Below are positions 1 to 58,646 of a stretch of 58,646 nucleotides of DNA, in pieces. Under the pieces are notes generated by a model. The model did not search any database. It had not been told where the DNA came from and saw only the letters and a program-made list of their open reading frames with translations. Source of the stretch: a virus; IMG/VR virus record IMGVR_UViG_3300028873_000026, positions 1 to 58,646 of that record. One strand, written 5' to 3'. Made by a program: the position numbers and the translations under genes. Positions within the stretch are counted from its first letter, which is position 1. Each line of letters opens with the position of its first letter.

Positions 1-2027
1 CCCATTTCGCCCACCCAGATCGGGGCAATGCCCTGCTCGTAGATGTAGCCCCAGTGCTTGTGGATCTCAGTGTAGATCCCGGCCGGGTAACCAGTGACAG
101 GCGAGCTATCGGTCGACAACCAAGCCTGCGAACCGACGCTCTGACCATACTCATGGGGCGAATAGACGACTTTGTGCGGCACTGAGAGCGTGATCGGATT
201 GTTGGCGACATCCATGAGCTGGCCACCCCACCAGGTATTGTCGTTGTCGTAGGTGACACCATTGGACGTGCCCGTGAAGGCGCCAACGCCCTCCACGAAG
301 ATGAGCCAGGCAGGAGCAGCAGCGAGGATTGCGTTGCCCAGAGGCTCGACAAGGGCTTTCCATTCGAGCCAGGTGTAGACGTAGGGCTCGTTATGCACGT
401 CGGCGCCGACAACGCAGGTGTTCGCAGCGTATCGAGTGGCCAAGAGCACCCAGTCTGCCTGCCATTGCGTCGTGGAATAGGGAGCAACGATGCCTGTGTC
501 AGTTCCAGCGCCTGCCGAGCAACGGTGATGATCGAGCACGACGTACATCGAGTTCGCTTGACACCAAGCGATGATCAGATCGTAGATCTGAAGCGAGGTT
601 TGCCCGACAAATTCGGGGTTCAGCGTGGCGTCGAAAGCCGTGCCCGGAGGAGTCCGACCGGGAGAGCAAGTGTCTCCTGAGAACGCCAAGCGAATGCAGT
701 TGAAGCCCATCGTCTTCATCTGGGAGAGCATGTCGGTGTAGCGACGGATCCAGTTCCCATGAGGAATGTAATTCGTGCTCTCGCCACCGAACCAATTGAC
801 GCTCTTCAGGCGCACTTTGTTGCCGCTGGAGTCGACGAACTGGTTTCCGGAGATCGAAAGCCTGGACAGGGGAGCCGATCCACTCGCCACAGCTGTGCCT
901 GTGAGGGCCACAGTATTCGGGCTGGAAGCCGCATTCGAGACGATCGACAGAGCCCCGGTGCGAGATCCTGCAACCGTAGGCGTGAAGCGAACCGTGACCG
1001 TGACGCTGCCACCTGCCGGAATGGTGATCGGCGTCGTCAGAGTGGCTGCAATCCCGACAGTTTCGCTGCCCAGAGCGATCGTCAGCGGCAAGGGACCAGC
1101 CGTGATCGAGACCGGGGAGCCGACGCTTGCAGCGCCCAGCCCCAAAGACAAAACCAGCGGCGGAGCCGTGATCGAATTCGGGAAAGTGACGACGATGCCA
1201 CCTTCGCTGATCGTCAGAGCGAGAGGCCCAGCCAAAATGCTCGGAGGAATGGGCGTGACGACGAGAGTTTCCGAACCAAGGGAAACACTCAGCGAGAGGG
1301 GGGCAGCCGTGACAACAGGGGGCACACGCACAGTTGCCGCACCCAAGCTCGTCGAGAGCGAAAGGGGGCCAGAAGTGATGCTTGGACCGCTCGAAGCGCC
1401 CAAAACCTCGACAACAGCAGCCGCTGTGTAGTTGTAAGCGGCGCTCGACGAGATCGAAACCGTTGCGCCAGAACTTACACTCGCCTGCGAGTAGACATTG
1501 CCCAGGTTGTTTGTGGCTGTGGTGTTGGATTCGAGCAGCGTGGGAGCGGGCGAGCCCGAACCAGTGACGCCAGGAGCCTGACAGCTCGCCGCCAGTCCAA
1601 TGAAGGTGCTGTTGGCTCCAGCGGCCGTGATCGAGGCGCTTCCCGAGGGAGTTCCGGAGACCACAATGCTGGAATTGCCCAGCATCGAGCTTTGCGTGCC
1701 GGTGAGCCCGACGACATAGCAACAACCCGAGTCAGCATAGTTCGTCGACGACGAGATCAGGAGGGTGCCCGCACCTGGCGTATATCCGCGGAACGACCAA
1801 GCCCAGAGCGTCCCGGCCGAAGTCTGAGCCGGAACCGTATTTTGGCCAATAAGCGTGCCAGTCACGCCACCATAAGTGGCGACCGGGACGAACGAAGTAC
1901 CCGTAGCCGAGAAGAAGAAAACGATCAGGCCATCTGTGCCAGTCGAGTCATAGGAATTCGATGAAGCGAGCGGATAAGCGCCCGTCCAGGGAAAATAAGC
2001 CTCACTGACGACAGAGGGTGCGGTCAT
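1..2027 (-). CDS. Tail spike with GH5 cellulase-like domain (3' end missing)
   Basis: The minus-strand frame is open from an ATG at 2027 (GAGG eight bases upstream) to the window edge, so the C-terminus is missing. About 220 N-terminal residues resemble a virion-attachment region. Five related repeats of 22-25 residues follow, each starting like xGPLxLxxxLG (about 1050-1385). Next comes an Ig-like segment with VRFTPTVAG, then a glycoside hydrolase family 5 domain: NWFGGES, GFNCIRLAF, VVLDHHRC, VHNEPY with the acid/base Glu, SPHEYG, and WVGEMG with the nucleophile Glu next to the left edge. GH5 enzymes cut beta-1,4-glucans and related polymers, so the likely role is degrading host exopolysaccharide during adsorption. 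The domain call is firm; the substrate is inferred. Confidence 0.85.
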   Translation of the reverse strand, partial: MTAPSVVSEAYFPWTGAYPLASSNSYDSTGTDGLIVFFFSATGTSFVPVATYGGVTGTLIGQNTVPAQTSAGTLWAWSFRGYTPGAGTLLISSSTNYADSGCCYVVGLTGTQSSMLGNSSIVVSGTPSGSASITAAGANSTFIGLAASCQAPGVTGSGSPAPTLLESNTTATNNLGNVYSQASVSSGATVSISSSAAYNYTAAAVVEVLGASSGPSITSGPLSLSTSLGAATVRVPPVVTAAPLSLSVSLGSETLVVTPIPPSILAGPLALTISEGGIVVTFPNSITAPPLVLSLGLGAASVGSPVSITAGPLPLTIALGSETVGIAATLTTPITIPAGGSVTVTVRFTPTVAGSRTGALSIVSNAASSPNTVALTGTAVASGSAPLSRLSISGNQFVDSSGNKVRLKSVNWFGGESTNYIPHGNWIRRYTDMLSQMKTMGFNCIRLAFSGDTCSPGRTPPGTAFDATLNPEFVGQTSLQIYDLIIAWCQANSMYVVLDHHRCSAGAGTDTGIVAPYSTTQWQADWVLLATRYAANTCVVGADVHNEPYVYTWLEWKALVEPLGNAILAAAPAWLIFVEGVGAFTGTSNGVTYDNDNTWWGGQLMDVANNPITLSVPHKVVYSPHEYGQSVGSQAWLSTDSSPVTGYPAGIYTEIHKHWGYIYEQGIAPIWVGEM

Positions 2028-2037
2028 TGACTCAGCC

Positions 2038-2454
2038 TCAATCCGTCAGAACGGCGCCGGACCAGTTGAGCGTGATGTTCTGCCCGGTGGGAGTGGCCGG
2101 AAGACCCGTCGCCGTGTCGATGTAACCGATCAGCGTCGAGGTGCTGGGCGTGCCCGTGTCGATGTAGAGGATGATCGCATCGACCTTGAGGGAACCAGAA
2201 ATGGCCACCGAGGGGAACACGACAGAAGCCGCAGTGAGCGCCTGGGAAGCGACCGCCAGCGAACTGAGAGCGACAGCCGGAACGAAGATGGAGCCCGAAG
2301 CGATGTCCGACAGGTTCGCATGAGCAGCATTGTAAGTATAGTTCGTCGAACCCGACGTCACCGTGACGCCGATCGCCTTGATGGTCACCGTCGCAAGGTT
2401 GATGCCCGGCGAGAGGAGCTTGGTTCGAAAACTCGGGTAAACTGCATTAGCCAT
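2038..2454 (-). CDS. Small virion-type protein, unknown function
   Basis: 138 residues, with ATG start and GAGGG upstream. The composition is rich in Ser, Thr, Ala and Val and looks beta-stranded, without a signal peptide, membrane segment or catalytic motif. It lies directly upstream of the GH5 spike on the same strand, 10 bases away, in a run of short structural genes. A head-decoration or tail-appendage role is plausible from position only. Confidence 0.7.
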   Translation of the reverse strand: MANAVYPSFRTKLLSPGINLATVTIKAIGVTVTSGSTNYTYNAAHANLSDIASGSIFVPAVALSSLAVASQALTAASVVFPSVAISGSLKVDAIILYIDTGTPSTSTLIGYIDTATGLPATPTGQNITLNWSGAVLTD

Positions 2455-2457
2455 CGT

Positions 2458-2811
2458 TCAGTCCCTCGCGATGTAAGTGACCGAGAAGTCACCAGTGGCT
2501 GTAAGTGAAGAAAGGATGAGATCCACGGTGCCGGAATTGGTCACCGTGAAGGTCATGTCGAAGGTGCTACCGACTGCAAGCGAGGTGAAAGTCAGCGTGG
2601 TGCCGCTCAGCTCGAGTGTTGCACTCGAAATGGTCTCAAGCGTCCCATCGGACACTGAAATATCCAGGCTCGTCCCGCTTATCGTCTGCAAAAACGCATC
2701 AGCGACGCTCAACCCGAAAATCAAGTTCGGGATGATCACGCGACTGGAGTGGTTCTTCAGCGGATTGAGCTGAAGGAACGTCGCAAACGGAACGAAGGCG
2801 AGGATTCCCAC
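2458..2811 (-). CDS. Ig-like/ASH-type domain protein
   Basis: 117 residues from a GTG start. The second half reads LTFTSLAVGSTFDMTFTV, then NSGTVDLILSS. This is the pattern of choice-of-anchor or ASH-like beta-sandwich domains common in phage surface proteins. It is four bases from both neighbours and clearly belongs to the same transcript. The upstream Shine-Dalgarno sequence is weak, so a nearby alternative start is possible. Likely a virion surface or assembly protein. Confidence 0.65.
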   Translation of the reverse strand: MGILAFVPFATFLQLNPLKNHSSRVIIPNLIFGLSVADAFLQTISGTSLDISVSDGTLETISSATLELSGTTLTFTSLAVGSTFDMTFTVTNSGTVDLILSSLTATGDFSVTYIARD

Positions 2812-2814
2812 GAC

Positions 2815-3045
2815 TTAGTGAGGCGTCAGAGCGGCAACCTGTGCCTGAAGCGCTGCAACCTGCGTCTGGAGCGTCGTCACCTGGGTCGCCAGCGTGATGA
2901 TCGCTTCCATATTGGTGACGACGTAGGCGATGTTCTCAAGATTGTCGTGGACACACTTCACGGTCCAGAACGCAGTGCCGATCTGCTTGTCCACAAGCGG
3001 GGCAAAGTTCGAGCCGTAGTAGTCCAGCGTGCATCGGCATCCCAT
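2815..3045 (-). CDS. Small coiled-coil protein
   Basis: 76 residues from the ATG at 3045, which overlaps the TAA of the upstream gene (TAATG) and has GGAGG nine bases before it. An ATG at 3054 sits directly against that GGAGG and is less likely. The C-terminal 30 residues carry heptad repeats (VTTLQTQVAALQAQVAAL), a predicted trimeric or dimeric coiled coil. The N-terminal half contains CRCTLDYYG. No function recognised; its position suggests a virion or chaperone role. Confidence 0.65.
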   Translation of the reverse strand: MGCRCTLDYYGSNFAPLVDKQIGTAFWTVKCVHDNLENIAYVVTNMEAIITLATQVTTLQTQVAALQAQVAALTPH

Positions 3046-3758
3046 TATCGCCATCCTCCTCTTCCAAATCGAAGGTTTGACTGGGAGATGCTCGAATTCA
3101 CGAGATCCCGATCGACGACCTCAGTACAAAACGCCTCGTAAGTCGCCATGAACTCTTGGGACTTAGCCGTGCTGGGCACAGTATTTATATGGCTAAAGAC
3201 CTTGTAGGCGATGTACGAAGTCAGCGCCCCAAGCAATACATCGGGAATCCAAATGTTTTCATCCAATTCGCCTTGAATTTTATCATGGCGTTGCTGGTAG
3301 CGAACATTGAGAACGCGACCATGGATGGGATTTGGAACCTGCAAAACGTGTGCTTGGGGCGTGAAAACCGAGAAACGCTCGCTTTCATCATTCAAAGGCA
3401 GCTCAAGAGCGTCTTCACTGTTGAAAACCGACAAAATCTTGATAATTCCGCCCGTAAAAGGCTCATCCGGCAGGTCCAGGATGTATCGGACACGCTCATT
3501 GTCTTGCCCAACTCCAGGGACGAAAGTCACGGCAAACGGTGGAATCAGGTGATAAAACGTCACCGAGTCGAACATTTGCACGAGAATGTCGTTTTCCTTC
3601 AAAACGAACCTGGAATAGAGCTTCAGCAGCGCTTCGTTGAGGTAATTGACGATCCTGGGCTGAGCAGACGCAATGATCCCGCCATTTCCCTCGGCCGAGA
3701 TCGAAAGGTTCTGCAACTCGTCATACGAGAGCATTTCAAAGAGTTCAGCAAGCGTCAC
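3045..3758 (-). CDS. N4 gp67-like neck/virion protein
   Basis: 237 residues from a GTG start with GAGG upstream. Its position directly downstream of the large terminase, its size and its opening (LAELFEMLSYDELQNL) match the gp67 group of N4-like phages, a virion protein linked to the head-tail connector region. The C-terminus is basic and ends FGRGGWR. There are no enzymatic motifs. The assignment rests on synteny and general resemblance. Confidence 0.7.
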   Translation of the reverse strand: MTLAELFEMLSYDELQNLSISAEGNGGIIASAQPRIVNYLNEALLKLYSRFVLKENDILVQMFDSVTFYHLIPPFAVTFVPGVGQDNERVRYILDLPDEPFTGGIIKILSVFNSEDALELPLNDESERFSVFTPQAHVLQVPNPIHGRVLNVRYQQRHDKIQGELDENIWIPDVLLGALTSYIAYKVFSHINTVPSTAKSQEFMATYEAFCTEVVDRDLVNSSISQSNLRFGRGGWR

Positions 3759-3764
3759 GATGCC

Positions 3765-5354
3765 TCACACAACGTAAGAGGATAAGCGATTGGTGTCCGC
3801 TTCCGGTGTGTCTTCGTCGTAAGGTCCCTCAGAAGAACTTGAAGAAGCAGTTCCTTCGGATGGTTTCCACGGCGTCAGATACCCAAGCATCGAGATCGTA
3901 TCTAGGCAATCATCTTTGCCCTTCAGGCCATTCTTAGTCGCCAATTTAATCTGCTGCAAGAAATGACCCATGATCACGGTGAGTTTCATCTCCTCGGGCC
4001 ACCACATGCGAGATGATTTGAACCAAGGAACGACCATATTGAACCTGGAGAGCTTATCCACGACCGGTCGAATGCCTGCTTCACCTGATTTTTCACTCGA
4101 AGCGAACGAAAACCAGATGTTCCGGTTCATCATCTCTTGTTGGAGGAGCTTAATGTAGGCCTGCTGCTGGCCAGTGACCTCGATGCCCACCTGTTGCGGG
4201 TGATATTCGCTCACAAGCCGGAACAGGTCATTGAAGGTGATGTCGATTGTCTGCCGAGCACAGACTCCATCCACCCAGAACCATTGTCCGTTGGAGTTGT
4301 AGGCCCACACAGCGATGACAGAGAAGTCCGCAGTCTGTTTTTTCGAGGTCGAGAAGTCCGTGGTGATGTAGAAGTTGAAGTTCCCCTTCATCTCAAGGAG
4401 CTTCGATCGGTTGTACCACTTGATCTCGTCGTCTTGAACGAGCCTCTCTTCGTCTGAGGTGATCCTCAGCATCAGTTCCTGGTAGAATCCAGCGAGCTTC
4501 CCCGTCTTGACCGCCATGTCATATTGATCTTTGACGTACTGGAACGTGAAACGGTCCTCCCAAGCCCCGGAGAACTCCTCCTCAGTGCAGGGAAAACGTT
4601 CACAGACCGGCCAGACATTCACATCCCATGCGCCAGACTCGACGGCTTCAATGAGAATGTCGTCTTTGGTGAAGGGAGTGCCGTTGAAGATGACTTTGCG
4701 GCGGGTCGGATCAAGAGCGTGGTTCACTCCCTTATAGACAGTGTCCTTGATGGCCTCCATCTGGACCCTGGACTTGGAGTCGTCGTCACTCACAAGGTCA
4801 TCGAGCACGGCAAGAGGAGGCCGCTTCCCGAAAATCTTCGTTCCGCGGAGGCCTGTCTTGGCGCCGAACATCTTTACGCCGAGTCGATTGCCCTCTTTGG
4901 CTCGAAACTCGAGGTAGTTGTCCGTGAAGTGGGCTTCAGGGATCCAGTATTGCAGGAAAGGGCTGGATTCGTAGCGAAACTCGATGTTCTTTCGAGCGCT
5001 CTTGACGCCGTTCTCCATCGAGTCGGAGACGTAGATCATCCCCTCGATCTTCCCGAAGTTCGGCAGGTAACCATAGAAAGCCAGGAAGAGAACGAAATAC
5101 TCCATGAACAGCGTCGTTTTCGCTGCTCCACGGAAACAGAGGTTCGCCACATAGGGGCTGGGCTCGACGAGCTTGTCGAGCATCTTCAAATGAACAGGGG
5201 GAGTCTTGTGGCTTTCGCCTTCGGCGCCGTTCACGAGCTTGATGAAATTCATGAAGGTGAGGGCGAACTCAGACGGCACATAGTCCGACGAATTCAGAGC
5301 CTGATAATTGACGCCATCGAGCCAAATATCGAGTTCTTGCTTGAGGAGTTCCAT
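3765..5354 (-). CDS. Terminase large subunit (N4 gp68-like)
   Basis: 529 residues. The packaging ATPase has a degenerate Walker A (FRGAAKTT, about 74-81), as seen in this terminase group, and a Walker B (LAVLDDL, about 181-187). The C-terminal RNase H-like nuclease has an Asp in TTDFSTSKKQTADFS (about 331-345), then GIEVTG and a late acidic motif KDDCLDTISML. The protein cuts concatemers and drives DNA into the prohead. The last 30 residues are an acidic Ser/Glu-rich tail. ATG start; the upstream stop and this start overlap (TAATG). Confidence 0.93.
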   Translation of the reverse strand: MELLKQELDIWLDGVNYQALNSSDYVPSEFALTFMNFIKLVNGAEGESHKTPPVHLKMLDKLVEPSPYVANLCFRGAAKTTLFMEYFVLFLAFYGYLPNFGKIEGMIYVSDSMENGVKSARKNIEFRYESSPFLQYWIPEAHFTDNYLEFRAKEGNRLGVKMFGAKTGLRGTKIFGKRPPLAVLDDLVSDDDSKSRVQMEAIKDTVYKGVNHALDPTRRKVIFNGTPFTKDDILIEAVESGAWDVNVWPVCERFPCTEEEFSGAWEDRFTFQYVKDQYDMAVKTGKLAGFYQELMLRITSDEERLVQDDEIKWYNRSKLLEMKGNFNFYITTDFSTSKKQTADFSVIAVWAYNSNGQWFWVDGVCARQTIDITFNDLFRLVSEYHPQQVGIEVTGQQQAYIKLLQQEMMNRNIWFSFASSEKSGEAGIRPVVDKLSRFNMVVPWFKSSRMWWPEEMKLTVIMGHFLQQIKLATKNGLKGKDDCLDTISMLGYLTPWKPSEGTASSSSSEGPYDEDTPEADTNRLSSYVV

Positions 5355-6052
5355 TATTTTGGAACCAGTGAGGGACTAGGATTCGGGGTGACATCGATCA
5401 GCTTCTGACTGGCGATCTCCCGAGGAGAAGTTCCCCCTTCGATGGCTGCCCGCTGATTTCGGGCCAGATCGGTGAGGAGCTGCCGCATCTCGGACATTCC
5501 CGAACTCTCAGCGACCGTGAAATTGATGGTGTTCGCCATCTCTTTTGGCTTCGCCAAATGGGTGAGCACCGAATTCGCAGCAGCCGTTCGAGCCACAGCC
5601 GGGAGGGTGTCGTCCTCCATGATCTCGACCTGGGTGTTGATCGCCTTCTGGTAGACGTCCTGGTTCAGGATCCAGATCGGAACGAGGCTCTGCTCCATGA
5701 CAAGGTTCACGAGCTTGCCCCGGTGGAACGCTGAGACGTAAGCCGCAATGTCTTTGCCCGAAGTGCCCTTGGCCAAGAGATTGGCGTGGCGCTGGGGGAA
5801 AGTCCGGAAATAGGCATCCTGGTTCGAGTAGCCCATGTGCTTGAAGCTCACGTAGGCGACCGCGTGCAGGTAGTCTTCCGTCTTAAATTTCCCCTCTTGG
5901 AGCACCCTCGAATACGAGATGAAATTCTCGCGGATGCTCTCAGCCACCAAGGGATCTGCCGACAGGTTGTTCACCTGGTCCGTGAAAGCCTGGGTAGCGG
6001 CACTCCTCAAATTAGTGGGGAGCGCTTTTTCGATCATCTCGCGCGTGAGCAT
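5354..6052 (-). CDS. N4 gp69-like protein, probable terminase partner
   Basis: 232 residues. The ATG at 6052 overlaps the stop of the upstream gene (TGATG); a TTG one codon earlier is less likely. The protein is largely helical (for example DYLHAVAYVSFKHMGYSNQDAYFRTF is split over two helices). It directly precedes the large terminase, where N4-like phages carry gp69. A small-terminase or terminase-associated role is inferred from synteny; no DNA-binding motif is obvious. Confidence 0.7.
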   Translation of the reverse strand: MLTREMIEKALPTNLRSAATQAFTDQVNNLSADPLVAESIRENFISYSRVLQEGKFKTEDYLHAVAYVSFKHMGYSNQDAYFRTFPQRHANLLAKGTSGKDIAAYVSAFHRGKLVNLVMEQSLVPIWILNQDVYQKAINTQVEIMEDDTLPAVARTAAANSVLTHLAKPKEMANTINFTVAESSGMSEMRQLLTDLARNQRAAIEGGTSPREIASQKLIDVTPNPSPSLVPK

Positions 6053-6249
6053 CAAGCACAGTCCGGTTCGTTGGGGGTCGTCGGCTCGACCGGCTTCAGT
6101 TCGGGGTTGTGGCGAAACTCCCCAGAATGCCCGATCGCCTTCGACCAGGTGCTCATCGAGAGCACTTCAGTCTTGCCTCCCAGATGCACGCGGATGAAGT
6201 TTCCGCAGGTGGACTTCTCGATTCGAAAGAGGGGGCCGGTGGTCTGCAT
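6052..6249 (-). CDS. Small hypothetical protein
   Basis: 65 residues from an ATG overlapping the stop of the Tad2-like gene (TGATG), with the next gene starting in its own stop. It starts MQTTGPLFRIEKSTCGNFIR and ends in a Pro-rich tail (ELKPVEPTTPNEPDCA). The longer in-frame opening towards 6519 is Arg/Ser-rich low-quality sequence overlapping the Tad2 gene, so the short form is preferred. Function unknown. Confidence 0.6.
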   Translation of the reverse strand: MQTTGPLFRIEKSTCGNFIRVHLGGKTEVLSMSTWSKAIGHSGEFRHNPELKPVEPTTPNEPDCA

Positions 6250-6512
6250 CAGAGCACCACCAGCCAGTCGTCGGCCAGAATGTCCGTCTGCGACGCGAGC
6301 CAGAGAACGAGATTGTGGTCCGCCGTCTTCATGAAGATGTAGGGGAGCGTCATCTTCGAGTGAGCATCGGGAACCTGGAGTTCCAGCCACATGCCCTTTC
6401 CATTCCAGCCGGTGCGAGCGACTCGGCTGCCGAGCTTCAGGTAGGAGATCGCTTCGCCGAAACCGAGAGTCAGAGCCAGTTCGCCCTGCGTTTCCTTCAC
6501 ATGCTTGTTCAT
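6249..6512 (-). CDS. tad2: DUF2829 protein, Tad2-type anti-Thoeris inhibitor
   Basis: 87 residues. The whole protein matches the DUF2829 consensus: FGEAISYLKLGSRVARTGW, NGKGMWLELQ, LPYIFMKTAD and WLASQTDILADDWLVV. The DUF2829 family includes Tad2, a tetrameric phage protein that binds and sequesters the cyclic ADP-ribose-type signal made by Thoeris ThsB, so ThsA is not activated. Family membership is clear; activity against a particular Thoeris variant is inferred. It is translationally coupled to both neighbours and lies in the late strand beside packaging genes, not in the early region. Confidence 0.9.
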   Translation of the reverse strand: MNKHVKETQGELALTLGFGEAISYLKLGSRVARTGWNGKGMWLELQVPDAHSKMTLPYIFMKTADHNLVLWLASQTDILADDWLVVL

Positions 6513-7090
6513 TCGCCACCCACCATTTGCTGAAAGATGTGAGAAAGCCGGCTCATGGCTCGGCCATAGAATTCGTCGATCGAGTAGTTGTTGGCGATGT
6601 CCGTCGTCTGGACGCCTTCCAACTTGATGTGCGTGCGACTGTCGCCTTTGAACGAGCAGCCACGACCCTCAGCATAAAGTCTGACCAGCTGGCACTTGCT
6701 TGCACCGACCGATCGCAGGATAGGCTGGGCCTCCGAGGCGAAACCAGAGTCCGAGATGATAAAAGCCCGACCTGAGGTGTTCTGCATCCGATCAAGAAGG
6801 AGTCGACCGAAGACCTCATCCCCATGAGTCGGCTTCATGTACCGCTCACTTACCTCGATGTAGGCTTCCCTCGGACTCAACCCGAGGAAGACATCGCAGG
6901 GAGTCTCTTTGACTGTCTCGAACGCATGGTGAGGAAGGTCCGGTCGTCCATAAAGAGCATGAGTGCGCTCTTTGAGTATCTCGCTGAACTTGACTTGTCG
7001 GAAACCCGGAAATTTCCGGACGACATATTCAGCGAGCGTGTCTTTCCCACTGCTGGGAGGACCATTAACAAAGACGACCGGACGCATCAT
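6509..7090 (-). CDS. Deoxynucleoside monophosphate kinase-like P-loop kinase
   Basis: 193 residues with an N-terminal P-loop, NGPPSSGKDT (about 9-18), followed by a lid-type arrangement (ERTHALYGRP, FLGLSPREAYIEVSERYMKP, FIISDSGF). This is the layout of phage dNMP kinases, which phosphorylate dNMPs to dNDPs to feed DNA synthesis. The ATG at 7090 has GGAG nine bases upstream. It overlaps the Tad2 gene by four bases. It complements the dCTP deaminase and ThyX encoded elsewhere in the window. Confidence 0.8.
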   Translation of the reverse strand: MMRPVVFVNGPPSSGKDTLAEYVVRKFPGFRQVKFSEILKERTHALYGRPDLPHHAFETVKETPCDVFLGLSPREAYIEVSERYMKPTHGDEVFGRLLLDRMQNTSGRAFIISDSGFASEAQPILRSVGASKCQLVRLYAEGRGCSFKGDSRTHIKLEGVQTTDIANNYSIDEFYGRAMSRLSHIFQQMVGGE

Positions 7091-7095
7091 CGCAC

Positions 7096-7416
7096 TTAGC
7101 TCCGCATGTAGGCGTTGGAATGCGGGTCAACAACCAGGGGAGAAGCAGCCGCTGCCGCCTTCGCCTGTCCAACCTGGTACGGCATCCACTCGCAGTAGAT
7201 CTCGCCCGGATTGGGCTTGTCTTCATCCTGCAAGAGCTTCACCGAAGTCTGATTCGAGGCGACGCCGTTCGCATCGAAGAAGGCGAGGTTCACCATCGTG
7301 TCGCTATGCACGTAGGCGATGATCGCAGCCATGGGCGCTCCGCCCGTGGGTGCAATGAGAGTGTTCTTCGGGTCCGGGTAGTACCAGACGATTCGGCCGA
7401 CCGAGGGCTTGATCAA
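7096..7416 (-). CDS. Hypothetical protein of a widespread phage family
   Basis: 106 residues from a TTG start overlapping the previous stop (TTGA). It opens KPSVGRIVWYYPDP and has GGAPMAAIIAYVHSD, an aromatic-rich middle (IYCEWMPYQVGQ) and an Ala-rich tail. This pattern is common in short phage proteins placed next to gp49-type genes, with no known function. No membrane segment or catalytic motif is visible. Confidence 0.7.
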   Translation of the reverse strand: MIKPSVGRIVWYYPDPKNTLIAPTGGAPMAAIIAYVHSDTMVNLAFFDANGVASNQTSVKLLQDEDKPNPGEIYCEWMPYQVGQAKAAAAASPLVVDPHSNAYMRS

Positions 7417-7664
7417 GAGATCTTCTCCGCAATCCCCGAAGCAGCATCCGTGACGGCGCCGGAAACAGCAGCGCCCGTGGCGACGACATCCGCCTGAAGA
7501 GTGTTCTGGGCCACTTTGCTGCGGCTCATGAACGCTGCCCGCAGCCGGGTCTCAGCAGTCAAGAGCTCGTCTTTGAGTCCGGCGACGATCGTGTTGTGGA
7601 AGAACGCGCCGACTGCGATCACGCAGAACAGCAGGATCACCAACATATAGAGTGCGAATTCCAT
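7413..7664 (-). CDS. Small membrane-anchored protein
   Basis: 83 residues. The ATG at 7664 overlaps the stop of the upstream gene (TGATG); a GTG one codon earlier is possible. One N-terminal transmembrane helix (about 4-24, LYMLVILLFCVIAVGAFF) is followed by an amphipathic region and an Ala/Val-rich C-terminus. A lysis role (holin or i-spanin) is conceivable from the topology, but no partner is visible. Confidence 0.65.
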   Translation of the reverse strand: MEFALYMLVILLFCVIAVGAFFHNTIVAGLKDELLTAETRLRAAFMSRSKVAQNTLQADVVATGAAVSGAVTDAASGIAEKIS

Positions 7665-8017
7665 CACGCTTCCCCTTCATTGAGCTCGTTCTTCAACACG
7701 AAGCCGAGCAGCGGCCAGATCTTGTTGACCGCATCAGTCTTGGCGAGACGATCGCCAATATCCTTCTGGTAGTTCGCGGGATCGGCGCAGGCGCTCTGGC
7801 CAGTCACCGTGAAACCGTTCTGAAGGACGAGCACACAGAAAGTGAGCAGCTCCAGATTCTTGGCCTTGCCCTGCATCCGGGCAGTGGTCTTTTGCGTGGC
7901 TCGAACGCCATCCGCAGCCGTGAAGAAATAACAGAAGAGGATGCTGTCCTCGACGTCCTTCAGAGTAACCCTCTTAGCAACTGCCCGCTCTTCTAACTCA
8001 TCCTCAGTAATATCCAT
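7664..8017 (-). CDS. N4 gp49 / Sf6 gp66 family protein
   Basis: 117 residues from the ATG at 8017, which has GGGG ten bases upstream; the ATG at 8026 lies directly on that GGGG. The family signature is plain: YFFTAADGV, then LLTFCVLVLQNGFTVTGQSA and IWPLLGFVLKNEL, as in the phage gp49/gp66 family of unknown function. It is the first gene of the minus-strand block and faces the early region across a gene-poor divergent spacer. Confidence 0.85.
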   Translation of the reverse strand: MDITEDELEERAVAKRVTLKDVEDSILFCYFFTAADGVRATQKTTARMQGKAKNLELLTFCVLVLQNGFTVTGQSACADPANYQKDIGDRLAKTDAVNKIWPLLGFVLKNELNEGEA

Positions 8018-8026
8018 GTAAAGCAT

Positions 8027-8494
8027 TCCCCGTTGCTTTGATATTTACCCTTTAGGGCATCTATAGCAACCGGTCAAAGAGATTTGAGACTTGACGTGAA
8101 GCCCGATTTATCCAAATATAACTTTGCGTGGCGCCTAGAGCGTGGCGAAGTACATGGCGACCCTAGCGGATAGTGGGGACATAACTTCCGCAGGCAGCGG
8201 TCTCGACCTCCTGCCAGGTAACACTCTGCCAAGGGTGTTCTTGGTTCAGAGCCTGAGCTGCCCATCTAGAAGAGACGAGGGGCCTGGCCGCTTCTCGTCT
8301 CTTTTCATTTGCACTCATTGCTAACTTATGTTGTAAGTCTGTTTCGTTGGGCACTGACACGGCGAACCTCGGCCAGGGGACAAGCCAAAGCAGCGTTGCA
8401 GCAGAGGCTGATGGACTAGCTCCGTCCCCCCAGCATGGTGGAAAGCCATGCGGTGCCTTCCTCACTTCGAAGCTTTTGAACCAGGAAGACCACC
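8027..8494. other. Divergent gene-free spacer between late and early blocks
   Basis: About 470 bases with no convincing gene. It lies where N4-like genomes carry their terminal repeat and the junction of late and early transcription. It contains a rho-independent-type terminator (8270-8305) and several small inverted repeats (TCAAA-GAGA-TTTGA near 8078). An imperfect AACACTC/GGGTGTT hairpin lies near 8219. The opening reading frames here are low-complexity shadows. A short transcript ending at the terminator is possible but not demonstrated. Confidence 0.5.
8270..8305 (+). terminator. Rho-independent-type terminator
   Basis: The stem AAGAGACGAG pairs with CTCGTCTCTT around a 14-base loop that itself contains GGCC repeats, and a short T run follows. 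It would stop a rightward transcript coming from about 8.1 kb, before the first recognisable early gene. Confidence 0.6.
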
Positions 8495-8878
8495 ATGCGG
8501 GGCATTCTCCGCGTCATTCCCTCGGCTACCTCCCGACGCTCCCAACGACTGATGCTCTTACGCAAGGCGCCTTCGCCTTTCATGATCGAAGCATCCGTGG
8601 GTGGAGCCCCCCAACTCATCGAGACCTTCGACAGCATCCTCGAACAAGGAGAGATCCTCCCCTGTCGAGCCTATCGCTGCGCGGAACCAGGAAGGGAAAA
8701 CCAACCCAACGTCTTTGCGAACCTGCTCTGGCTCCAAGCTCTCATTCGTGCCGATGGCTTCAACCGAGTCTACGACCAGCCTCAGAACCTCTCAGGCTCG
8801 GTGGCTCTCTTATTTGGAGACTCCCTCTTTATGGAGGCTCTCTCAGAGGCTCTCCCCCTTGCTTTTGCTCTCTCGTAG
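8495..8878 (+). CDS. Hypothetical early protein
   Basis: 127 residues from an ATG preceded by GAACCAGGAAG, a ribosome-binding context that recurs upstream of several genes here. The N-terminal 30 residues are basic. The rest is a well-formed mixed sequence (LIETFDSILEQGEILPC, NVFANLLWLQALIRADGF, LSGSVALLFGDSLF) that resembles a real protein more than the competing frames do. Function unrecognised. No vRNAP-type hairpin promoter was found just upstream, so its expression is unclear. Confidence 0.55.
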   Translation: MRGILRVIPSATSRRSQRLMLLRKAPSPFMIEASVGGAPQLIETFDSILEQGEILPCRAYRCAEPGRENQPNVFANLLWLQALIRADGFNRVYDQPQNLSGSVALLFGDSLFMEALSEALPLAFALS

Positions 8879-9250
8879 GTTCAGATGATTTCAGCACCCG
8901 AGCGTTTCCAGCTTCTACTCTTAAATTTAGAGAGAGAGGTAATGGGAGAGTGTGTCTGAAATGACCCCTAAAGGGCTCATATTCAGAGAAACCAAGGGGC
9001 TCCGCAGGCCCAATCAAATATCTTCCTCAAACATAGCTGCTAATAGGAGAGCCTCTCTGCAATATATGCAGGAGGGCATTGCTGATATTTCGTGGAGATA
9101 GATGAAGGCAGTGTGTTGGTTGTACACTTCCACCATCCGGACTACCCCCCCGGAGTGTCACTCAAGAGACACTGAGGGATCTCTCCGCTTCGCGGAGTGT
9201 GGAATCAAGACATGGTGTCTTTGGTTCCTACCCTGATGGAGTGTAACTCA
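8879..9250. other. Leader region with hairpins ahead of first early promoter
   Basis: About 370 bases without a gene. It holds a long hairpin at 8955-8987 (stem TCTGAA-ATGA-CCC against GGG-TCAT-A-TTCAGA), an AGTGTC/GACACT hairpin near 9155-9174, and the vRNAP-type promoter hairpin at 9183-9197. Such a run of snap-back structures fits a region read as single-stranded template by a vRNAP, or a terminal-repeat/leader segment. Confidence 0.5.
9183..9202 (+). promoter_or_regulatory. Early promoter of the N4 vRNAP hairpin type (copy 1)
   Basis: A perfect 6-bp stem CTCCGC/GCGGAG with a 3-base loop TTC is followed at once by TGTGG. On the template strand the loop is GAA, with a central purine. N4 vRNAP recognises template-strand hairpins with 5-7 bp stems, 3-base loops and a central purine at about -11. 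Counting 11 bases from the loop centre places +1 at a G (9201, GGAAT). A second site at 10503 has the same loop and the same TGTGG. Confidence 0.75.
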
Positions 9251-9598
9251 ATGGCAACTGCTCGCCTCACGTTCGGAACTGTGCTCGACACTGTCAGCAC
9301 TGCTGCTACCACGGTGACTGGTGCGCTCAACGCAGTCAGCACTTCGATCGGCATGGCCAATGCCTTCGTGGAGCAAGCTGCCCTCAACCAGCAGTCTCGC
9401 ATCATTGCGGACAATGAAACCTTCATTGATCGCCTCATCGAAGAGAAGGCAATGGAACAGACGGCCATTGACCTGGAGGTGGAGACGTTCATCGCCAAGT
9501 CCGAGCGTCATCGGTTCCACTACGAGCAGGCTCATGATCGGTACAGCAAGATCCTGCGCAAGCCGGACTCGGCTGCTGCCAGACTCAAGGCTGCTTGA
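9251..9598 (+). CDS. Early hypothetical protein
   Basis: 115 residues. The ATG at 9251 has GGAG 11 bases upstream. Earlier in-frame starts either overlap the promoter or lack a ribosome site. The N-terminal half is Ala/Thr-rich (TVSTAATTVTGALNAVSTS). The C-terminal half is charged and helical (FIDRLIEEKAMEQTAIDLE, SERHRFHYEQAHDRYSK). It is the first gene after the vRNAP-type promoter at 9183, so it should be among the earliest expressed. No function recognised. Confidence 0.7.
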   Translation: MATARLTFGTVLDTVSTAATTVTGALNAVSTSIGMANAFVEQAALNQQSRIIADNETFIDRLIEEKAMEQTAIDLEVETFIAKSERHRFHYEQAHDRYSKILRKPDSAAARLKAA

Positions 9599-9599
9599 G

Positions 9600-9910
9600 G
9601 CCAAGACAACAGTGGCTCACTCACCTCGCAAGGGTGGGTGAGTCCATTCATCTCGAGCGATAGGTCATGATCACGGAGTGATCATGGTCTTCGACTCAAG
9701 CGATAGGTCACTCTGTGTCTGCTCACCTGAGTGTGAGTGACTATCATGATTGCATTAGGTGTGAGTGAATGGGGATGGCTAGAGACTGAGCCTTGCATCT
9801 GTCTCGCTATCCCAGTTGACTATCATGATTCAACTCATGTCCACTCACCGAATGACTATCACGATTCATCGTGATCCTATATCCATCCGATAACCCAACA
9901 TAACTTGAGG
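9600..9910. repeat. Gene-free stretch with clustered short repeats
   Basis: AGCGATAGGTCA occurs twice (9656-9667, 9699-9710). TGACTATCATGATT occurs at 9738-9751 and 9817-9830, with a one-base variant (TGACTATCACGATT) at 9853-9866. GTGAGTGA-like words recur around them. There are also near-perfect palindromes: CATGATCAC-GGA-GTGATCATG at 9666-9686 and ATCACGAT-TC-ATCGTGAT at 9858-9875. Iterated sites like these fit an operator array or replication origin, or a structured transcript between two early genes. Confidence 0.65.
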
Positions 9911-9916
9911 TAAGCC

Positions 9917-10081
9917 ATGCTTGACTCACTAGCTGGGCTGCTCAGGCTTAAGCTCTGGCTTCACTGGCTGCTCATCTACATCATCGTGAACATCGTCGAG
10001 TTCATCGTGATGAAAGTATTCTGGAAATCCCTGTTTCCGGACAAGTCCGACTCTAAACATGAGTCTAATTCACAGATTTAA
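9917..10081 (+). CDS. Small membrane protein
   Basis: 54 residues from an ATG with GAGG upstream; it is below the usual length cut-off. One long hydrophobic helix (about 8-36, with WLHWLLIYIIVNIVEFIV) is followed by a charged hydrophilic tail (FPDKSDSKHESNSQI). It opens a run of three short early genes. An inner-membrane role such as blocking superinfection is a guess. Confidence 0.6.
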   Translation: MLDSLAGLLRLKLWLHWLLIYIIVNIVEFIVMKVFWKSLFPDKSDSKHESNSQI

Positions 10082-10097
10082 CTTGGGAGTGACGCCA

Positions 10098-10250
10098 ATG
10101 CGTCCATACATCTGCGGCGTCAGCTACCTGATGATCATCGTCTCACTCATCACCATCACCCTGTGCATCTGTGATGATGGAGGCAAGTCTATGGCCAAGT
10201 GCATGGAAACCAACAGCATTTCACGTTGTCACGACCTACTCATGGAGTAA
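10098..10250 (+). CDS. Small membrane protein
   Basis: 50 residues from an ATG with GGGAG eight bases upstream; the longer in-frame opening overlaps the preceding gene. One transmembrane segment (about 7-22, SYLMIIVSLITITLCIC) is followed by a Cys-containing tail. It is six bases from the next gene and clearly co-transcribed. Function unknown. Confidence 0.55.
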   Translation: MRPYICGVSYLMIIVSLITITLCICDDGGKSMAKCMETNSISRCHDLLME

Positions 10251-10255
10251 TCCCA

Positions 10256-10441
10256 ATGGGCCAATACATCGATCACTTGGTGACCAAATTCAACATAACT
10301 GAAGTGGAGCATAAGCCCACTTTGGTCGAACTCTTCATCGACTGGATCACAGGCGAGCGAGAGATCCGAGCTAAGCATGAAGCTGATCGGGTGCTCAACG
10401 AGCGTATGACCAAGATCAAGCGCTATGTGCGCTTAGACTAG
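10256..10441 (+). CDS. Early hypothetical protein
   Basis: 61 residues from an ATG with GGAG upstream. Acidic and helical first half (YIDHLVTKFNITEVEHKPTL), then a basic amphipathic helix (ITGEREIRAKHEADRVLNER). No motif recognised. It is the last gene of the group driven by the 9183 promoter; the second hairpin promoter lies 60 bases downstream. Confidence 0.6.
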   Translation: MGQYIDHLVTKFNITEVEHKPTLVELFIDWITGEREIRAKHEADRVLNERMTKIKRYVRLD

Positions 10442-10502
10442 CGTAAGCCGTTTCTTGGATTAAGCGGAGCATGAGTCAACGCTTGTGCTTCGTTTTGTGG
10501 CT

Positions 10503-10522
10503 CACGCCTTCGGCGTGTGTGG
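10503..10522 (+). promoter_or_regulatory. Early promoter of the N4 vRNAP hairpin type (copy 2)
   Basis: A perfect 6-bp stem CACGCC/GGCGTG with loop TTC is followed by TGTGG, identical in plan to the 9183 site although every stem base pair but one differs. The predicted +1, 11 bases from the loop centre, is again a G (10521, GGGGAAT). It drives one gene (10561-10980) that ends in a strong terminator. Confidence 0.78.
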
Positions 10523-10560
10523 GGAATGTTCCCCGGTTTGCTCATAAGGAGCTTAGTGCA

Positions 10561-10980
10561 ATGGCAATCACCGTTTCGAAGACCTTCGGCGAGAAGTTCG
10601 CTGGAGTGAAGACGCCTTCCCAGCAGACCGACGATCGGCCCAAGGCTGAGTTCTGGATGAACATCGGCTACGTGGTCGACTACGAGACCGACGAGGGCAC
10701 CGAACAGCGCTTCGTGTCGCTGCCAACGGGTATCCCGTTGGACACGCAGGAGAAACTCACCACGACCTCGAGGAACGTCAACTTCGCTGCGTTCCAGGGC
10801 GCTCGGAATGATCTGCTCGATCAGGTCATGGAAGCCTGCAAGGGCTTGGCGCCGGGCGAAGACAAGATCATCGGCGAAGCCGGTGGGCTCCAGATCCAGA
10901 TCCGGCGTGCGAATGGCGAAGTGACGCCTGTCGCTCCCAGCGAAAATCCGTTCCGTCGCAAGCTCGCGCTCGTCGACTGA
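10561..10980 (+). CDS. Early conserved-type phage protein, monocistronic
   Basis: 139 residues from an ATG preceded by AAGGAG. It has a hydrophilic start (ITVSKTFGEKFAGVKTP) and a beta-rich body (AEFWMNIGYVVDYETD, EQRFVSLPTGIPLDTQEKL). The later part is LQIQIRRANGEVTPV, ending in a short basic tail. The shape resembles small phage nucleic-acid-binding proteins, but no family can be named with confidence. Its own vRNAP-type promoter and terminator suggest high early expression. Confidence 0.75.
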   Translation: MAITVSKTFGEKFAGVKTPSQQTDDRPKAEFWMNIGYVVDYETDEGTEQRFVSLPTGIPLDTQEKLTTTSRNVNFAAFQGARNDLLDQVMEACKGLAPGEDKIIGEAGGLQIQIRRANGEVTPVAPSENPFRRKLALVD

Positions 10981-10986
10981 CACAAC

Positions 10987-11025
10987 ACAGGGGGGATCCT
11001 TCGGGATCTCTCCTGTTCTTTTTTG
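10987..11025 (+). terminator. Strong rho-independent terminator
   Basis: A 13-bp stem, allowing G-U pairs, runs from 10987 to 11016 with a UUCG tetraloop closed by C-G, the most stable tetraloop class. TCTTTTTT follows. It ends the transcript of the 10561 gene. Confidence 0.9.
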
Positions 11026-11142
11026 TCTCCGATAGGTTAAAGGGCATCCCTCAACTATCTAAAAGCTAAGTTGAACTTTTCAGCTATCTTAGCGGAGATG
11101 CACCTAAAGCCTGTCGAGTCGCCATGAACCAAGGAACTAACC

Positions 11143-11172
11143 ATGACTTGGGCGTGTACCGAGCTGGGGTGA
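11143..11172 (+). other. Mini-ORF of nine codons, copy 1
   Basis: ATG with AAGGAA seven bases upstream encodes MTWACTELG and stops at a TGA that sits in the loop of hairpin AGCTGGG-GTGAG-CCCAGCT (11162-11180). The second copy at 11269 has the same length and register. It may be a leader peptide or a by-product of a conserved RNA element. Confidence 0.4.
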
Positions 11173-11268
11173 GCCCAGCTTAAACGCAGAGAAGCGACAA
11201 AAAGCGATCTTGAGAACAGCGTCAGACCGCCTGCTAACGCACAGGCACATGAACCCAGAGGAAAGAAT

Positions 11269-11298
11269 GTGACTTGGCGTTCCGCCGTGCCGGGGTGA
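11269..11298 (+). other. Mini-ORF of nine codons, copy 2
   Basis: GTG with GAGGAAAG just upstream encodes a TW-containing nine-residue peptide (VTWRSAVPG). It stops at TGA in the loop of hairpin GCCGGG-GTGAG-CCCGGC (11289-11305). The distance from start to hairpin is 20 bases, as in copy 1, and the third stem pair has changed from T-A to C-G in a compensatory way. GGCG-TTC-CGCC at 11276-11286 also resembles a weak vRNAP-type hairpin, with GGGG at the expected start. Confidence 0.4.
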
Positions 11299-11595
11299 GC
11301 CCGGCTAAGTGAACACTGTATGATCGCAGCACCTTCGAGAGATCTAAGTATCTCTCCAGGTCTGGAAGTCTGCGGACAGTGTACGCTCCTGATCACCATC
11401 ACAGAACCTTTAGCTAGGTAATCAAGTCCACATCAGCATTAGCCCAGGTCGAAGAGCATCCTATCCACGGCAGACACGCATAGCGTAGCCATGAACGGAG
11501 TCCGGACACTGGCAAGGGCGCTTAAAAGCACCACAGATGATGGCAAAGCTGCTGAGCAACAGGGTAAACTGCTCAACTCTCATTCAATATATCCC

Positions 11596-11627
11596 AAAGG
11601 AGCTTTAGCATGGGACTCGGCAAATGA
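11596..11627 (+). promoter_or_regulatory. Ribosome site and five-codon leader ORF coupled to next gene
   Basis: AAAGGAG (11596-11602) is seven bases from an ATG at 11610 that encodes only MGLGK before TGA. That stop overlaps the ATG of the next gene (ATGA at 11624), which has no Shine-Dalgarno sequence of its own. Translation of the 11624 gene therefore looks coupled to this leader. Confidence 0.55.
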
Positions 11628-11821
11628 GCACCACCTATCAAATTCACGAGTATATCCCTTACGAGGGGGTGGCAATTACTTACGTTGAGACTATTGACGA
11701 ACTCAAAGTGCATCTCAAAAGGCATTTCGCACAGGCGTGTAACTTCAACGATATTGACGTTTATGAGATCGTCCGTGAGGTCGACATTCCTGAACTCATG
11801 AAGGAGGAGCCTGGAACATGA
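11624..11821 (+). CDS. Early hypothetical protein
   Basis: 65 residues (start MSTTYQIHEYIPYEGVAITY), acidic, with a central amphipathic segment (IDELKVHLKRHFAQ). It is the first gene of a chain of overlapping short genes running to 14.3 kb, and is translated through the five-codon leader just before it. No family recognised. Confidence 0.7.
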   Translation: MSTTYQIHEYIPYEGVAITYVETIDELKVHLKRHFAQACNFNDIDVYEIVREVDIPELMKEEPGT

Positions 11822-12162
11822 GCACTCTCAGTAAGACAGAGCCCAACTTCTGGGACAAATACGAGGCCATGAGTGGCCCAGTAAAGATCCTGGATGAGCA
11901 TGGCGCTTATCCCTCGAACCTCGATGCAGCGATCATCGAGCAGGACAAATACTTCAATCCTCAACCCGAGATCGACAGTCTCTGGGTTGCCCAGGATGGT
12001 CGACGTGTCCGGATCATGAAGATCATCGAAGGCAACGGCAAAGGCCAAGGCTGGAGAGCTAAGGTCTTCGTATTGCCTCCTCGAAAGCAGCGCCAGAAAC
12101 GCTACACGTATGCCGGCGTCAGCTCTTTCAGGTCCGGATTCTACAAGTTAGAATCGTTATGA
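11818..12162 (+). CDS. Early hypothetical protein
   Basis: 114 residues, ATGA overlap with the gene before. The middle carries FNPQPEIDSLWVAQDGRRV and RIMKIIEGNGKGQGWRAKVF. The second half is basic (PPRKQRQKRYTY). The pattern of an N-terminal acidic region with a beta-rich WVAQDGR core recurs in small phage proteins of unknown role. Confidence 0.72.
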   Translation: MSTLSKTEPNFWDKYEAMSGPVKILDEHGAYPSNLDAAIIEQDKYFNPQPEIDSLWVAQDGRRVRIMKIIEGNGKGQGWRAKVFVLPPRKQRQKRYTYAGVSSFRSGFYKLESL

Positions 12163-12371
12163 AATGCAAGCTCTGTGGAACTGAGATCCATCTCGTTCCC
12201 TCGGCCTCCGAGAGAGCTGCTCGATATGGCGGCTCTCCCCAAGATTACACCAAGCTCTTCACCGCACACAGCTTCTGCGTTGTGGCTGAGAGATCCCGAC
12301 AAACCCTCGAATTCATTGAAAAAAGGAACAACCAAGATGCCGAAAAGCGTGTTCGTATTCGGAAGCAATGA
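12159..12371 (+). CDS. Small Cys-motif protein
   Basis: 70 residues, ATGA overlap. Begins MKCKLCGTEIHLVPSA, with one CxxC and a later Cys in HSFCVVAE, so a small zinc-binding fold is possible, and ends in a basic helix (KRNNQDAEKRVRIRKQ). Its 3' end overlaps the macro-domain-like gene by 35 bases. Function unknown. Confidence 0.6.
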   Translation: MKCKLCGTEIHLVPSASERAARYGGSPQDYTKLFTAHSFCVVAERSRQTLEFIEKRNNQDAEKRVRIRKQ

Positions 12372-12720
12372 AGCGGGAGTTCATGGAGCTGGCGCAGCTG
12401 CTGAAGCCTACAAGAAGCATGGAGCCCGATGGGGCTTCAGCTATGGGCACATGGGCGAAAGCTTCGCCATTCCCACCAAGGACGAGAACCTCGAAACGCT
12501 CCCAATCAAGCGGGTGCATCAGTACGTGCAGGGCTTCATCGCCTTCGCTCATGGTCACCGCAAACTCACCTTCAGGGTGACGCAGATCGGCTGTGGCCTG
12601 GCCGGCTTCAAAGCCACCGAGATCGCTCCGATGTTCATGGAGGCGCCCAAGAACTGCGAGTTCGACAGCATGTGGGCTCAGATCCTCGGCGACGGTCGGG
12701 TCTACTGGGGGAGCGTCTGA
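12337..12720 (+). CDS. Macro-domain-like protein
   Basis: 127 residues from an ATG with AAGGAAC upstream. It has the pattern of a phage and bacterial family related to macro/ADP-ribose-binding folds: VFVFGSNEAGVHGAGAAAEA at the N-terminus, SYGHMGESFAIPTKD, then TFRVTQIGCGLAGF. The Gly-rich loops sit where macro domains hold ADP-ribose. If it binds or removes ADP-ribose it could counter host ADP-ribosylation-based defence. The family is moderately sure; the activity is inferred. Confidence 0.7.
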   Translation: MPKSVFVFGSNEAGVHGAGAAAEAYKKHGARWGFSYGHMGESFAIPTKDENLETLPIKRVHQYVQGFIAFAHGHRKLTFRVTQIGCGLAGFKATEIAPMFMEAPKNCEFDSMWAQILGDGRVYWGSV

Positions 12721-12917
12721 TGGCTTGGAAGCCTGAAGTCGAGGTGGACGGCAAGTTCTCTCGCAATGCGCTGGTCTTCGAGACCAAGCAGGAAGCCGAG
12801 GACAATGCCAAAGCTCTCATGTGGCGTTGGACCACAGTCACTGACTCTCGTGCTGTCGAGGTCAATGAGCGAGTGAACTACAAGTGGGTCAATGGTGCTC
12901 TTGAGAGAGTGCTATGA
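12720..12917 (+). CDS. Early hypothetical protein
   Basis: 65 residues. The ATG overlaps the preceding TGA (TGATG). Short, with AWKPEVEVDGKFSRNALVF, then TKQEAEDNAKALMWRWTTV and VNERVNYKWVNGALERV. This looks like the beta-alpha-beta plan seen in many small phage early proteins. No function recognised. Confidence 0.68.
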   Translation: MAWKPEVEVDGKFSRNALVFETKQEAEDNAKALMWRWTTVTDSRAVEVNERVNYKWVNGALERVL

Positions 12918-13189
12918 TCAAGCGCTACTGCTTCACCAGACCAGCCAAGAACGCAGCTTGGTCCTCTCGAACCGCCAAGATCGGCTCGATCAAAGGCACT
13001 CTAGCCCAGGCTATTCAGAAAGCTCTGATATTCATCACCCAGCATGGGGAAGTCACCATCGTTGATTACGATGACAATGTCATCGTTGCGATAGTAAGTC
13101 CCACTCTTCGTGTGAATTACCCCAAGACGGATTACTACACCCAAGTGAGTGTGCTCCCTTCCTTGGTTCAAGAGGTGATCAAGTCATGA
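12914..13189 (+). CDS. Early hypothetical protein
   Basis: 91 residues, ATGA overlap. Basic N-terminus (IKRYCFTRPAKNAAWSSRT) followed by a helix and VTIVDYDDNVIVAIVSPT strands. No recognised family. It is one of five consecutive genes joined by four-base overlaps, so translation is probably coupled. Confidence 0.65.
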   Translation: MIKRYCFTRPAKNAAWSSRTAKIGSIKGTLAQAIQKALIFITQHGEVTIVDYDDNVIVAIVSPTLRVNYPKTDYYTQVSVLPSLVQEVIKS

Positions 13190-13473
13190 TCATCTCGATG
13201 TTTGCCATTCGACATATGCCTACGGGGAACTATCTCCTCATGGGCTATTGCCAGTCTGGACGTGGCAGCACGGCTTATGAGCCAGGAAAGCCAGAAGCCA
13301 ACGATCTCCCTCGAGTCTTTCGGACAGCTAAAGATGCTCAGGGAGCTCTGCGCTGCTGGGTACGAGGTCGCTATCAGTCCGATGAAGGCGCCTGGAATGG
13401 GCAAATCCGTCCCGTTCCCAGTCGTGACATCAACGACATGCAAGTCGTCCCGATCACCTTGGAGCTCCCATGA
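13186..13473 (+). CDS. Early hypothetical protein
   Basis: 95 residues, ATGA overlap. Opens MIISMFAIRHMPTGNYL and has LPRVFRTAKDAQGALRCWV, a plan common in small phage proteins that follow nucleotide or host-takeover genes. No motif gives a function. Confidence 0.68.
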   Translation: MIISMFAIRHMPTGNYLLMGYCQSGRGSTAYEPGKPEANDLPRVFRTAKDAQGALRCWVRGRYQSDEGAWNGQIRPVPSRDINDMQVVPITLELP

Positions 13474-13742
13474 GACTTCCGACCACTGAAGAAGAAGCAG
13501 CTGCCAAGCTGCTTCGTGAGGCCGGCTGGATCGTCATAGGTCCAACAGGCGTCAAGCATGGGTGCTTCTGCGATCTCTTCTCGATGAAGCCAGGCACTGA
13601 ACCTGATGGGTGCGTCATAGATACGAACACTCGTTCAGATTGTGTTTATGCAAAGGATCGTCTTCACAAAGAGTCCTGCGAGTATTGGAAGCCTTATACC
13701 GAGGAGACCCTCGCGAAATATTGGAAGGACATCCAATCGTGA
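13470..13742 (+). CDS. Early hypothetical protein with Cys cluster
   Basis: 90 residues, ATGA overlap. N-terminal helix (TTEEEAAAKLLREAGWIVIG), then Cys residues in HGCFCDLF, DGCVID, SDCVYA and KESCEYW, enough for a metal site though the spacing is not a standard zinc finger. It overlaps the thioredoxin-like gene by four bases. Function unknown. Confidence 0.65.
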   Translation: MRLPTTEEEAAAKLLREAGWIVIGPTGVKHGCFCDLFSMKPGTEPDGCVIDTNTRSDCVYAKDRLHKESCEYWKPYTEETLAKYWKDIQS

Positions 13743-13984
13743 AAATTCTCATCTTCGGCGCCACCTGGTGCTCCAGCTGCAAGGCGCTCTGGAGAGCCAT
13801 CGAAGCTGACGGCGATAGCCCTCACTTCTTCGAGTACCTCGACCTGGAGCAGAACTCAGAAGCTGCTCAGAAATATGGGGTGCGATCCCTACCCACTGTC
13901 GTCGAACCCGAGAAGGGCATCGTCGGCACTGGGATCACCACACTCCCTGCTCTGAAGCGCTGGATCTCCGACATCACTCCCTGA
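13739..13984 (+). CDS. Thioredoxin-like protein
   Basis: 81 residues from a GTG overlapping the previous stop (GTGA). VKILIFGATWCSSCKALW is the thioredoxin active site, with CxxC as CSSC. A cis-Pro loop follows (VRSLPTVVEP) and a shortened C-terminus with TLPALKRW. It would act as a cytoplasmic dithiol reductant, possibly serving a nucleotide reductase or a host target. It is shorter than cellular thioredoxins (about 105 residues), as phage forms often are. Confidence 0.8.
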   Translation: MKILIFGATWCSSCKALWRAIEADGDSPHFFEYLDLEQNSEAAQKYGVRSLPTVVEPEKGIVGTGITTLPALKRWISDITP

Positions 13985-13998
13985 ACCAAGGAAAGAAC

Positions 13999-14271
13999 AT
14001 GGCCTCCGCAGAACCTGACAAACTCACATTCTTGCACGAAGACAATGGGTTCTGTCGTGTCATGTTCTATCGGACCTTCGAAGGTAACCGATTCTATTAC
14101 TGCTGGATGGAAGAGGCCAAAGGCACCTTCGAATTCTATCGATGCTCCAGCGACGGCGAACCTTCCCACAAGGTCACCGGCTGGGCCGGAGTGCCGGCCA
14201 AGGACCAGACTCCCAAAAATCCTGGCCAGACTCAGACTGGCCGAGACCTGAACGCTTTCCTCAAACTTTAG
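13999..14271 (+). CDS. Early hypothetical protein
   Basis: 90 residues from an ATG preceded by CCAAGGAAAG. Aromatic-rich (NGFCRVMFYRTFEGNRFYYC, GTFEFYRC) with a Pro/Lys-rich tail. No family recognised. It ends 11 bases before the RNAP1 start and should be on the same transcript. Confidence 0.65.
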   Translation: MASAEPDKLTFLHEDNGFCRVMFYRTFEGNRFYYCWMEEAKGTFEFYRCSSDGEPSHKVTGWAGVPAKDQTPKNPGQTQTGRDLNAFLKL

Positions 14272-14282
14272 AGAGAGAAACC

Positions 14283-15146
14283 ATGGACACCGAGATGCAG
14301 TGCGAAGAGTTGGAGGTTGCTCCGACTGACACGCAGAAGACGCTGGTGGCTCATCAGATCGAGCTTGAGCGCCTCTATTCCAAGAACCAGACGATCCCTC
14401 GCATCAAGGCTGAGTTTCAGAACTGCGAGGAAGCCAATTTCACGGATTTCCTGATCTCGTCGGAGATCCCCGTGAGCTTTGGTTTGGACCTGCTGGTTCA
14501 GATGGCTCTTCACAAGAGAGCCAACATCCAGACCCTGGTGGGACTCTTGTACCACCACTTCAATGACGCCCAAGTCGTCGCTGATATGCTGCTCAAGGCT
14601 GTGCTGGCAGATCTCGTCGACTGGGAGCCGACCCTCAAGATCTTCGTGGTCAAGTTCGAGATCAGTCCCGAGGTCCAAGAGGACATCGATCGCTTCCAGT
14701 ACCCTCTTCCCATGGTCGTCGAGCCCAAGCCGATCACCAAGAACAGGGACACTGGATATTTCCTGAACCAAGGAAGCGTGATCCTGCGCAACAACCACCA
14801 TGAAGATGATGTCTGTCTCGATCACCTGAACCGAATGAACGAGATCCGGTTCACAGTGAACGCTGACACGGCGCTCATGGTGAAGAACAAGTGGCGGCAT
14901 CTCGACAAACCTAAAGAGGGTGAAACTCGAGATGACTTTGAGCGTCGAAAGAAGGCATTCAATAAGTACGATCGCACTGCGAAGCACGTAATGGCTTTGC
15001 TCATGCAGCACAGCGATCACTTCCACCTCACCCACAAGTATGACAAGCGTGGGCGAGTGTACTGCCAAGGTTATCACGTCAATTACCAGGGAACTCCCTG
15101 GAACAAAGCCGTGGTAGAGTTCGCAGATAAGGAGCTTATTGAATGA
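14283..15146 (+). CDS. RNA polymerase subunit 1 (N4 RNAPII gp15-like)
   Basis: 287 residues. Together with the 15629 gene this is a split T7-family RNA polymerase that transcribes middle genes in N4-like phages. The subunit carries the N-terminal part and, close to its end, the DxxGR motif (YDKRGRVYCQGYHVNYQG, about 253-270), which contacts the template in T7-like enzymes. Motifs A, B and C are absent and found in subunit 2. ATG start with GAGAGAAA just upstream. It is separated from subunit 2 by an HNH-like gene and a reverse-strand gene. Confidence 0.9.
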   Translation: MDTEMQCEELEVAPTDTQKTLVAHQIELERLYSKNQTIPRIKAEFQNCEEANFTDFLISSEIPVSFGLDLLVQMALHKRANIQTLVGLLYHHFNDAQVVADMLLKAVLADLVDWEPTLKIFVVKFEISPEVQEDIDRFQYPLPMVVEPKPITKNRDTGYFLNQGSVILRNNHHEDDVCLDHLNRMNEIRFTVNADTALMVKNKWRHLDKPKEGETRDDFERRKKAFNKYDRTAKHVMALLMQHSDHFHLTHKYDKRGRVYCQGYHVNYQGTPWNKAVVEFADKELIE

Positions 15147-15397
15147 AGAAGCCCGGCAAAAAGCGCAACTATAAGCAGGCGACCAAGTTCGAGGACTCTG
15201 CGAAGGAGGTCAAGCAGCGTGAAGAGCGTAACAAAGCGCGCTATGATGTGGCGCACCACTTGCACACCGCAATCAAGGGCTCCCTTAAAGGCAAGGACGT
15301 GGATCACAGAGATCCGCTCCGGCATCACGGTTCGAACGCCCCAAGCAACTGGGACCTCCGTTCGATCCACGCCAACCGAGGCGACAACAAGTCGTAA
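15143..15397 (+). CDS. HNH-like protein between RNAP subunits
   Basis: 84 residues, ATGA overlap with RNAP1. The N-terminal half is very basic (KKPGKKRNYKQATKFEDSAK). The C-terminal half has DVDHRDPLRHHGSNAPSNWD and HANRGDNKS, matching the DH...N...N plan of small HNH nucleases. It may be a homing endonuclease or a resident nuclease. The translational overlap suggests a stable member of the operon. The catalytic call is moderate. Confidence 0.65.
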   Translation: MKKPGKKRNYKQATKFEDSAKEVKQREERNKARYDVAHHLHTAIKGSLKGKDVDHRDPLRHHGSNAPSNWDLRSIHANRGDNKS

Positions 15398-15401
15398 GTA
15401 G

Positions 15402-15599
15402 TCACTCGTTCGATAGAATGTAACGAGCGCTTCGTCCAGCAAACCAACACACAAAAGAGACCCCGGTAAAGCCAGCGATTACTATCGCATTCATGCCGTA
15501 GTCCTCGTTATACGTCAGCACAAAAAACAGAGTTATTAGAAATCCTCCTGCTGAGACGCAGCCGAGGACGTACAGAACTCTGCCTAATCTTTTGATCAT
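15402..15599 (-). CDS. Small two-helix membrane protein on the reverse strand
   Basis: 65 residues on the strand opposite to all neighbours. The ATG at 15599 has GAGGGG at good spacing. Two hydrophobic segments are visible (about 8-28, LYVLGCVSAGGFLITLFFVL, and about 37-55, AIVIAGFTGVSFVCWFAG) with a charged short linker and C-terminus. It fits exactly between the HNH-like gene and RNAP2. Its independent orientation is typical of a moron gene expressed on its own, for example in a lysogen. Function unknown. Confidence 0.6.
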   Translation of the reverse strand: MIKRLGRVLYVLGCVSAGGFLITLFFVLTYNEDYGMNAIVIAGFTGVSFVCWFAGRSARYILSNE

Positions 15600-15628
15600 C
15601 ATCCCCTCACAACCTTAAGGAGCGTACC

Positions 15629-16852
15629 ATGCAAAGGTTCACAGGTCGTCAATATCTACAGATCGACATTGCGAATAACTTCGGGCTCGACAAACGCACT
15701 TGGGCTGAGCGTCTCGCCTGGTTCGAAGAGCACCAAGACCATCTCCACGAGATGCTCCACCAGGCTGAAGAGCCTGCTCTCTTCTACGCCGGCGTCAAAG
15801 CCTACGAGAGCGTCCTGGCTGGAGAGCCCATCGGCTATGCGATCTCGCTCGATGCCACCAGCTCTGGATTGCAGCTGCTGGCTGCTCTCACCGGAGACAG
15901 GAGCGCAGCTGAGCTGTGCAATGTGGTGAAGCCGAACCAGGGAAATGACAAGCGCTCTGACGCCTACACACTCGTCTACGAGGACATGATCTCGCAGCTC
16001 GGTGAGAGCGCCAAGATCAAACGCGAAGACACCAAGCGAGCGATTATGACGGCTCTCTATGGGTCTGTCGCTGTGCCCAAGGAAGTCTTCGGCGAAGGCA
16101 AGCTGCTCGTCACTTTCCTCGACACCATGAAGCGGCTTGCGCCGGCTGCATGGGAACTGAACGAGACCTTCCTCGAGATCTGGGACGGCGAAGCCCTCAG
16201 CAATGACTGGGTGCTTCCCGACAATTTCCACGTACACATCAAAGTCATGGCTCAGGCCAGCGAAGTCGTGAACTTCCTGAACGAGCCGTTCGACATCACC
16301 CGCAAGATCAACGCTCCGACCAAAGAGGGAAGATCTCTCGGCGCCAACACCATCCACTCGATCGACGGAATGATCGTTCGGGAGATCAGCAGGCGCTGCG
16401 ATTACGATCCCAACTGGATCGAGCTGCTCAAAGAGATCCTGGCTGATGAAGTGGAATCGCACTTCGGCACGCCAGAGTTCAGCAAAGAGGCTCATCGCAT
16501 GGTGGGCATCCTCTGGAAGCTCTTCCAGAAGAGCGGCTATCTCTCGGCGAGAATCCTGGACTACCTCGACAGCGACACCATCGTTTTCGTGGACCGAGCC
16601 GAGATCTCCAAGCTGATCGACAGCCTTCCGAAGCGTCCCTTCAAGGTTATGTCTATTCACGATTGCTTCCGATGTCTCCCTCACTACGGGGACGATCTGC
16701 GGCAACAGTACAACATGCAGCTATATTTGATTGCAAAGAGCGATCTTTTGAGCTTCGTGTTGAGCCAACTGGTAAATCGCGAAGTCCAGGTGGGCAAGCT
16801 CGATCCCACACTGGCTCAGGACATATTGGAGAGCAACTATGCGCTATCTTAG
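15629..16852 (+). CDS. RNA polymerase subunit 2 (N4 RNAPII gp16-like)
   Basis: 407 residues from an ATG with AAGGAG upstream. It holds the catalytic core of a T7-family RNA polymerase: motif A SLDATSSGLQ with Asp75, motif B KRAIMTALYGS with Lys136 and Tyr144, and motif C SIHDCF with Asp345. Those two Asp residues bind the catalytic metals. Paired with RNAP1 it forms the middle-gene polymerase. About 230 bases of other genes separate the two subunits, whereas they are adjacent in N4. Confidence 0.93.
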   Translation: MQRFTGRQYLQIDIANNFGLDKRTWAERLAWFEEHQDHLHEMLHQAEEPALFYAGVKAYESVLAGEPIGYAISLDATSSGLQLLAALTGDRSAAELCNVVKPNQGNDKRSDAYTLVYEDMISQLGESAKIKREDTKRAIMTALYGSVAVPKEVFGEGKLLVTFLDTMKRLAPAAWELNETFLEIWDGEALSNDWVLPDNFHVHIKVMAQASEVVNFLNEPFDITRKINAPTKEGRSLGANTIHSIDGMIVREISRRCDYDPNWIELLKEILADEVESHFGTPEFSKEAHRMVGILWKLFQKSGYLSARILDYLDSDTIVFVDRAEISKLIDSLPKRPFKVMSIHDCFRCLPHYGDDLRQQYNMQLYLIAKSDLLSFVLSQLVNREVQVGKLDPTLAQDILESNYALS

Positions 16853-16985
16853 AAGGCGCCTCTGGGAGATCTATTACGATCTCTCGCTCTGGTGGGTTCG
16901 AACGACTTGCTCTCACGCAGAGATCCCGTTCGGTCATTATCCCAGCTACGTCTGCAAGAAGTGCGGAAAGCTGAGGTGTGAGTAA
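16839..16985 (+). CDS. Small zinc-ribbon-like protein
   Basis: 48 residues, too short for usual gene calls. It starts inside the end of RNAP2 and its stop shares a base with the next ATG (TAATG). Trp/Tyr/Arg-rich N-terminus (RRRLWEIYYDLSLWWVRT), then TTCSHAEIPFGHYPSYVCKK, giving C-x-H plus a CxxC pair that could hold one zinc. Function unknown. Confidence 0.5.
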   Translation: MRYLRRRLWEIYYDLSLWWVRTTCSHAEIPFGHYPSYVCKKCGKLRCE

Positions 16986-17566
16986 TGGCTGGCACCCACT
17001 CTCCTAAAGACATCATCAAGATGAATGCAGCCTACGGGCTGTATTACACCTATAGAAACTCAGGTCGATCTGGCTGGTACATCCACTGTAAATGTGGAGC
17101 GTCTCAGACTATCGGTCGACCGATCAACTGCATTCCCGAACATCTTGTCCCGGCCTTCAAACGTGAAGGCTGGGACATTTCTTTGAAATACCCTCCAGTC
17201 TGCGCCCAGTGCCAGAAAGGTGAACGCAAAGTGACTTCAACCTCAGTCGCTCCCAATCCAAAGATTGCCCGACAGATCTATGCTTCGCTCGATGATCACT
17301 TCAACGAGAAGAAGCGGGTCTACAACTCTGGCTGGTCCGACGCCAAGATCGCCAAAGAGCTGGATGTCTCGGTCTCGGTCGTCACTGCGATCCGCAAGGA
17401 AGCGTATGGCGAGCTCGCTGAAGATCCGGCGATCACAGCCTTCAAGGAAGACATCGAGCTTCTGAAGCTGGAATTCGCAGATCAGTTCGCCAAGCTCTCG
17501 TCGTCCTTCATGGCTCGATTGAGCACTCTGGAAAGCCAGATCCCCAAAACGGGTGTGGCGAAGTGA
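16985..17566 (+). CDS. Zinc-finger and helix-turn-helix protein
   Basis: 193 residues. The N-terminal half has two Cys pairs (HCKCGA and VCAQCQKG) flanking aromatic sequence, a likely zinc site. The middle carries an HTH-like segment (WSDAKIAKELDVSVSVVTAI). The C-terminal 45 residues form an amphipathic helix or coiled coil. Immediately downstream of the RNA polymerase genes, it could be a DNA-binding transcription factor for the middle polymerase or a regulator; this is inferred from the domains and position. Confidence 0.68.
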   Translation: MAGTHSPKDIIKMNAAYGLYYTYRNSGRSGWYIHCKCGASQTIGRPINCIPEHLVPAFKREGWDISLKYPPVCAQCQKGERKVTSTSVAPNPKIARQIYASLDDHFNEKKRVYNSGWSDAKIAKELDVSVSVVTAIRKEAYGELAEDPAITAFKEDIELLKLEFADQFAKLSSSFMARLSTLESQIPKTGVAK

Positions 17567-17802
17567 GCACGAGCTTTCGAGCCACTACCCGAGACGTCGG
17601 CCTGGCTATTCGAGATCTTCTCGAAGGTCAGTGGATCAGCGTCCTCATCAAAGACGTCGAGCACCAGGCTGCTCGCAAGGTCCACTTCGTCGACGTCAGC
17701 GACGCCAACAATCCCGTCTTTCACCTCGACAATGGACAGCAGTTCATTCTCCGGATCATCGCCAGTGAAAAAGCGAACAAGGCCATGTTGCCCAAAGTGT
17801 AG
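17563..17802 (+). CDS. Hypothetical protein
   Basis: 79 residues from GTG (GTGA overlap). Single small beta-rich domain (DVGLAIRDLLEGQWISVLIK, VFHLDNGQQFILRIIAS). No recognised family. It overlaps the zinc-ribbon gene that follows by about 38 bases. Confidence 0.6.
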   Translation: MSTSFRATTRDVGLAIRDLLEGQWISVLIKDVEHQAARKVHFVDVSDANNPVFHLDNGQQFILRIIASEKANKAMLPKV

Positions 17803-17992
17803 TTGCACCGACATCAGTCGAGATGCAACAACACGGTACGATCCTTATCGACGTACATGGGTGATCTCCGACTTTCTCGGAGATTATACTTGCGACAATT
17901 GTGGGGAAGAATTCGACACCCCACAACGACTGCCAGTTATCATCAACATTGATGGTGATATTCTGGACCAACCAATGGAGCCAGAGATTTGA
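17765..17992 (+). CDS. Zinc-ribbon protein
   Basis: 75 residues from a GTG at 17765; an ATG at 17732 is the alternative. CCPKCSCTD and YTCDNCGEEF form a two-CxxC zinc ribbon separated by about 30 residues with a basic stretch between. Its start lies within the preceding gene, so translation is probably coupled. A nucleic-acid or protein adaptor role is likely; nothing more specific can be said. Confidence 0.6.
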   Translation: MKKRTRPCCPKCSCTDISRDATTRYDPYRRTWVISDFLGDYTCDNCGEEFDTPQRLPVIINIDGDILDQPMEPEI

Positions 17993-18480
17993 ACACCCAC
18001 ACGATGCGTCTCTACCTTACCTGGTTCATGACCATGGCCATCGTCGCACTCCTCGGAGTGTGTCTCACTGTCTGGTTCACGCCACCGGCGAAGGCTCAGG
18101 ACGCAGCCATAGGCGACTCGATTGCAGTGGGTACGGGACATGCTCTGCGTGTCTCGACCTACGCCAAGACCAGCATGGGTTCGTGCTGGATCCTGGCTCA
18201 CATGCCTCGAACTCAGTTCGACCGGGTGGTGATCAGCGCCGGCATCAATGACGCTCCTGGTCCCTGTGTGGGCAAGATCCTGGCGACAGTGAAAGCCCGG
18301 ATCAAGGTCGTGATCCTGCCGGCTCCGATCAACTCAGCTCGGGCCAGCGTCTTCAGGCTGGCCCAGCAAGCTGGCGCTTTCCCCATCAGCTACTCCTGCA
18401 AGGGCGGCTGCACGAAGCACAACTTTCACCCAGGCTCTTACGGAGCCGTGGCTACCTCTGTTCGAGCAATCTGGAAATGA
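17989..18480 (+). CDS. Secreted SGNH/GDSL hydrolase
   Basis: 163 residues from a TTG overlapping the previous stop (TTGA), or 158 from the ATG at 18004. A hydrophobic signal segment (LTWFMTMAIVALLGVCLTVW) ends in PPAKAQDAA, a good signal-peptidase site. The mature part shows SGNH block I (GDSIAVGTG, nucleophile Ser), the GIND Asn block and block V (HNFHPGSYG, catalytic His). The likely role is an esterase acting on envelope polysaccharide or lipid in the periplasm. Expression in the early region suggests alteration of the host surface, perhaps superinfection exclusion. Confidence 0.75.
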   Translation: MNTHTMRLYLTWFMTMAIVALLGVCLTVWFTPPAKAQDAAIGDSIAVGTGHALRVSTYAKTSMGSCWILAHMPRTQFDRVVISAGINDAPGPCVGKILATVKARIKVVILPAPINSARASVFRLAQQAGAFPISYSCKGGCTKHNFHPGSYGAVATSVRAIWK

Positions 18481-18683
18481 ACCTCTCACCCTCAACAGTA
18501 AAGCGTCTCTATGACTCGCTCATCGACACGGTTGCGATGCTCGAAGCCCACACAGATCCGAAACGACGGACTGACCCAAGCACGTTTGGGCAGAGTCTTT
18601 CGACCCTCCGCACAGCTCGTCTCGCCATCCAGACTGCGAAGCTCGAAAACCATGACTTCTCCGGTCGGGAACCAATGAAGTGA
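18477..18683 (+). CDS. Hypothetical protein
   Basis: 68 residues, ATGA overlap. All-helical appearance (STVKRLYDSLIDTVAMLEAH, STLRTARLAIQTAKLE). No family recognised. Coupled to both neighbours by four-base overlaps. Confidence 0.62.
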   Translation: MNLSPSTVKRLYDSLIDTVAMLEAHTDPKRRTDPSTFGQSLSTLRTARLAIQTAKLENHDFSGREPMK

Positions 18684-19060
18684 GAGCTCTCCTCGATCGG
18701 TTTCACTGGAAGCTCTTCATGTGGAAGGTTCATCCTCCGCGGTTCTCCGATCTAGGTCGCTGGATGGACGATTTCTTCGTTCGTCTCAGCGGCAAACGTC
18801 ACTACGAGTGGCGCATTCAGATGTACGGAGACGACTTCGAAGGGTCGTCCGAGCAGCAATACCAGCTCTACACCTTCAAAGGCTTCTCCAAGTGGAAGCC
18901 GACCGGTGTCGTTCGAGTCTGGAAGCATCTCAAACCCACGAACACGCAGACTGTCGTCTACCTGTTTGGCAACAACGCCTATGCAACTCCACAAGCGGCA
19001 GTCGCCGACTACGAGGAATCTCTCAATGTCCAAGTGGGTAGTCTGGTCAAAGGGGCTTAA
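18680..19060 (+). CDS. Hypothetical protein
   Basis: 126 residues from GTG (GTGA overlap). Trp- and aromatic-rich N-terminus (RFHWKLFMWKVHPPRF), then a beta-rich body (YEWRIQMYGDD, YQLYTFKGFSKWKP, TQTVVYLFGNNAYATP) ending in an acidic helix. No signal peptide or motif. Function unknown. Confidence 0.62.
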   Translation: MRALLDRFHWKLFMWKVHPPRFSDLGRWMDDFFVRLSGKRHYEWRIQMYGDDFEGSSEQQYQLYTFKGFSKWKPTGVVRVWKHLKPTNTQTVVYLFGNNAYATPQAAVADYEESLNVQVGSLVKGA

Positions 19061-19226
19061 AGGCCCTGAGATCTCCGTTCAGCACCACGGCAACGCCGGC
19101 AAGCTGACCAAGGACGAAAAGAACCGAGCTCTCGCAGAGCCGATTATGATCGACCCTGAGCACGAGGACTACTGTCTCTCGGCTCTGGCTGTGATCTATC
19201 CTGCCCCACTGGTTCGGGAAACCTGA
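19026..19226 (+). CDS. Hypothetical protein
   Basis: 66 residues from an ATG with GAGGAA upstream; the first 35 bases overlap the previous gene. Contains SKWVVWSKGLKGPEISVQHH and a conserved-looking end (DYCLSALAVIYPAPLVRE). Unrecognised. Confidence 0.55.
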   Translation: MSKWVVWSKGLKGPEISVQHHGNAGKLTKDEKNRALAEPIMIDPEHEDYCLSALAVIYPAPLVRET

Positions 19227-19285
19227 TCTTTTTCTTGAAATAAGGGTATCTTGGGTGAAGGGTGAAATCCCAAGGAGATCCTTTC

Positions 19286-19576
19286 GTGAGTACCCAAGAA
19301 GACCGGCTCGAAATCACCACGATCAGCAGCACGGGGATCACCCCTGAACAGGTCGAAGCCGAAGCCAAACGCTTTGCCATGCGAACAGGCGGCATCTTGC
19401 TGATGGCCATGGCCGAACGGGGCCTCACCGAGGACCAACTCGCTGGTATGCTCCAGGTGAACAAGCGTCAGATCCGTGGCCAGCTGATGGGCGAGCACTG
19501 GAGGAGCTATCTCCCGATGGCTGCTCTGTGCCTGGCTCTCGGGATCAAAATGGATCTGCGAACACAACAGAATTAG
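19286..19576 (+). CDS. Cro/C1-type helix-turn-helix regulator
   Basis: 96 residues from a GTG preceded by AAGGAG; an earlier GTG at 19262 lacks a ribosome site. The C-terminal half has a five-helix XRE-like layout with the HTH ERGLTEDQLAGMLQVNKRQI followed by LCLALGIKMDLR. The N-terminus has an extra acidic region. Single-domain HTH proteins of this size act as repressors or Cro-like switches. In a phage that also carries integrase, this is a candidate lysogeny regulator. Its stop codon lies within the first helix of the RNA region that follows. Confidence 0.62.
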   Translation: MSTQEDRLEITTISSTGITPEQVEAEAKRFAMRTGGILLMAMAERGLTEDQLAGMLQVNKRQIRGQLMGEHWRSYLPMAALCLALGIKMDLRTQQN

Positions 19577-20026
19577 GGGAAAACAGTCTGATCAACTGGA
19601 GAATTTGGCGGACCGGATGGGAGCCAGATTCACCCTTAGTCAGCACCCGAGCATGTGCCGTCCCTAACAGGACGCGAAACTAAAAGGCTCCGTGTTACCC
19701 ACGTAAGTGCAGCAGTCAGCCTGTGGATAGTCTGGAAGTAAACTCTACAGATCAATTTAAACTGGCAGGAGCAGACCCCAGCGGGACGGGGGACGACATA
19801 TAGCAAGTCAAGTCAGACCATCAATCTGGATGCCTTGTAAACTGTCGTAAACGGAGTGGCGGGTAGGGCTGATAACCCGAAGTGTCCACACCGGCCAGTA
19901 AAAATTGGGACCAGGGAATGAACGCCCCTGAAGGGATGTTGCTGAGAAAACTCGTTAAAGCGTCATAAGCAACCCTCTGCCCAATGATGGGCCTGCCAGC
20001 ACAAGATGGCAGGCCCATTACTTTTC
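19577..20026 (+). ncRNA. Candidate large structured RNA
   Basis: 450 bases without a gene and with many compatible helices. TTAGGG (19573-19578) pairs with CCCTAA (19662-19667). ACTGGC (19761-19766) pairs at long range with GCCAGT (19894-19899) and encloses GTGG-CGGGT...ACCCG-...CCAC. ATTGGG (19904-19909) pairs with CCCAAT (19980-19985), closing a multiloop with hairpins CAGGG/CCCTG (19912-19930) and GTTGCT/AGCAAC (19938-19973). The latter contains GAG-AAAA-CTC. A terminator ends it. The size and complexity recall the large ornate RNAs known from phages (such as GOLLD or ROOL), but I cannot assign it to either. Confidence 0.6.
19987..20025 (+). terminator. Terminator of the large RNA candidate
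   Basis: A perfect 12-bp stem ATGGGCCTGCCA/TGGCAGGCCCAT (19987-19998 with 20007-20018), an 8-base loop, then TACTTTT. It would set the 3' end of the RNA that starts near 19.58 kb. Confidence 0.75.
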
Positions 20027-20029
20027 AAG

Positions 20030-20198
20030 AATCTCGATGCTGATCGACTACCTATCTACGGAAGGATTGTCGATCACCTAGAGATGTCCCCGACGGATGT
20101 GACGCTAAACCCCGTGACGGACTGGATAGTACAGTCAGTGCGGTCTCTACTCATATGACCGATCAGGCCCGTTGCTCGAAAGAGCAGCGGGCTTTTTT
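20030..20198 (+). ncRNA. Second short structured RNA or leader ending in terminator
   Basis: Between the two terminators, TGATCGAC (20041-20048) pairs with GTCGATCA (20069-20076). GACTG/CAGTC forms a further hairpin near 20122-20138. The segment ends in the terminator at 20167-20198. It may be a separate small RNA or an attenuator leader for the ATPase gene that follows. Confidence 0.45.
20167..20198 (+). terminator. Strong rho-independent terminator
   Basis: The 11-bp stem GCCCGTTGCTC/GAGCAGCGGGC contains one T-G wobble, has a GAAA tetraloop, and is followed by six T residues. It lies 30 bases before the AAA ATPase gene, so that gene needs its own promoter or readthrough. Confidence 0.9.
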
Positions 20199-20227
20199 CA
20201 TTTCTGAACCAGGAAGAAGAGCGCCAA

Positions 20228-21286
20228 GTGTCTGAAACTCTCCAGATCTACCGTTGCACACCTCGGCAGGTCCGAGAATACATCATCGACATCTTCGAAG
20301 CTGACCTCGTTCCCAACGTGATCTCTTCGCCAGGCATGGGCAAGTCCACCATCCATCGCCAGGTCTGCAATGAGCTGGATCTGATGATGATCGATCATCG
20401 AATTTCCACCTCAGAGTCCACCGATTTCACTGGGCTGCCCCAGTACACGGCTGACGGCTATGCCCGTTATGCGCCGTTCCGGGAGATCTTCCCGCTCGAA
20501 GGCACACCCATGCCCAGGGATCTCAAAGGCCGGCTCATGCAGGGCTGGTGCATCTTCTTCGACGAGCACAACGCTGCTCCGAAGCAAGTCCAGGCTGCGA
20601 GCTACAAGGTCGTGCTCGACAAGATGATCGGCCAGCACAAGCTCCATGAGCGTGTGGTTCTGTCCATGGCCGGCAACCTCGTCACCGACCGAGCCATCGT
20701 GAACCTCGCCGGCACTGCCATGCAGTCCCGAGTGATCACGCTTGAGATGGAGGTCAATTACCGAGAGTGGCTCGAAGACGTCGCTCTCAAGGAGAACTAC
20801 GATCCTCGGATCATTGCGTTCCTGAGCCAGTACAACTCCAAGCTCATGGACTTCCGTCCTGACCACAACGACAAGACCTTCTGCTGCCCTCGGACCTGGG
20901 AGTTCATGAACAGGCTCATATCGGGCAAGGAAGTCAAAGACTCCAAGACGGCAATGTATGCCGGCACGATCTCATCGGGAGTCGCTGTCGAATTCGTGAA
21001 CTTCACGAAGATCTACAAGGAACTTATCAACGTTCGAGAGATCCTCGCTGATCCTGAGTCCTGCCGGATGCCCACCGAGAACGGCATTCGCTGGGCAACC
21101 ATCGCTCATATGATGGAAGTGGTCACCGAGGAGAACTTTGGCGGCCTGTCGGACTATGCCAACCGGTTCTCGATGGACTTTCGTGTGCTCTTCTTCAGGT
21201 CAACGATGGTTCGACACCCGGAACTGCGTCAACACCCGGCCTTCTCCAAGGCCATGATCCAACTCACGCGATATTTGAGCGACTGA
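20228..21286 (+). CDS. MoxR-type AAA+ ATPase (N4 gp24-like)
   Basis: 352 residues from GTG with AGGAAGA upstream. Walker A is SSPGMGKST (about 33-41), Walker B is CIFFDEHNAA with Asp112/Glu113, followed by a sensor stretch VVLSMAGNLVTD. MoxR-like ATPases act with VWA proteins as chaperone pairs, and the next gene, five bases away, encodes such a partner. In N4-like phages this pair (gp24/gp25) lies between the RNA polymerase and replication genes. The biochemical target is unknown. Confidence 0.88.
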   Translation: MSETLQIYRCTPRQVREYIIDIFEADLVPNVISSPGMGKSTIHRQVCNELDLMMIDHRISTSESTDFTGLPQYTADGYARYAPFREIFPLEGTPMPRDLKGRLMQGWCIFFDEHNAAPKQVQAASYKVVLDKMIGQHKLHERVVLSMAGNLVTDRAIVNLAGTAMQSRVITLEMEVNYREWLEDVALKENYDPRIIAFLSQYNSKLMDFRPDHNDKTFCCPRTWEFMNRLISGKEVKDSKTAMYAGTISSGVAVEFVNFTKIYKELINVREILADPESCRMPTENGIRWATIAHMMEVVTEENFGGLSDYANRFSMDFRVLFFRSTMVRHPELRQHPAFSKAMIQLTRYLSD

Positions 21287-21290
21287 CACC

Positions 21291-22517
21291 ATGAATGATC
21301 CCGGCAAAGTCGTCACTGACTACAGCGATCTCGATGTGAACTTCCTCACAAGGGAGCTTGATCGAGCCAAGAGCCAGCTGTTCAGCCACAAGTATGCGGC
21401 CTTCTATGGGCCGCTGCTGTGCTCGCTGAACTTCTTCTGGACTCCAGACATGCGGACAGCCGCTACAGACGGCGTGAACCTCATGTGGAACCCTTATTGG
21501 TTCCTCAAACTTTCCCCGAAGTCCAGAGTCACCGTGCTCTTTCACGAAATCAAGCATCCTGCGCTGCTTCACTTTCACCGACAGGGGGAGAGAAACGCCA
21601 AGATCTGGAATTACGCCACCGACATCAAGATCAACAACGAACTCGAGGACGACGGCTTTTCATTCGAAGAGCTCAAATGGTGTTGGAAGGACCAGACCTA
21701 TCGGGGCATGGTGGAAGAGGACATCTACGATGCCCTCATCACTGCCGGCACAGCGCCTCAGCATGGCGCTTGGGGACAGTTCCATCCTCAAGCCGGCTCG
21801 TCCACGACCGATCCTCAAGGACAAGGCCAGAGCCAATTCCCGGATGACGGCACCGATATGTTCCCCAACGGACCCATGTCGAAGGAGGACATGGCCCAGG
21901 CCGTGAACAACGCCATCATGGCTCAGCAGCAGGCCAAACTCGCTGGAGCTGGGCAAATGCCAGGTGACATCGAAGCCCTGCTCACACAGTTCCTGGCTCC
22001 AATCGTGCCCTGGGAGCAGTACCTGCATCGCTTCATGCAGGAGCTCGCAGAGAACGGCTTCACTTGGAGCAGGCCAAACCGGAGGTTTGCCGACATCTAT
22101 CTGCCCTCTCGCTACGAGGACGAAGGGGCTCTCGATCACCTGATCTATTTCGAGGACACGTCTGGTTCGATCTCGGACAAGGATGCGCTGCGTTTCAACA
22201 GCGAATTTAAGTACGTGAAGGACCATTACAAGCCCAAGAAAATGACCCTCGTTCAGTTCGACACGATCATCCAAAGTGAGCAGGTCTACACCGAGGAGGA
22301 TCCTTTCGATCAGGTCATGATCAAAGGTCGGGGCGGCACAGATCTCACGCCTGTTCGTGAGTATATCTTGAAGCACCGGCCCACTGCGGCCATCGTGTTC
22401 TCAGATATGCAGTGTGCTCCGATGGAGCCTTTGGGCTTCGAAATCCCCATTCTTTGGGTTGTCATCAGTAATCGAGGCGCTAAGGTGCCCTTCGGACAAG
22501 TCATCCACATTCGATAG
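21291..22517 (+). CDS. VWA-domain protein with metallopeptidase-like N-terminus (N4 gp25-like)
   Basis: 408 residues. The N-terminal domain has an HExxH motif (LFHEIKHPALLHFH, His85, Glu86, His89), as in the putative metallopeptidase domain that pairs with VWA domains. A low-complexity Gln/Pro linker follows (about 170-225). The C-terminal VWA fold has an intact MIDAS motif (EDTSGSIS, about 287-294). It is coupled to the MoxR ATPase. Whether the HExxH site is proteolytic is not known for the family. Confidence 0.85.
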   Translation: MNDPGKVVTDYSDLDVNFLTRELDRAKSQLFSHKYAAFYGPLLCSLNFFWTPDMRTAATDGVNLMWNPYWFLKLSPKSRVTVLFHEIKHPALLHFHRQGERNAKIWNYATDIKINNELEDDGFSFEELKWCWKDQTYRGMVEEDIYDALITAGTAPQHGAWGQFHPQAGSSTTDPQGQGQSQFPDDGTDMFPNGPMSKEDMAQAVNNAIMAQQQAKLAGAGQMPGDIEALLTQFLAPIVPWEQYLHRFMQELAENGFTWSRPNRRFADIYLPSRYEDEGALDHLIYFEDTSGSISDKDALRFNSEFKYVKDHYKPKKMTLVQFDTIIQSEQVYTEEDPFDQVMIKGRGGTDLTPVREYILKHRPTAAIVFSDMQCAPMEPLGFEIPILWVVISNRGAKVPFGQVIHIR

Positions 22518-22524
22518 GGAACTC

Positions 22525-22971
22525 ATGGCCGTCAACGGTAAGACTATGTTGGAGCTCGCTCCGATCAAAGACATGCTGACTTCGAAGCAATACGCTCACG
22601 GAGTCAGCTATGGTTTCAGCGAAGCGGGCTACGACATTCGCATCAAGCAGAAGATCGTCTTGGATGCGTGCCATAAATTCTCGATTGCCTCGGCAATCGA
22701 AAAGTTCGACATGCCCAACACTCTCATGGGCATAGTCCACGATAAATCCACCTGGGCTCGTCGTGGGCTCTCGGTCTTCAACACAGTGATCGAGCCGGGC
22801 TGGAAAGGTTTTCTGACCCTGGAGCTCGTCTACCACGGTCCCGGAGATCTGGTTATCCCTGCTGGTTCAGGCATCGCCCAAGTCATCTTCCACCTGGTCA
22901 CCGACCCGGTTGCTTACGATGGACGGTATCAGAACCAAGCAGATGAACCCGTAGCCGCTATTTCTGCTTAA
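22525..22971 (+). CDS. dCTP deaminase-like protein
   Basis: 148 residues from an ATG eight bases after the VWA gene. dCTP deaminase/dUTPase-superfamily signatures: SEAGYDIRIK, HDKSTWARRGL, VIEPGWKGFLTLE with the catalytic Glu, IPAGSGIAQVIFH and YDGRYQNQ. The enzyme converts dCTP to dUTP (or directly to dUMP in bifunctional forms) and supplies the substrate for ThyX encoded 1 kb downstream. It is shorter than cellular Dcd (about 190 residues). Confidence 0.85.
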   Translation: MAVNGKTMLELAPIKDMLTSKQYAHGVSYGFSEAGYDIRIKQKIVLDACHKFSIASAIEKFDMPNTLMGIVHDKSTWARRGLSVFNTVIEPGWKGFLTLELVYHGPGDLVIPAGSGIAQVIFHLVTDPVAYDGRYQNQADEPVAAISA

Positions 22972-22992
22972 ACTTACATTGAAGTTGTACAT

Positions 22993-23031
22993 AGCCTATT
23001 GCCATTCATCTTGAGTGTGTCATAGGCTTTT
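22993..23031 (+). terminator. Weak terminator-like hairpin
   Basis: AGCCTAT (22993-22999) and ATAGGCT (23022-23028) enclose a 22-base loop, followed by a short T run. It comes 20 bases after the dCTP deaminase gene. The large loop and short T tract make efficient termination uncertain. Confidence 0.4.
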
Positions 23032-23067
23032 CCTCGTTGAGATCTCACAACGAATAGGACAACGAAT

Positions 23068-23205
23068 ATGGCGAAGAGCGGCAGCAAGATGAGCGGCGGC
23101 GGCAAGACTCCCCCGAGCGCGACGAAGAGCGGCAGTCAGAAGCCGGCCAACAAGGGTTCGCGAGCGATCGGCGCCGTCAGCGGCACGGCCGGCAAGAAGT
23201 GGTGA
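23068..23205 (+). CDS. Very basic small protein
   Basis: 45 residues, too short for usual calls. ATG with AGGA upstream. The sequence is mostly Lys, Ser, Gly and Ala (start MAKSGSKMSGGGK, end SGTAGKKW), disordered and strongly positive, as in small nucleic-acid-binding or histone-tail-like peptides. Its GC content is visibly higher than that of the flanks. A strong terminator follows, so it may form its own transcript. Function unknown. Confidence 0.6.
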   Translation: MAKSGSKMSGGGKTPPSATKSGSQKPANKGSRAIGAVSGTAGKKW

Positions 23206-23241
23206 GCTAACGCTCCCCAAAACTCCCACAGTTTTTCTTAG

Positions 23242-23266
23242 AGGCAGCCAGTTTGGCTGCCTTTTT
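23242..23266 (+). terminator. Rho-independent terminator
   Basis: A perfect 9-bp stem AGGCAGCCA/TGGCTGCCT around a 3-base loop, followed by a T run (TTTTCTTTT). It ends the transcript of the small basic protein. Confidence 0.9.
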
Positions 23267-23288
23267 CTTTTCAGCAGAGGAGGCACAA

Positions 23289-23489
23289 ATGGAAATGTTC
23301 TCAGACGTTTACATCACCTATACGAACTGCCGCGGCGAGACTTCTCGCCGGCATATCCGGCCCCTGCATTGGTTCATCGGGTCCAACGAGTGGCATCCCA
23401 AGTGGCTGCTCGAAGCCGAGGATCTCGACAAGAAAGAGATCCGCTATTTCGCCATGACCGGCATCACCAAGTGGGAGGAAATCCATTGA
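23289..23489 (+). CDS. Small WYL-like hypothetical protein
   Basis: 66 residues from an ATG preceded by GAGGAGG. The pattern DVYITYTNCRGETSRRHIRP, then WLLEAEDLDKKEIRYFAM recalls the Sm-like beta fold of WYL domains that bind ligands or nucleic acid. It overlaps the MazG-like gene (TGATG). The resemblance is by eye only. Confidence 0.6.
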   Translation: MEMFSDVYITYTNCRGETSRRHIRPLHWFIGSNEWHPKWLLEAEDLDKKEIRYFAMTGITKWEEIH

Positions 23490-24055
23490 TGCAGCTCGAC
23501 AAGCTCTGGGAGCTGGAGATCGGCGAGTGGATGCACGCTTGCTTTCACGGCGTCTCCGATCCCGAGACCGGCAAAGATCTCAACATCGTGAACGACCCGG
23601 ACGAGCGTAATCATCGCTTCCTTGAAGAGGCGCTTGAGCTTGTCCAGGCCTGCGGCTGCACTCGCTACGACGCCCATGCTCTTGTTGATTACGTGTTCGG
23701 TCGACCAGTCGGCGAGAAATTCCAGGAAGTCGGCGGCGTCATGGTCACGCTGACTGCACTTTGCAACGCGCACAGGATCAGCATCGTCAAGGCAGCCTTG
23801 GCTGAGCTTCGCCGGATCTGGACGAAAGTCGAGCAGATTCGAGCCAAGCAAAAAACAAAGCCCCAGCTTCGCTTCCAGAAAAAAGAAATCAGCCAGATCG
23901 GCGAACTTTATCGCCGAATCGCTCACCTCGAAAGGCAGCGAGACGACCTCCACAAGCACAACAATGAACTTCGGGATCGAGCCATGAAGGCTGAAGATCG
24001 CCACCGGAGGTTCATTCAGTCCTTCAAAGATACCACCGCAGCGGACTTGCTATGA
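23489..24055 (+). CDS. MazG-like NTP pyrophosphohydrolase with coiled-coil tail
   Basis: 188 residues. The first 95 carry a MazG-type all-helical domain: RNHRFLEEALELVQACG has the ExxxE metal site, and YVFGRPVGEKFQEVGGVMVT supplies the second acidic helix. Such enzymes hydrolyse non-canonical or excess NTPs to NMPs. The last 90 residues are a Lys/Arg-rich coiled coil (IAHLERQRDDLHKHNNEL) not present in simple MazG proteins. Coupled to ThyX, it fits nucleotide pool control. Confidence 0.75.
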   Translation: MQLDKLWELEIGEWMHACFHGVSDPETGKDLNIVNDPDERNHRFLEEALELVQACGCTRYDAHALVDYVFGRPVGEKFQEVGGVMVTLTALCNAHRISIVKAALAELRRIWTKVEQIRAKQKTKPQLRFQKKEISQIGELYRRIAHLERQRDDLHKHNNELRDRAMKAEDRHRRFIQSFKDTTAADLL

Positions 24056-24978
24056 CCACCATCAGCGCCAAATCGATCCTCGCTTCGAGGCACGCCCTCG
24101 ACCACAACATCGTCGGCCACACGATCCTGTGTCGCTACCCTCGGCCTATCCATGCCGAGGTGCTGACGCACAAGGTGTTCTCTCGGAACGCAGGCTCCAG
24201 CCGTGCCCTTCCGGTAAAACGTCTGATCCAGGACGTGATCAATGATCCCTTCGTGCCTCTTTATTGGGGTGCGAACCAGAAAGGAATGCAGGCGGGCGAA
24301 GAGATCAACACCCAGGTTTGGGTGTCTGACCAGATACAGCCTAAACGCAGTCGTACTCGCAGCCTCACCCGTGAACAAGCCTGGGAACGGGCTATGTGGC
24401 TTGCCATCGATATGGCTGAAGCCTTCGATGCGGCCGGCTACCACAAGCAGATCGTGAACAGGCTTTTGGAGCCCTTCAGCCACATCACCGTGCTGATCAC
24501 GAGCACCCAATGGTCGAACTTCCTGGCTCTTAGGGACCATCCGGACGCCGAACCGCATATCCAGATTCTCGCTCGCGAGATCCGAAAAGCGATCGAAGGC
24601 GCTGATGTTCGAACTCTTCAGCCCGGTCAGTGGCATCTGCCATTTATCACAGATGAGGATCGTGCCGACCTTGCCGGGTTCTACAATCCAGACGAGGAAG
24701 CCTATCAAGAAGGTCTAAGAAAGCTCTCTGTCGCTCGATGTGCGTCGACCTCGTACAAAACCGTCGAGGGCTTCGACATGACTTTGGAGAGGGCCTTGGC
24801 GATCTACGACAAGCTCCGGACGGCCGACATCCTTCATGCTTCGCCGTTCGAGCATCAGTTCCAAATGGACGAGCCCGGCTCAGGTTTTCACGGTAAGTGG
24901 CTGAATGAACACCTGGGTGGAAACCTTGGCCCTGGGGTTATCCAACTTAGGAAGACACTCCCGAACGAGTGCCTCTAG
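24052..24978 (+). CDS. thyX: FAD-dependent thymidylate synthase
   Basis: 308 residues, ATGA overlap. The ThyX signature appears in the variant form AEVLTHKVFSRNAGSSRALP (about 35-54), as in the longer phage and alphaproteobacterial ThyX-like group, with LLEPFSHITVLITSTQWSNF and later ARCASTSY and SPFEHQF. It methylates dUMP to dTMP using methylene-THF and FADH2. The usual RHRxxS appears as THKxxS. Located with dCTP deaminase, MazG-like and dNMP kinase functions. Confidence 0.88.
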   Translation: MTTISAKSILASRHALDHNIVGHTILCRYPRPIHAEVLTHKVFSRNAGSSRALPVKRLIQDVINDPFVPLYWGANQKGMQAGEEINTQVWVSDQIQPKRSRTRSLTREQAWERAMWLAIDMAEAFDAAGYHKQIVNRLLEPFSHITVLITSTQWSNFLALRDHPDAEPHIQILAREIRKAIEGADVRTLQPGQWHLPFITDEDRADLAGFYNPDEEAYQEGLRKLSVARCASTSYKTVEGFDMTLERALAIYDKLRTADILHASPFEHQFQMDEPGSGFHGKWLNEHLGGNLGPGVIQLRKTLPNECL

Positions 24979-24989
24979 GTTCCTTTAAT

Positions 24990-25018
24990 TTGACCTGATT
25001 CGCTTCTTGTTTCATGAT
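24990..25018 (+). promoter_or_regulatory. Sigma-70-type promoter for excisionase/integrase
   Basis: TTGACC (24990-24995), a 17-base spacer and CATGAT (25013-25018) match host -35/-10 elements at the ideal spacing. It lies 35 bases before the excisionase-like gene in an AT-rich gap, so the lysogeny cassette could be read by host polymerase independently of phage polymerases. Confidence 0.5.
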
Positions 25019-25052
25019 TCCTTTTAGAGGATAAAATTGTGGAACAAGGTCG

Positions 25053-25442
25053 ATGAGCGTGCGAGTTCCGATTGACGAGATCGCAGAAAGGCTGTGTGTC
25101 AGCCGGCGTGCTATCTACAATATGGCTGCTCTGGGGGACATCCCTGGAGCGGCCAAGTTCGGAAGGCACTGGACATTCGACAAAGCGAAGTTCGAGCGCT
25201 GGATCCTCGACCGTGAGAAATTATGCCACGAGCAGGGACTTCTTCGAAGGGCGATGAGAAAAACCTCTACCAGCGAAATGGCGTCTGGTGGCTCAAAGCG
25301 TATATCGACAATGTCGAGTACCGAGAAAGTCTTAGAACGAACAATCTCCGAGATGCTCGGCAAAGACGGGACAAGCGGATCAAGGCGCTCCAGGACGCCG
25401 CACGCTTCAACATCCACCAACACACATGGGATGAGGCGGTAG
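25053..25442 (+). CDS. Excisionase-like MerR/HTH protein
   Basis: 129 residues. The first 55 match DNA-binding excisionase-type HTH proteins: VPIDEIAERLCVSRRAIYNM, then GDIPGAAKFGRHWTFDKAKF and ERWI. The rest is Ser/Thr/Arg-rich and coincides with the integrase gene in another frame for 220 bases, an unusually long overlap. The functional protein may end earlier, or the tail may be a by-product. Likely role: directing excision, or controlling integrase. Confidence 0.65.
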   Translation: MSVRVPIDEIAERLCVSRRAIYNMAALGDIPGAAKFGRHWTFDKAKFERWILDREKLCHEQGLLRRAMRKTSTSEMASGGSKRISTMSSTEKVLERTISEMLGKDGTSGSRRSRTPHASTSTNTHGMRR

Positions 25443-26272
25443 CCTCATGGTGGGCTCACGCCAAAGCTGACCTCAGTCCCCAGACGGCCAAACGGTATGG
25501 CGTCAGCTTCAAGCAGTGCTTACCCTTCCTGCAAGGCAAAGACATAGAGGCCATCGACGGCTCGACGATCAGCGCCATAATGGCTTCCCGTAGAGCTGCT
25601 GGCGTCAAGCCGGCCACGATTCGCAGAGACCTGACGGCGATCTCCCGTGTCCTAGAATTCGCCGAGGGCGAGGGCTGGCGAGAGGGCAATCCCACACTCA
25701 GCAAGCGACGAACGATCAAAGAGCGCCGAGATCCGATCGTGCTTCCCAAACCCGATGAGGTCGAGGAAATGATCGAGGCTTGCTCCTCCCATTTTGCCTC
25801 CCTGGTTCGCGGAGCCTGGTACACTGGCTGTCGTCAAGGAGAGCTGGTCAATGCCAAGTGGCGAGACTTCAACGAAGCCGCTGGGACACTCGAAGTCACT
25901 GGCAAGGGCAACAAGCGAAGGGTCTTCACCCTCTCGGATCGAGCCCTGGAGCTCTTCAAGAGCCAGAAAGCCAAGAGGCTCTCAGCCACCCATCCGATTT
26001 TTCCCGCTGAAAGTGGAGAAGCGTTTGCCGAAGCGGCGTCCGACTACACACACTTTAGGCGTAGAAAGCTTCTCGATGCAGAGAAGGCCGGACAGTCGTT
26101 TCGACGCTTCCGTTTTCACGATTTGCGTCATCTATTCGCCGTGGAGTATCTACGGGGAGAGAGAGCCAGCATCTATCGGCTCTCAAAAACCCTCGGTCAT
26201 ACGAGCGTCAAGACAACGGAGATCTATCTCGAGTTCCTGACCCCGGAGGAAGCCGAAAGGGTCAAGGAGTGA
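25223..26272 (+). CDS. int: Tyrosine recombinase integrase
   Basis: 349 residues. N-terminal arm-binding domain (NLYQRNGVWWLKAYIDNVEY), SAM-like core-binding domain (about 70-155), then the catalytic domain with all key residues: Arg204 in YTGCRQGEL, Lys229 region in VTGKGNKR, His299 and Arg302 in FHDLRH, His326 in LGHTS, and Tyr335 in TTEIYLEF. It catalyses site-specific recombination between attP and a host tRNA gene. The stop codon lies four bases before the first arm-type repeat of attP. Intact by all visible criteria. Confidence 0.94.
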   Translation: MPRAGTSSKGDEKNLYQRNGVWWLKAYIDNVEYRESLRTNNLRDARQRRDKRIKALQDAARFNIHQHTWDEAVASWWAHAKADLSPQTAKRYGVSFKQCLPFLQGKDIEAIDGSTISAIMASRRAAGVKPATIRRDLTAISRVLEFAEGEGWREGNPTLSKRRTIKERRDPIVLPKPDEVEEMIEACSSHFASLVRGAWYTGCRQGELVNAKWRDFNEAAGTLEVTGKGNKRRVFTLSDRALELFKSQKAKRLSATHPIFPAESGEAFAEAASDYTHFRRRKLLDAEKAGQSFRRFRFHDLRHLFAVEYLRGERASIYRLSKTLGHTSVKTTEIYLEFLTPEEAERVKE

Positions 26273-26275
26273 GAG

Positions 26276-26530
26276 CAGCACAAGAACCAGCACAATCATA
26301 CGGCTTCAGCAGGTATGTTATAGGACTAAGTAGCTGAAGTCATTGAGTTAGGAAGGATGGCCGAGTGGTTTAAGGCAGCGGTCTTGAAAACCCATTCCGG
26401 CTTCTTCCAACAAAATTTAAGAAATCCGATTTTAGTAATCATTTCAATGCGCTACCTACAAGATATACTGCGCATTTAGGGTCCTGTCAGACTCCTTTAA
26501 GGTACACAAACCAGCACAGCAAACAGCACA
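26276..26530 (+). other. attP: attP with tRNA-Ser-derived core and paired arm sites
   Basis: The core at 26351-26392 is identical in plan to the 5' half of a bacterial tRNA-Ser(UGA): acceptor strand, D arm (GGCCGAGTGG) and anticodon loop (GTCTTGAAAACC). It then diverges. Flanking it are two pairs of CAGCACA, at 26276 and 26288 on the left and at 26512 and 26524 on the right. All four are in the same orientation, each pair with a 12-base period. This is the layout of a phage attP with arm-type integrase sites. Integration would split a host tRNA-Ser gene and presumably restore it. Confidence 0.8.
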
Positions 26531-26583
26531 ATTTGTTCCCTCTATGTTTTCTTAGGGGAACGGATTCGCGCTGGTTTTCGCTT

Positions 26584-26620
26584 GTCATTTGTTTTCTGAC
26601 TAGCAGAAACAACGAATGAC
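26584..26620. repeat. Inverted repeat before rIIA
   Basis: GTCATT...AATGAC encloses TTTTCTG-ACTAG-CAGAAA, giving a two-part hairpin about 37 bases long, 37 bases before the rIIA start. There is no T run, so it is more likely an operator, an RNA-stability element or part of attP than a terminator. Confidence 0.5.
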
Positions 26621-26656
26621 TATTAGTTCTCCAAAACTGAACCAAGGAACGAAACC

Positions 26657-29158
26657 ATGCAGGTCACTCACGCTGCCGACCACATCACCCACGCAGTCAT
26701 CGGAGGCGCCAAGACCATCGAGTTCGGGATCTCCAACGACGCAGCGTTCTTTCAGATCCTGAGCAGCTCGCTCTATTCGAACCAGCGCCTGGCTGTCGCT
26801 CGTGAGGTGCTCTGCAACGCCTGGGATGCTCATATCCGGGCCGGAATCACCGATCGACCGGTCAAAGTCGAGGTCACCGACGAGAAGATCGTCGTCCGGG
26901 ACTACGCTTTCGGCATTGCTCCCGACATGATGGGGCCTCTCTACGGCACCTATGGCGGCTCCGACAAGAAGAACAACGGCACGGAAACGGGCGGTTTCGG
27001 TCTGGGCTGCAAGAGCCCCTTCGCCTACGGCGATCACTTCGAGGTCGTCTCGTACCACTGCGGGACGAAGACGATCTACAACCTCTCGAAGAGCTCGGCC
27101 GACAAGTTCGGCAAGCCAGGCATCACCCCGATTGTCTCCATTCCCACGCAGGAAACGGGCCTTCAGGTCACCATTCCTCTGAAGACCCGCGGTGATCGTG
27201 GAGTCTTCGAACATCACTTCAGCAGTGTCGCCTTCAACGGCGAGATGAACGTGCTGATCAACGGCCAGCAGGCGCCCAACATCCCGCTCTCCAAGGCCCA
27301 GGGCAACTGGCTGCTCGCCACAGAAGGCATCGGAGACCTTCATGGGATCCGGATCTATGTGCGCTATGGCAACGTCATCTATCCCGTGCCCCAGCATGAA
27401 GAGATTCGTTCGCTCTATGGGCAAGTCATCTCCTTCCTGAACTTGTTTTCAGGGCGGTATGAAGCTGAGGCCTACAAGATCGTGTTCCAGGCGAAGCCGG
27501 ACACAATCTCGGTCACCCCATCTCGTGAGTCCCTGTCCATGCAGGAACACACGATCAAAGCGATCCGAGAGATCTTTCAGGATTTCTTGAGTGAACAGCT
27601 CAGCGTTCAGATCGCCAAAGAGGCTGAAGGACTTCTGCTGACCCAGATCGAGTACGCCAAGGAGCAGCGTCTCATCGGTGAACTGATGTCTCCGTTGAAG
27701 AACCTGCCCGGTCTGAAGAACAAACAGACCGACGACATCAAGTTCCTCGGCAATATCCAGGATCTGACGGCGCAATACACCCGTCGAAACTATCCGGGAA
27801 CGAGCAGTTTCTATCGGAAGGACATGGGACTTCGGATCGATACCGCTATCGAGCTCGGAGTGGGTGATCGTGGCACGCTGAACCAAGTGAAGCACCGCCT
27901 CACCACAGATCTCCCCAAAAAGAGGCCTGTTCGGGTGGATGCCAAAGGTCATCCGCACTACATCGCTCCGCTCAGTGCCCATTCCTGGTTCAAAAAGCGA
28001 GTTCTTCGTCCCCTTTATCGGGACTTAGAGGCCAGTCCAGTGATGGATCGGCAGAGACTCTACATTGGGGATGAGAATTCCTATGTAGTGGGCCACCTCG
28101 CTCCGCCTCACAGCTTGCGCTACAAAGAATATGGAGACTATCTCTCCATTCTGCGCAAGGTTGTGGTGCTCACTTATGCCAAGAAGGACATTTGGCATAA
28201 GGTCCGGTATGACCGAGAAGTGCTGACCCACGGTTCATCCAGTGGTGTCTGGCTCTACCACGCTCCTCTTTCGAGGACGAAGATCAATGAGATCCGAAAG
28301 TTCTTCACTGATCGGAACTTCATCGTGGTCGACTGGACCTCGGAAGTTAACTGGGCAAAGCATAAGACCTACAAAGCTCCAGTCGTTACCGATGAAGTTC
28401 GGCTTCCCAAGCCCAAGCTTGAAGGTTTCCCTGCTCTCAACGGCGTTCATGTGCCGAACAGGCAGACTCGGGTCGACAACTGCTTCCGAGAAGGTGCTCC
28501 TCGGGTAGACAATCCTCTCTTTTATATTCGAGTGATCTACTCGAAGGCAGAGATCCGGGGGTTCGACCTCAATCAGTTCGAGACAAGTGCAGCGAACATC
28601 ATCGTCAAGCTCTTCGGAGATGTGTGCGCTGTTGTTCGAACTGAACCTCAAGAGAAGAAATTCAAGGAACAAGGTCTAATGGAGCTCACTGACTATGTGG
28701 TGAACTACGTCTGCAACGAAGTCACCACGTCTCCGTCGCTCCAGGCCTATTGGCCTGAGTGCGTCAATCGAGACGTCATCAACAAATCAAACGGCACAGT
28801 AGCAAATCAGTTGCTGTCGGCTCTATTCGACATCGAAGAAGTACGAGCAGCTTTTGGGCTCAAGTCTGTCCTGAACAGCCATGATCTGATGGTGCTTTCG
28901 CTTTGGCGTTATCTTGTAGAGACGGGTGTCTACAGCCACAAAATAAAGGATAACCCTGCGTTTATTGCGGCTGAACGTCATGTAAAGTCTCAGCCGTTTT
29001 CGAGGATCATCACTGATACTCGAAATAACGCCAATTCGAACGCTTTCGTCGATTTGCTGAACTTCACAAAGCTTCAGCAGATCCTGCGGAACCCGTCCGC
29101 AAAGGCTGACGGCAGTCTCGATCGGATTGCCAAGCTCACACATGCCCTTCTGGGCTGA
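26657..29158 (+). CDS. rIIA: rIIA-like protein
   Basis: 833 residues from an ATG with CCAAGGAAC upstream. A GHKL ATPase domain is visible: ALCNAWDAH-type N box (EVLCNAWDAHIRAG), DYAFGIAPDMMG (G1) and TGGFGLGCKSPFAYGDHF (G2). A long C-terminal region carries no known domain. rIIA-like proteins are membrane-associated and in T4 help avoid exclusion by lambda Rex. N4-like phages carry an rIIA/rIIB pair at this point in the map. It directly follows attP. Confidence 0.88.
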   Translation: MQVTHAADHITHAVIGGAKTIEFGISNDAAFFQILSSSLYSNQRLAVAREVLCNAWDAHIRAGITDRPVKVEVTDEKIVVRDYAFGIAPDMMGPLYGTYGGSDKKNNGTETGGFGLGCKSPFAYGDHFEVVSYHCGTKTIYNLSKSSADKFGKPGITPIVSIPTQETGLQVTIPLKTRGDRGVFEHHFSSVAFNGEMNVLINGQQAPNIPLSKAQGNWLLATEGIGDLHGIRIYVRYGNVIYPVPQHEEIRSLYGQVISFLNLFSGRYEAEAYKIVFQAKPDTISVTPSRESLSMQEHTIKAIREIFQDFLSEQLSVQIAKEAEGLLLTQIEYAKEQRLIGELMSPLKNLPGLKNKQTDDIKFLGNIQDLTAQYTRRNYPGTSSFYRKDMGLRIDTAIELGVGDRGTLNQVKHRLTTDLPKKRPVRVDAKGHPHYIAPLSAHSWFKKRVLRPLYRDLEASPVMDRQRLYIGDENSYVVGHLAPPHSLRYKEYGDYLSILRKVVVLTYAKKDIWHKVRYDREVLTHGSSSGVWLYHAPLSRTKINEIRKFFTDRNFIVVDWTSEVNWAKHKTYKAPVVTDEVRLPKPKLEGFPALNGVHVPNRQTRVDNCFREGAPRVDNPLFYIRVIYSKAEIRGFDLNQFETSAANIIVKLFGDVCAVVRTEPQEKKFKEQGLMELTDYVVNYVCNEVTTSPSLQAYWPECVNRDVINKSNGTVANQLLSALFDIEEVRAAFGLKSVLNSHDLMVLSLWRYLVETGVYSHKIKDNPAFIAAERHVKSQPFSRIITDTRNNANSNAFVDLLNFTKLQQILRNPSAKADGSLDRIAKLTHALLG

Positions 29159-29168
29159 AGGACCCTCA

Positions 29169-30785
29169 ATGGAACTGAAAACCAACATCATCAGGGTGAT
29201 TGCTGCTGTCGTCGATCAGCAGCAGCTCACTCTATATAAGGAGACGGGTGAGACCGTGGTCATCCTCCAGGGTGACCCTCGGCTCGCCACGATCATCAAG
29301 ACGATCACGCCTGTGCTGGCTACCGGCAATGGCGCTATCGCTGAAGTGGACATCGGCACCGGCAAGCTCGAAAACCCCTATTCGGAGTTCGAGAACCTGT
29401 TCGGCAAGGCGATCCAGTTCTTCAAGCTGGATCGTGGCAAGCTCGCTGGCCTCCTGAACACAGCTGTCGCCGTGATCAGCGAAGCTCTGGCCGAGCCTTT
29501 GCCTGCGGCGGCAAGTGTCGCCATGCCCATGAGCCTGGGCCAGGTGCCCAAGGTCGGAAGCGGGTATCCGCTCAATCCTGGGCATTCGATCTTTGCCGAG
29601 CGGACGCCTGTCCATCAGCCTCTCGTGGTCGAAGAAGACGACCAGGAAGAGAACGAAGCGTCAACAAAGGCAGCACATCTCCTCAAAGTTACTGAGGAGA
29701 TCATCGCCCATGCGCAGCCGGTCAGTCATCCGGAGTTCGACGACAAGGACGTCGGAAGCAACAATACCATCGTGGCTGTCGTGGGCGGCAAGGTCGTCGG
29801 CGACATCGAGAAGCTCAAGCCGCAGATCGCCAGAGCTGTGCAGACCAACTCGGCCAAGGGGCTTCAGAGCTTCATGACCCGAGTGGCGGCCGTCGCCGAC
29901 AAACGTCGGCACTCGGTCGAGGATCTGCTGAAGTTCCTCGAACGGGGGGATCTCCCGATCGCCGAGGATGGCTCGATCATCATCTACAAGGTGCTGAGGT
30001 TCAAGGATCAAACCAAGGGCACCTACGTGGATTGTCACAGCGGCAAAGTGACTCAGCGTGTCGGCTCCTACGTCACCATGAATGAGGCTATGGTCGATCC
30101 GAACCGCAGGAACGAGTGCTCCTATGGCCTCCATGTCGCTCGTCGAGCCTACGTCGGCGGCTTCAGTGGAGACGTCTGCGTTCTGGCGAAGGTCCATCCG
30201 GAGGATGTGATCGCCGTCCCGGACCACGACGCCAACAAGATGAGGGTGTGCGGCTACCACATTCTCTTTGAGTTGTCGGACGAAGCTTTCCAAAAGCTCA
30301 AATACAACAAGCCGTTCACCGACAATGGGGAAGCTCAGCTCCTCCTGGGTCGAGCTCTCGCCGGCGACCACGATCAGCCGATCGAGGTCGTCAAGATCAC
30401 TGGCCAGAAGGGCGAAGGCGTCCAGATCTTGCCTGTGATCGAGGGCAAGCTGTCCAAGAAAGCGATCCCGGCTCAGCCTGCGACCAAGGCCGAGGTCAAA
30501 CCGACCGAGGCTCTGGCGGACGAGACCAGCGGTATCGATCTCAGCGCTCCCAAGGTCGATCCGAAGAAGGTGAACGCCGAGGTCAAGGCCGCCAAAGCGG
30601 AGGCCGAATCACGTCGGGACAAAGCCCAGCGCCTCTACAAAGCCTTCAAGACTACCAGAAATGGTAATGGACAAAAGGCTGCGGCTCAAGAACTCGCCGA
30701 GCACAAGAAGGCAACGAAGCTCGGATGGGAAGCTTTGGGTATCCCAGAGTCAGCTGTGAAAGCGATTCTCCAGCAGCTGAGCTAA
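29169..30785 (+). CDS. rIIB: rIIB-like protein
   Basis: 538 residues from an ATG with AGGA upstream, 10 bases after rIIA. The conserved rIIB core is VEDLLKFLERGDLPIAEDGS, IIYKVLRFKD, DCHSGKVTQRVGSYV, CSYGLHVARRAYV and VCVLAKVHPEDVIAVPDHDA. The C-terminus (about 410-538) is a charged Ala/Lys/Glu extension. It partners rIIA in exclusion resistance and membrane effects. A terminator follows. Confidence 0.85.
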   Translation: MELKTNIIRVIAAVVDQQQLTLYKETGETVVILQGDPRLATIIKTITPVLATGNGAIAEVDIGTGKLENPYSEFENLFGKAIQFFKLDRGKLAGLLNTAVAVISEALAEPLPAAASVAMPMSLGQVPKVGSGYPLNPGHSIFAERTPVHQPLVVEEDDQEENEASTKAAHLLKVTEEIIAHAQPVSHPEFDDKDVGSNNTIVAVVGGKVVGDIEKLKPQIARAVQTNSAKGLQSFMTRVAAVADKRRHSVEDLLKFLERGDLPIAEDGSIIIYKVLRFKDQTKGTYVDCHSGKVTQRVGSYVTMNEAMVDPNRRNECSYGLHVARRAYVGGFSGDVCVLAKVHPEDVIAVPDHDANKMRVCGYHILFELSDEAFQKLKYNKPFTDNGEAQLLLGRALAGDHDQPIEVVKITGQKGEGVQILPVIEGKLSKKAIPAQPATKAEVKPTEALADETSGIDLSAPKVDPKKVNAEVKAAKAEAESRRDKAQRLYKAFKTTRNGNGQKAAAQELAEHKKATKLGWEALGIPESAVKAILQQLS

Positions 30786-30835
30786 AACATATATCGATTA
30801 CGACAAGTTCGTGACGAATTGGAGGACAGATGAGA

Positions 30836-30863
30836 GGGGAACTGCAAAAAACAGTTCCCCTTT
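30836..30863 (+). terminator. Rho-independent terminator after rIIB
   Basis: A perfect 9-bp stem GGGGAACTG/CAGTTCCCC with loop CAAAAAA, then TTTC. It separates the rII pair from the replication genes. Confidence 0.8.
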
Positions 30864-30923
30864 CATAAGATAGAGCTATAACTCAGGAATCGTATACAAG
30901 CCGACCAACGAGGTCATTTCAGT

Positions 30924-31301
30924 ATGTCAACAGTGTTTCGTCGCAATCGTAAGGGCTCTGATCGCGACATCACGCGACTGAACAGTCTTGGGTTCTCACT
31001 CTCAGCGATCGGGACGCGACTTAAGTGTCACCCTACTTCGGTTACGCTGCGTTTGAAGTCTCTCGGGATCACTCCCGCTGACACTCGACGTGCTTTCATG
31101 GAAGAAATTCTTGAAAGTCTGCCTTTGAACTTTCAAGAAAGCATCGCCGACTACCTTGAAGCCGGCCATATCTCTTCGATCAAAGCTTATGTTCGTGAAC
31201 TGATCACGGCTGACGTCGCTCTGCGGCATATTCCGGCGCCTGTTGAAGACATTACGAGCACTGAAGTAGTGCCGACTATGCCTACCGAAGTCGCCGCCTA
31301 A
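30924..31301 (+). CDS. Helix-turn-helix hypothetical protein
   Basis: 125 residues from an ATG with GAGG upstream. N-terminal HTH of the GcrA/Hin-like type: DITRLNSLGFSLSAIGTRLK, then CHPTSVTLRLKSLGI. The middle is helical (LESLPLNFQESIADYLEAGH) and the tail is Pro/Val-rich. It heads the replication block between two terminators, so it is probably transcribed alone. A regulator role is likely but unproven. Confidence 0.65.
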   Translation: MSTVFRRNRKGSDRDITRLNSLGFSLSAIGTRLKCHPTSVTLRLKSLGITPADTRRAFMEEILESLPLNFQESIADYLEAGHISSIKAYVRELITADVALRHIPAPVEDITSTEVVPTMPTEVAA

Positions 31302-31320
31302 ACTACGCTCATCGAGTTCT

Positions 31321-31386
31321 CGGGGGTGTAGCTCATCCTTCACCCCCGTAACCATGACGAATGACCCTCCTTTTGGAGGGTTTTTT
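31321..31386 (+). terminator. Tandem hairpins ending in rho-independent terminator
   Basis: The first hairpin is CGGGGGTG/CACCCCCG (31321-31348). The second is CCCTCC-TTTT-GGAGGG (31365-31380) with TTTTTT (31381-31386). The second has all features of a terminator. An in-frame ATG at 31361 for the helicase would lie inside it, which supports the later start at 31400. Confidence 0.85.
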
Positions 31387-31399
31387 GTTGGAGAATTCA

Positions 31400-32719
31400 A
31401 TGCTCGATGTAGTGCAAACGCCTAAGCTGAACCAAGGACAGCAAGAAGCCGCCGATGGCTTCTTTCAATTTCTATTCAATACGGAAAAAGAGATCATCAT
31501 CAGCGGCCCAGGAGGAGTGGGAAAAACCTTCCTGATGGGGCATCTGATCGACCGGGTAATGCCGGAATATTTCAAGTCCTGCCGAATGATGGGGATCGCT
31601 CCGGAATTCGACTCCGTGGTGATGACGGCGACTACGAACAAAGCCTCTGAAGTCCTGGGCCTGGCCTCGAAGCGTCCCACCGAGACGATCCATTCGTTCC
31701 TGAACCTCAAGGTCACGGACGATTATTCGACCGGTCGATCGAAGCTCACCAAAACAGGCGCTTGGACGGTTCACGAACGCAAAATCATCTTCGTGGATGA
31801 AGCCTACATGATCGACACGGCGCTCTTGGCCCTGCTGCGGGAGGGAACCCACGCCTGCAAGATCGTCTTCGTCGGCGATCATTGCCAGCTGGCTCCAGTG
31901 ATGGAGGCCGTAAGCCCGATCCATCGAGCAGGCCTCACGTTCTTCGAGCTCACCGAGAGCGTCCGCAATGCCGGTCAGCCGGCCCTCATGGCGGTCTGCC
32001 AGCAGCTTCGGAACTCTGTCGAGACTGGAGTCTTCCAGCCTATCCAAATCGTGCCCGGCGTTATCGATCTGGCCGACGACGGAGAGATGGAAACTCTCAT
32101 CGCAGACACGTTCAAAACCCAGACCCGAGAGGCTCGGATCCTGGCTTACACGAACAAGCGGGTGGTCCTTTATAACGATCACGTCCGCGACATCCGGAAC
32201 CTGGCGACTGAGTACGGGCTCAACGAATTCCTCGTTAACAACCAAGCGATTCGTTTGGGCAATACCATGCTTTCCGTCGAGGAGGAGGTGGAAATTGTCG
32301 CCCAGGCCGACGAAACGCAGCAGATGGTCGTCGGAAAGTACGATAATTCCGACATCGAGCTTGAGGTGAGAACCTCAACGCTGCGGTCGAGACTCGGAAA
32401 CTTATACACGAACGTGCCTCTGCCGGTTGATCGAGATCATCACGCCTCGCTGCTTCGCTACTTCAGCCAGCGCAAGGAGTGGGACCGCTATTTCAACCTG
32501 CGAAACAGGGTGCCCGATCTCCGTCCTCGTGACGCAGCCACGGTTCACAAGGCGCAAGGCTCAACTCATGACGTCGTCTTCATCGACGTAGGCGACATCA
32601 GCGGCTGTCACCAGCCGCAGACGGCGGCTCGGCTTCTCTACGTGGCTTTTACGAGGGCACGAAACCGAGTGATTCTTTACGGTGACCTCGCTCAGCGATA
32701 CGGCGGCCTAACTCACTGA
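31400..32719 (+). CDS. SF1 DNA helicase (N4 gp37-like, RecD/Dda type)
   Basis: 439 residues from the ATG at 31400 with GGAG upstream. Motif I is SGPGGVGKT (about 35-43), motif II is IIFVDEAYMID, motif III includes VFVGDHCQLAP, then ILAYTNKRVV, and motifs V-VI are TVHKAQGSTHDVVFID and YVAFTRARNRVILYGD. It unwinds DNA 5' to 3' by analogy with RecD and Dda. In N4-like phages it precedes the DNA polymerase, as here. Confidence 0.9.
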   Translation: MLDVVQTPKLNQGQQEAADGFFQFLFNTEKEIIISGPGGVGKTFLMGHLIDRVMPEYFKSCRMMGIAPEFDSVVMTATTNKASEVLGLASKRPTETIHSFLNLKVTDDYSTGRSKLTKTGAWTVHERKIIFVDEAYMIDTALLALLREGTHACKIVFVGDHCQLAPVMEAVSPIHRAGLTFFELTESVRNAGQPALMAVCQQLRNSVETGVFQPIQIVPGVIDLADDGEMETLIADTFKTQTREARILAYTNKRVVLYNDHVRDIRNLATEYGLNEFLVNNQAIRLGNTMLSVEEEVEIVAQADETQQMVVGKYDNSDIELEVRTSTLRSRLGNLYTNVPLPVDRDHHASLLRYFSQRKEWDRYFNLRNRVPDLRPRDAATVHKAQGSTHDVVFIDVGDISGCHQPQTAARLLYVAFTRARNRVILYGDLAQRYGGLTH

Positions 32720-32732
32720 AAGGGGGTTCGCT

Positions 32733-33236
32733 ATGAAGGTGAACCCACTGATCAATGAACTCGCCACGAAGCTATTCGAACCGGAAGTTCGAAGGCTTCT
32801 GGCGATGATCACCACACTCAATGCCGACAACAAGAAGCTGAAGGACCTCAAAGTCGATGGCTTCTTGTACGGAGGGCAGTTCTATATGCCCTCCGGCGTC
32901 TCGACCGTGGTCTTAGCAGCCGGTCAAGCCAAGGCGACTCTCCACTTCTCGCTGAATAGCGCCATGGAGAGATGGCTCAAGGACCGGAAGACCATCCAGG
33001 ACGACAGGGATCTGATCAAGCAGATGCTTTTTCTGATCCTCAAGCCCTGTGAGTCCGAACAGGACATCCGGGATGCGCTTCCAGAGTGCTTGGTGAGTCT
33101 GGACCCCACACTCAGTCAATATGAACGATCGAACGATCACGCTTACACCATCTCGCATGATGTAAGGGCGATGCGACAGTTCGAGAAATTCCTGCCGAAG
33201 ATGATGCTCTACAGCGCCACAAGGCTGCTGTACTGA
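32733..33236 (+). CDS. Hypothetical protein between helicase and polymerase
   Basis: 167 residues from an ATG with AAAGGGGG upstream. An N-terminal helical region (LINELATKLFEPEVRRLLAM) is followed by FLYGGQFYMPSGVSTVVLAA and a helical C-terminus. N4-like phages have a protein of similar size at this point. The fold is not recognised. It ends 16 bases before the polymerase start. Confidence 0.7.
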   Translation: MKVNPLINELATKLFEPEVRRLLAMITTLNADNKKLKDLKVDGFLYGGQFYMPSGVSTVVLAAGQAKATLHFSLNSAMERWLKDRKTIQDDRDLIKQMLFLILKPCESEQDIRDALPECLVSLDPTLSQYERSNDHAYTISHDVRAMRQFEKFLPKMMLYSATRLLY

Positions 33237-33252
33237 ACCAAGGAAGCCCTCA

Positions 33253-35844
33253 GTGAACCACTTGTATTACACGACGTCTGAGCAGGCGGCGTACCCTGTG
33301 TGCTTCCTGGTTCCATCGATCCGCAGGGATGAGATCCACAAAGCCTACATCGAACCTTTCGGGCTTGCCCAAGACGATGTGATCGTCCTCGACCTGCATT
33401 ATACGCCGAACGCCAAAAAGACGCCGGCCAAGGACATGAAGGCGTATTTCACCGAGGAACTCGTCCCCATTCTCGAAGAGATGGGCATCGAATATCTCGT
33501 CGTCGCCGACAGCGACTATTTCAAGGTGCTCACCAAGTCCCAGAAGACCGAAGCCCACCTGGGCTACGTGCTCGACTGCGTGTTCGGCCCCTGGAAAGTG
33601 ATCTACGTCCCGAATTTCCGCTCGATCTTCTATGACCCAGAGAAAGTCACAGCCAAGATTGGCCAGGGTATCCGGGCTCTCATGGATCACCGAGCCGGTG
33701 TCTACCAGGCTCCCGGCAACGAAGTGCTCATGCACGAGGAATACCCCCGAAGTCTTGAAGAGATCAAAGCCGCTCTCGATCGGCTGATCGCCATGAATGT
33801 GCCGCTGACGATCGACATCGAGACCTTCAGCCTCAAGCACGACAAAGCAGGGATCGGTACGATCTCGTTCGCTTGGTCCAAGCATGAGGGCATCGCCTTC
33901 CCCGTCGACTACGAAGAGATCGAAGGAGCCACCGAGGCGCCTTTTGGACGGCAAGTGCGAAGCGAACCGAAGCGGAAGCTTCTGCGCTATTTCTTTGCTC
34001 GGCTGGCTCAAAAAGCCATTTATCACCTAATCGCCTTCGACGTGTATGTGCTGATTTATCAGTTGTATATGGAGGATCAGCTCGACACCAAAGGCTTGCT
34101 CTTCGGCGTGAGCATGTTGCTCAAGAACTGGGAATGCACGAAGCTGATTTCGTACCTCGCTACGAATTCATGCTCGGGAAACCGGCTCTCGCTCAAGGAT
34201 CAAGCTCAGGAATTCGCCGGAAACTATGGGATGTCCGAGATCAAGGACATCACTCGGATCAAGCTGGATATGCTGCTCCGCTACAACTTAGTGGACAGTT
34301 GCTCCACATGGTTCGTGTACGAGAAGCACTGGAACACACTCGTCGACGACCAGCAGCTGGAAATCTACGAGACGCTCTTCAAGCCGGCGACAGCCGATAT
34401 TATCCAGATGCAGCTCACCGGGCTTCCGGTGAACATGGAGAGGGTCGTCGAGGTCAAGGCCATCTTGGTGGCCGACGAACAAAGCGCCATCACCAGGCTC
34501 CAGCAAAGCTCGATCGGTGTGGCATTTACCCACCGGCTCAATGAGCAGTGGGTCGAGAAGAAGAACACGACACTCAAAAAGAAGCGTGTGATCCTGGCTG
34601 ATGCCAAGGAGGTCTTCAATCCGAACTCCGGGCCTCAGCTACAAGATCTCCTTTATGGGATGCTTGACCTGCCGGTGATCGCTTTCACCGACTCGAAGCA
34701 ACCCAGCACCAAGGCTGAAGTCCTCAAAGATCTCAAGCACGAGACCAAAGATCCAGAAATTCTCAGTTTTCTGGATGCCCTCCTGGACTACGCAGGAGTC
34801 TCGATCATCCTCGAGACTTTCATCCCGGCGCTCGAAAACTCAGTCCCTGGGCCTGATGGCTGGCACTATCTGTGTGGGAATTTCAACCTGGGGGGAACCC
34901 TCTCAGGGAGACTCTCTTCGTCTGATCCCAATCTCCAGAACCTGCCGGCTCACAGCAAATACGCCAAACTCATCAAGAGCTGCGTGGAAGCACCCCCTGG
35001 CTGGGTGTTTCTCGGCCTGGATTTTGACTCGCTCGAAGACAAGATCTCGGCGCTCACCACCAGAGATCCGAACAAGATCAAGGTCTACACGGACGGCTAT
35101 GATGGGCACTCTCTGAGGGCTTACAGCTACTGGACAGACCAAATGCCTGACATCGATCCGACAAGCGTCGAGTCGATCAATTCGATCCAGAAGAAGTACA
35201 AGCCACTTCGCCAGAATAGTAAGCCACCGACATTCGCTCTCACCTATCAAGGGACCTTTCAAACCTTGATGCGGAACTGCGGATTCTCGATGGAGGAAGC
35301 CAAGCGTATCGAGGACAGCTTCAAAAAGCTCTACAAAGTCTCGATCGATTGGGTGAACGGCAAGCTCGACCAGGCTGCCAAAGACGGCTTCGTCACCGTG
35401 GCTTTCGGGTTGCGAGTTCGCACTCCCCTCCTGGCTCAAGTGATCCGCGGAAATGGCAAAACACCTCATGAGGCGGAAGCCGAAGGTCGAAGTGCAGGCA
35501 ATGCGCTGGGCCAGAGCTGGTGCCTTTTAAACTCCAGGGCCTGGGTCGACTTCATGAAGGGAGTCCGCAAGAGCAAGTATCGTCTCGATATTCGCCCCTG
35601 CGCTCAGATCCATGATGCCGGTTATGCTCTGGTTCGAGATGACATAGGCGCTATCGCCTATGTGAATGAACACTTGGTCAAGGCAGTCCAATGGCAGGAT
35701 CATCCTGACATCTGGCATGACGAAGTGAAACTTGGTGGTGCTCTTTCGATCTTCTGGCCTTCATGGGCTGAGGAGATCCACATCCCGAATGGCGCCACTG
35801 AAACTCAACTGCCAGGGATCATCGAAAAAGCCCTGGCGAACTAG
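33253..35844 (+). CDS. Family A DNA polymerase with 3'-5' exonuclease (N4 gp39-like)
   Basis: 863 residues from a GTG with CCAAGGAAG upstream. About 180 N-terminal residues match no domain I can name. The DnaQ-like exonuclease starts with TIDIETFS (Asp and Glu near 188-190) and has YNLVDSCSTWF as exo III. The polymerase has motif A LDFDSLEDK (near 590), motif B RQNSKPPTFALTY (near 652) and motif C QIHDAGYALV (near 786). Motif A reads DFDSLEDK instead of the common DYSQIELR. It is the replicative polymerase. Confidence 0.93.
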   Translation: MNHLYYTTSEQAAYPVCFLVPSIRRDEIHKAYIEPFGLAQDDVIVLDLHYTPNAKKTPAKDMKAYFTEELVPILEEMGIEYLVVADSDYFKVLTKSQKTEAHLGYVLDCVFGPWKVIYVPNFRSIFYDPEKVTAKIGQGIRALMDHRAGVYQAPGNEVLMHEEYPRSLEEIKAALDRLIAMNVPLTIDIETFSLKHDKAGIGTISFAWSKHEGIAFPVDYEEIEGATEAPFGRQVRSEPKRKLLRYFFARLAQKAIYHLIAFDVYVLIYQLYMEDQLDTKGLLFGVSMLLKNWECTKLISYLATNSCSGNRLSLKDQAQEFAGNYGMSEIKDITRIKLDMLLRYNLVDSCSTWFVYEKHWNTLVDDQQLEIYETLFKPATADIIQMQLTGLPVNMERVVEVKAILVADEQSAITRLQQSSIGVAFTHRLNEQWVEKKNTTLKKKRVILADAKEVFNPNSGPQLQDLLYGMLDLPVIAFTDSKQPSTKAEVLKDLKHETKDPEILSFLDALLDYAGVSIILETFIPALENSVPGPDGWHYLCGNFNLGGTLSGRLSSSDPNLQNLPAHSKYAKLIKSCVEAPPGWVFLGLDFDSLEDKISALTTRDPNKIKVYTDGYDGHSLRAYSYWTDQMPDIDPTSVESINSIQKKYKPLRQNSKPPTFALTYQGTFQTLMRNCGFSMEEAKRIEDSFKKLYKVSIDWVNGKLDQAAKDGFVTVAFGLRVRTPLLAQVIRGNGKTPHEAEAEGRSAGNALGQSWCLLNSRAWVDFMKGVRKSKYRLDIRPCAQIHDAGYALVRDDIGAIAYVNEHLVKAVQWQDHPDIWHDEVKLGGALSIFWPSWAEEIHIPNGATETQLPGIIEKALAN

Positions 35845-35854
35845 GAAAACCTAA

Positions 35855-36289
35855 ATGGGTGAATCGAAATTGAAGCCGAAGCCTGACCACAAGGCTCCGG
35901 CAGCGGCGGACGTGTTGGAGCACTACTTTCTCATCGCCGGCAACATCGTGTTTACGATCGGCGAAGAGCCGACACCGATCTCGGCGGCCTGCAATGCGGT
36001 CGTGCGGAGTATCGATGGCCGACTCGGAGTCGCTCACATTGCTCGTGCGCAGCAGGCTCTCCAGGGCCAGTTCCACAAGAAGATCGGCAGCGAGATCAAG
36101 CTGACCGTCGTCGACGTGGTGATCACGGCGGCAATACCCCTCGGCGTCTTCACGCAGGCCGAGTTCAACAAGCTCCCCGAAGGCATGGTGTTGGTCGAAC
36201 GTCCCCCGGTCAACGCACCGGTGAACAAAGATCTCGATCAGCAGTCTGCCGACGCTGCGTTGCAGAGCGAAGACGCTCTCAACGTCTGA
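35855..36289 (+). CDS. Hypothetical replication-block protein
   Basis: 144 residues from an ATG with AGGAAAA upstream. Basic N-terminus (GESKLKPKPDHKAPAAAD), then a mixed core (HYFLIAGNIVFTIGEEPTP, VVDVVITAAIPLGVFTQAEF) and an acidic tail (NKDLDQQSADAALQSEDA). The shape matches small proteins beside the DNA polymerase in other N4-like phages. No function known. Confidence 0.68.
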   Translation: MGESKLKPKPDHKAPAAADVLEHYFLIAGNIVFTIGEEPTPISAACNAVVRSIDGRLGVAHIARAQQALQGQFHKKIGSEIKLTVVDVVITAAIPLGVFTQAEFNKLPEGMVLVERPPVNAPVNKDLDQQSADAALQSEDALNV

Positions 36290-36303
36290 ACCAAGAAACC
36301 CAT

Positions 36304-36341
36304 AGGGATCACAGCCTTTGACCGGGCCGTGGTCCCTTTTT
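36304..36341 (+). terminator. Rho-independent terminator
   Basis: AGGGATCAC (36304-36312) pairs with GTGGTCCCT (36329-36337), allowing one T-G wobble. The loop is GC-rich and TTTTT follows. A possible TTG start at 36318 for the next gene falls in the loop, which favours the GTG at 36366. Confidence 0.75.
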
Positions 36342-36365
36342 CATGCTCAACGCAGGACAACGCAA

Positions 36366-37352
36366 GTGATTACCAATCGATCCGACATCAGTCTCGCTCT
36401 TGCCGTCTGGCTCCTGCACGACGAATACGACTCTCAAGCCGGCAAGTTCAACAAGTACATCTCGGCGACTTCGATCATGAAGCCGCTCCGGCACATCTTG
36501 CTGCCCCGGCGCATGGACGTTGGCGACAACGTGATCGATGTCGAAGACTTCATCGCTCGCTCGATGGGCCATGCTCTCCACGACTCGGTTGAAAAAGCCT
36601 GGGTCCATGGTTACGCAAGATCGCTCAAGCTCCTGGGCTACCCCCAGCATCTGATCGACCGGGTGCGGATCAATCCCACCGACGACGAAGTCCGAGCCTC
36701 GAACGAGATCATCCCGATCTACATGGAACAACGGCTCTTTCGAGAGATCGACGGTTGGACGGTCGGCGGCAAGTTCGACTTTGTCACCGAAGGCATTGTC
36801 CAGGATCAGAAGAGCACGAGCGCTTATGCCTGGCTCCTGGGAAGCCGTGACGACGACTACAAACTCCAGATGAGTTTGTACCGCTGGCTGGACGCCGGAC
36901 AACCTCTTCGCAAGATCACCGAGGACTATGGCCGCATCAATTTCATCTTCACCGACTGGCAGAAGATGCAGGCCAAACAAAATCCCAATTACCCACAAAA
37001 GAAGGTTGAGTTTAAGGAGATCTCTCTTCTATCTCTTGATGAGACCGAGCAGTGGCTTCGCCACAAGCTTTCCCTCATCGATAAATATAAGGAAGTCGCC
37101 GAACCGAACCTTCCCGAATGCACAGACGAAGAGCTGTGGCGTTCGGAGCCGGTCTTCAAATTCTATTCTGACCCCATGAAGACCTCTGGTCGCTCGACCA
37201 AGAACTTCGACAACCTCAATGATGCCTTGAGTTTCAAGACGTCGAAGGGTGGTCAAGGGATCATCAAAACCGTGCCCGGTGAGCCAAAGCGATGCGGCTA
37301 CTGCGAGGCATTCGCCATTTGCACCCAAAAAGACAGGTACTTCACCCCATGA
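36366..37352 (+). CDS. PD-(D/E)XK nuclease with C-terminal Cys cluster (N4 gp42-like)
   Basis: 328 residues from a GTG with GCAGGA upstream. The nuclease core is GKFDFVTEGIVQDQKSTS, with the Asp and the QxK of the PD-(D/E)XK signature, followed by YKLQMSLYRWL as the conserved Q-Y motif. The C-terminus has CGYCEAFAIC, suggesting a Cas4/AddB-like iron-sulfur cluster, although a distant fourth Cys is not obvious. The gene is coupled to the primase-like gene (ATGA). It probably acts as a 5'-3' exonuclease in replication or recombination. Confidence 0.8.
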   Translation: MITNRSDISLALAVWLLHDEYDSQAGKFNKYISATSIMKPLRHILLPRRMDVGDNVIDVEDFIARSMGHALHDSVEKAWVHGYARSLKLLGYPQHLIDRVRINPTDDEVRASNEIIPIYMEQRLFREIDGWTVGGKFDFVTEGIVQDQKSTSAYAWLLGSRDDDYKLQMSLYRWLDAGQPLRKITEDYGRINFIFTDWQKMQAKQNPNYPQKKVEFKEISLLSLDETEQWLRHKLSLIDKYKEVAEPNLPECTDEELWRSEPVFKFYSDPMKTSGRSTKNFDNLNDALSFKTSKGGQGIIKTVPGEPKRCGYCEAFAICTQKDRYFTP

Positions 37353-39523
37353 TCGACCTCACTGGTGTCACCCACCACCCGGCCATTGAAGAATTGGTCG
37401 AGGTGCTCTGCAACAAGACGCAGAACACGGATCGTGGGTTCTTCCGGTGCGAAGTCGCTTACTTCCTGGGCAAGATGGCCAGCTCGATGCGGGCCACCAT
37501 CGTCACCAAGGACAGGGGCGACATCCCGGTCAATATCTATGCTCTCGCCTTGGCCACTTCGGGCTTTGGCAAAGGCCACAGCGTCAACGTCGTCGAAAAC
37601 GAATTCATGAGGGGCTTCAAGAAGCGCTTCCTGGAGGACACGATGCCGGTGATCAGCGAGCAAAACCACTGGGTCATCGGCAATGACCGGGCTGTTCGCC
37701 AGAACACGGATCCCCAGGAGGAGTTTGAGAAGGTCCAGAAGGAATACAAGCGTACTGGCGCCTTCGCCTACACCTTCGACTCTGGCACCCCTCCTGCGGT
37801 CAAGCAGCTGCGTCACAAGCTGCTCTTGGCGAACTGTGGCTCCATCAATCTCCAGATCGACGAGATCGGTTCGAACCTCATTGGTTCGGTCGACATCCTC
37901 AATCTGTTTCTGGAGCTCTATGATCAGGGCGTGGTCAAGGCCAAGCTGACCAAGGTCACCGCGGACAATGAGCGCACCGAGGAGCTCGACGGCAAGACGC
38001 CCACAAACATGCTTCTGTTCGGGACGCCGGCCAAGCTCTTCGACGGAGGCATCACCGAGGATCAGTTCTACTCGTTCCTCGAGACTGGCTACGCTCGTCG
38101 CTGTCTCTTTGGCGTCGGGCAGCAGGATCGCAAGGCGTTCAATTCGCAGTCCCCGGAAGAGATCTACGAACGCCTCACGGAGCCACAGAACAACGAGACG
38201 ATCCAGCGATGGGCAGCGCATTTCCATTCGCTCGCCGATCCAGGGATGTTCGGCTGGAAGATGGTCGTCGAAAAGGAAGTTGGCACTGCCCTGGTCAGCT
38301 ACAAGATTGCCTGCGAACAGGCAGCCGAGTTGATGCCTGACCATGCCGAGATCCAGAAGGCCGAGCTATCGCATCGGTACTTCAAGGCGCTGAAACTGGC
38401 AGGGGCCTTGGCCTTTATCGATCAGTGCAACGAGATCGAACTCCTTCATCTGCAACAGGCGATCTTGCTCGTCGAAGAGTCTGGGGTGGCCTTCACCACC
38501 ATTCTCAAGCGCGAGAAAGTCCATGTGAAGCTGGCGAAGTACATCGCCACCTGTGGTGAAGACCTCACTCAGGCGGACTTGATCGAGGCTCTGCCCTTCT
38601 ACAAGAAGGGTGTCGCTCTGCGAAACGAGATGATGACCCTGGCTACGGCCTGGGGCTACAAGAACAACGTCATCATCAAGAAGACATTCGTCGACGGGAT
38701 CGAGTTCTACAAGGGGGAAACCCTGCAAGAGACCGATCTCAACGACATGATCTTCTCGTACAGCGACAACTGGGCCTACGAATATGCTCCCCCGGAGGAA
38801 CCTGTTCCCTTCGATCAGCTTCATGTGCTGACCCAAGCGCAGGACATGCACTGGGCGAACCATCACTTCAAGAACAAGCACCGAGCCGAGGAGAACGTCG
38901 TTCCTGGGTTCAATATGCTCGTGCTCGACGTGGATGGGGGCATCTCTGTCGACCTCGTGCGCAGCCTTCTCACGGAAGTGAAGCACTTCATCTACACGAC
39001 GAAGCGCAGCACACCCGAAGAGAACCGCTTCAGGCTCATCATCCCGATCAATTATCGGCTTGAGCTCGACAAAGACGAGTATGGGGAGCTGGTGAACGAG
39101 GTCGTCTCATGGTTGCCCTTCAAGACAGCCGATGTCGACGCGAGTTCAAGCCAGCGGTCCAAGAAGTGGATGACGTTCGAGGGTGGTGAGTACCACTACA
39201 ACATGGATGGAGACCTGTTCGACGTCCTTCCATTCATCCCCAAGACCTCGAAGAACGAAGCCCATAAGAAGGACTTCAAGGCTGTGGCTTCACTCGACAA
39301 CCTTGAGCGGTGGTTCGCTCAACGGATCGTCACGGGGAGTCGGAATAACCACATGGTCAAGTTCGCTTTGGCGCTCTTGGACAGCGGTCTGGATCTCGTC
39401 ACTGTCAGTCGACAAGTCCATGCCTTCAACAAAAAGCTCTCGGATCCCATGGATGCCGACGAGATCGACTCCACGATCATGGTCACCGTGGGCAAGCGAT
39501 ACCAGAAACTCCTGGCTGCGTAG
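37349..39523 (+). CDS. Primase/helicase-like replication protein (N4 gp43-like)
   Basis: 724 residues, ATGA overlap with the nuclease. An N-terminal P-loop domain (ATSGFGKGHSVN, about 69-80; INLQIDEIGSN as Walker B) of the DUF3987-like type is followed by a helical middle. The C-terminal part carries LVLDVDGGISVDLV and TPEENRFRLIIPINY, the acidic and basic motifs expected in a primase-polymerase domain. It ends with a helical region. It likely primes or unwinds at the fork. Domain borders are estimated by eye. Confidence 0.75.
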   Translation: MIDLTGVTHHPAIEELVEVLCNKTQNTDRGFFRCEVAYFLGKMASSMRATIVTKDRGDIPVNIYALALATSGFGKGHSVNVVENEFMRGFKKRFLEDTMPVISEQNHWVIGNDRAVRQNTDPQEEFEKVQKEYKRTGAFAYTFDSGTPPAVKQLRHKLLLANCGSINLQIDEIGSNLIGSVDILNLFLELYDQGVVKAKLTKVTADNERTEELDGKTPTNMLLFGTPAKLFDGGITEDQFYSFLETGYARRCLFGVGQQDRKAFNSQSPEEIYERLTEPQNNETIQRWAAHFHSLADPGMFGWKMVVEKEVGTALVSYKIACEQAAELMPDHAEIQKAELSHRYFKALKLAGALAFIDQCNEIELLHLQQAILLVEESGVAFTTILKREKVHVKLAKYIATCGEDLTQADLIEALPFYKKGVALRNEMMTLATAWGYKNNVIIKKTFVDGIEFYKGETLQETDLNDMIFSYSDNWAYEYAPPEEPVPFDQLHVLTQAQDMHWANHHFKNKHRAEENVVPGFNMLVLDVDGGISVDLVRSLLTEVKHFIYTTKRSTPEENRFRLIIPINYRLELDKDEYGELVNEVVSWLPFKTADVDASSSQRSKKWMTFEGGEYHYNMDGDLFDVLPFIPKTSKNEAHKKDFKAVASLDNLERWFAQRIVTGSRNNHMVKFALALLDSGLDLVTVSRQVHAFNKKLSDPMDADEIDSTIMVTVGKRYQKLLAA

Positions 39524-39529
39524 CAGAAA

Positions 39530-39554
39530 CCCCGAGCCGTATTTCGGTTCGGGG
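39530..39554 (+). terminator. Perfect hairpin without T run
   Basis: CCCCGAGCCG/CGGTTCGGGG is a 10-bp stem (one G-T pair) with loop TATTT. It is not followed by T residues, so it may be an mRNA-processing or stability element in place of a true terminator. Confidence 0.5.
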
Positions 39555-39585
39555 CTCACTGTCTCAAGCCCCAAAGTGAGGACGT

Positions 39586-40329
39586 ATGTCTGACGTTTTA
39601 GAGATCAATGATCAGCTGGTGTTGGTCGTTGGGTTTTCAGCCACTGGCAAGAGCGCCAGTCTACGCAATATTCGGAACCAAGAACGCTGGATGCACTTGA
39701 ACACCGAGGCCGGAAAGCGGCTTCCGTTCAAGAACAAGTTCCAGCCCTATCGCATCGAAGACCCTTATCAGGTCCACGAAGCGTTCGACTACGCCACGTA
39801 CACTGCACTCGCCAAGACCGATGGGATCATCCTCGATTCGGTGACGTTCCTCATGGATATGATGGAAACGCAGTACGTGCTGAATTCGGCGGACACGATG
39901 AAGGGCTGGAGCAACTACGCACAGTTCTTCAAGACGCTGATGCAGGAGAAGGTCACCCGCTTCGGCAAGCCCGTCATCATCACTGCCCATGTGAAAGACG
40001 AGCTCGACGAGAAGGCCATGGAGATGAAGACCTCCGTGCCGATCAAGGGCTCGCTCAAGAACAACGGCGTCGAATCCTACTTCTCGACGGTGGTCGGAAC
40101 CAAGAAGATGACCATCAAGGACTTGGAGCCTTACGCTTCAAACCTTCTGGTCATCACCGACGAGGAGCGGGATCTGGGATACAAGCATGTGTTCCAGACT
40201 CGGCCGACCAAGTCCACGATCGGAGAGAGGATCCGATCTCCCATGGGTCTGTTCGACAAGAGCCAGACCTACATGGACAACGACTGTCAGATCCTCCTGG
40301 ATCACCTGACAGCTTTCTACGGGTCTTAA
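39586..40329 (+). CDS. RecA/Sak4-like P-loop ATPase (N4 gp44-like)
   Basis: 247 residues from an ATG with GAGGA upstream. Walker A is VGFSATGKSAS (about 15-25), Walker B is DGIILDSVTF, then KPVIITAHVKDEL as a sensor. This is the AAA_24/Sak4 class of single-domain RecA-like recombinases used by phages in replication and strand annealing with their own SSB, which is encoded next. Confidence 0.85.
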   Translation: MSDVLEINDQLVLVVGFSATGKSASLRNIRNQERWMHLNTEAGKRLPFKNKFQPYRIEDPYQVHEAFDYATYTALAKTDGIILDSVTFLMDMMETQYVLNSADTMKGWSNYAQFFKTLMQEKVTRFGKPVIITAHVKDELDEKAMEMKTSVPIKGSLKNNGVESYFSTVVGTKKMTIKDLEPYASNLLVITDEERDLGYKHVFQTRPTKSTIGERIRSPMGLFDKSQTYMDNDCQILLDHLTAFYGS

Positions 40330-40385
40330 TTTACCCGCAACTCAACGTGGGTGAGTCCCACTTCAACAAGAAAGAAGCACTGAAC

Positions 40386-41144
40386 ATGAGTCTTTTCGGC
40401 AATCTGAAATCCGATGGCCTCGAAGAGTCGCAGGATCGTCTCGGCGGCTTTTCGGTCTGGGAATCGGACATCTACACGGGTCCGATCAAGATGGCCTATG
40501 CCGGCCAGTCGGAGCAGGGCGCTCGCAACGTGACCCTCATTTTCGAGGCGAACGGCAAGGAGTACCGCGAGACCGTCTACATCACGAACAAGAAGGGCGA
40601 AAACTGGTTCATCAACAAGGATGACAAGACCAAGAAGGTGCCTCTGCCCGGCTTCACCACCATCGAAGACATCTGCATCATCGCGACCGGCAAGCCGTTG
40701 GCGGAACAGAGCGCCGAAGACAAGATGGTCAAGATCTACGACAAGGATCTGAAGAAGGAGGTGCCGAAATCGGTGCCCGTCCTGACGGAGCTTCTCGGTC
40801 AGTCGCTCTCGCTCGCCATCGTCAAGCAGCTCGAAAACAAGAGCGAGAAGGACGGCCAGGGCGGCTATGTCGACACGGCCGAAACCCGCAACTCGAACGT
40901 GATCGAGAAGGTCTTCCACACCGAATCGAAGATGACCGTGGCGGAAGCCCGTCAGGGTCTCGAAACGGCGATCTTTTGGGACGCCTGGCTCGAACGCAAC
41001 AAGGGCAAGGAACGCGATCGTCGGTCGATCAAGGGCGGCGCCGGTGGCCAGGCCGGCAAGCCGGGTGGTCGGACTCAGTCCGGTCCTCCGCAGGCAGGCA
41101 ATGGCGCTCCGGCTCGCAAGAGCCTCTTCGGCGCCAAGGCCTGA
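40386..41144 (+). CDS. Single-stranded DNA-binding protein (N4 gp45 SSB-like)
   Basis: 252 residues from the ATG at 40386. A beta-rich core with NVTLIFEANGKEYRETVYIT and NWFINKDDKTKKVPLPGF is followed by a Gly/Gln-rich low-complexity linker (about 215-240) and a short tail SLFGAKA. In N4 this SSB is needed for replication and recombination and activates host polymerase at late promoters. It is flanked by the RecA-like ATPase and the resolvase, as in other N4-like phages. Confidence 0.82.
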   Translation: MSLFGNLKSDGLEESQDRLGGFSVWESDIYTGPIKMAYAGQSEQGARNVTLIFEANGKEYRETVYITNKKGENWFINKDDKTKKVPLPGFTTIEDICIIATGKPLAEQSAEDKMVKIYDKDLKKEVPKSVPVLTELLGQSLSLAIVKQLENKSEKDGQGGYVDTAETRNSNVIEKVFHTESKMTVAEARQGLETAIFWDAWLERNKGKERDRRSIKGGAGGQAGKPGGRTQSGPPQAGNGAPARKSLFGAKA

Positions 41145-41146
41145 TC

Positions 41147-41695
41147 ATGAAGATCTCTGTTGTGGGGTTCGACCCCAGTCTCACTCACTGGGGGGTTGCT
41201 AAAGGCAACCTGGACCTCACGACAGGGTATCTTGAAGATGTGTTTCTTCAGGTCATTGAGCCAGAAAGGATCACCCACAAGCAGGTTCGGCAGAACTCAA
41301 AGGATCTCGACGCCACGAAACAGCTCGCTGTAGCCGTCTTGGAAGCATCAGTAGGGGCTAAAGCCATCTTTGCTGAGGTTCCCGTAGGTTCGCAGTCAGC
41401 CCGAGCGATGGCGTCATATGGCTTCTGTGTAGGCATTCTTGGAACGATGCTGGCACAAGGTATTCAAATCATCGAAGTCACAGCGGCTGAGGTGAAAAGG
41501 GCGATGACTGGCAATGGCCATGCGACCAAAGGTGACATGATCGCCTCGGCGCTTTCGCTGTATCCAGGAGCGAACTTCCCGCTGCATAGAGGGAAAATCA
41601 CACTTGCAGCAGAACACGTTGCAGATGCTCTTGGGGCCATTCACGCAGGCGTAAACACGCCGTTGTTCCAGAATCTCAGAAAACTTTACGTCTAA
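41147..41695 (+). CDS. RuvC-like Holliday junction resolvase
   Basis: 182 residues from the ATG at 41147. RNase H fold with VVGFDPSLTHWG (catalytic Asp), AIFAEVPVGSQSARA (Glu), VTAAEVKRAMTGNGHATKGD and AEHVADALGAIHAG (final Asp). This is the RuvC-type set of four acidic residues. It resolves branched DNA during replication and before packaging. It begins two bases after the SSB stop. Confidence 0.88.
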   Translation: MKISVVGFDPSLTHWGVAKGNLDLTTGYLEDVFLQVIEPERITHKQVRQNSKDLDATKQLAVAVLEASVGAKAIFAEVPVGSQSARAMASYGFCVGILGTMLAQGIQIIEVTAAEVKRAMTGNGHATKGDMIASALSLYPGANFPLHRGKITLAAEHVADALGAIHAGVNTPLFQNLRKLYV

Positions 41696-41718
41696 ACGCA
41701 AACTCTAAGGAGATACAC

Positions 41719-42174
41719 ATGCAGATTACTTTGGTTCAGACCGAGTTGGAATTGGCAATTCGGGAATACGTCGGCCGTCAGCTCAAGGTTGCCGATGGCA
41801 TGTCCATGGGCATCGAGCTCTCGGCGACTCGCGGAGCCGAAGGCTTCAAAGCGGTCATCGATATTCTGCCGATCGGGACGGTCATCGCTCAGCCGAAGTC
41901 GGCTGCTCGTCCGGCTTTCCCGTCTTTCGGGACCGGCTCTCAGACCGTTGCTTCGGCAGTTGTCGTTCCGGCCCCCGAGGCTTCCACCGAAGTCAGCGAC
42001 GAATCCCAGGGGCAGACTGGCAATGATGTCGAGACTGTCGCCGAGGAGTCGGGACAGAGCGCCAACTCGACCGAGACGACTGCTGAGACGACGACGCTTC
42101 ACACTGAGGCGGCGCCTGCCAATTCCGGCGCTCGTTCGCTCTTCAAGGGCCTGAGCCGGCCCAAAAACAGCTGA
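41719..42174 (+). CDS. Hypothetical protein with SSB-like acidic tail
   Basis: 151 residues from an ATG with AAGGAG upstream. The first 60 residues form a compact beta-alpha unit (VQTELELAIREYVGRQLKVA, KAVIDILPIGTVIAQPK). The next 80 are Ser/Thr/Glu-rich and disordered. The end (ARSLFKGLSRPKNS) resembles the SLFGAKA end of the SSB, hinting at a shared interaction tail. Function unknown. Confidence 0.62.
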   Translation: MQITLVQTELELAIREYVGRQLKVADGMSMGIELSATRGAEGFKAVIDILPIGTVIAQPKSAARPAFPSFGTGSQTVASAVVVPAPEASTEVSDESQGQTGNDVETVAEESGQSANSTETTAETTTLHTEAAPANSGARSLFKGLSRPKNS

Positions 42175-42392
42175 TGGGCGACATTGGCATCCTGATCATC
42201 GGGGTGCTGGTGGTGATCGCAATGTTGATGATCACTTCGGTGATCATCGCATTGGCCCCATATATCGCCGGAATTCTCGTAGTTCTGGGGCTTTGCTGGT
42301 TCACCTTCAGGCCAAAAAGGGGATGAGGAATCATCCCCTTTTTCACGTCAATGCAGCAGCTGAGCCAGAGGGTGCATCATCGGAGCCCTGAG
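42174..42392 (+). CDS. Small membrane protein at the end of the rightward block
   Basis: 72 residues, ATGA overlap. Two hydrophobic segments cover residues 4-44 (ILIIGVLVVIAMLMIT, then IIALAPYIAGILVVLGLCWF). The rest is short and polar. The reading frame runs through the bidirectional terminator and into the 3' end of the convergent vRNAP gene, so only its first 45 codons look protein-like. A shorter true form cannot be excluded. Confidence 0.45.
42315..42344. terminator. Bidirectional terminator between convergent blocks
   Basis: AAAAA-GGGGATGA-GGAA-TCATCCCC-TTTTT is a perfect 8-bp stem with a GNRA-type tetraloop, flanked by five A residues on one side and five T residues on the other. It is symmetrical enough to stop both the rightward replication transcript and the leftward vRNAP transcript. 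Confidence 0.92.
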
Positions 42393-45300
42393 CATCATGC
42401 CTGGGCCGATCGAGTGCAGGAGGTTACCCTCCAACGCCTTGCCGAACACGTTGTCGCCGAGGAAGTTCTCGACGCCCACGGTGCTTGAGAAGGGTCCAAG
42501 AGATCCCAGCAGTGTGTGGACGGGATTATCCCGAACCACCGACAGAGCGATCTTCGCGCTTCGCAGCTTATAGTTGTAGAACCATGCAAGCCCCAGCTCT
42601 TCCAGAGAACCGCGGAAACGTCCCTGAGACCGATCGAAGTTCACGAACTCTTCGCTGACCTCGCCTAGCGCTTTCTGGCTCGTCATGCCCGGCTTCTTCA
42701 TCAAGTGGTCGTAGTAGAGCGCTTTCATGATGAAATCGCCGTACTCCATCGACTTCTGGATGCCCTGATAAAGGGGCGTGTCTTCCCCGATGAGGGCATA
42801 GTTGCCGGCAGTTCGCACTGCCTCGGGGAGTTTGCTCGTCAAACCCTCCATGAACTCCTGCAACCTGCCTCCTGTGAGGGCCAGGTCACCTCTTGAGTTG
42901 CCTACGTCGGCGACCATTCCGAACTCACCAGCCTTGATGAGGGGCCAGATCGACAGACGACGATCACTGTCGTTGATCGACTGGATCTCAGCCTTGAGCT
43001 TCTGGACTTTGTTGTAGTTCTTGGCTCCCTGAGCAGCGAAGAGCTCACCCTCGGCATCCATTTTGCGAAGCTTGCCCTTCACATGGGCGTTGATCTCGGA
43101 GAGTTTCTGGGGAGTGCTCTTGGCAATCGTCGCCAGTGGCACTCCACGACCCATGAGCTGAAAAGTATCAGCCGCAAGGTTCACTGCCGGCATGAGCAAG
43201 CTCTTGATCATAATGATCGACTTGACCTCTTTGACGGCTTCTTTCCACACACCTTCGGAATTCACGAGGTTCGCGTAGGCTTTGTTGCCCCAGATCGCCA
43301 TCGAGATGTTCTTTACAACATCGAGTGTCTCGGGAGACCATCGGGAATTCCCGGTCCAAGCGTCACCAATGCTCGCCTTGTGGTAGCCGATCGAGTCATT
43401 GATCATGTCCCGGCGCACCATGAACTTGTTGCCGAAAACGCTCTTGATGTAGGCCTTCGTCTGCGGCGACATGAGCGAGACAGCCTGCCTCGTAGGCGCA
43501 TCGTTGTCGTAGGACTTCGGATCGAACAGGTTCACATATTGCGACTTGTTCGCAGCGCTCTTCTGGATGTCGCTCTTGTACATCTCGTGCATCTTGTCGA
43601 TCAGCTCGGTGTTGAACTTGTGAGCCACCGCTTCTTCGACCTGGCGACCCCGCCAGACGCCCGCCATCCTGGCAAGGTTGTCATCTAGCCCGAGACGCGC
43701 AAGCTGGCTGGGATCGACGCTCCGCTCGAAGGCGACCACCTTCCCGGAGTCGTTGTACAACGGCACGAGGTTCTCGGAAGTGGCTTTACCCTCCCTCGAA
43801 AGCTGCCGAGCAATCTTGTCGACGGTGACCGGGTTCGTAATGAGCCCTGCCGTCACACCTGTGGTTTGCCCGGTCTGAAGATCCACGCCTCCGGCCGTGT
43901 GGTGAATGGATTGCAGCGTGCCCTGGGTGAACGCAGCCCGGCCTGCTGCCGGCTGGTAGTAGTAGCCCTTGCTCTCGTGGTTCCCCTCGGCTTTCGAGCC
44001 TTTGTAGTCGGCAATCCGGATCATGCTCTTGGCGAGAAGAGCCGGCGAATCGCTGTCTTTGGCGACGACAATGCTCATCCCGGCTTTCTGGTTCATAGGC
44101 ACGAAGCCCTTGTAACTATTGAACTTGGCCATGCCCAGGGACTTGGCTTTCTCCTCCAGACGAAGGTTGTTCACATAGGCAAGCACGAACTTCATGCCCT
44201 CGGCTTCGCTTTGAACCAAGGAAGAGAGATGCGCCTGCGTCTCGGGAGCGAGCTTGTTCAGGGCATAGAGCGAGATCAGCTGGTCGAGCGCTTTCACATA
44301 GGCTTCCGTGGGCGCAGGTCGGCTCATGGAGTGGTTCTCGCCCAGGAGACGAGCAATCGCATCGGCATTGCGCAAGAGGTTCCTGCCAATGGCCCCCGAC
44401 GTCATGTGGGTGGCGAGCTGCTCGGCTTTGGCTTTGACGAGCGCCCAGTAGCGGGGATCTTCCTTTTCGAGCTGGGTCTCCAGACCCTGGATCACAGAAC
44501 TTCGAGCCTTGGGATTGCTCAGCATTTTGAGCACGTCTTCGTGCGAATGCGCTTCCGTCAGGGCCGAGAGATCCGTCTTGGCGACGCCCATATGCAGGGC
44601 GCTCCACTCGGTTTTGGTCATCCTCTGGGTAAACTGCTTCTCGAACATCTGCGGGACGTGATCCACGAACTGCTGGCGAGCATTTTGGATGATCGCCCGG
44701 ACAGTCTTGATCATGTCGTAGACGCTGGCATTGCTCGCCGAACGGCCAATGATTTCGCCCACAGCTTCTGTCAGGGGCTTCCAGCCCTTGACATTGTTAT
44801 TGATTCCGCTGGCCCATTCCTGGAGCCCTCGGGCTTTCTCGGCTGTCGCCATATTGGCAAAGAGCTTCACAGCCTCGGCGCCCTTTTGGACGAGCGAATT
44901 GCTCGTGCTCGCTTTGACTTTGTCAGCGCCCTGGAGGAGCACATCGCTCGCCCTGTCGAGGAGGTTCACAACCCCGTCGTTCAAGATGTTGATCCCCTTG
45001 TTCGGGGCAGAAGCGATCTGATTGATTTGACTCATCAAAGACGCAGTGTCTGACGCCTCCCTCGCTACATGCTGGGTGAGAGCGTCGATCGCTTGCTGGA
45101 CGTTCTTGGAGTTGCCCACTCCGCCCATGCGATCCGAGAGCGAGTCCAGGCCCTGCTGGGCCAGGTTCGAAAGGCGAGCCTCGAAACGCTCAGAGAGAGA
45201 GCCTTTCTCATGGCTCTTTTCGGACTTAGGCAGATCTAGAAAGCTCAGAGCATCCCTGAAGTCGTCATCGACCGTGGCCAGAGCCATGAAGACGGGCAAC

Positions 45301-48300
45301 AGCGAAGAGCGTCCCGATTTATCAGTTTCGGTGCCCAGATTGCCCAGCAGGAAATTGAACTTCGAGTTGGCCATGCTCTCGGCCCGAACCCTGTCGGGAT
45401 CGCTTTGGTCGATGAGCATATCGGGGGTGAGCTGCTTCATGGCGTGCCGGAAGAGCCCCTCAGCGATAGCCATCGAAGTGGGCGAGAGGCTCATCTCCAG
45501 GGAGAGCGCCTGCACAATCGCATGGAACGCTTTGTGAGCCTGAAGCGACATCCCGTTGAAGCCGCTCAGTTCTGCGAGATTCGCCAGTTTGAACGACGAG
45601 ACCGACGCTTGCTGGACGGCAATCGATCGGTTCGTGGCCTGCACCGGGTCGCTCACATTCATGAAGCGGCCGAAGATCTTGTCGAATTGCACATTGAGCG
45701 CACTAAGGCGATCGTCCGTGCCGTAAGACGGGTTCTGGAAGAGCGTCACAGACCTATTGAGGTCGGCGATCGTGGGCTGAGCCTGCATGACCACAGCCGA
45801 ATTGAAGAGCAGATTCGAGAACATATCGTCCCCGACATGGAGAGCCTGGTTCTTGCCGAACACGAGGGTCTTGATCGCCTGCCAGACGTCCGAAGCGATC
45901 TTGGCCAAGCCGGTGGCTTGGGTGTTTTTGAGGGCTCCCGTGAGTTCTTTGTTGGCCAGCGTCCACGCCATGAACTCATTCAAGGCCGTGGCTTTCCCCA
46001 GAGGAGTCTTCTGGGCCAGAGCGTCTCGGACAGCTTTCGAAGCGTTGAAGAAACTATCTCCAGCTTTTACGCCAATTTCTGAGAATTCCGGGCTCAGAAA
46101 CTGCCTCATGAGGGCTTCGAGCCGGTTCACAGAACCAGTGATCTCACTGGCTCGTTTCCCTAGATCGCCCCCTTCGTAGTGGGTCAGGATCGTATTGAAA
46201 GTAGCAGCGTGGACAGCCTCATGCAGCATCGTCTCAGCGCTCGATCCGACGAGGTAGATCATCTTGCTGCCTGGATCGATCAAGCCCTTGGCAGACTTGA
46301 GAGAAGTCTGTTCAATGGCCGGCAGGTTATTGTTGGCTCGATATTCGTCGATCTGGGCGCGAGTGCCAGACAAAATCCGATAACCATCCAGTCCCCCAGC
46401 AGCCTTGATATGCTGCCAGACGTCCTGTTGATCCGCGGACAGCTCCGACTGGGCAATGCCCAAGTCAAGATCGGTCGGCGTCATTACCACGAGGGCCGGT
46501 TTATCGCTTTTGGCTTTGAGGACTTCAGCCAGCCGATTGTTGAGTTTGCTGGCGATCTCTTCAGGCGAACCAGAAAGGGGAATACCCTTGTTCAGGTAGG
46601 GACTCTGAGCCCCGGCCATCTGGTCAACGTAGAACTGGTGCTCGCCGAGCACCTGGTGTCGGGCGTCCACGACGTTGGCGCCATCCGAGAGTTCATCTCG
46701 GAAACCCTCCAGAATAGCGATCACACCAGTGGAAGTCGCATTTTTGCGCTCGGCCTGGGGAAAGAGCGCTTTGATGAGGGCGTCTTTCATCTTTTCGTTT
46801 TTGTCGAGCATCTCTGAACTGATCGACTTCAAGAAGGGCTCGAAGCTCTCCAGCACAGCCCGGAGAGGGTTCCCCTTCCAGGACTCAGAAGCAGCCTCGT
46901 TCGCTTTCTGGCTCCCTTCGAGGACATGATCGAGAGCGAAATTGAAGCCGTCGAACACAGGGAGACCACGAGCGCCATTGTTCAGCATGTGCTGGATCAT
47001 GGCTCCGTCACCCATGCCGATATTAAGCATGGCTCCGCCCTTCACTCCCGAGTCCGAAGGGCCATTCACTTCAGCCGGAGTGCCCAGCTTGCCATCAAGG
47101 CTCTTGGCGAGGATCTGGTCGAACTCACTCGTGTTGTTCTTGACCGGGAAGAAGCGCTGCTCTCCTGTGTCGATCAGGGGCATGGTCTTGAGCAGGTCTT
47201 GCAAAATGCCTTTGAGGGCATTCTCCGACAGAAAGTCTCCCTTACGCCAGGTCGGGTCATTCTCAGCCCGCTGAGCGACAGCCTCTTTCACCTTCTGGGT
47301 GAACAGATGCTCAAGCACGATCGACTGAGCCTGCGTGGACCGTTGCACAAGCTTGGTCGAGTCCATGAAGGACTGGCCTAGAGTCTCGGTGATCCCATCT
47401 CGCATCGGATCGACGAAGAGACTGAGCACATGCTCTTGGATCGAAGCCATCTGCTTCTTGTCAAAGACGAACTTCTCGGGGTTGATCTCTGAGAGAGCTT
47501 TGCCTCCGGAAGGATCTCCTCCCACTTTGGTGGTCAGAATTCCGTTGAGGGCCTTGTCAAAGGCATCGAGCCGGTCATCATGGCCTTCACCGGTGGAGTC
47601 TCCAAACATTGCCTCAGCAAAAGAGACTTCTTTGTCCGCTCCAGCCACACGAGAGAGACGCTCGTAGACCTGTTCAGCGAGCATGTCCGTGATCTTTGCA
47701 GCGATGCCATTGGCTCCAGACCCATAGACGGTGATCGTCATCGGGTTCTTGGTGACGCCACGATCCACAGAGAGCGTGCCTGTGCTAAGGTCGAAGTCGA
47801 CCTTCGGCAAGAGCAGGTTCATCAGCTTGTAGAGGTGATCGGCCTGAGTTTTGACGGCTTCAGGGGCATTCCTGTAAAGCGAGTTTGCACTGCTCTGGAG
47901 CTTGTTCGCAGCCACCGAATAGAGATCTACGCTGTCCCCCGCCCGATGCTCGTTCATCGTGGTGGGACCGTTGAAGAACATTCCCCCTTTGGCCAGATTT
48001 CCGATCTGGTCTCCCGTGAAACCTGTGGTGGTGAGCATATGGATAGCGTTGACGATCCCGTTCGTCACTCCGTCAGCCTCGAGATAAATCCCGGTACGAA
48101 ACGCAGTGCGACCCTTGTCGCCCACAGTCTGGGATCGAGCCCATTCCTGAAGAGCATGAAGAGCGTTAGGGGTAAGGTCCTCCCCCGCAGCCTGGAACTC
48201 GCTCTGGATGCGCTCTATAGCGCCGTCAGGGAGCCGTTCATCGTTGAGATGCTCAGTAAGCAGCTGCAACGTACCGGCAAATGCGCCGTTCAGTTGAGCT

Positions 48301-51300
48301 TCGACCTTGGCGAGGTTCGTTTCCGTGCTGTTAGCGTGGATCTTGACCCCAAGAGCCTGGGCGATGGCGGTCTTGAATAGCGTCTCCTGGTCGGGATCAG
48401 TCAGATCGAGCGTGCTCCAAGTCGGAAGCACGATCTCTCGGACCAGCTTCGAAGCCTGGGGATTATCAGCCCCCAGCATCTGAAGACGTCCCACACTCGA
48501 CACGTTGAAGGCATAACGCATGGGGATCTTCCCCAGCTCCTGACCAAACGTGTTCATGTCAGCCACACGTCCCGAAAGAGTGCGCCAAGCCGAGCGTATC
48601 GTCTGGTTCTGACCCTCAAGAGTGAGCTTGTGCTGAGCATTCAGAGGCCGATCAGTGTCGCCAGCCCCGAAGAGCGATAGAAGCCCCTTCTCCCCTAGCG
48701 CATTGTAAAGCTGGAACAGTTCCATGTTCAGGAAGTGCTCGACCCCCTGAGCGACCTTGATCATGGAACGCTGGGTGCTTGTCAGAGGCACCACAAGATT
48801 TCGCATCTGGGTCTTTGCCACCGGGATCTTGTCGTCGGCGTAATAGTCCCGCTCTTTGGGCTCGGTGAGCACAGTCTGTTCGATCAAATTCGGGTTCTGA
48901 AAGAGCGGATCTTGGGTATCTTTCGAGGCGTTGCCTCGATCCAGGTTCGAAACGAGCCTCTGGAGAGTGCGCTTCTTGGTCTCTTCGCCATAGGCCAAGG
49001 GAGAGACGCTATCCCCATCGATCACGAAACGCAGCCGCTGAAGAAGCCCCTGCTCGCCCTTGGGCTGGGACTTGTCGATCACAGTCTCTTCGAGAGCCCT
49101 GAGCACCTCAGTTGCCATCGCTTGAGCGATACCGTCAGTGTAGGCCTTGTCGACGTTGGGGTTTTTCTGGACCCCCCAGAAATCTACGATCTTGCTGGCG
49201 AGCGAACGCACGGCTTCCACCGGCGAGAGCCCGACATCGAGCATTCCTACATGGCGCTCGGCCTGATCACTGGGGATCCCAGTGAGCGCACTCACCAGGT
49301 CTGCATCCATGTCGGATCGATAATTGTTCGACACCAGCAGCCACTGGAGGCCTGCCAAGACAGCCTGGCCGGCGATCGCCGGATTGTACTTGAATGAGCC
49401 ATCTTCCTGCTGCTCGACCAAGTTCGAAGCCTTGAGCTCGGTCCAGCGATTAAGGGGTTCCCCCTTCACCAGACGCTCAGCGAGACCCTTTTCGCCCAGC
49501 TTTGCGTTGAAACGCTCGTTCAGCGTGTCGATCAGCTGAGGTGCAAAATCCAGATAGGCTTGGACTGTCCGGATCATGGGCTTGGTGAGCGTGCCCCGAA
49601 TTTTGTCCTCACCCACAAACGCCACACGAGCGTCATTGGATCGAAGAGCATTCTTGACGGTCTCGACAGGCGAGTGATCCCCGAAGATCCTGCTGGAGAT
49701 CTCCTTGGTGGCTTTATAGGCGTGCTCAAACCAGTTCTTGACCGGCCCATCCCCTGCTTGGTGCAAGTTGGGGTAGGCTTCCTGGATCGTCTTAGGAGCT
49801 TCCTCCGCTCCCTCGCTTGTCTTCACATCCTTCGAAAGCTCCTCCGGCTGCGCCTCCGTCGATTTCTCAGTCTGTGAAGTCTTCGCGGGTGTCGCGTCGG
49901 CTTCGGATTGGGGCTTGGTTTTCTCCTCCTCCGCTCCCTGGTTTTGCTCGGGGAGCAAAACCGGTGTCGCTTCGGTTTTGGACACACTCTTTTCGTTCCT
50001 GGTGATCGCCGGAACGGGCTTGGGAGCACGATCTGCGTTTGGAACCAGGGAAGGCTGAACACGGGTGCCAGCTTTGTGCTCAGCAAGCACGTCTTGGACC
50101 TTCCCTTGAAGGTTCTTGGTCAAGGGGGTGCTCTGGCTCTGGCCGCCTTCGAGTTCGGGGAAAGCCTTCGAGAGACCGTTGTAGATGTCCGAAACCTGCT
50201 TGGCTTCGAGCGAAACCCGTTGAGCGTATTCGACGCTCTTGGCATTGGTGGGATTGACGCTCTGGGCGAAGTTGCCCTTGGTCTGATACCAGGCCCGAGA
50301 CTCCGGATTGATGGCGAGGTTCGAGACTTTGGCGCCGCCGCCGTTCTCGTAGTGCTGGTTCAAAGCCGCTGCTTTGTTCTGCATGTGCTGCACGAAGTCG
50401 CCGAAATCAGCGAGGTGCGCCTTCGCAGTCTCGATGTCTCCCGATCGAACCGACTGGAAAATGCGCAGCGCATAAGACGTGGCAGACCGAGCCTGGTTTG
50501 CCTTGGCTCCAGACCGGGTGAGAATGTCTTGGGTCACGGAACCCATGGGGCTCTCATGCCCGGCAGCCTGCTGGGCGAGAGTTCCCTCTCGGGAAGCCTG
50601 CATGATCGCCACAGAGCTCTGGAGAGCCTTGAGCTGATCCGGCTCCAGTTTGACTTCGCCGTTCTCGACATGCGCCAAGATCGCTTTGTTCGCTTCAAGG
50701 TTCCCCTTGTCCGGGGCCTCAGAAGCGATCGTCGCAGCATTGGCGATGTTCTGTTGGCCTTCAGGAGTGTGAAGGCTCTCTTGGGTCACCGGCTGGATGA
50801 GCTTCTCGACTTGGTCCTGGGTGAGCTGAGACACTTGCGTCAGCGCCTTGGAGACAGTCGGATTGCTCCGGATGTTGTCGGCCAGCTGATTGAATTGCTC
50901 GTTGATCTGACCCGCTACGTGGTCATCCGGGAGAGCCTCGAACCCTGCCGGATCGCTCTCGGTGAGGGCTTGGTACTTCCCGATCTGATCATGGAGGTAC
51001 GAAGCAGCCGAAAGCCCCTCTTGGGTGGTGACACCCTTGTCGTTGACGATGTTCGCAAGCTTCTGGAGCATGTCGACTCGATTGGCCGAACCCGCCAGCT
51101 GCTTCTTCACTGGTTCAGGGAGGGTCGAATTCGCGATCTCTTCGGGATCGAACTGACCCAACTGGGTGATCTTGTCGGCAATAGGGGCGAAGTCGGGGCT
51201 TTTCTGCACTGCGTCATGCAAAGCCACGGCTGCCATAGGATCGCTCATCGTCGCTTGGACGGCAGCCCCTTGGTGAGCCACTTGGGCATCCGAGACAGGC

Positions 51301-52952
51301 GAAGCCGCCTCAGTCGCAGCCTTGACGGGCGCAGCAGCTTTCGCTGCCGCTGAACCAACGAGGCCAAGAGCAGCGTTCCCTACTGTGCCAGCTCCGGAAA
51401 GGGCAGCTTTGCCGGCCATCTTGAGAGGCGTGCCAGTGAGCGAAGGAGCCTGAGTGATCGCCGCAGAACCGAAGCCACCCAAGGCCGCAAGACCCGTCTG
51501 CTGGGCAACACCCTCACCGAGATCCTGGTTGGGGTTCGCTGTCTGTTGCTTGCCGATGTTCTCCGAGAGCGTGTCCGTCGCTCCGAGACCACCTTCATGC
51601 ACGGTTTCTTTGAGGAGATCGGCTCCAGCGTGAGCAAAGCTCTTGAGCGAGAAAGGATGCTTCTCGAAGTCAGCAATCGAGGTGGCCTTGGCTACACCCA
51701 TCGAAAGAGGGGCAGCCACAGCCGCTGCAAGAAGACCAGCCCTGTTCGCCACCTGGTAGCGAGCATCTTCGGGACTCATGCCACCGGCAACGAGCTCACG
51801 GAACATGGGCGAAGTCTTCGCCAACTCGGCGGGATCCGTATTCGCGATGTCGGTCGAGGTGTTCTGATAGGTGCTGGAGCCTTCCACGGCGCCCATGCTG
51901 GTGAGCATCTCGTTGGGAAGAGCTTTGCCGATAGCGTCAGCGGCTCGAGAAACCGAAGGCAAACCCAATTCACGAGCAATCGCAGCCTCTGAACCGATCG
52001 AGAGCCGAGTCGCTTCGGGAACGATTGCTTTGCTCAAAGCCCCGAAAGTCTTGCCCGTAGGGCCAGCCCCAATGAGCGAACCAACGAACTGAGCGGTGTT
52101 GTCCGCCAAGAGGGCAGGGTTCTGGACCGTGTTCTTCACGGCATCGTAGGCGTCAGATCCGAAGTTCTCAGCCATCCCAGCGAGGGTTCGAGCCCGGATC
52201 TTCGCCCCTGCAACGAAGTCACTGTCGCCATTGGCTTTGTCAGCGACGTATTGCTGGGCGATACCCTGGTCCTGGGTGTCCTGAGCCGCAGCATTATCTC
52301 GCATATCGAGAGCTGTGCGATCTTCATTCGCACTCGTCTGGTTCTGAAGCCCGATCGACTTGAACCCACCCACATAATCGCTGGCATTCTTCAGCATCTG
52401 AGCGGTGGAGACGCCCATGTGAGTGTTCACACCAGCCGCATTGAAGCCGAGATCCGCTGCTGCAAGGGGCACAGTGGCCAAGCCACCGATGGCGATAGCG
52501 CCCTGACCGAGACCGAGAGCAGCATCCTTGAGCATTGAACCGGGAGTGCTGGTCGCTCGACCATCGTAAGCATCACCTGCTTGGTTCAAGCCAATGAGCA
52601 TTCCCTGACCGACTTCAGGGCCATATTTCTGGATGATCTGGTCGGGTCCGAGGGTCGCAAGATCCTTCTCGACCGGGTTCGCAGAACTGAGTCCCGATCC
52701 CGTGCGGCGAGCAATCGCTGCATTCAGGAACGTCTGCTTATCCGGCAGACCCCCCATATCGACTTTCTTGGAGTCAGAAGCCGCAGCAACCTCGGCTTGC
52801 TTCTCAGGAGCAGCCTGAGCGACAGCCGCCTGCTTCACCAGAGGAGTGGGAACGGGTGTCGGGACAGGTGCAGGAGCGGACCCTGAGAAAGCCGGCACCG
52901 GGGACGGATTCGTCCCGAGTGCAGAGCTGAGCAGATCCGACACGTTCGCCAT
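42348..52952 (-). CDS. Virion RNA polymerase (N4 gp50-like vRNAP)
   Basis: 3,534 residues from the ATG at 52952; an ATG at 53006 is less supported. The size equals N4 vRNAP (about 3,500). T7-like motifs lie in the middle: NVSSVGRLQM (TxxGR type, near 1484), EADGVTNGIV (A, near 1626), RGVTKNPMTITVYGSG (B, near 1737) and LPVFDGFNFALD (C, near 2001). Their spacing agrees with the N4 enzyme as I recall it. The N-terminus is Pro-rich. The C-terminal half carries a zincin-like HEAVH (2244) and long helical regions. It is injected with the DNA and transcribes early genes from hairpin promoters. Confidence 0.95.
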   Translation of the reverse strand: MANVSDLLSSALGTNPSPVPAFSGSAPAPVPTPVPTPLVKQAAVAQAAPEKQAEVAAASDSKKVDMGGLPDKQTFLNAAIARRTGSGLSSANPVEKDLATLGPDQIIQKYGPEVGQGMLIGLNQAGDAYDGRATSTPGSMLKDAALGLGQGAIAIGGLATVPLAAADLGFNAAGVNTHMGVSTAQMLKNASDYVGGFKSIGLQNQTSANEDRTALDMRDNAAAQDTQDQGIAQQYVADKANGDSDFVAGAKIRARTLAGMAENFGSDAYDAVKNTVQNPALLADNTAQFVGSLIGAGPTGKTFGALSKAIVPEATRLSIGSEAAIARELGLPSVSRAADAIGKALPNEMLTSMGAVEGSSTYQNTSTDIANTDPAELAKTSPMFRELVAGGMSPEDARYQVANRAGLLAAAVAAPLSMGVAKATSIADFEKHPFSLKSFAHAGADLLKETVHEGGLGATDTLSENIGKQQTANPNQDLGEGVAQQTGLAALGGFGSAAITQAPSLTGTPLKMAGKAALSGAGTVGNAALGLVGSAAAKAAAPVKAATEAASPVSDAQVAHQGAAVQATMSDPMAAVALHDAVQKSPDFAPIADKITQLGQFDPEEIANSTLPEPVKKQLAGSANRVDMLQKLANIVNDKGVTTQEGLSAASYLHDQIGKYQALTESDPAGFEALPDDHVAGQINEQFNQLADNIRSNPTVSKALTQVSQLTQDQVEKLIQPVTQESLHTPEGQQNIANAATIASEAPDKGNLEANKAILAHVENGEVKLEPDQLKALQSSVAIMQASREGTLAQQAAGHESPMGSVTQDILTRSGAKANQARSATSYALRIFQSVRSGDIETAKAHLADFGDFVQHMQNKAAALNQHYENGGGAKVSNLAINPESRAWYQTKGNFAQSVNPTNAKSVEYAQRVSLEAKQVSDIYNGLSKAFPELEGGQSQSTPLTKNLQGKVQDVLAEHKAGTRVQPSLVPNADRAPKPVPAITRNEKSVSKTEATPVLLPEQNQGAEEEKTKPQSEADATPAKTSQTEKSTEAQPEELSKDVKTSEGAEEAPKTIQEAYPNLHQAGDGPVKNWFEHAYKATKEISSRIFGDHSPVETVKNALRSNDARVAFVGEDKIRGTLTKPMIRTVQAYLDFAPQLIDTLNERFNAKLGEKGLAERLVKGEPLNRWTELKASNLVEQQEDGSFKYNPAIAGQAVLAGLQWLLVSNNYRSDMDADLVSALTGIPSDQAERHVGMLDVGLSPVEAVRSLASKIVDFWGVQKNPNVDKAYTDGIAQAMATEVLRALEETVIDKSQPKGEQGLLQRLRFVIDGDSVSPLAYGEETKKRTLQRLVSNLDRGNASKDTQDPLFQNPNLIEQTVLTEPKERDYYADDKIPVAKTQMRNLVVPLTSTQRSMIKVAQGVEHFLNMELFQLYNALGEKGLLSLFGAGDTDRPLNAQHKLTLEGQNQTIRSAWRTLSGRVADMNTFGQELGKIPMRYAFNVSSVGRLQMLGADNPQASKLVREIVLPTWSTLDLTDPDQETLFKTAIAQALGVKIHANSTETNLAKVEAQLNGAFAGTLQLLTEHLNDERLPDGAIERIQSEFQAAGEDLTPNALHALQEWARSQTVGDKGRTAFRTGIYLEADGVTNGIVNAIHMLTTTGFTGDQIGNLAKGGMFFNGPTTMNEHRAGDSVDLYSVAANKLQSSANSLYRNAPEAVKTQADHLYKLMNLLLPKVDFDLSTGTLSVDRGVTKNPMTITVYGSGANGIAAKITDMLAEQVYERLSRVAGADKEVSFAEAMFGDSTGEGHDDRLDAFDKALNGILTTKVGGDPSGGKALSEINPEKFVFDKKQMASIQEHVLSLFVDPMRDGITETLGQSFMDSTKLVQRSTQAQSIVLEHLFTQKVKEAVAQRAENDPTWRKGDFLSENALKGILQDLLKTMPLIDTGEQRFFPVKNNTSEFDQILAKSLDGKLGTPAEVNGPSDSGVKGGAMLNIGMGDGAMIQHMLNNGARGLPVFDGFNFALDHVLEGSQKANEAASESWKGNPLRAVLESFEPFLKSISSEMLDKNEKMKDALIKALFPQAERKNATSTGVIAILEGFRDELSDGANVVDARHQVLGEHQFYVDQMAGAQSPYLNKGIPLSGSPEEIASKLNNRLAEVLKAKSDKPALVVMTPTDLDLGIAQSELSADQQDVWQHIKAAGGLDGYRILSGTRAQIDEYRANNNLPAIEQTSLKSAKGLIDPGSKMIYLVGSSAETMLHEAVHAATFNTILTHYEGGDLGKRASEITGSVNRLEALMRQFLSPEFSEIGVKAGDSFFNASKAVRDALAQKTPLGKATALNEFMAWTLANKELTGALKNTQATGLAKIASDVWQAIKTLVFGKNQALHVGDDMFSNLLFNSAVVMQAQPTIADLNRSVTLFQNPSYGTDDRLSALNVQFDKIFGRFMNVSDPVQATNRSIAVQQASVSSFKLANLAELSGFNGMSLQAHKAFHAIVQALSLEMSLSPTSMAIAEGLFRHAMKQLTPDMLIDQSDPDRVRAESMANSKFNFLLGNLGTETDKSGRSSLLPVFMALATVDDDFRDALSFLDLPKSEKSHEKGSLSERFEARLSNLAQQGLDSLSDRMGGVGNSKNVQQAIDALTQHVAREASDTASLMSQINQIASAPNKGINILNDGVVNLLDRASDVLLQGADKVKASTSNSLVQKGAEAVKLFANMATAEKARGLQEWASGINNNVKGWKPLTEAVGEIIGRSASNASVYDMIKTVRAIIQNARQQFVDHVPQMFEKQFTQRMTKTEWSALHMGVAKTDLSALTEAHSHEDVLKMLSNPKARSSVIQGLETQLEKEDPRYWALVKAKAEQLATHMTSGAIGRNLLRNADAIARLLGENHSMSRPAPTEAYVKALDQLISLYALNKLAPETQAHLSSLVQSEAEGMKFVLAYVNNLRLEEKAKSLGMAKFNSYKGFVPMNQKAGMSIVVAKDSDSPALLAKSMIRIADYKGSKAEGNHESKGYYYQPAAGRAAFTQGTLQSIHHTAGGVDLQTGQTTGVTAGLITNPVTVDKIARQLSREGKATSENLVPLYNDSGKVVAFERSVDPSQLARLGLDDNLARMAGVWRGRQVEEAVAHKFNTELIDKMHEMYKSDIQKSAANKSQYVNLFDPKSYDNDAPTRQAVSLMSPQTKAYIKSVFGNKFMVRRDMINDSIGYHKASIGDAWTGNSRWSPETLDVVKNISMAIWGNKAYANLVNSEGVWKEAVKEVKSIIMIKSLLMPAVNLAADTFQLMGRGVPLATIAKSTPQKLSEINAHVKGKLRKMDAEGELFAAQGAKNYNKVQKLKAEIQSINDSDRRLSIWPLIKAGEFGMVADVGNSRGDLALTGGRLQEFMEGLTSKLPEAVRTAGNYALIGEDTPLYQGIQKSMEYGDFIMKALYYDHLMKKPGMTSQKALGEVSEEFVNFDRSQGRFRGSLEELGLAWFYNYKLRSAKIALSVVRDNPVHTLLGSLGPFSSTVGVENFLGDNVFGKALEGNLLHSIGPGMMLRAPMMHPLAQLLH

Positions 52953-53069
52953 GAGTAAGTCCAACCCGGAGGGTACAATTGCGAAGACCCTATAGGCTGA
53001 CTTCAACGAATAGAAGGCCCCGTTTGCACGAGGCCCTCCTAGATATACTCACTACAATTTAGATATAAC

Positions 53070-54890
53070 TTAGTTGTTGAAGCCGTTCGAAGCGGGAGCC
53101 ACCGCTCCAGAGATCGCCGAGGCAGCGTTGCTCGAACCAGGACGACCAGGATAGGTCGGCACCAATTTCTGCTTCTGGAGGTTGCCTACAGCTATAGAGA
53201 GCAGCTCTTTTGCACGGTTGTACTTCGTCTGGAGAGCCGGGAGCCCCGCATAGTCCGGATGAAGAGCCGCTCGCTGCTGACCCTGTTGCACCGCCGCAAA
53301 AGCAGCTTGCTGTTGGGCCTGTGCAGCCTGAACACTCTGAGAGAGCGCCGTTGCAGCGTTGTTCTGGACAGACTTCGTGGCCAAGCCATCCGGATCAGCC
53401 ATATTGGCGATCTCGGCTTTCACACCGGCATCGTTCAGGTTGATGCTGTTTCGGCCGGGGTTTCCATGGAGCCAACCGCCTTCGGCATAGCTTCCATAGC
53501 GGTTGAGTAGCGCCGCCGCAGTCGCAGGGTTCATGGGTACTTTGGCTTGGGCGGCGTAGTCCAAGATCTTGTTCAGAGGATTCCGGATCAAATCCGGATC
53601 GATGGTCGAAAACTGCCCGTCTTTCTGACCCTTAAGGCCTGCCACGACATCCGCCATCGGCGTATTGTCTTTTTGGAGCTCAGTGTACTGGCCGGCAATG
53701 CCTGGAGCCGTATTCTGCCCGACGAACTGGCCTGCTTTGCTGGTGAGAGCCGTCGCTTGCATCTGTGCATTACGCTCGGCTTCGAGCATCGCATTGGGGG
53801 AGTTCGCCAACCACTTATCAACGGCATGAGGGCCAGCATTGTAGGCAGCAAGCGCCTGGGGGACGTTGCCGTTGTAGTGATCCAGCTGGTCTTTGAGGTA
53901 ATACTGACCTGCAAGCTCATTTGACGCTTGGTCGTTGATGTCCCCCTTGATGTCAGGATGGGCAGCCTTCAACTCTGCAAACGTCGCAGGCATCACCTGG
54001 GCGATACCTTTTGCCCCCTTCGACGAGGTGATCGTCTGACCAGTCTTCGGATCGATTTGCTGCCCAGAGGACTCCTGGTTCTTCAAAGCGCTCATGATCG
54101 CCGCAGCCTTCGCGTCATTGTCCATGCCGGACAGATCGGGAAGATTCGGGACGATTTTGTTCACATAGTTGCGAGTCTGGTCGTAAGGCCCAGGCGGAAT
54201 AGACGCAATGAAGCCTGCATTGTCGGAGATCAGGTTTCCTGAACCAGAGGTGCCACCGGCAGCGCCTGCAATCGCACCAGCTGCTCCATTGGGATTACCA
54301 GCCGCACCCGGAGCATACTTCGACTGAAGAGCCTCCATGGCTCGGGAATAGGCTCCAGGGGTGAGCGAACCTCGCTGGGCTTCCAAGAGAGCGCTGGCTT
54401 CGTCGAAGTTCGTCGCTTGGGGCGTGATCTGGGCCGTAACTTTCGCAGCCGAGTTCAGATCGTCGTAGTTGTTGCCCGTAATCTTGGTGTTCAGGTTCGT
54501 CTGACCGGTGCCAGCATTGATCGAGTTCACGTTCGCCTTGGCTAGATCCCCGGCATAGGGCAACTGAGCCTGCGTCATGGCATTGTTGAGGAGCGTCGTA
54601 GCCCGACTGTCGACGCCTTTGAGCGCATCGGGAGTCAGATTGGACCGGTCGACGCCATTGAACAAAGCTCCACCGGCAGCAGCAGCAGCCTGAGACTGAG
54701 CATCCGGGTACTGAACTTCGTTGTTGGCGAGAGCGCTCGCAGCTTGCTGCTGTTGCCAGTCGTGGAACTTGCCCAGACTGTCGCTCAGACCGCCAAAAGC
54801 ATTGTTTAGCGACCTCCCAGCAAGAGCCGTAGCCCCGAGAGAAGTGTTGAAATCCGGTGCGGCGACATCACGCCAGGTCAGGGTGGGCAT
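53070..54890 (-). CDS. Virion protein with lytic transglycosylase domain
   Basis: 606 residues. N-terminal region with TWRDVAAPDFNTSLGATALA and Ala/Gln-rich helices. A central SLT domain has NQESSGQQIDP (catalytic Glu), KGAKGIAQVMPATFAELKAA, ELAGQYYL and QALAAYNAGPHAVDKW. The C-terminal part is Ala/Gln-rich. The SLT domain would cut peptidoglycan locally to let the DNA and vRNAP through the cell wall. It is transcribed ahead of the vRNAP gene. Confidence 0.88.
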   Translation of the reverse strand: MPTLTWRDVAAPDFNTSLGATALAGRSLNNAFGGLSDSLGKFHDWQQQQAASALANNEVQYPDAQSQAAAAAGGALFNGVDRSNLTPDALKGVDSRATTLLNNAMTQAQLPYAGDLAKANVNSINAGTGQTNLNTKITGNNYDDLNSAAKVTAQITPQATNFDEASALLEAQRGSLTPGAYSRAMEALQSKYAPGAAGNPNGAAGAIAGAAGGTSGSGNLISDNAGFIASIPPGPYDQTRNYVNKIVPNLPDLSGMDNDAKAAAIMSALKNQESSGQQIDPKTGQTITSSKGAKGIAQVMPATFAELKAAHPDIKGDINDQASNELAGQYYLKDQLDHYNGNVPQALAAYNAGPHAVDKWLANSPNAMLEAERNAQMQATALTSKAGQFVGQNTAPGIAGQYTELQKDNTPMADVVAGLKGQKDGQFSTIDPDLIRNPLNKILDYAAQAKVPMNPATAAALLNRYGSYAEGGWLHGNPGRNSINLNDAGVKAEIANMADPDGLATKSVQNNAATALSQSVQAAQAQQQAAFAAVQQGQQRAALHPDYAGLPALQTKYNRAKELLSIAVGNLQKQKLVPTYPGRPGSSNAASAISGAVAPASNGFNN

Positions 54891-54903
54891 GGAGATGGTC
54901 CTC

Positions 54904-55377
54904 TCAGACGGTCGTCTTGAGCTGGTTCGCGTTCACGTAAGCCTGCTCTTGGCCCGGACTCTGATTCTCCATCTTCGCCCGAGAGCTCGCGATGTTGTTC
55001 AGGTTCGTATTGTAGGCGCCTGCCTGGTTCGAATAGTTGTCGCTGGCGAGCTGCTTGTTGAAATCAAAGCTCTTCTGGGCGAGCTGCGTGGCATTCCACG
55101 CAGTCCAGAGATTGCCGAGCGTCGAAAGGCCGCCGAGGGCGAGCTGTCCCGTGCCGACGTTCAGACCCAGACCCGTATTGAAACCGGCGCCGCTTGCACC
55201 GCCCACTCCAAGATTAGAACCGAGACCCGAAGCAGAGCCTCCAATTCCAGCAAGACCCGTGGGAGCCGCAGCAGTCGCTGTCGCCGTAGGAGACGCAGTG
55301 AGTGTGGCAAGCTGATCAGGAGAGATCCCCAAACCGGCCAGCTGAGCACCCGTCACATTGTAAGTCGCATCGGCCAT
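54904..55377 (-). CDS. Small virion structural protein
   Basis: 157 residues. Gly/Ala/Leu-rich, low-complexity N-terminus (ATATAAAPTGLAGIGGSASG), then a helical C-terminus (WNATQLAQKSFDFNKQLASD). Similar short internal virion or ejection proteins lie between gp50 and the capsid genes in N4-like phages. No enzymatic motif. Confidence 0.7.
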   Translation of the reverse strand: MADATYNVTGAQLAGLGISPDQLATLTASPTATATAAAPTGLAGIGGSASGLGSNLGVGGASGAGFNTGLGLNVGTGQLALGGLSTLGNLWTAWNATQLAQKSFDFNKQLASDNYSNQAGAYNTNLNNIASSRAKMENQSPGQEQAYVNANQLKTTV

Positions 55378-55388
55378 CAGGGGCTCTT

Positions 55389-57761
55389 TCAGGTCATATT
55401 CGGGAGAGTGGTGCTAAGGTTCGCATCGCAGAAGTTGCTGATGTAACTCATTGAGAGGTTACAGACATCACTTCCGGTCATCAAAGTTCTGTTTAAGAAG
55501 TTCGAAGGCGCCTCAGCGACGATTGTCGAGTTGGGCACGTTTGGCAAGTTGACGTCGGTCAGCGATAGGGGATTGATTGCCAGGTCAGCTCCACCACCCG
55601 CCCCAAACATAGCGGTATATTGGGCCTCGACCTGTGCGTCAGCCGCATTATACTGGGCTTCCATCGTTTGTGTCGAGGCTTGTATCTTTTGAGCATCGCC
55701 TTGCAGAACTTGAGCGAAGCCATTGCCCGCAGACTCGGTGAGCTTCAGCAAATTGGTGGGCTGAAGCATCTGACCCAGAAGGGCAGAGGGAGTCGTGCCC
55801 ATGGCAAGGGCCGTTCCCACTTGCAGGGCGACGATCCCGGCGATAGCTCCAATGATTGCGCCGAGCTGAGGTCCAAAAAGGTCTGTGGACCCTACTTGGA
55901 TCAGCTGCACGAGCACGATGGCTGCCAGAGCATTCGCAACGGCTCCGACGATCGCAGCCGCGGTGCCTGAGAGCCCAAGGGACATACCCACAGAGAGGTT
56001 CGTGCCGAGCAAACCTCCAGCGCCAATGCCCAGACCTCCCGTAGCCACCGAGAGGGCGATCACCACGACGATCAAAAGCACTTTGAACCAGCCAGCTGTG
56101 TACCAAGGCGCAGTCACAACGGTGTAACTGTTGAAGACCAAGAAACAGCAAGCCGTTGCCATCTGTGTGCTCGTAATGAGCGACATCGAGGCATAGATCT
56201 CTTCGTTCAAAGGGATAATGAAGGGGCTCTCAGAGCTATCTGAGAGTGCAGCAATGGCTGTCGTGACCACCGTCTTGCCGCCATAGATGGCATTGGTGTG
56301 GGTCAGGTTGTAAATATCGAGCGCACGCCAGCTGTTCGAGTCGACTTGCCAGTACAAGCGAGTGTGGGTCTGCTCCTGCGTGGTGGGAAGCGAACCAATG
56401 GCAGCATTCACCCAGGCTGGAGCGCTGACAAAGGTGTTCGAAGTGTTCTCGAACCAGAACTCACCAGCCTTTGCCGGAACTCCCAGCTCGTTCATGAGCT
56501 GTCCCGAGCCCGTTGTCTCATTGAGACCGGCCCACGAGATCGTCATGTTGTAGTTCAAGATGGCATCGTTCGTGCTCGCCACCTGCACAGAGTAGCTCGG
56601 AGCAGCAGGGTATGGCACCACAGTGGGACTTGCAGTCCCATAAAGCGGGTTGGTGCTGTCGCTCTGAGCGACTTGCCACTCTGCCCAGGTTGCCATCGAC
56701 GCAGCAGCCACAGCATAAGCTGCTTGCCAGTCCTGGAACTCGCTGTTCGAGAGATTGAGCCCTTGCATAATGTCGAGAAAGAACTGGTAGATGTAGTTTC
56801 GACAGGCGTTCTCAGCCACGTTCAGCGAGACGCCGAACACAATGTAAGCGTAATCGATGTCGCCGACATTGGCGTTTGCTTTGATCTTGGTGACGATGTC
56901 GTCATATTTGGCGTTGAGCGACTTCGTAACCGCCTTCTTCGCCTGCGTGTAGACATCCGGCATGTAGGAAGCCGAGATGAAGTTCTTGTCCACCATGATG
57001 GGGATATAGGGAAAAAAGAGACCAGTGTCCGAGGTCGCCGTGAAGAGCGCATCGAACGCAGGATTTCCCGAGCCCTGCTTGTAAGCGAGAAACAGCACCT
57101 GGGTCCAAGTGTCTGGGACATAAGGCACTGCCGGAATATCCGGAGTCGGAGGAGGCCCGACAGTCGCAGGGATCTCTGGAGAACCAGGGGTGCCAGGGAT
57201 CCCATAGTTGTAGGCGACATAGAGATACTGGGCAGTGGCGTCGAAAGGGGGAAGCGTGAATGTGGTCGTCGTCGTGTCTGCGAAAGTGATCGTGACGACG
57301 CCGGTGCTTCCGTTGAGATCGCAGGTGTAGGCCGTGTTCAGGAGGGTCGGATAATTCTCGACCATGAACTCGTTGACCCAGAAGGTGAAATCAAACTGCC
57401 CGATCGAGCTTGCTTGGATGACCAGACTTTGGCCAGCCGGAGGAGGCGGAAGCAAAGGCTTCAGAACTGTCGGGTCAAGAGCCGAAGTGAGGCTCAGAGG
57501 CGTGGTTGAAATGCCCACCAAGTCATCGTAGCCAAAGTCCCGAGCCCACCTCGAAAAGCCTCGAAGCTGGATGCCAGGACCATTGATGTAAGCGTTCTGG
57601 AGCTGCTCGGTGATCGACTGATCGCTATCGGAAAGCACAGCCCCCAGCGTCGTCGTATCGAGGAAATTCGGCCTCTTATTGACGTCACCAGCCAGATTAT
57701 AGACGGTAGACGACACGCTGATCGTCTTCGTCGGACTAAAAAAGTCGCTCCAGAAGCTCAT
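55389..57761 (-). CDS. Large virion protein with hydrophobic segments
   Basis: 790 residues. The N-terminal two thirds is beta-rich (STVYNLAGDVNKRPNFLDTT, VVTITFADTTTTTFTLPP). A strongly hydrophobic stretch at about 545-660 (WFKVLLIVVVIALSVATG, IVGAVANALAAIVLVQLI, IIGAIAGIVALQVGTALAMG) could insert in membrane. This suits an internal or ejection protein that helps form a channel across the inner membrane. Position matches N4 gp54-region virion proteins; the functional call is inferred. Confidence 0.72.
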   Translation of the reverse strand: MSFWSDFFSPTKTISVSSTVYNLAGDVNKRPNFLDTTTLGAVLSDSDQSITEQLQNAYINGPGIQLRGFSRWARDFGYDDLVGISTTPLSLTSALDPTVLKPLLPPPPAGQSLVIQASSIGQFDFTFWVNEFMVENYPTLLNTAYTCDLNGSTGVVTITFADTTTTTFTLPPFDATAQYLYVAYNYGIPGTPGSPEIPATVGPPPTPDIPAVPYVPDTWTQVLFLAYKQGSGNPAFDALFTATSDTGLFFPYIPIMVDKNFISASYMPDVYTQAKKAVTKSLNAKYDDIVTKIKANANVGDIDYAYIVFGVSLNVAENACRNYIYQFFLDIMQGLNLSNSEFQDWQAAYAVAAASMATWAEWQVAQSDSTNPLYGTASPTVVPYPAAPSYSVQVASTNDAILNYNMTISWAGLNETTGSGQLMNELGVPAKAGEFWFENTSNTFVSAPAWVNAAIGSLPTTQEQTHTRLYWQVDSNSWRALDIYNLTHTNAIYGGKTVVTTAIAALSDSSESPFIIPLNEEIYASMSLITSTQMATACCFLVFNSYTVVTAPWYTAGWFKVLLIVVVIALSVATGGLGIGAGGLLGTNLSVGMSLGLSGTAAAIVGAVANALAAIVLVQLIQVGSTDLFGPQLGAIIGAIAGIVALQVGTALAMGTTPSALLGQMLQPTNLLKLTESAGNGFAQVLQGDAQKIQASTQTMEAQYNAADAQVEAQYTAMFGAGGGADLAINPLSLTDVNLPNVPNSTIVAEAPSNFLNRTLMTGSDVCNLSMSYISNFCDANLSTTLPNMT

Positions 57762-57775
57762 TGGTTCAAAGCCCC

Positions 57776-58486
57776 TTAGGCAACGGGGGCGCCAAAGCCG
57801 TTGTTGGACATGATCGAGGTGAGCACCAGGTTCACGGAGTCATTCGTGAAGCCGTTGGGCGGGAGAAGGCCGTCATCGATCGTTTTCTGGGTGATCCAGG
57901 CATCCGTGAAGATCTTCGCAGCCTTCACCTCGGCATCTCGCTGGTAGGAGATGATCTGCTGCTTGTAGAGAGCTTCCTGAGCGCCCATGACGCCAGCAAT
58001 GGGAACGCCATCCAAGCGAGTGTCCGAAGTCTGAGCCCGTTGCGCATCACCCTGTTCGGCGACAAGAGCGAACTGAGCCGGCAAGATGTTCTGGTAGGTA
58101 AAGCGAGCAGTTTCCATGGCGATACGCCCTGTGATCGCCTGGATTTGAGCCGTCTGCGAGCTCCAGAAGCTGGCGTCAGCGCCAAGCACGAACTGCACCG
58201 CGGTTTGCATCGCAGCAGCCGTGAGGTCCGTGAAAGCCTTCGTGTATTCAGCACCGGTGATCCGGTTGTTCTCGTACTCGTGCTTGAGCTGGGCTTTCAT
58301 TCCAGCCATCAGCTGGTCGAAAGCGCCAGTTCCGCCCACGGAACCCGTAGTCACCCGCGAGATGTTCATGGGCTGAACGGCAGCATACATCGTATCCGTT
58401 CCCAGCTCCGGAAGCTGGAAAAGCGAAGACGTGATGTCGACCGGATTGATCGTGGCGAGGTCTACGGTGTCGGTCGTGTTCGTCAT
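57776..58486 (-). CDS. Virion protein (N4 gp55-like position)
   Basis: 236 residues, mostly helical (AFDQLMAGMKAQLKHEYENN, AEYTKAFTDLTAAAMQTAVQ) with no motif. It lies directly after the capsid gene terminator and before the large hydrophobic virion protein. A structural role is likely from position alone. Confidence 0.7.
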   Translation of the reverse strand: MTNTTDTVDLATINPVDITSSLFQLPELGTDTMYAAVQPMNISRVTTGSVGGTGAFDQLMAGMKAQLKHEYENNRITGAEYTKAFTDLTAAAMQTAVQFVLGADASFWSSQTAQIQAITGRIAMETARFTYQNILPAQFALVAEQGDAQRAQTSDTRLDGVPIAGVMGAQEALYKQQIISYQRDAEVKAAKIFTDAWITQKTIDDGLLPPNGFTNDSVNLVLTSIMSNNGFGAPVA

Positions 58487-58500
58487 GTGCTGCGGCCCTT

Positions 58501-58541
58501 AAAAGAAAGGCCCACTGGCTCTTTTTGGAACCAAGTGGGCC
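58501..58541 (-). terminator. Terminator after the capsid gene
   Basis: Read leftward, GGCCCACT (58541-58534) pairs with AGTGGGCC (58516-58509), followed by TTTCTTTT. It would stop or attenuate the heavily expressed capsid transcript before the 58486 gene. Confidence 0.8.
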
Positions 58542-58564
58542 AATAAACACTCGAACTCAGAAGG

Positions 58565-58646
58565 TCAGAGCGACTCTTCGTTGGCCCCAGCGAAGACGCC
58601 GGCAGCAGCCTGGGCCGTGGCGAGCTTGTCGAGTTCGGACCGCGTG
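58565..58646 (-). CDS. C-terminal end of probable major capsid gene (partial)
   Basis: Only the last 26 codons are in the window (ending AGVFAGANEESL and TGA), with a strong terminator just downstream. Its position before the gp55-like gene in the late block is where N4-like phages carry the major capsid gene (gp56). The identity is inferred from synteny, not from sequence. Confidence 0.55.
   Translation of the reverse strand, partial: TRSELDKLATAQAAAGVFAGANEESL

Follow-up and report, generated by a model that had tools for sequence, protein, structure and literature searches.

What is a tyrosine integrase doing in the genome of an N4-like phage, a member of a group that is widely treated as strictly lytic? 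The stretch of DNA considered here, hereafter the window, is a virus record of 58,646 bases (IMG/VR IMGVR_UViG_3300028873_000026, positions 1–58,646), and at 25053–26532, between ThyX and rIIA, it holds an integration module made up of an excisionase-like gene, a tyrosine integrase and attP. The explanation that we favor, and in which we are fairly confident, is that an N4-like phage carries an apparently intact xis–int–attP module, probably acquired, for integration into tRNA-Ser(UGA).

Identity of the Phage and Its Genome Map

The hallmark of the N4 group, the virion RNA polymerase, was recognized in a PHROG search of a window ORF (3552 aa, 2473.6 bits):

42348–53006, minus strand: virion RNA polymerase, giant, virion-encapsidated type (phrog_2206)

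The window also encodes RNAP1 (phrog_2166), RNAP2 (phrog_2051) and primase (phrog_2135) of N4 type, and DNA polymerase, large terminase, rIIA and rIIB were identified as well. The portal and major capsid proteins of N4 type are absent from the window and are encoded on an overlapping second IMG/VR contig (G001; 54,343 bases), of whose specific stretch seven proteins were searched, and which is 100% identical to the window wherever both overlap. This contig runs from window position 26635 leftward to base 1, continues through 15,836 bases absent from the window, in which the portal and major capsid genes sit, and re-enters the window from 58646 to 46775. Together, the window and the 15,836 additional bases give a circular map of about 74.5 kb; genomes of the Schitoviridae are about 70–75 kb long and have short direct terminal repeats. 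By its gene content, the window phage is a genuine N4-like (Schitoviridae-type) phage. No host DNA was seen on the circular map, and attP is hence observed in the free state; both cassette-bearing contigs show this unintegrated form and may represent one population. Three more IMG/VR contigs (L068, L069, L075) are 99.98–100% identical to the window over the compared parts, and the parts read stop short of the cassette.

The Excisionase–Integrase Cassette

The genes of the cassette and the borders of its slot are as follows:

24052–24978, plus strand: ThyX, upstream border of the slot (PHROG 5.5e-70; below the Pfam cut-off)
24990–25018, plus strand: possible sigma70-like promoter for xis–int, TTGACC-17-CATGAT (9/12 consensus letters, weak)
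25053–25442, plus strand: xis-like gene, 129 aa (Pfam HTH_17 1.9e-9; PHROG excisionase)
25223–26272, plus strand: tyrosine integrase (int), 349 aa (Phage_integrase, PF00589, 2.1e-19; PHROG integrase 1.1e-57)
26657–29158, plus strand: rIIA, downstream border of the slot

An earlier note on this DNA had read an excisionase-like gene and a tyrosine integrase between ThyX and rIIA, with Arg204, His299, Arg302, His326 and Tyr335 as catalytic residues. The profile matches to both genes and the PHROG annotation of their neighbors bear this out. Each residue is at the place given, K228 comes in addition, and the complete set (R-K-H-R-H-Y) is invariant across an alignment of the window integrase with seven relatives; the protein is at most 59% identical to any integrase found. 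xis and int overlap by 220 nt in different frames, the 3′ part of xis lying inside the int region; a comparable overlap occurs in L004, L008 and L082, and relatives of xis (34–40% identity) adjoin related integrases in all four prophages compared. The putative int start, ATG 25223, lies about 39 nt ahead of the first conserved codons, versus about 6–12 nt in most relatives. A frameshift at the start of int was considered, an ATG near the relatives' start place being out of frame in the window, and was set aside, the frame being open from ATG 25223. As for the host-type promoter that the note had assigned to the cassette, there is one candidate site, at 24990–25018, and it is weak, with a 9/12 match alone; sites of this quality number three in the 2-kb stretch versus 0.7 in shuffles, the other two lying inside int. 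An XRE protein had been cited too, and the ORF presumed to be meant (19286–19576) has no Pfam or PHROG match.

The Attachment Site

The region behind int had been described as attP-like, and it proves to be so in a more specific form, namely as the 5′ half of tRNA-Ser(UGA) between two GCACA pairs:

26278–26294, plus strand: left arm of attP, GCACA pair with 12-nt spacing (26278, 26290), −105/−93 from base 26383
26351–26392, plus strand: 5′ half of tRNA-Ser(UGA), 42 nt, identity block with attB
26380–26392, plus strand: attP core, anticodon stem-loop GGTCTTGAAAACC (common to tRNA-Ser relatives; variant in L081)
26514–26530, plus strand: right arm of attP, GCACA pair with 12-nt spacing (26514, 26526), +131/+143 from base 26383

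The earlier reading had missed the key part: the attP core belongs to the 5′ half of a tRNA-Ser(UGA) gene. This half comprises the first 42 nt of the gene and ends in the anticodon stem-loop; it precedes the core, and unrelated sequence follows. ARAGORN calls no tRNA in the window, and the Rfam tRNA score of the stretch, 27.7 bits, falls just below the cut-off of 29. The predicted attP is complete in that a core matching host attB was found, with putative arm-type sites on both sides.

Two smaller features lie in the same region. The flank after the core (26393–26409) ends in CTTCTTCCA, which is able to pair with the 5′ strand of the tRNA acceptor, and the 5′ half together with this flank yields the tRNA-like element without a T arm that scores 27.7 bits in Rfam, possibly by chance. 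Between int and the tRNA half, an inverted repeat (26304–26339; CTTCAGC/GCTGAAG around TATGTTATAG) may act as promoter of the restored tRNA or as a site for a regulator.

Arm-site positions are measured from base 26383 of the window or its equivalent in relatives. The two GCACA pairs are the only ones with a spacing of 12–13 nt in the window on either strand, and dinucleotide shuffles produced such a pair in 48 of 20,000 trials for the left arm and in 10 of 20,000 for the right. A left pair with this spacing is present in 12 of 18 related int-side int–tRNA junctions, counts that are not independent, as some of the loci nearly duplicate one another. It stands within 2 nt of the window's place in eight (L004, L005, L010, L082, L083, L194, L201, L202), at −100/−88 in L200 and at −69/−56 in L006, L007 and L009, and is missing in six (L081, L084, L085, L086, L197, L203), among them, with L197, one of the two best precedents for the window's layout. 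As for the right pair, its place in L005 is that of the window. L006, L007 and L009, which are near-identical, show it at +143/+155, and L207, the distal end of the element in G516, at +119/+131. No GCACA pair of 12–13 nt spacing is present at four further distal ends, L136, L143, L145 and L206. Integrated int-side junctions need not retain the phage right arm.

Related Integrases and Prophage Ends

Integrase relatives turned up at 12 loci in a scan of viral_contigs: one is on the sister contig, eight are at 52–57% identity and three are distant. Six of the eight (L004, L005, L006, L007, L009, L010) have the same core after int, followed by a tRNA 3′ half, with no 5′ half before it. L003 and L008 end too early after int and were left out of the layout table, as were L198, L199 and L087, which have no core near int; L081 has a variant core, 351 nt past the match end. 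The scan of genome_contigs gave 47 loci, of which three belong to Methylocystaceae/Methylosinus (55–58% identity), four to Ancylobacter, Mesorhizobium, Bosea and another Rhizobiales MAG (41–45%), and 40 are distant (at most 31%). In the three Methylocystaceae genomes (G062, G063, G064), a tRNA 3′ half lies on the int side; in G063 and G064 an intact tRNA-Ser shares the contig at a distance of 57–58 kb, and in G062 it is on a different contig. The int genes of Ancylobacter, Mesorhizobium and Bosea are followed immediately by an intact tRNA-Thr(UGU), and the displaced tRNA-Thr 5′ half with the core is 56.3 kb away on one contig in Mesorhizobium (G066) and on separate contigs in G065 and G067.

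A further search of 397 family genomes found 11 with an integrase at E ≤ 1e-40, eight of them new. L197 and L200 have an intact tRNA-Ser(UGA) immediately behind int, and the displaced tRNA-Ser 5′ half was located 52.3 kb away on the same contig for L197 (G535) and on a second contig for L200 (G516). Since both ends were found in G535 and G516, the layout of the window, with tRNA-Ser and a 5′ half, occurs at real prophage ends. L194 has a tRNA-Ser 3′ half at int, and L201–L203 have a tRNA-Thr 3′ half behind int (int side only); at L201, ARAGORN calls an odd 84-nt tRNA-Thr. In the integrase tree, the window takes a position between the groups with tRNA-Ser and tRNA-Thr or next to them, one that is not firmly supported.

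Origin of the Module

When 22 window and G001 proteins were compared with the elements of G063, G064, G066 and G535 (E ≤ 1e-5), xis and int were the sole matches, and the G066 element carries genes of myovirus type, among them a tail sheath, and its portal belongs to another family. Among 13 integrase-relative records, the N4 primase model matched the window alone, G001 stopping before primase and several records being fragments; the N4 portal model matched 3 of 17 such records or genomes, namely G001, G043 and, weakly (7e-27), G067, on a contig other than that of int. The idea that related integrases reside in N4-like phages was rejected, the primase (1/13) and portal (3/17) screens giving no sign of it. 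The module was probably acquired horizontally, from unrelated temperate phages of Hyphomicrobiales, and its transfer would have run from those phages into the N4-like one.

The nearest relatives by rIIA, L023 and L024 (52–53% identity), have an HTH gene and no integrase in the ThyX–rIIA slot (L023, 2331–2885, HTH_36; L024, 5386–5886); a tblastn search of the window with the L023 slot protein gave no match. L070 and L071 are closer by primase (79%) but short, and the slot is not reached. In all, 55 loci were found by rIIA or primase, and two (G018, G043) of the 49 searched for a Phage_integrase domain were positive, some of these 49 matching rIIA only in part and perhaps not being N4-like. G018 (locus L130, 7426–8610, minus strand) has N4-like rIIA and ThyX, and a very different integrase upstream of ThyX, near the place of the window's slot, which suggests repeated acquisition in the ThyX area. 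G043 (IMGVR_UViG_3300037589_000163; L128, L129) has an N4-type portal and a different integrase near RNAP2. At the contig end, this integrase adjoins an intact tRNA-Ser(GCT) and a membrane-protein-like ORF that has no match in Pfam. The record may represent an N4-like provirus in its integrated state, with one end covered.

Candidate Hosts and the Search for Lysogens

The exact 42-nt block occurs in 2 of 149 genomes of the family of G063 (Methylosinus sp. Ce-a6), both times within an intact tRNA-Ser(tga); with one mismatch it is found in 38 of 397 genomes of the order, and exact in none of them. In-silico recombination of attP with attB of both genomes gave a tRNA-Ser called by ARAGORN in attR (int side) and none in attL (rIIA side). 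The host is probably a member of the Hyphomicrobiales and would belong to the family of Methylosinus or near it.

The earlier note had proposed a search of bacterial genomes for N4-like prophages bounded by this core, and none was found for this phage in the collections searched. An exact attL pattern, made of the core and the right flank, matched nothing in genome_contigs and only the sister contig in viral_contigs, and a weak screen of the candidate host family, covering 298 genomes, yielded no convincing N4-like lysogen. A portal assigned to the N4 portal family (E ≤ 1e-30) is encoded in three of the 298 (L180, L181, L182, in G535, G527 and G622). A tblastn search with 22 window and G001 proteins (E ≤ 1e-5) over 60–80 kb around each of these portals gave no matches, and it misses even the three portals at that cut-off (best 2.4e-5, 20% identity, G535). 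Because the portals are only distantly similar and have no N4 neighbors at the cut-off, these elements are not close N4-like phages; a more distant N4-like prophage is possible there. The three elements are perhaps a related prophage group. The absence of a lysogen from the collections searched is weak evidence. No repressor was recognized in the window ORFs tried (7 in Pfam, 10 in PHROGs), and one could be present unseen, as these ORFs are a minority of those in the window and most PHROGs have no known function. The proposal that the phage may be temperate, or recently was, is supported by the complete-looking module, the exact attB half in candidate hosts and the prophages of the same layout; on the other side stand the missing lysogen and the lack of a recognized repressor. 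As judged from sequence, the phage is probably temperate.

Proposed Mode of Integration

In the explanation that we favor, the integrase would recombine the phage core, which is the anticodon stem-loop of tRNA-Ser(UGA), with the tRNA-Ser(UGA) gene of the host. Because attP carries the 5′ half, an intact tRNA gene would be rebuilt directly behind int, with phage DNA supplying both the 5′ half and the sequence upstream of it, and the displaced 5′ half would be left at the far (rIIA) end of the prophage. Integration into tRNA-Ser(UGA) is likely the function of the cassette; the phage would thereby form lysogens, in which the restored tRNA would be transcribed from phage DNA.

A broader proposal, which we put forward tentatively and hold at somewhat less than an even chance, is that this is a 5′-half mode of lysogeny not yet mapped in N4-like phages as far as searched, in which a host tRNA gene would lose its host promoter, its transcription being moved behind int, and the host would be tied to the int end of the prophage. 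The spacing of core and left arm sites would have stayed largely the same in this integrase lineage as it switched tRNA halves (5′/3′) and tRNA genes (Ser-UGA, Thr-UGU).

Alternative Explanations

A module that is intact, or recently was, might sit in a phage without lysogeny control, the integrase being a passenger, or integration being rare and unstable, so that the phage is lytic in practice. The failure to recognize a repressor or to find a lysogen is in keeping with this account, as is the presence of the N4 transcription, replication and rII genes tested. The catalytic residues, the arm pairs and the exact 42-nt tRNA match, however, are all retained, whereas drift would erode them, and a repressor could be unseen with few ORFs tried and most PHROGs lacking a known function; we consider this account unlikely, but deserving of some weight.

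Much further down the scale, we think it very improbable that assembly joined the integrase–attP segment of another temperate phage to an N4-like genome. Such a chimera would accord with the lack of N4 genes beside related integrases, and the joint with rIIA is seen in the window alone, G001 ending at 26635; but in G001, too, the cassette adjoins ThyX, with 100% identity across 7413 bases, and the GC content of int (0.568) resembles that of ThyX (0.565) and rIIA (0.542). Equally slight is the chance that the tRNA fragment is no att core but is left over from a tRNA gene of the phage or acts as an RNA decoy. Although its 3′ flank can be folded into the tRNA-like element described above, close to the Rfam cut-off, the fragment is flanked by arm pairs and has at its end the core that related integrases use, ARAGORN sees no tRNA in the window, and the same layout marks real prophage ends. 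Our confidence in an intact module for integration into tRNA-Ser(UGA) stops short of a firm one, because the arm pairs are not universal and the lysogen screen is of limited sensitivity.

Comparison with Known Systems

Lysogeny hallmark genes in 54 N4-like genomes, and 40 N4-like proviruses, mainly in Moraxella, are reported in the passages of PMC10654107 cited here. Temperate N4-like phages are thus already in print, which reduces the surprise that the earlier note had drawn from the lytic reputation of the group. Like the window, those viruses combine N4 hallmark genes with an integrase; the window differs in its attP, mapped with a tRNA-Ser 5′ half, and in its probable Hyphomicrobiales host, whereas the same passages give no att site. 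The unusual part is the 5′-half tRNA attP, and not a temperate N4-like phage as such. Among the matches listed, no title or abstract describes an N4-like phage with a mapped tRNA 5′-half attP, which is weak evidence, as subscription journals lie mostly outside the coverage. With attP mapped to the base and a matching host attB, temperate behavior in the N4-like group becomes directly testable by PCR.

According to the relevant passages of PMC8371274, a restored bacterial tRNA retains its own promoter with very few exceptions, and the 5′-half arrangement, with expression from the integrase promoter, is seldom met in bacteria. The pTN3-like integrases of archaea resemble the window in that a tRNA 5′ half is carried, and their restored tRNA is expressed from the integrase promoter (PMC8371274, in the part cited); they differ in being archaeal, and are likened to it by description and not by sequence. 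Phages that supply a whole tRNA instead are described in the cited part of PMC10865867.

Closer comparisons come from the prophages. Those of Methylosinus, of the 3′-half tRNA-Ser type, have integrases 55–56% identical to that of the window, the same core, and a left arm pair within 1 nt of its place; they differ in carrying the tRNA 3′ half, with the intact tRNA at the end far from int, and match the window proteins in xis and int alone. The 5′-half prophages (G535 and G516 with tRNA-Ser; Ancylobacter, Mesorhizobium and Bosea with tRNA-Thr) show the arrangement predicted for the window phage once integrated, in which the intact tRNA follows int and the 5′ half that was displaced lies at the opposite end, but their integrases are only 40–45% identical and the GCACA arm pairs are incomplete in most; in G535 and G066, the two such elements compared, xis and int are again the only matches. 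One integrase lineage, in elements that differ in the tRNA half they carry, thus offers a natural series for how a prophage comes to lie upstream of a host tRNA gene and perhaps to drive it.
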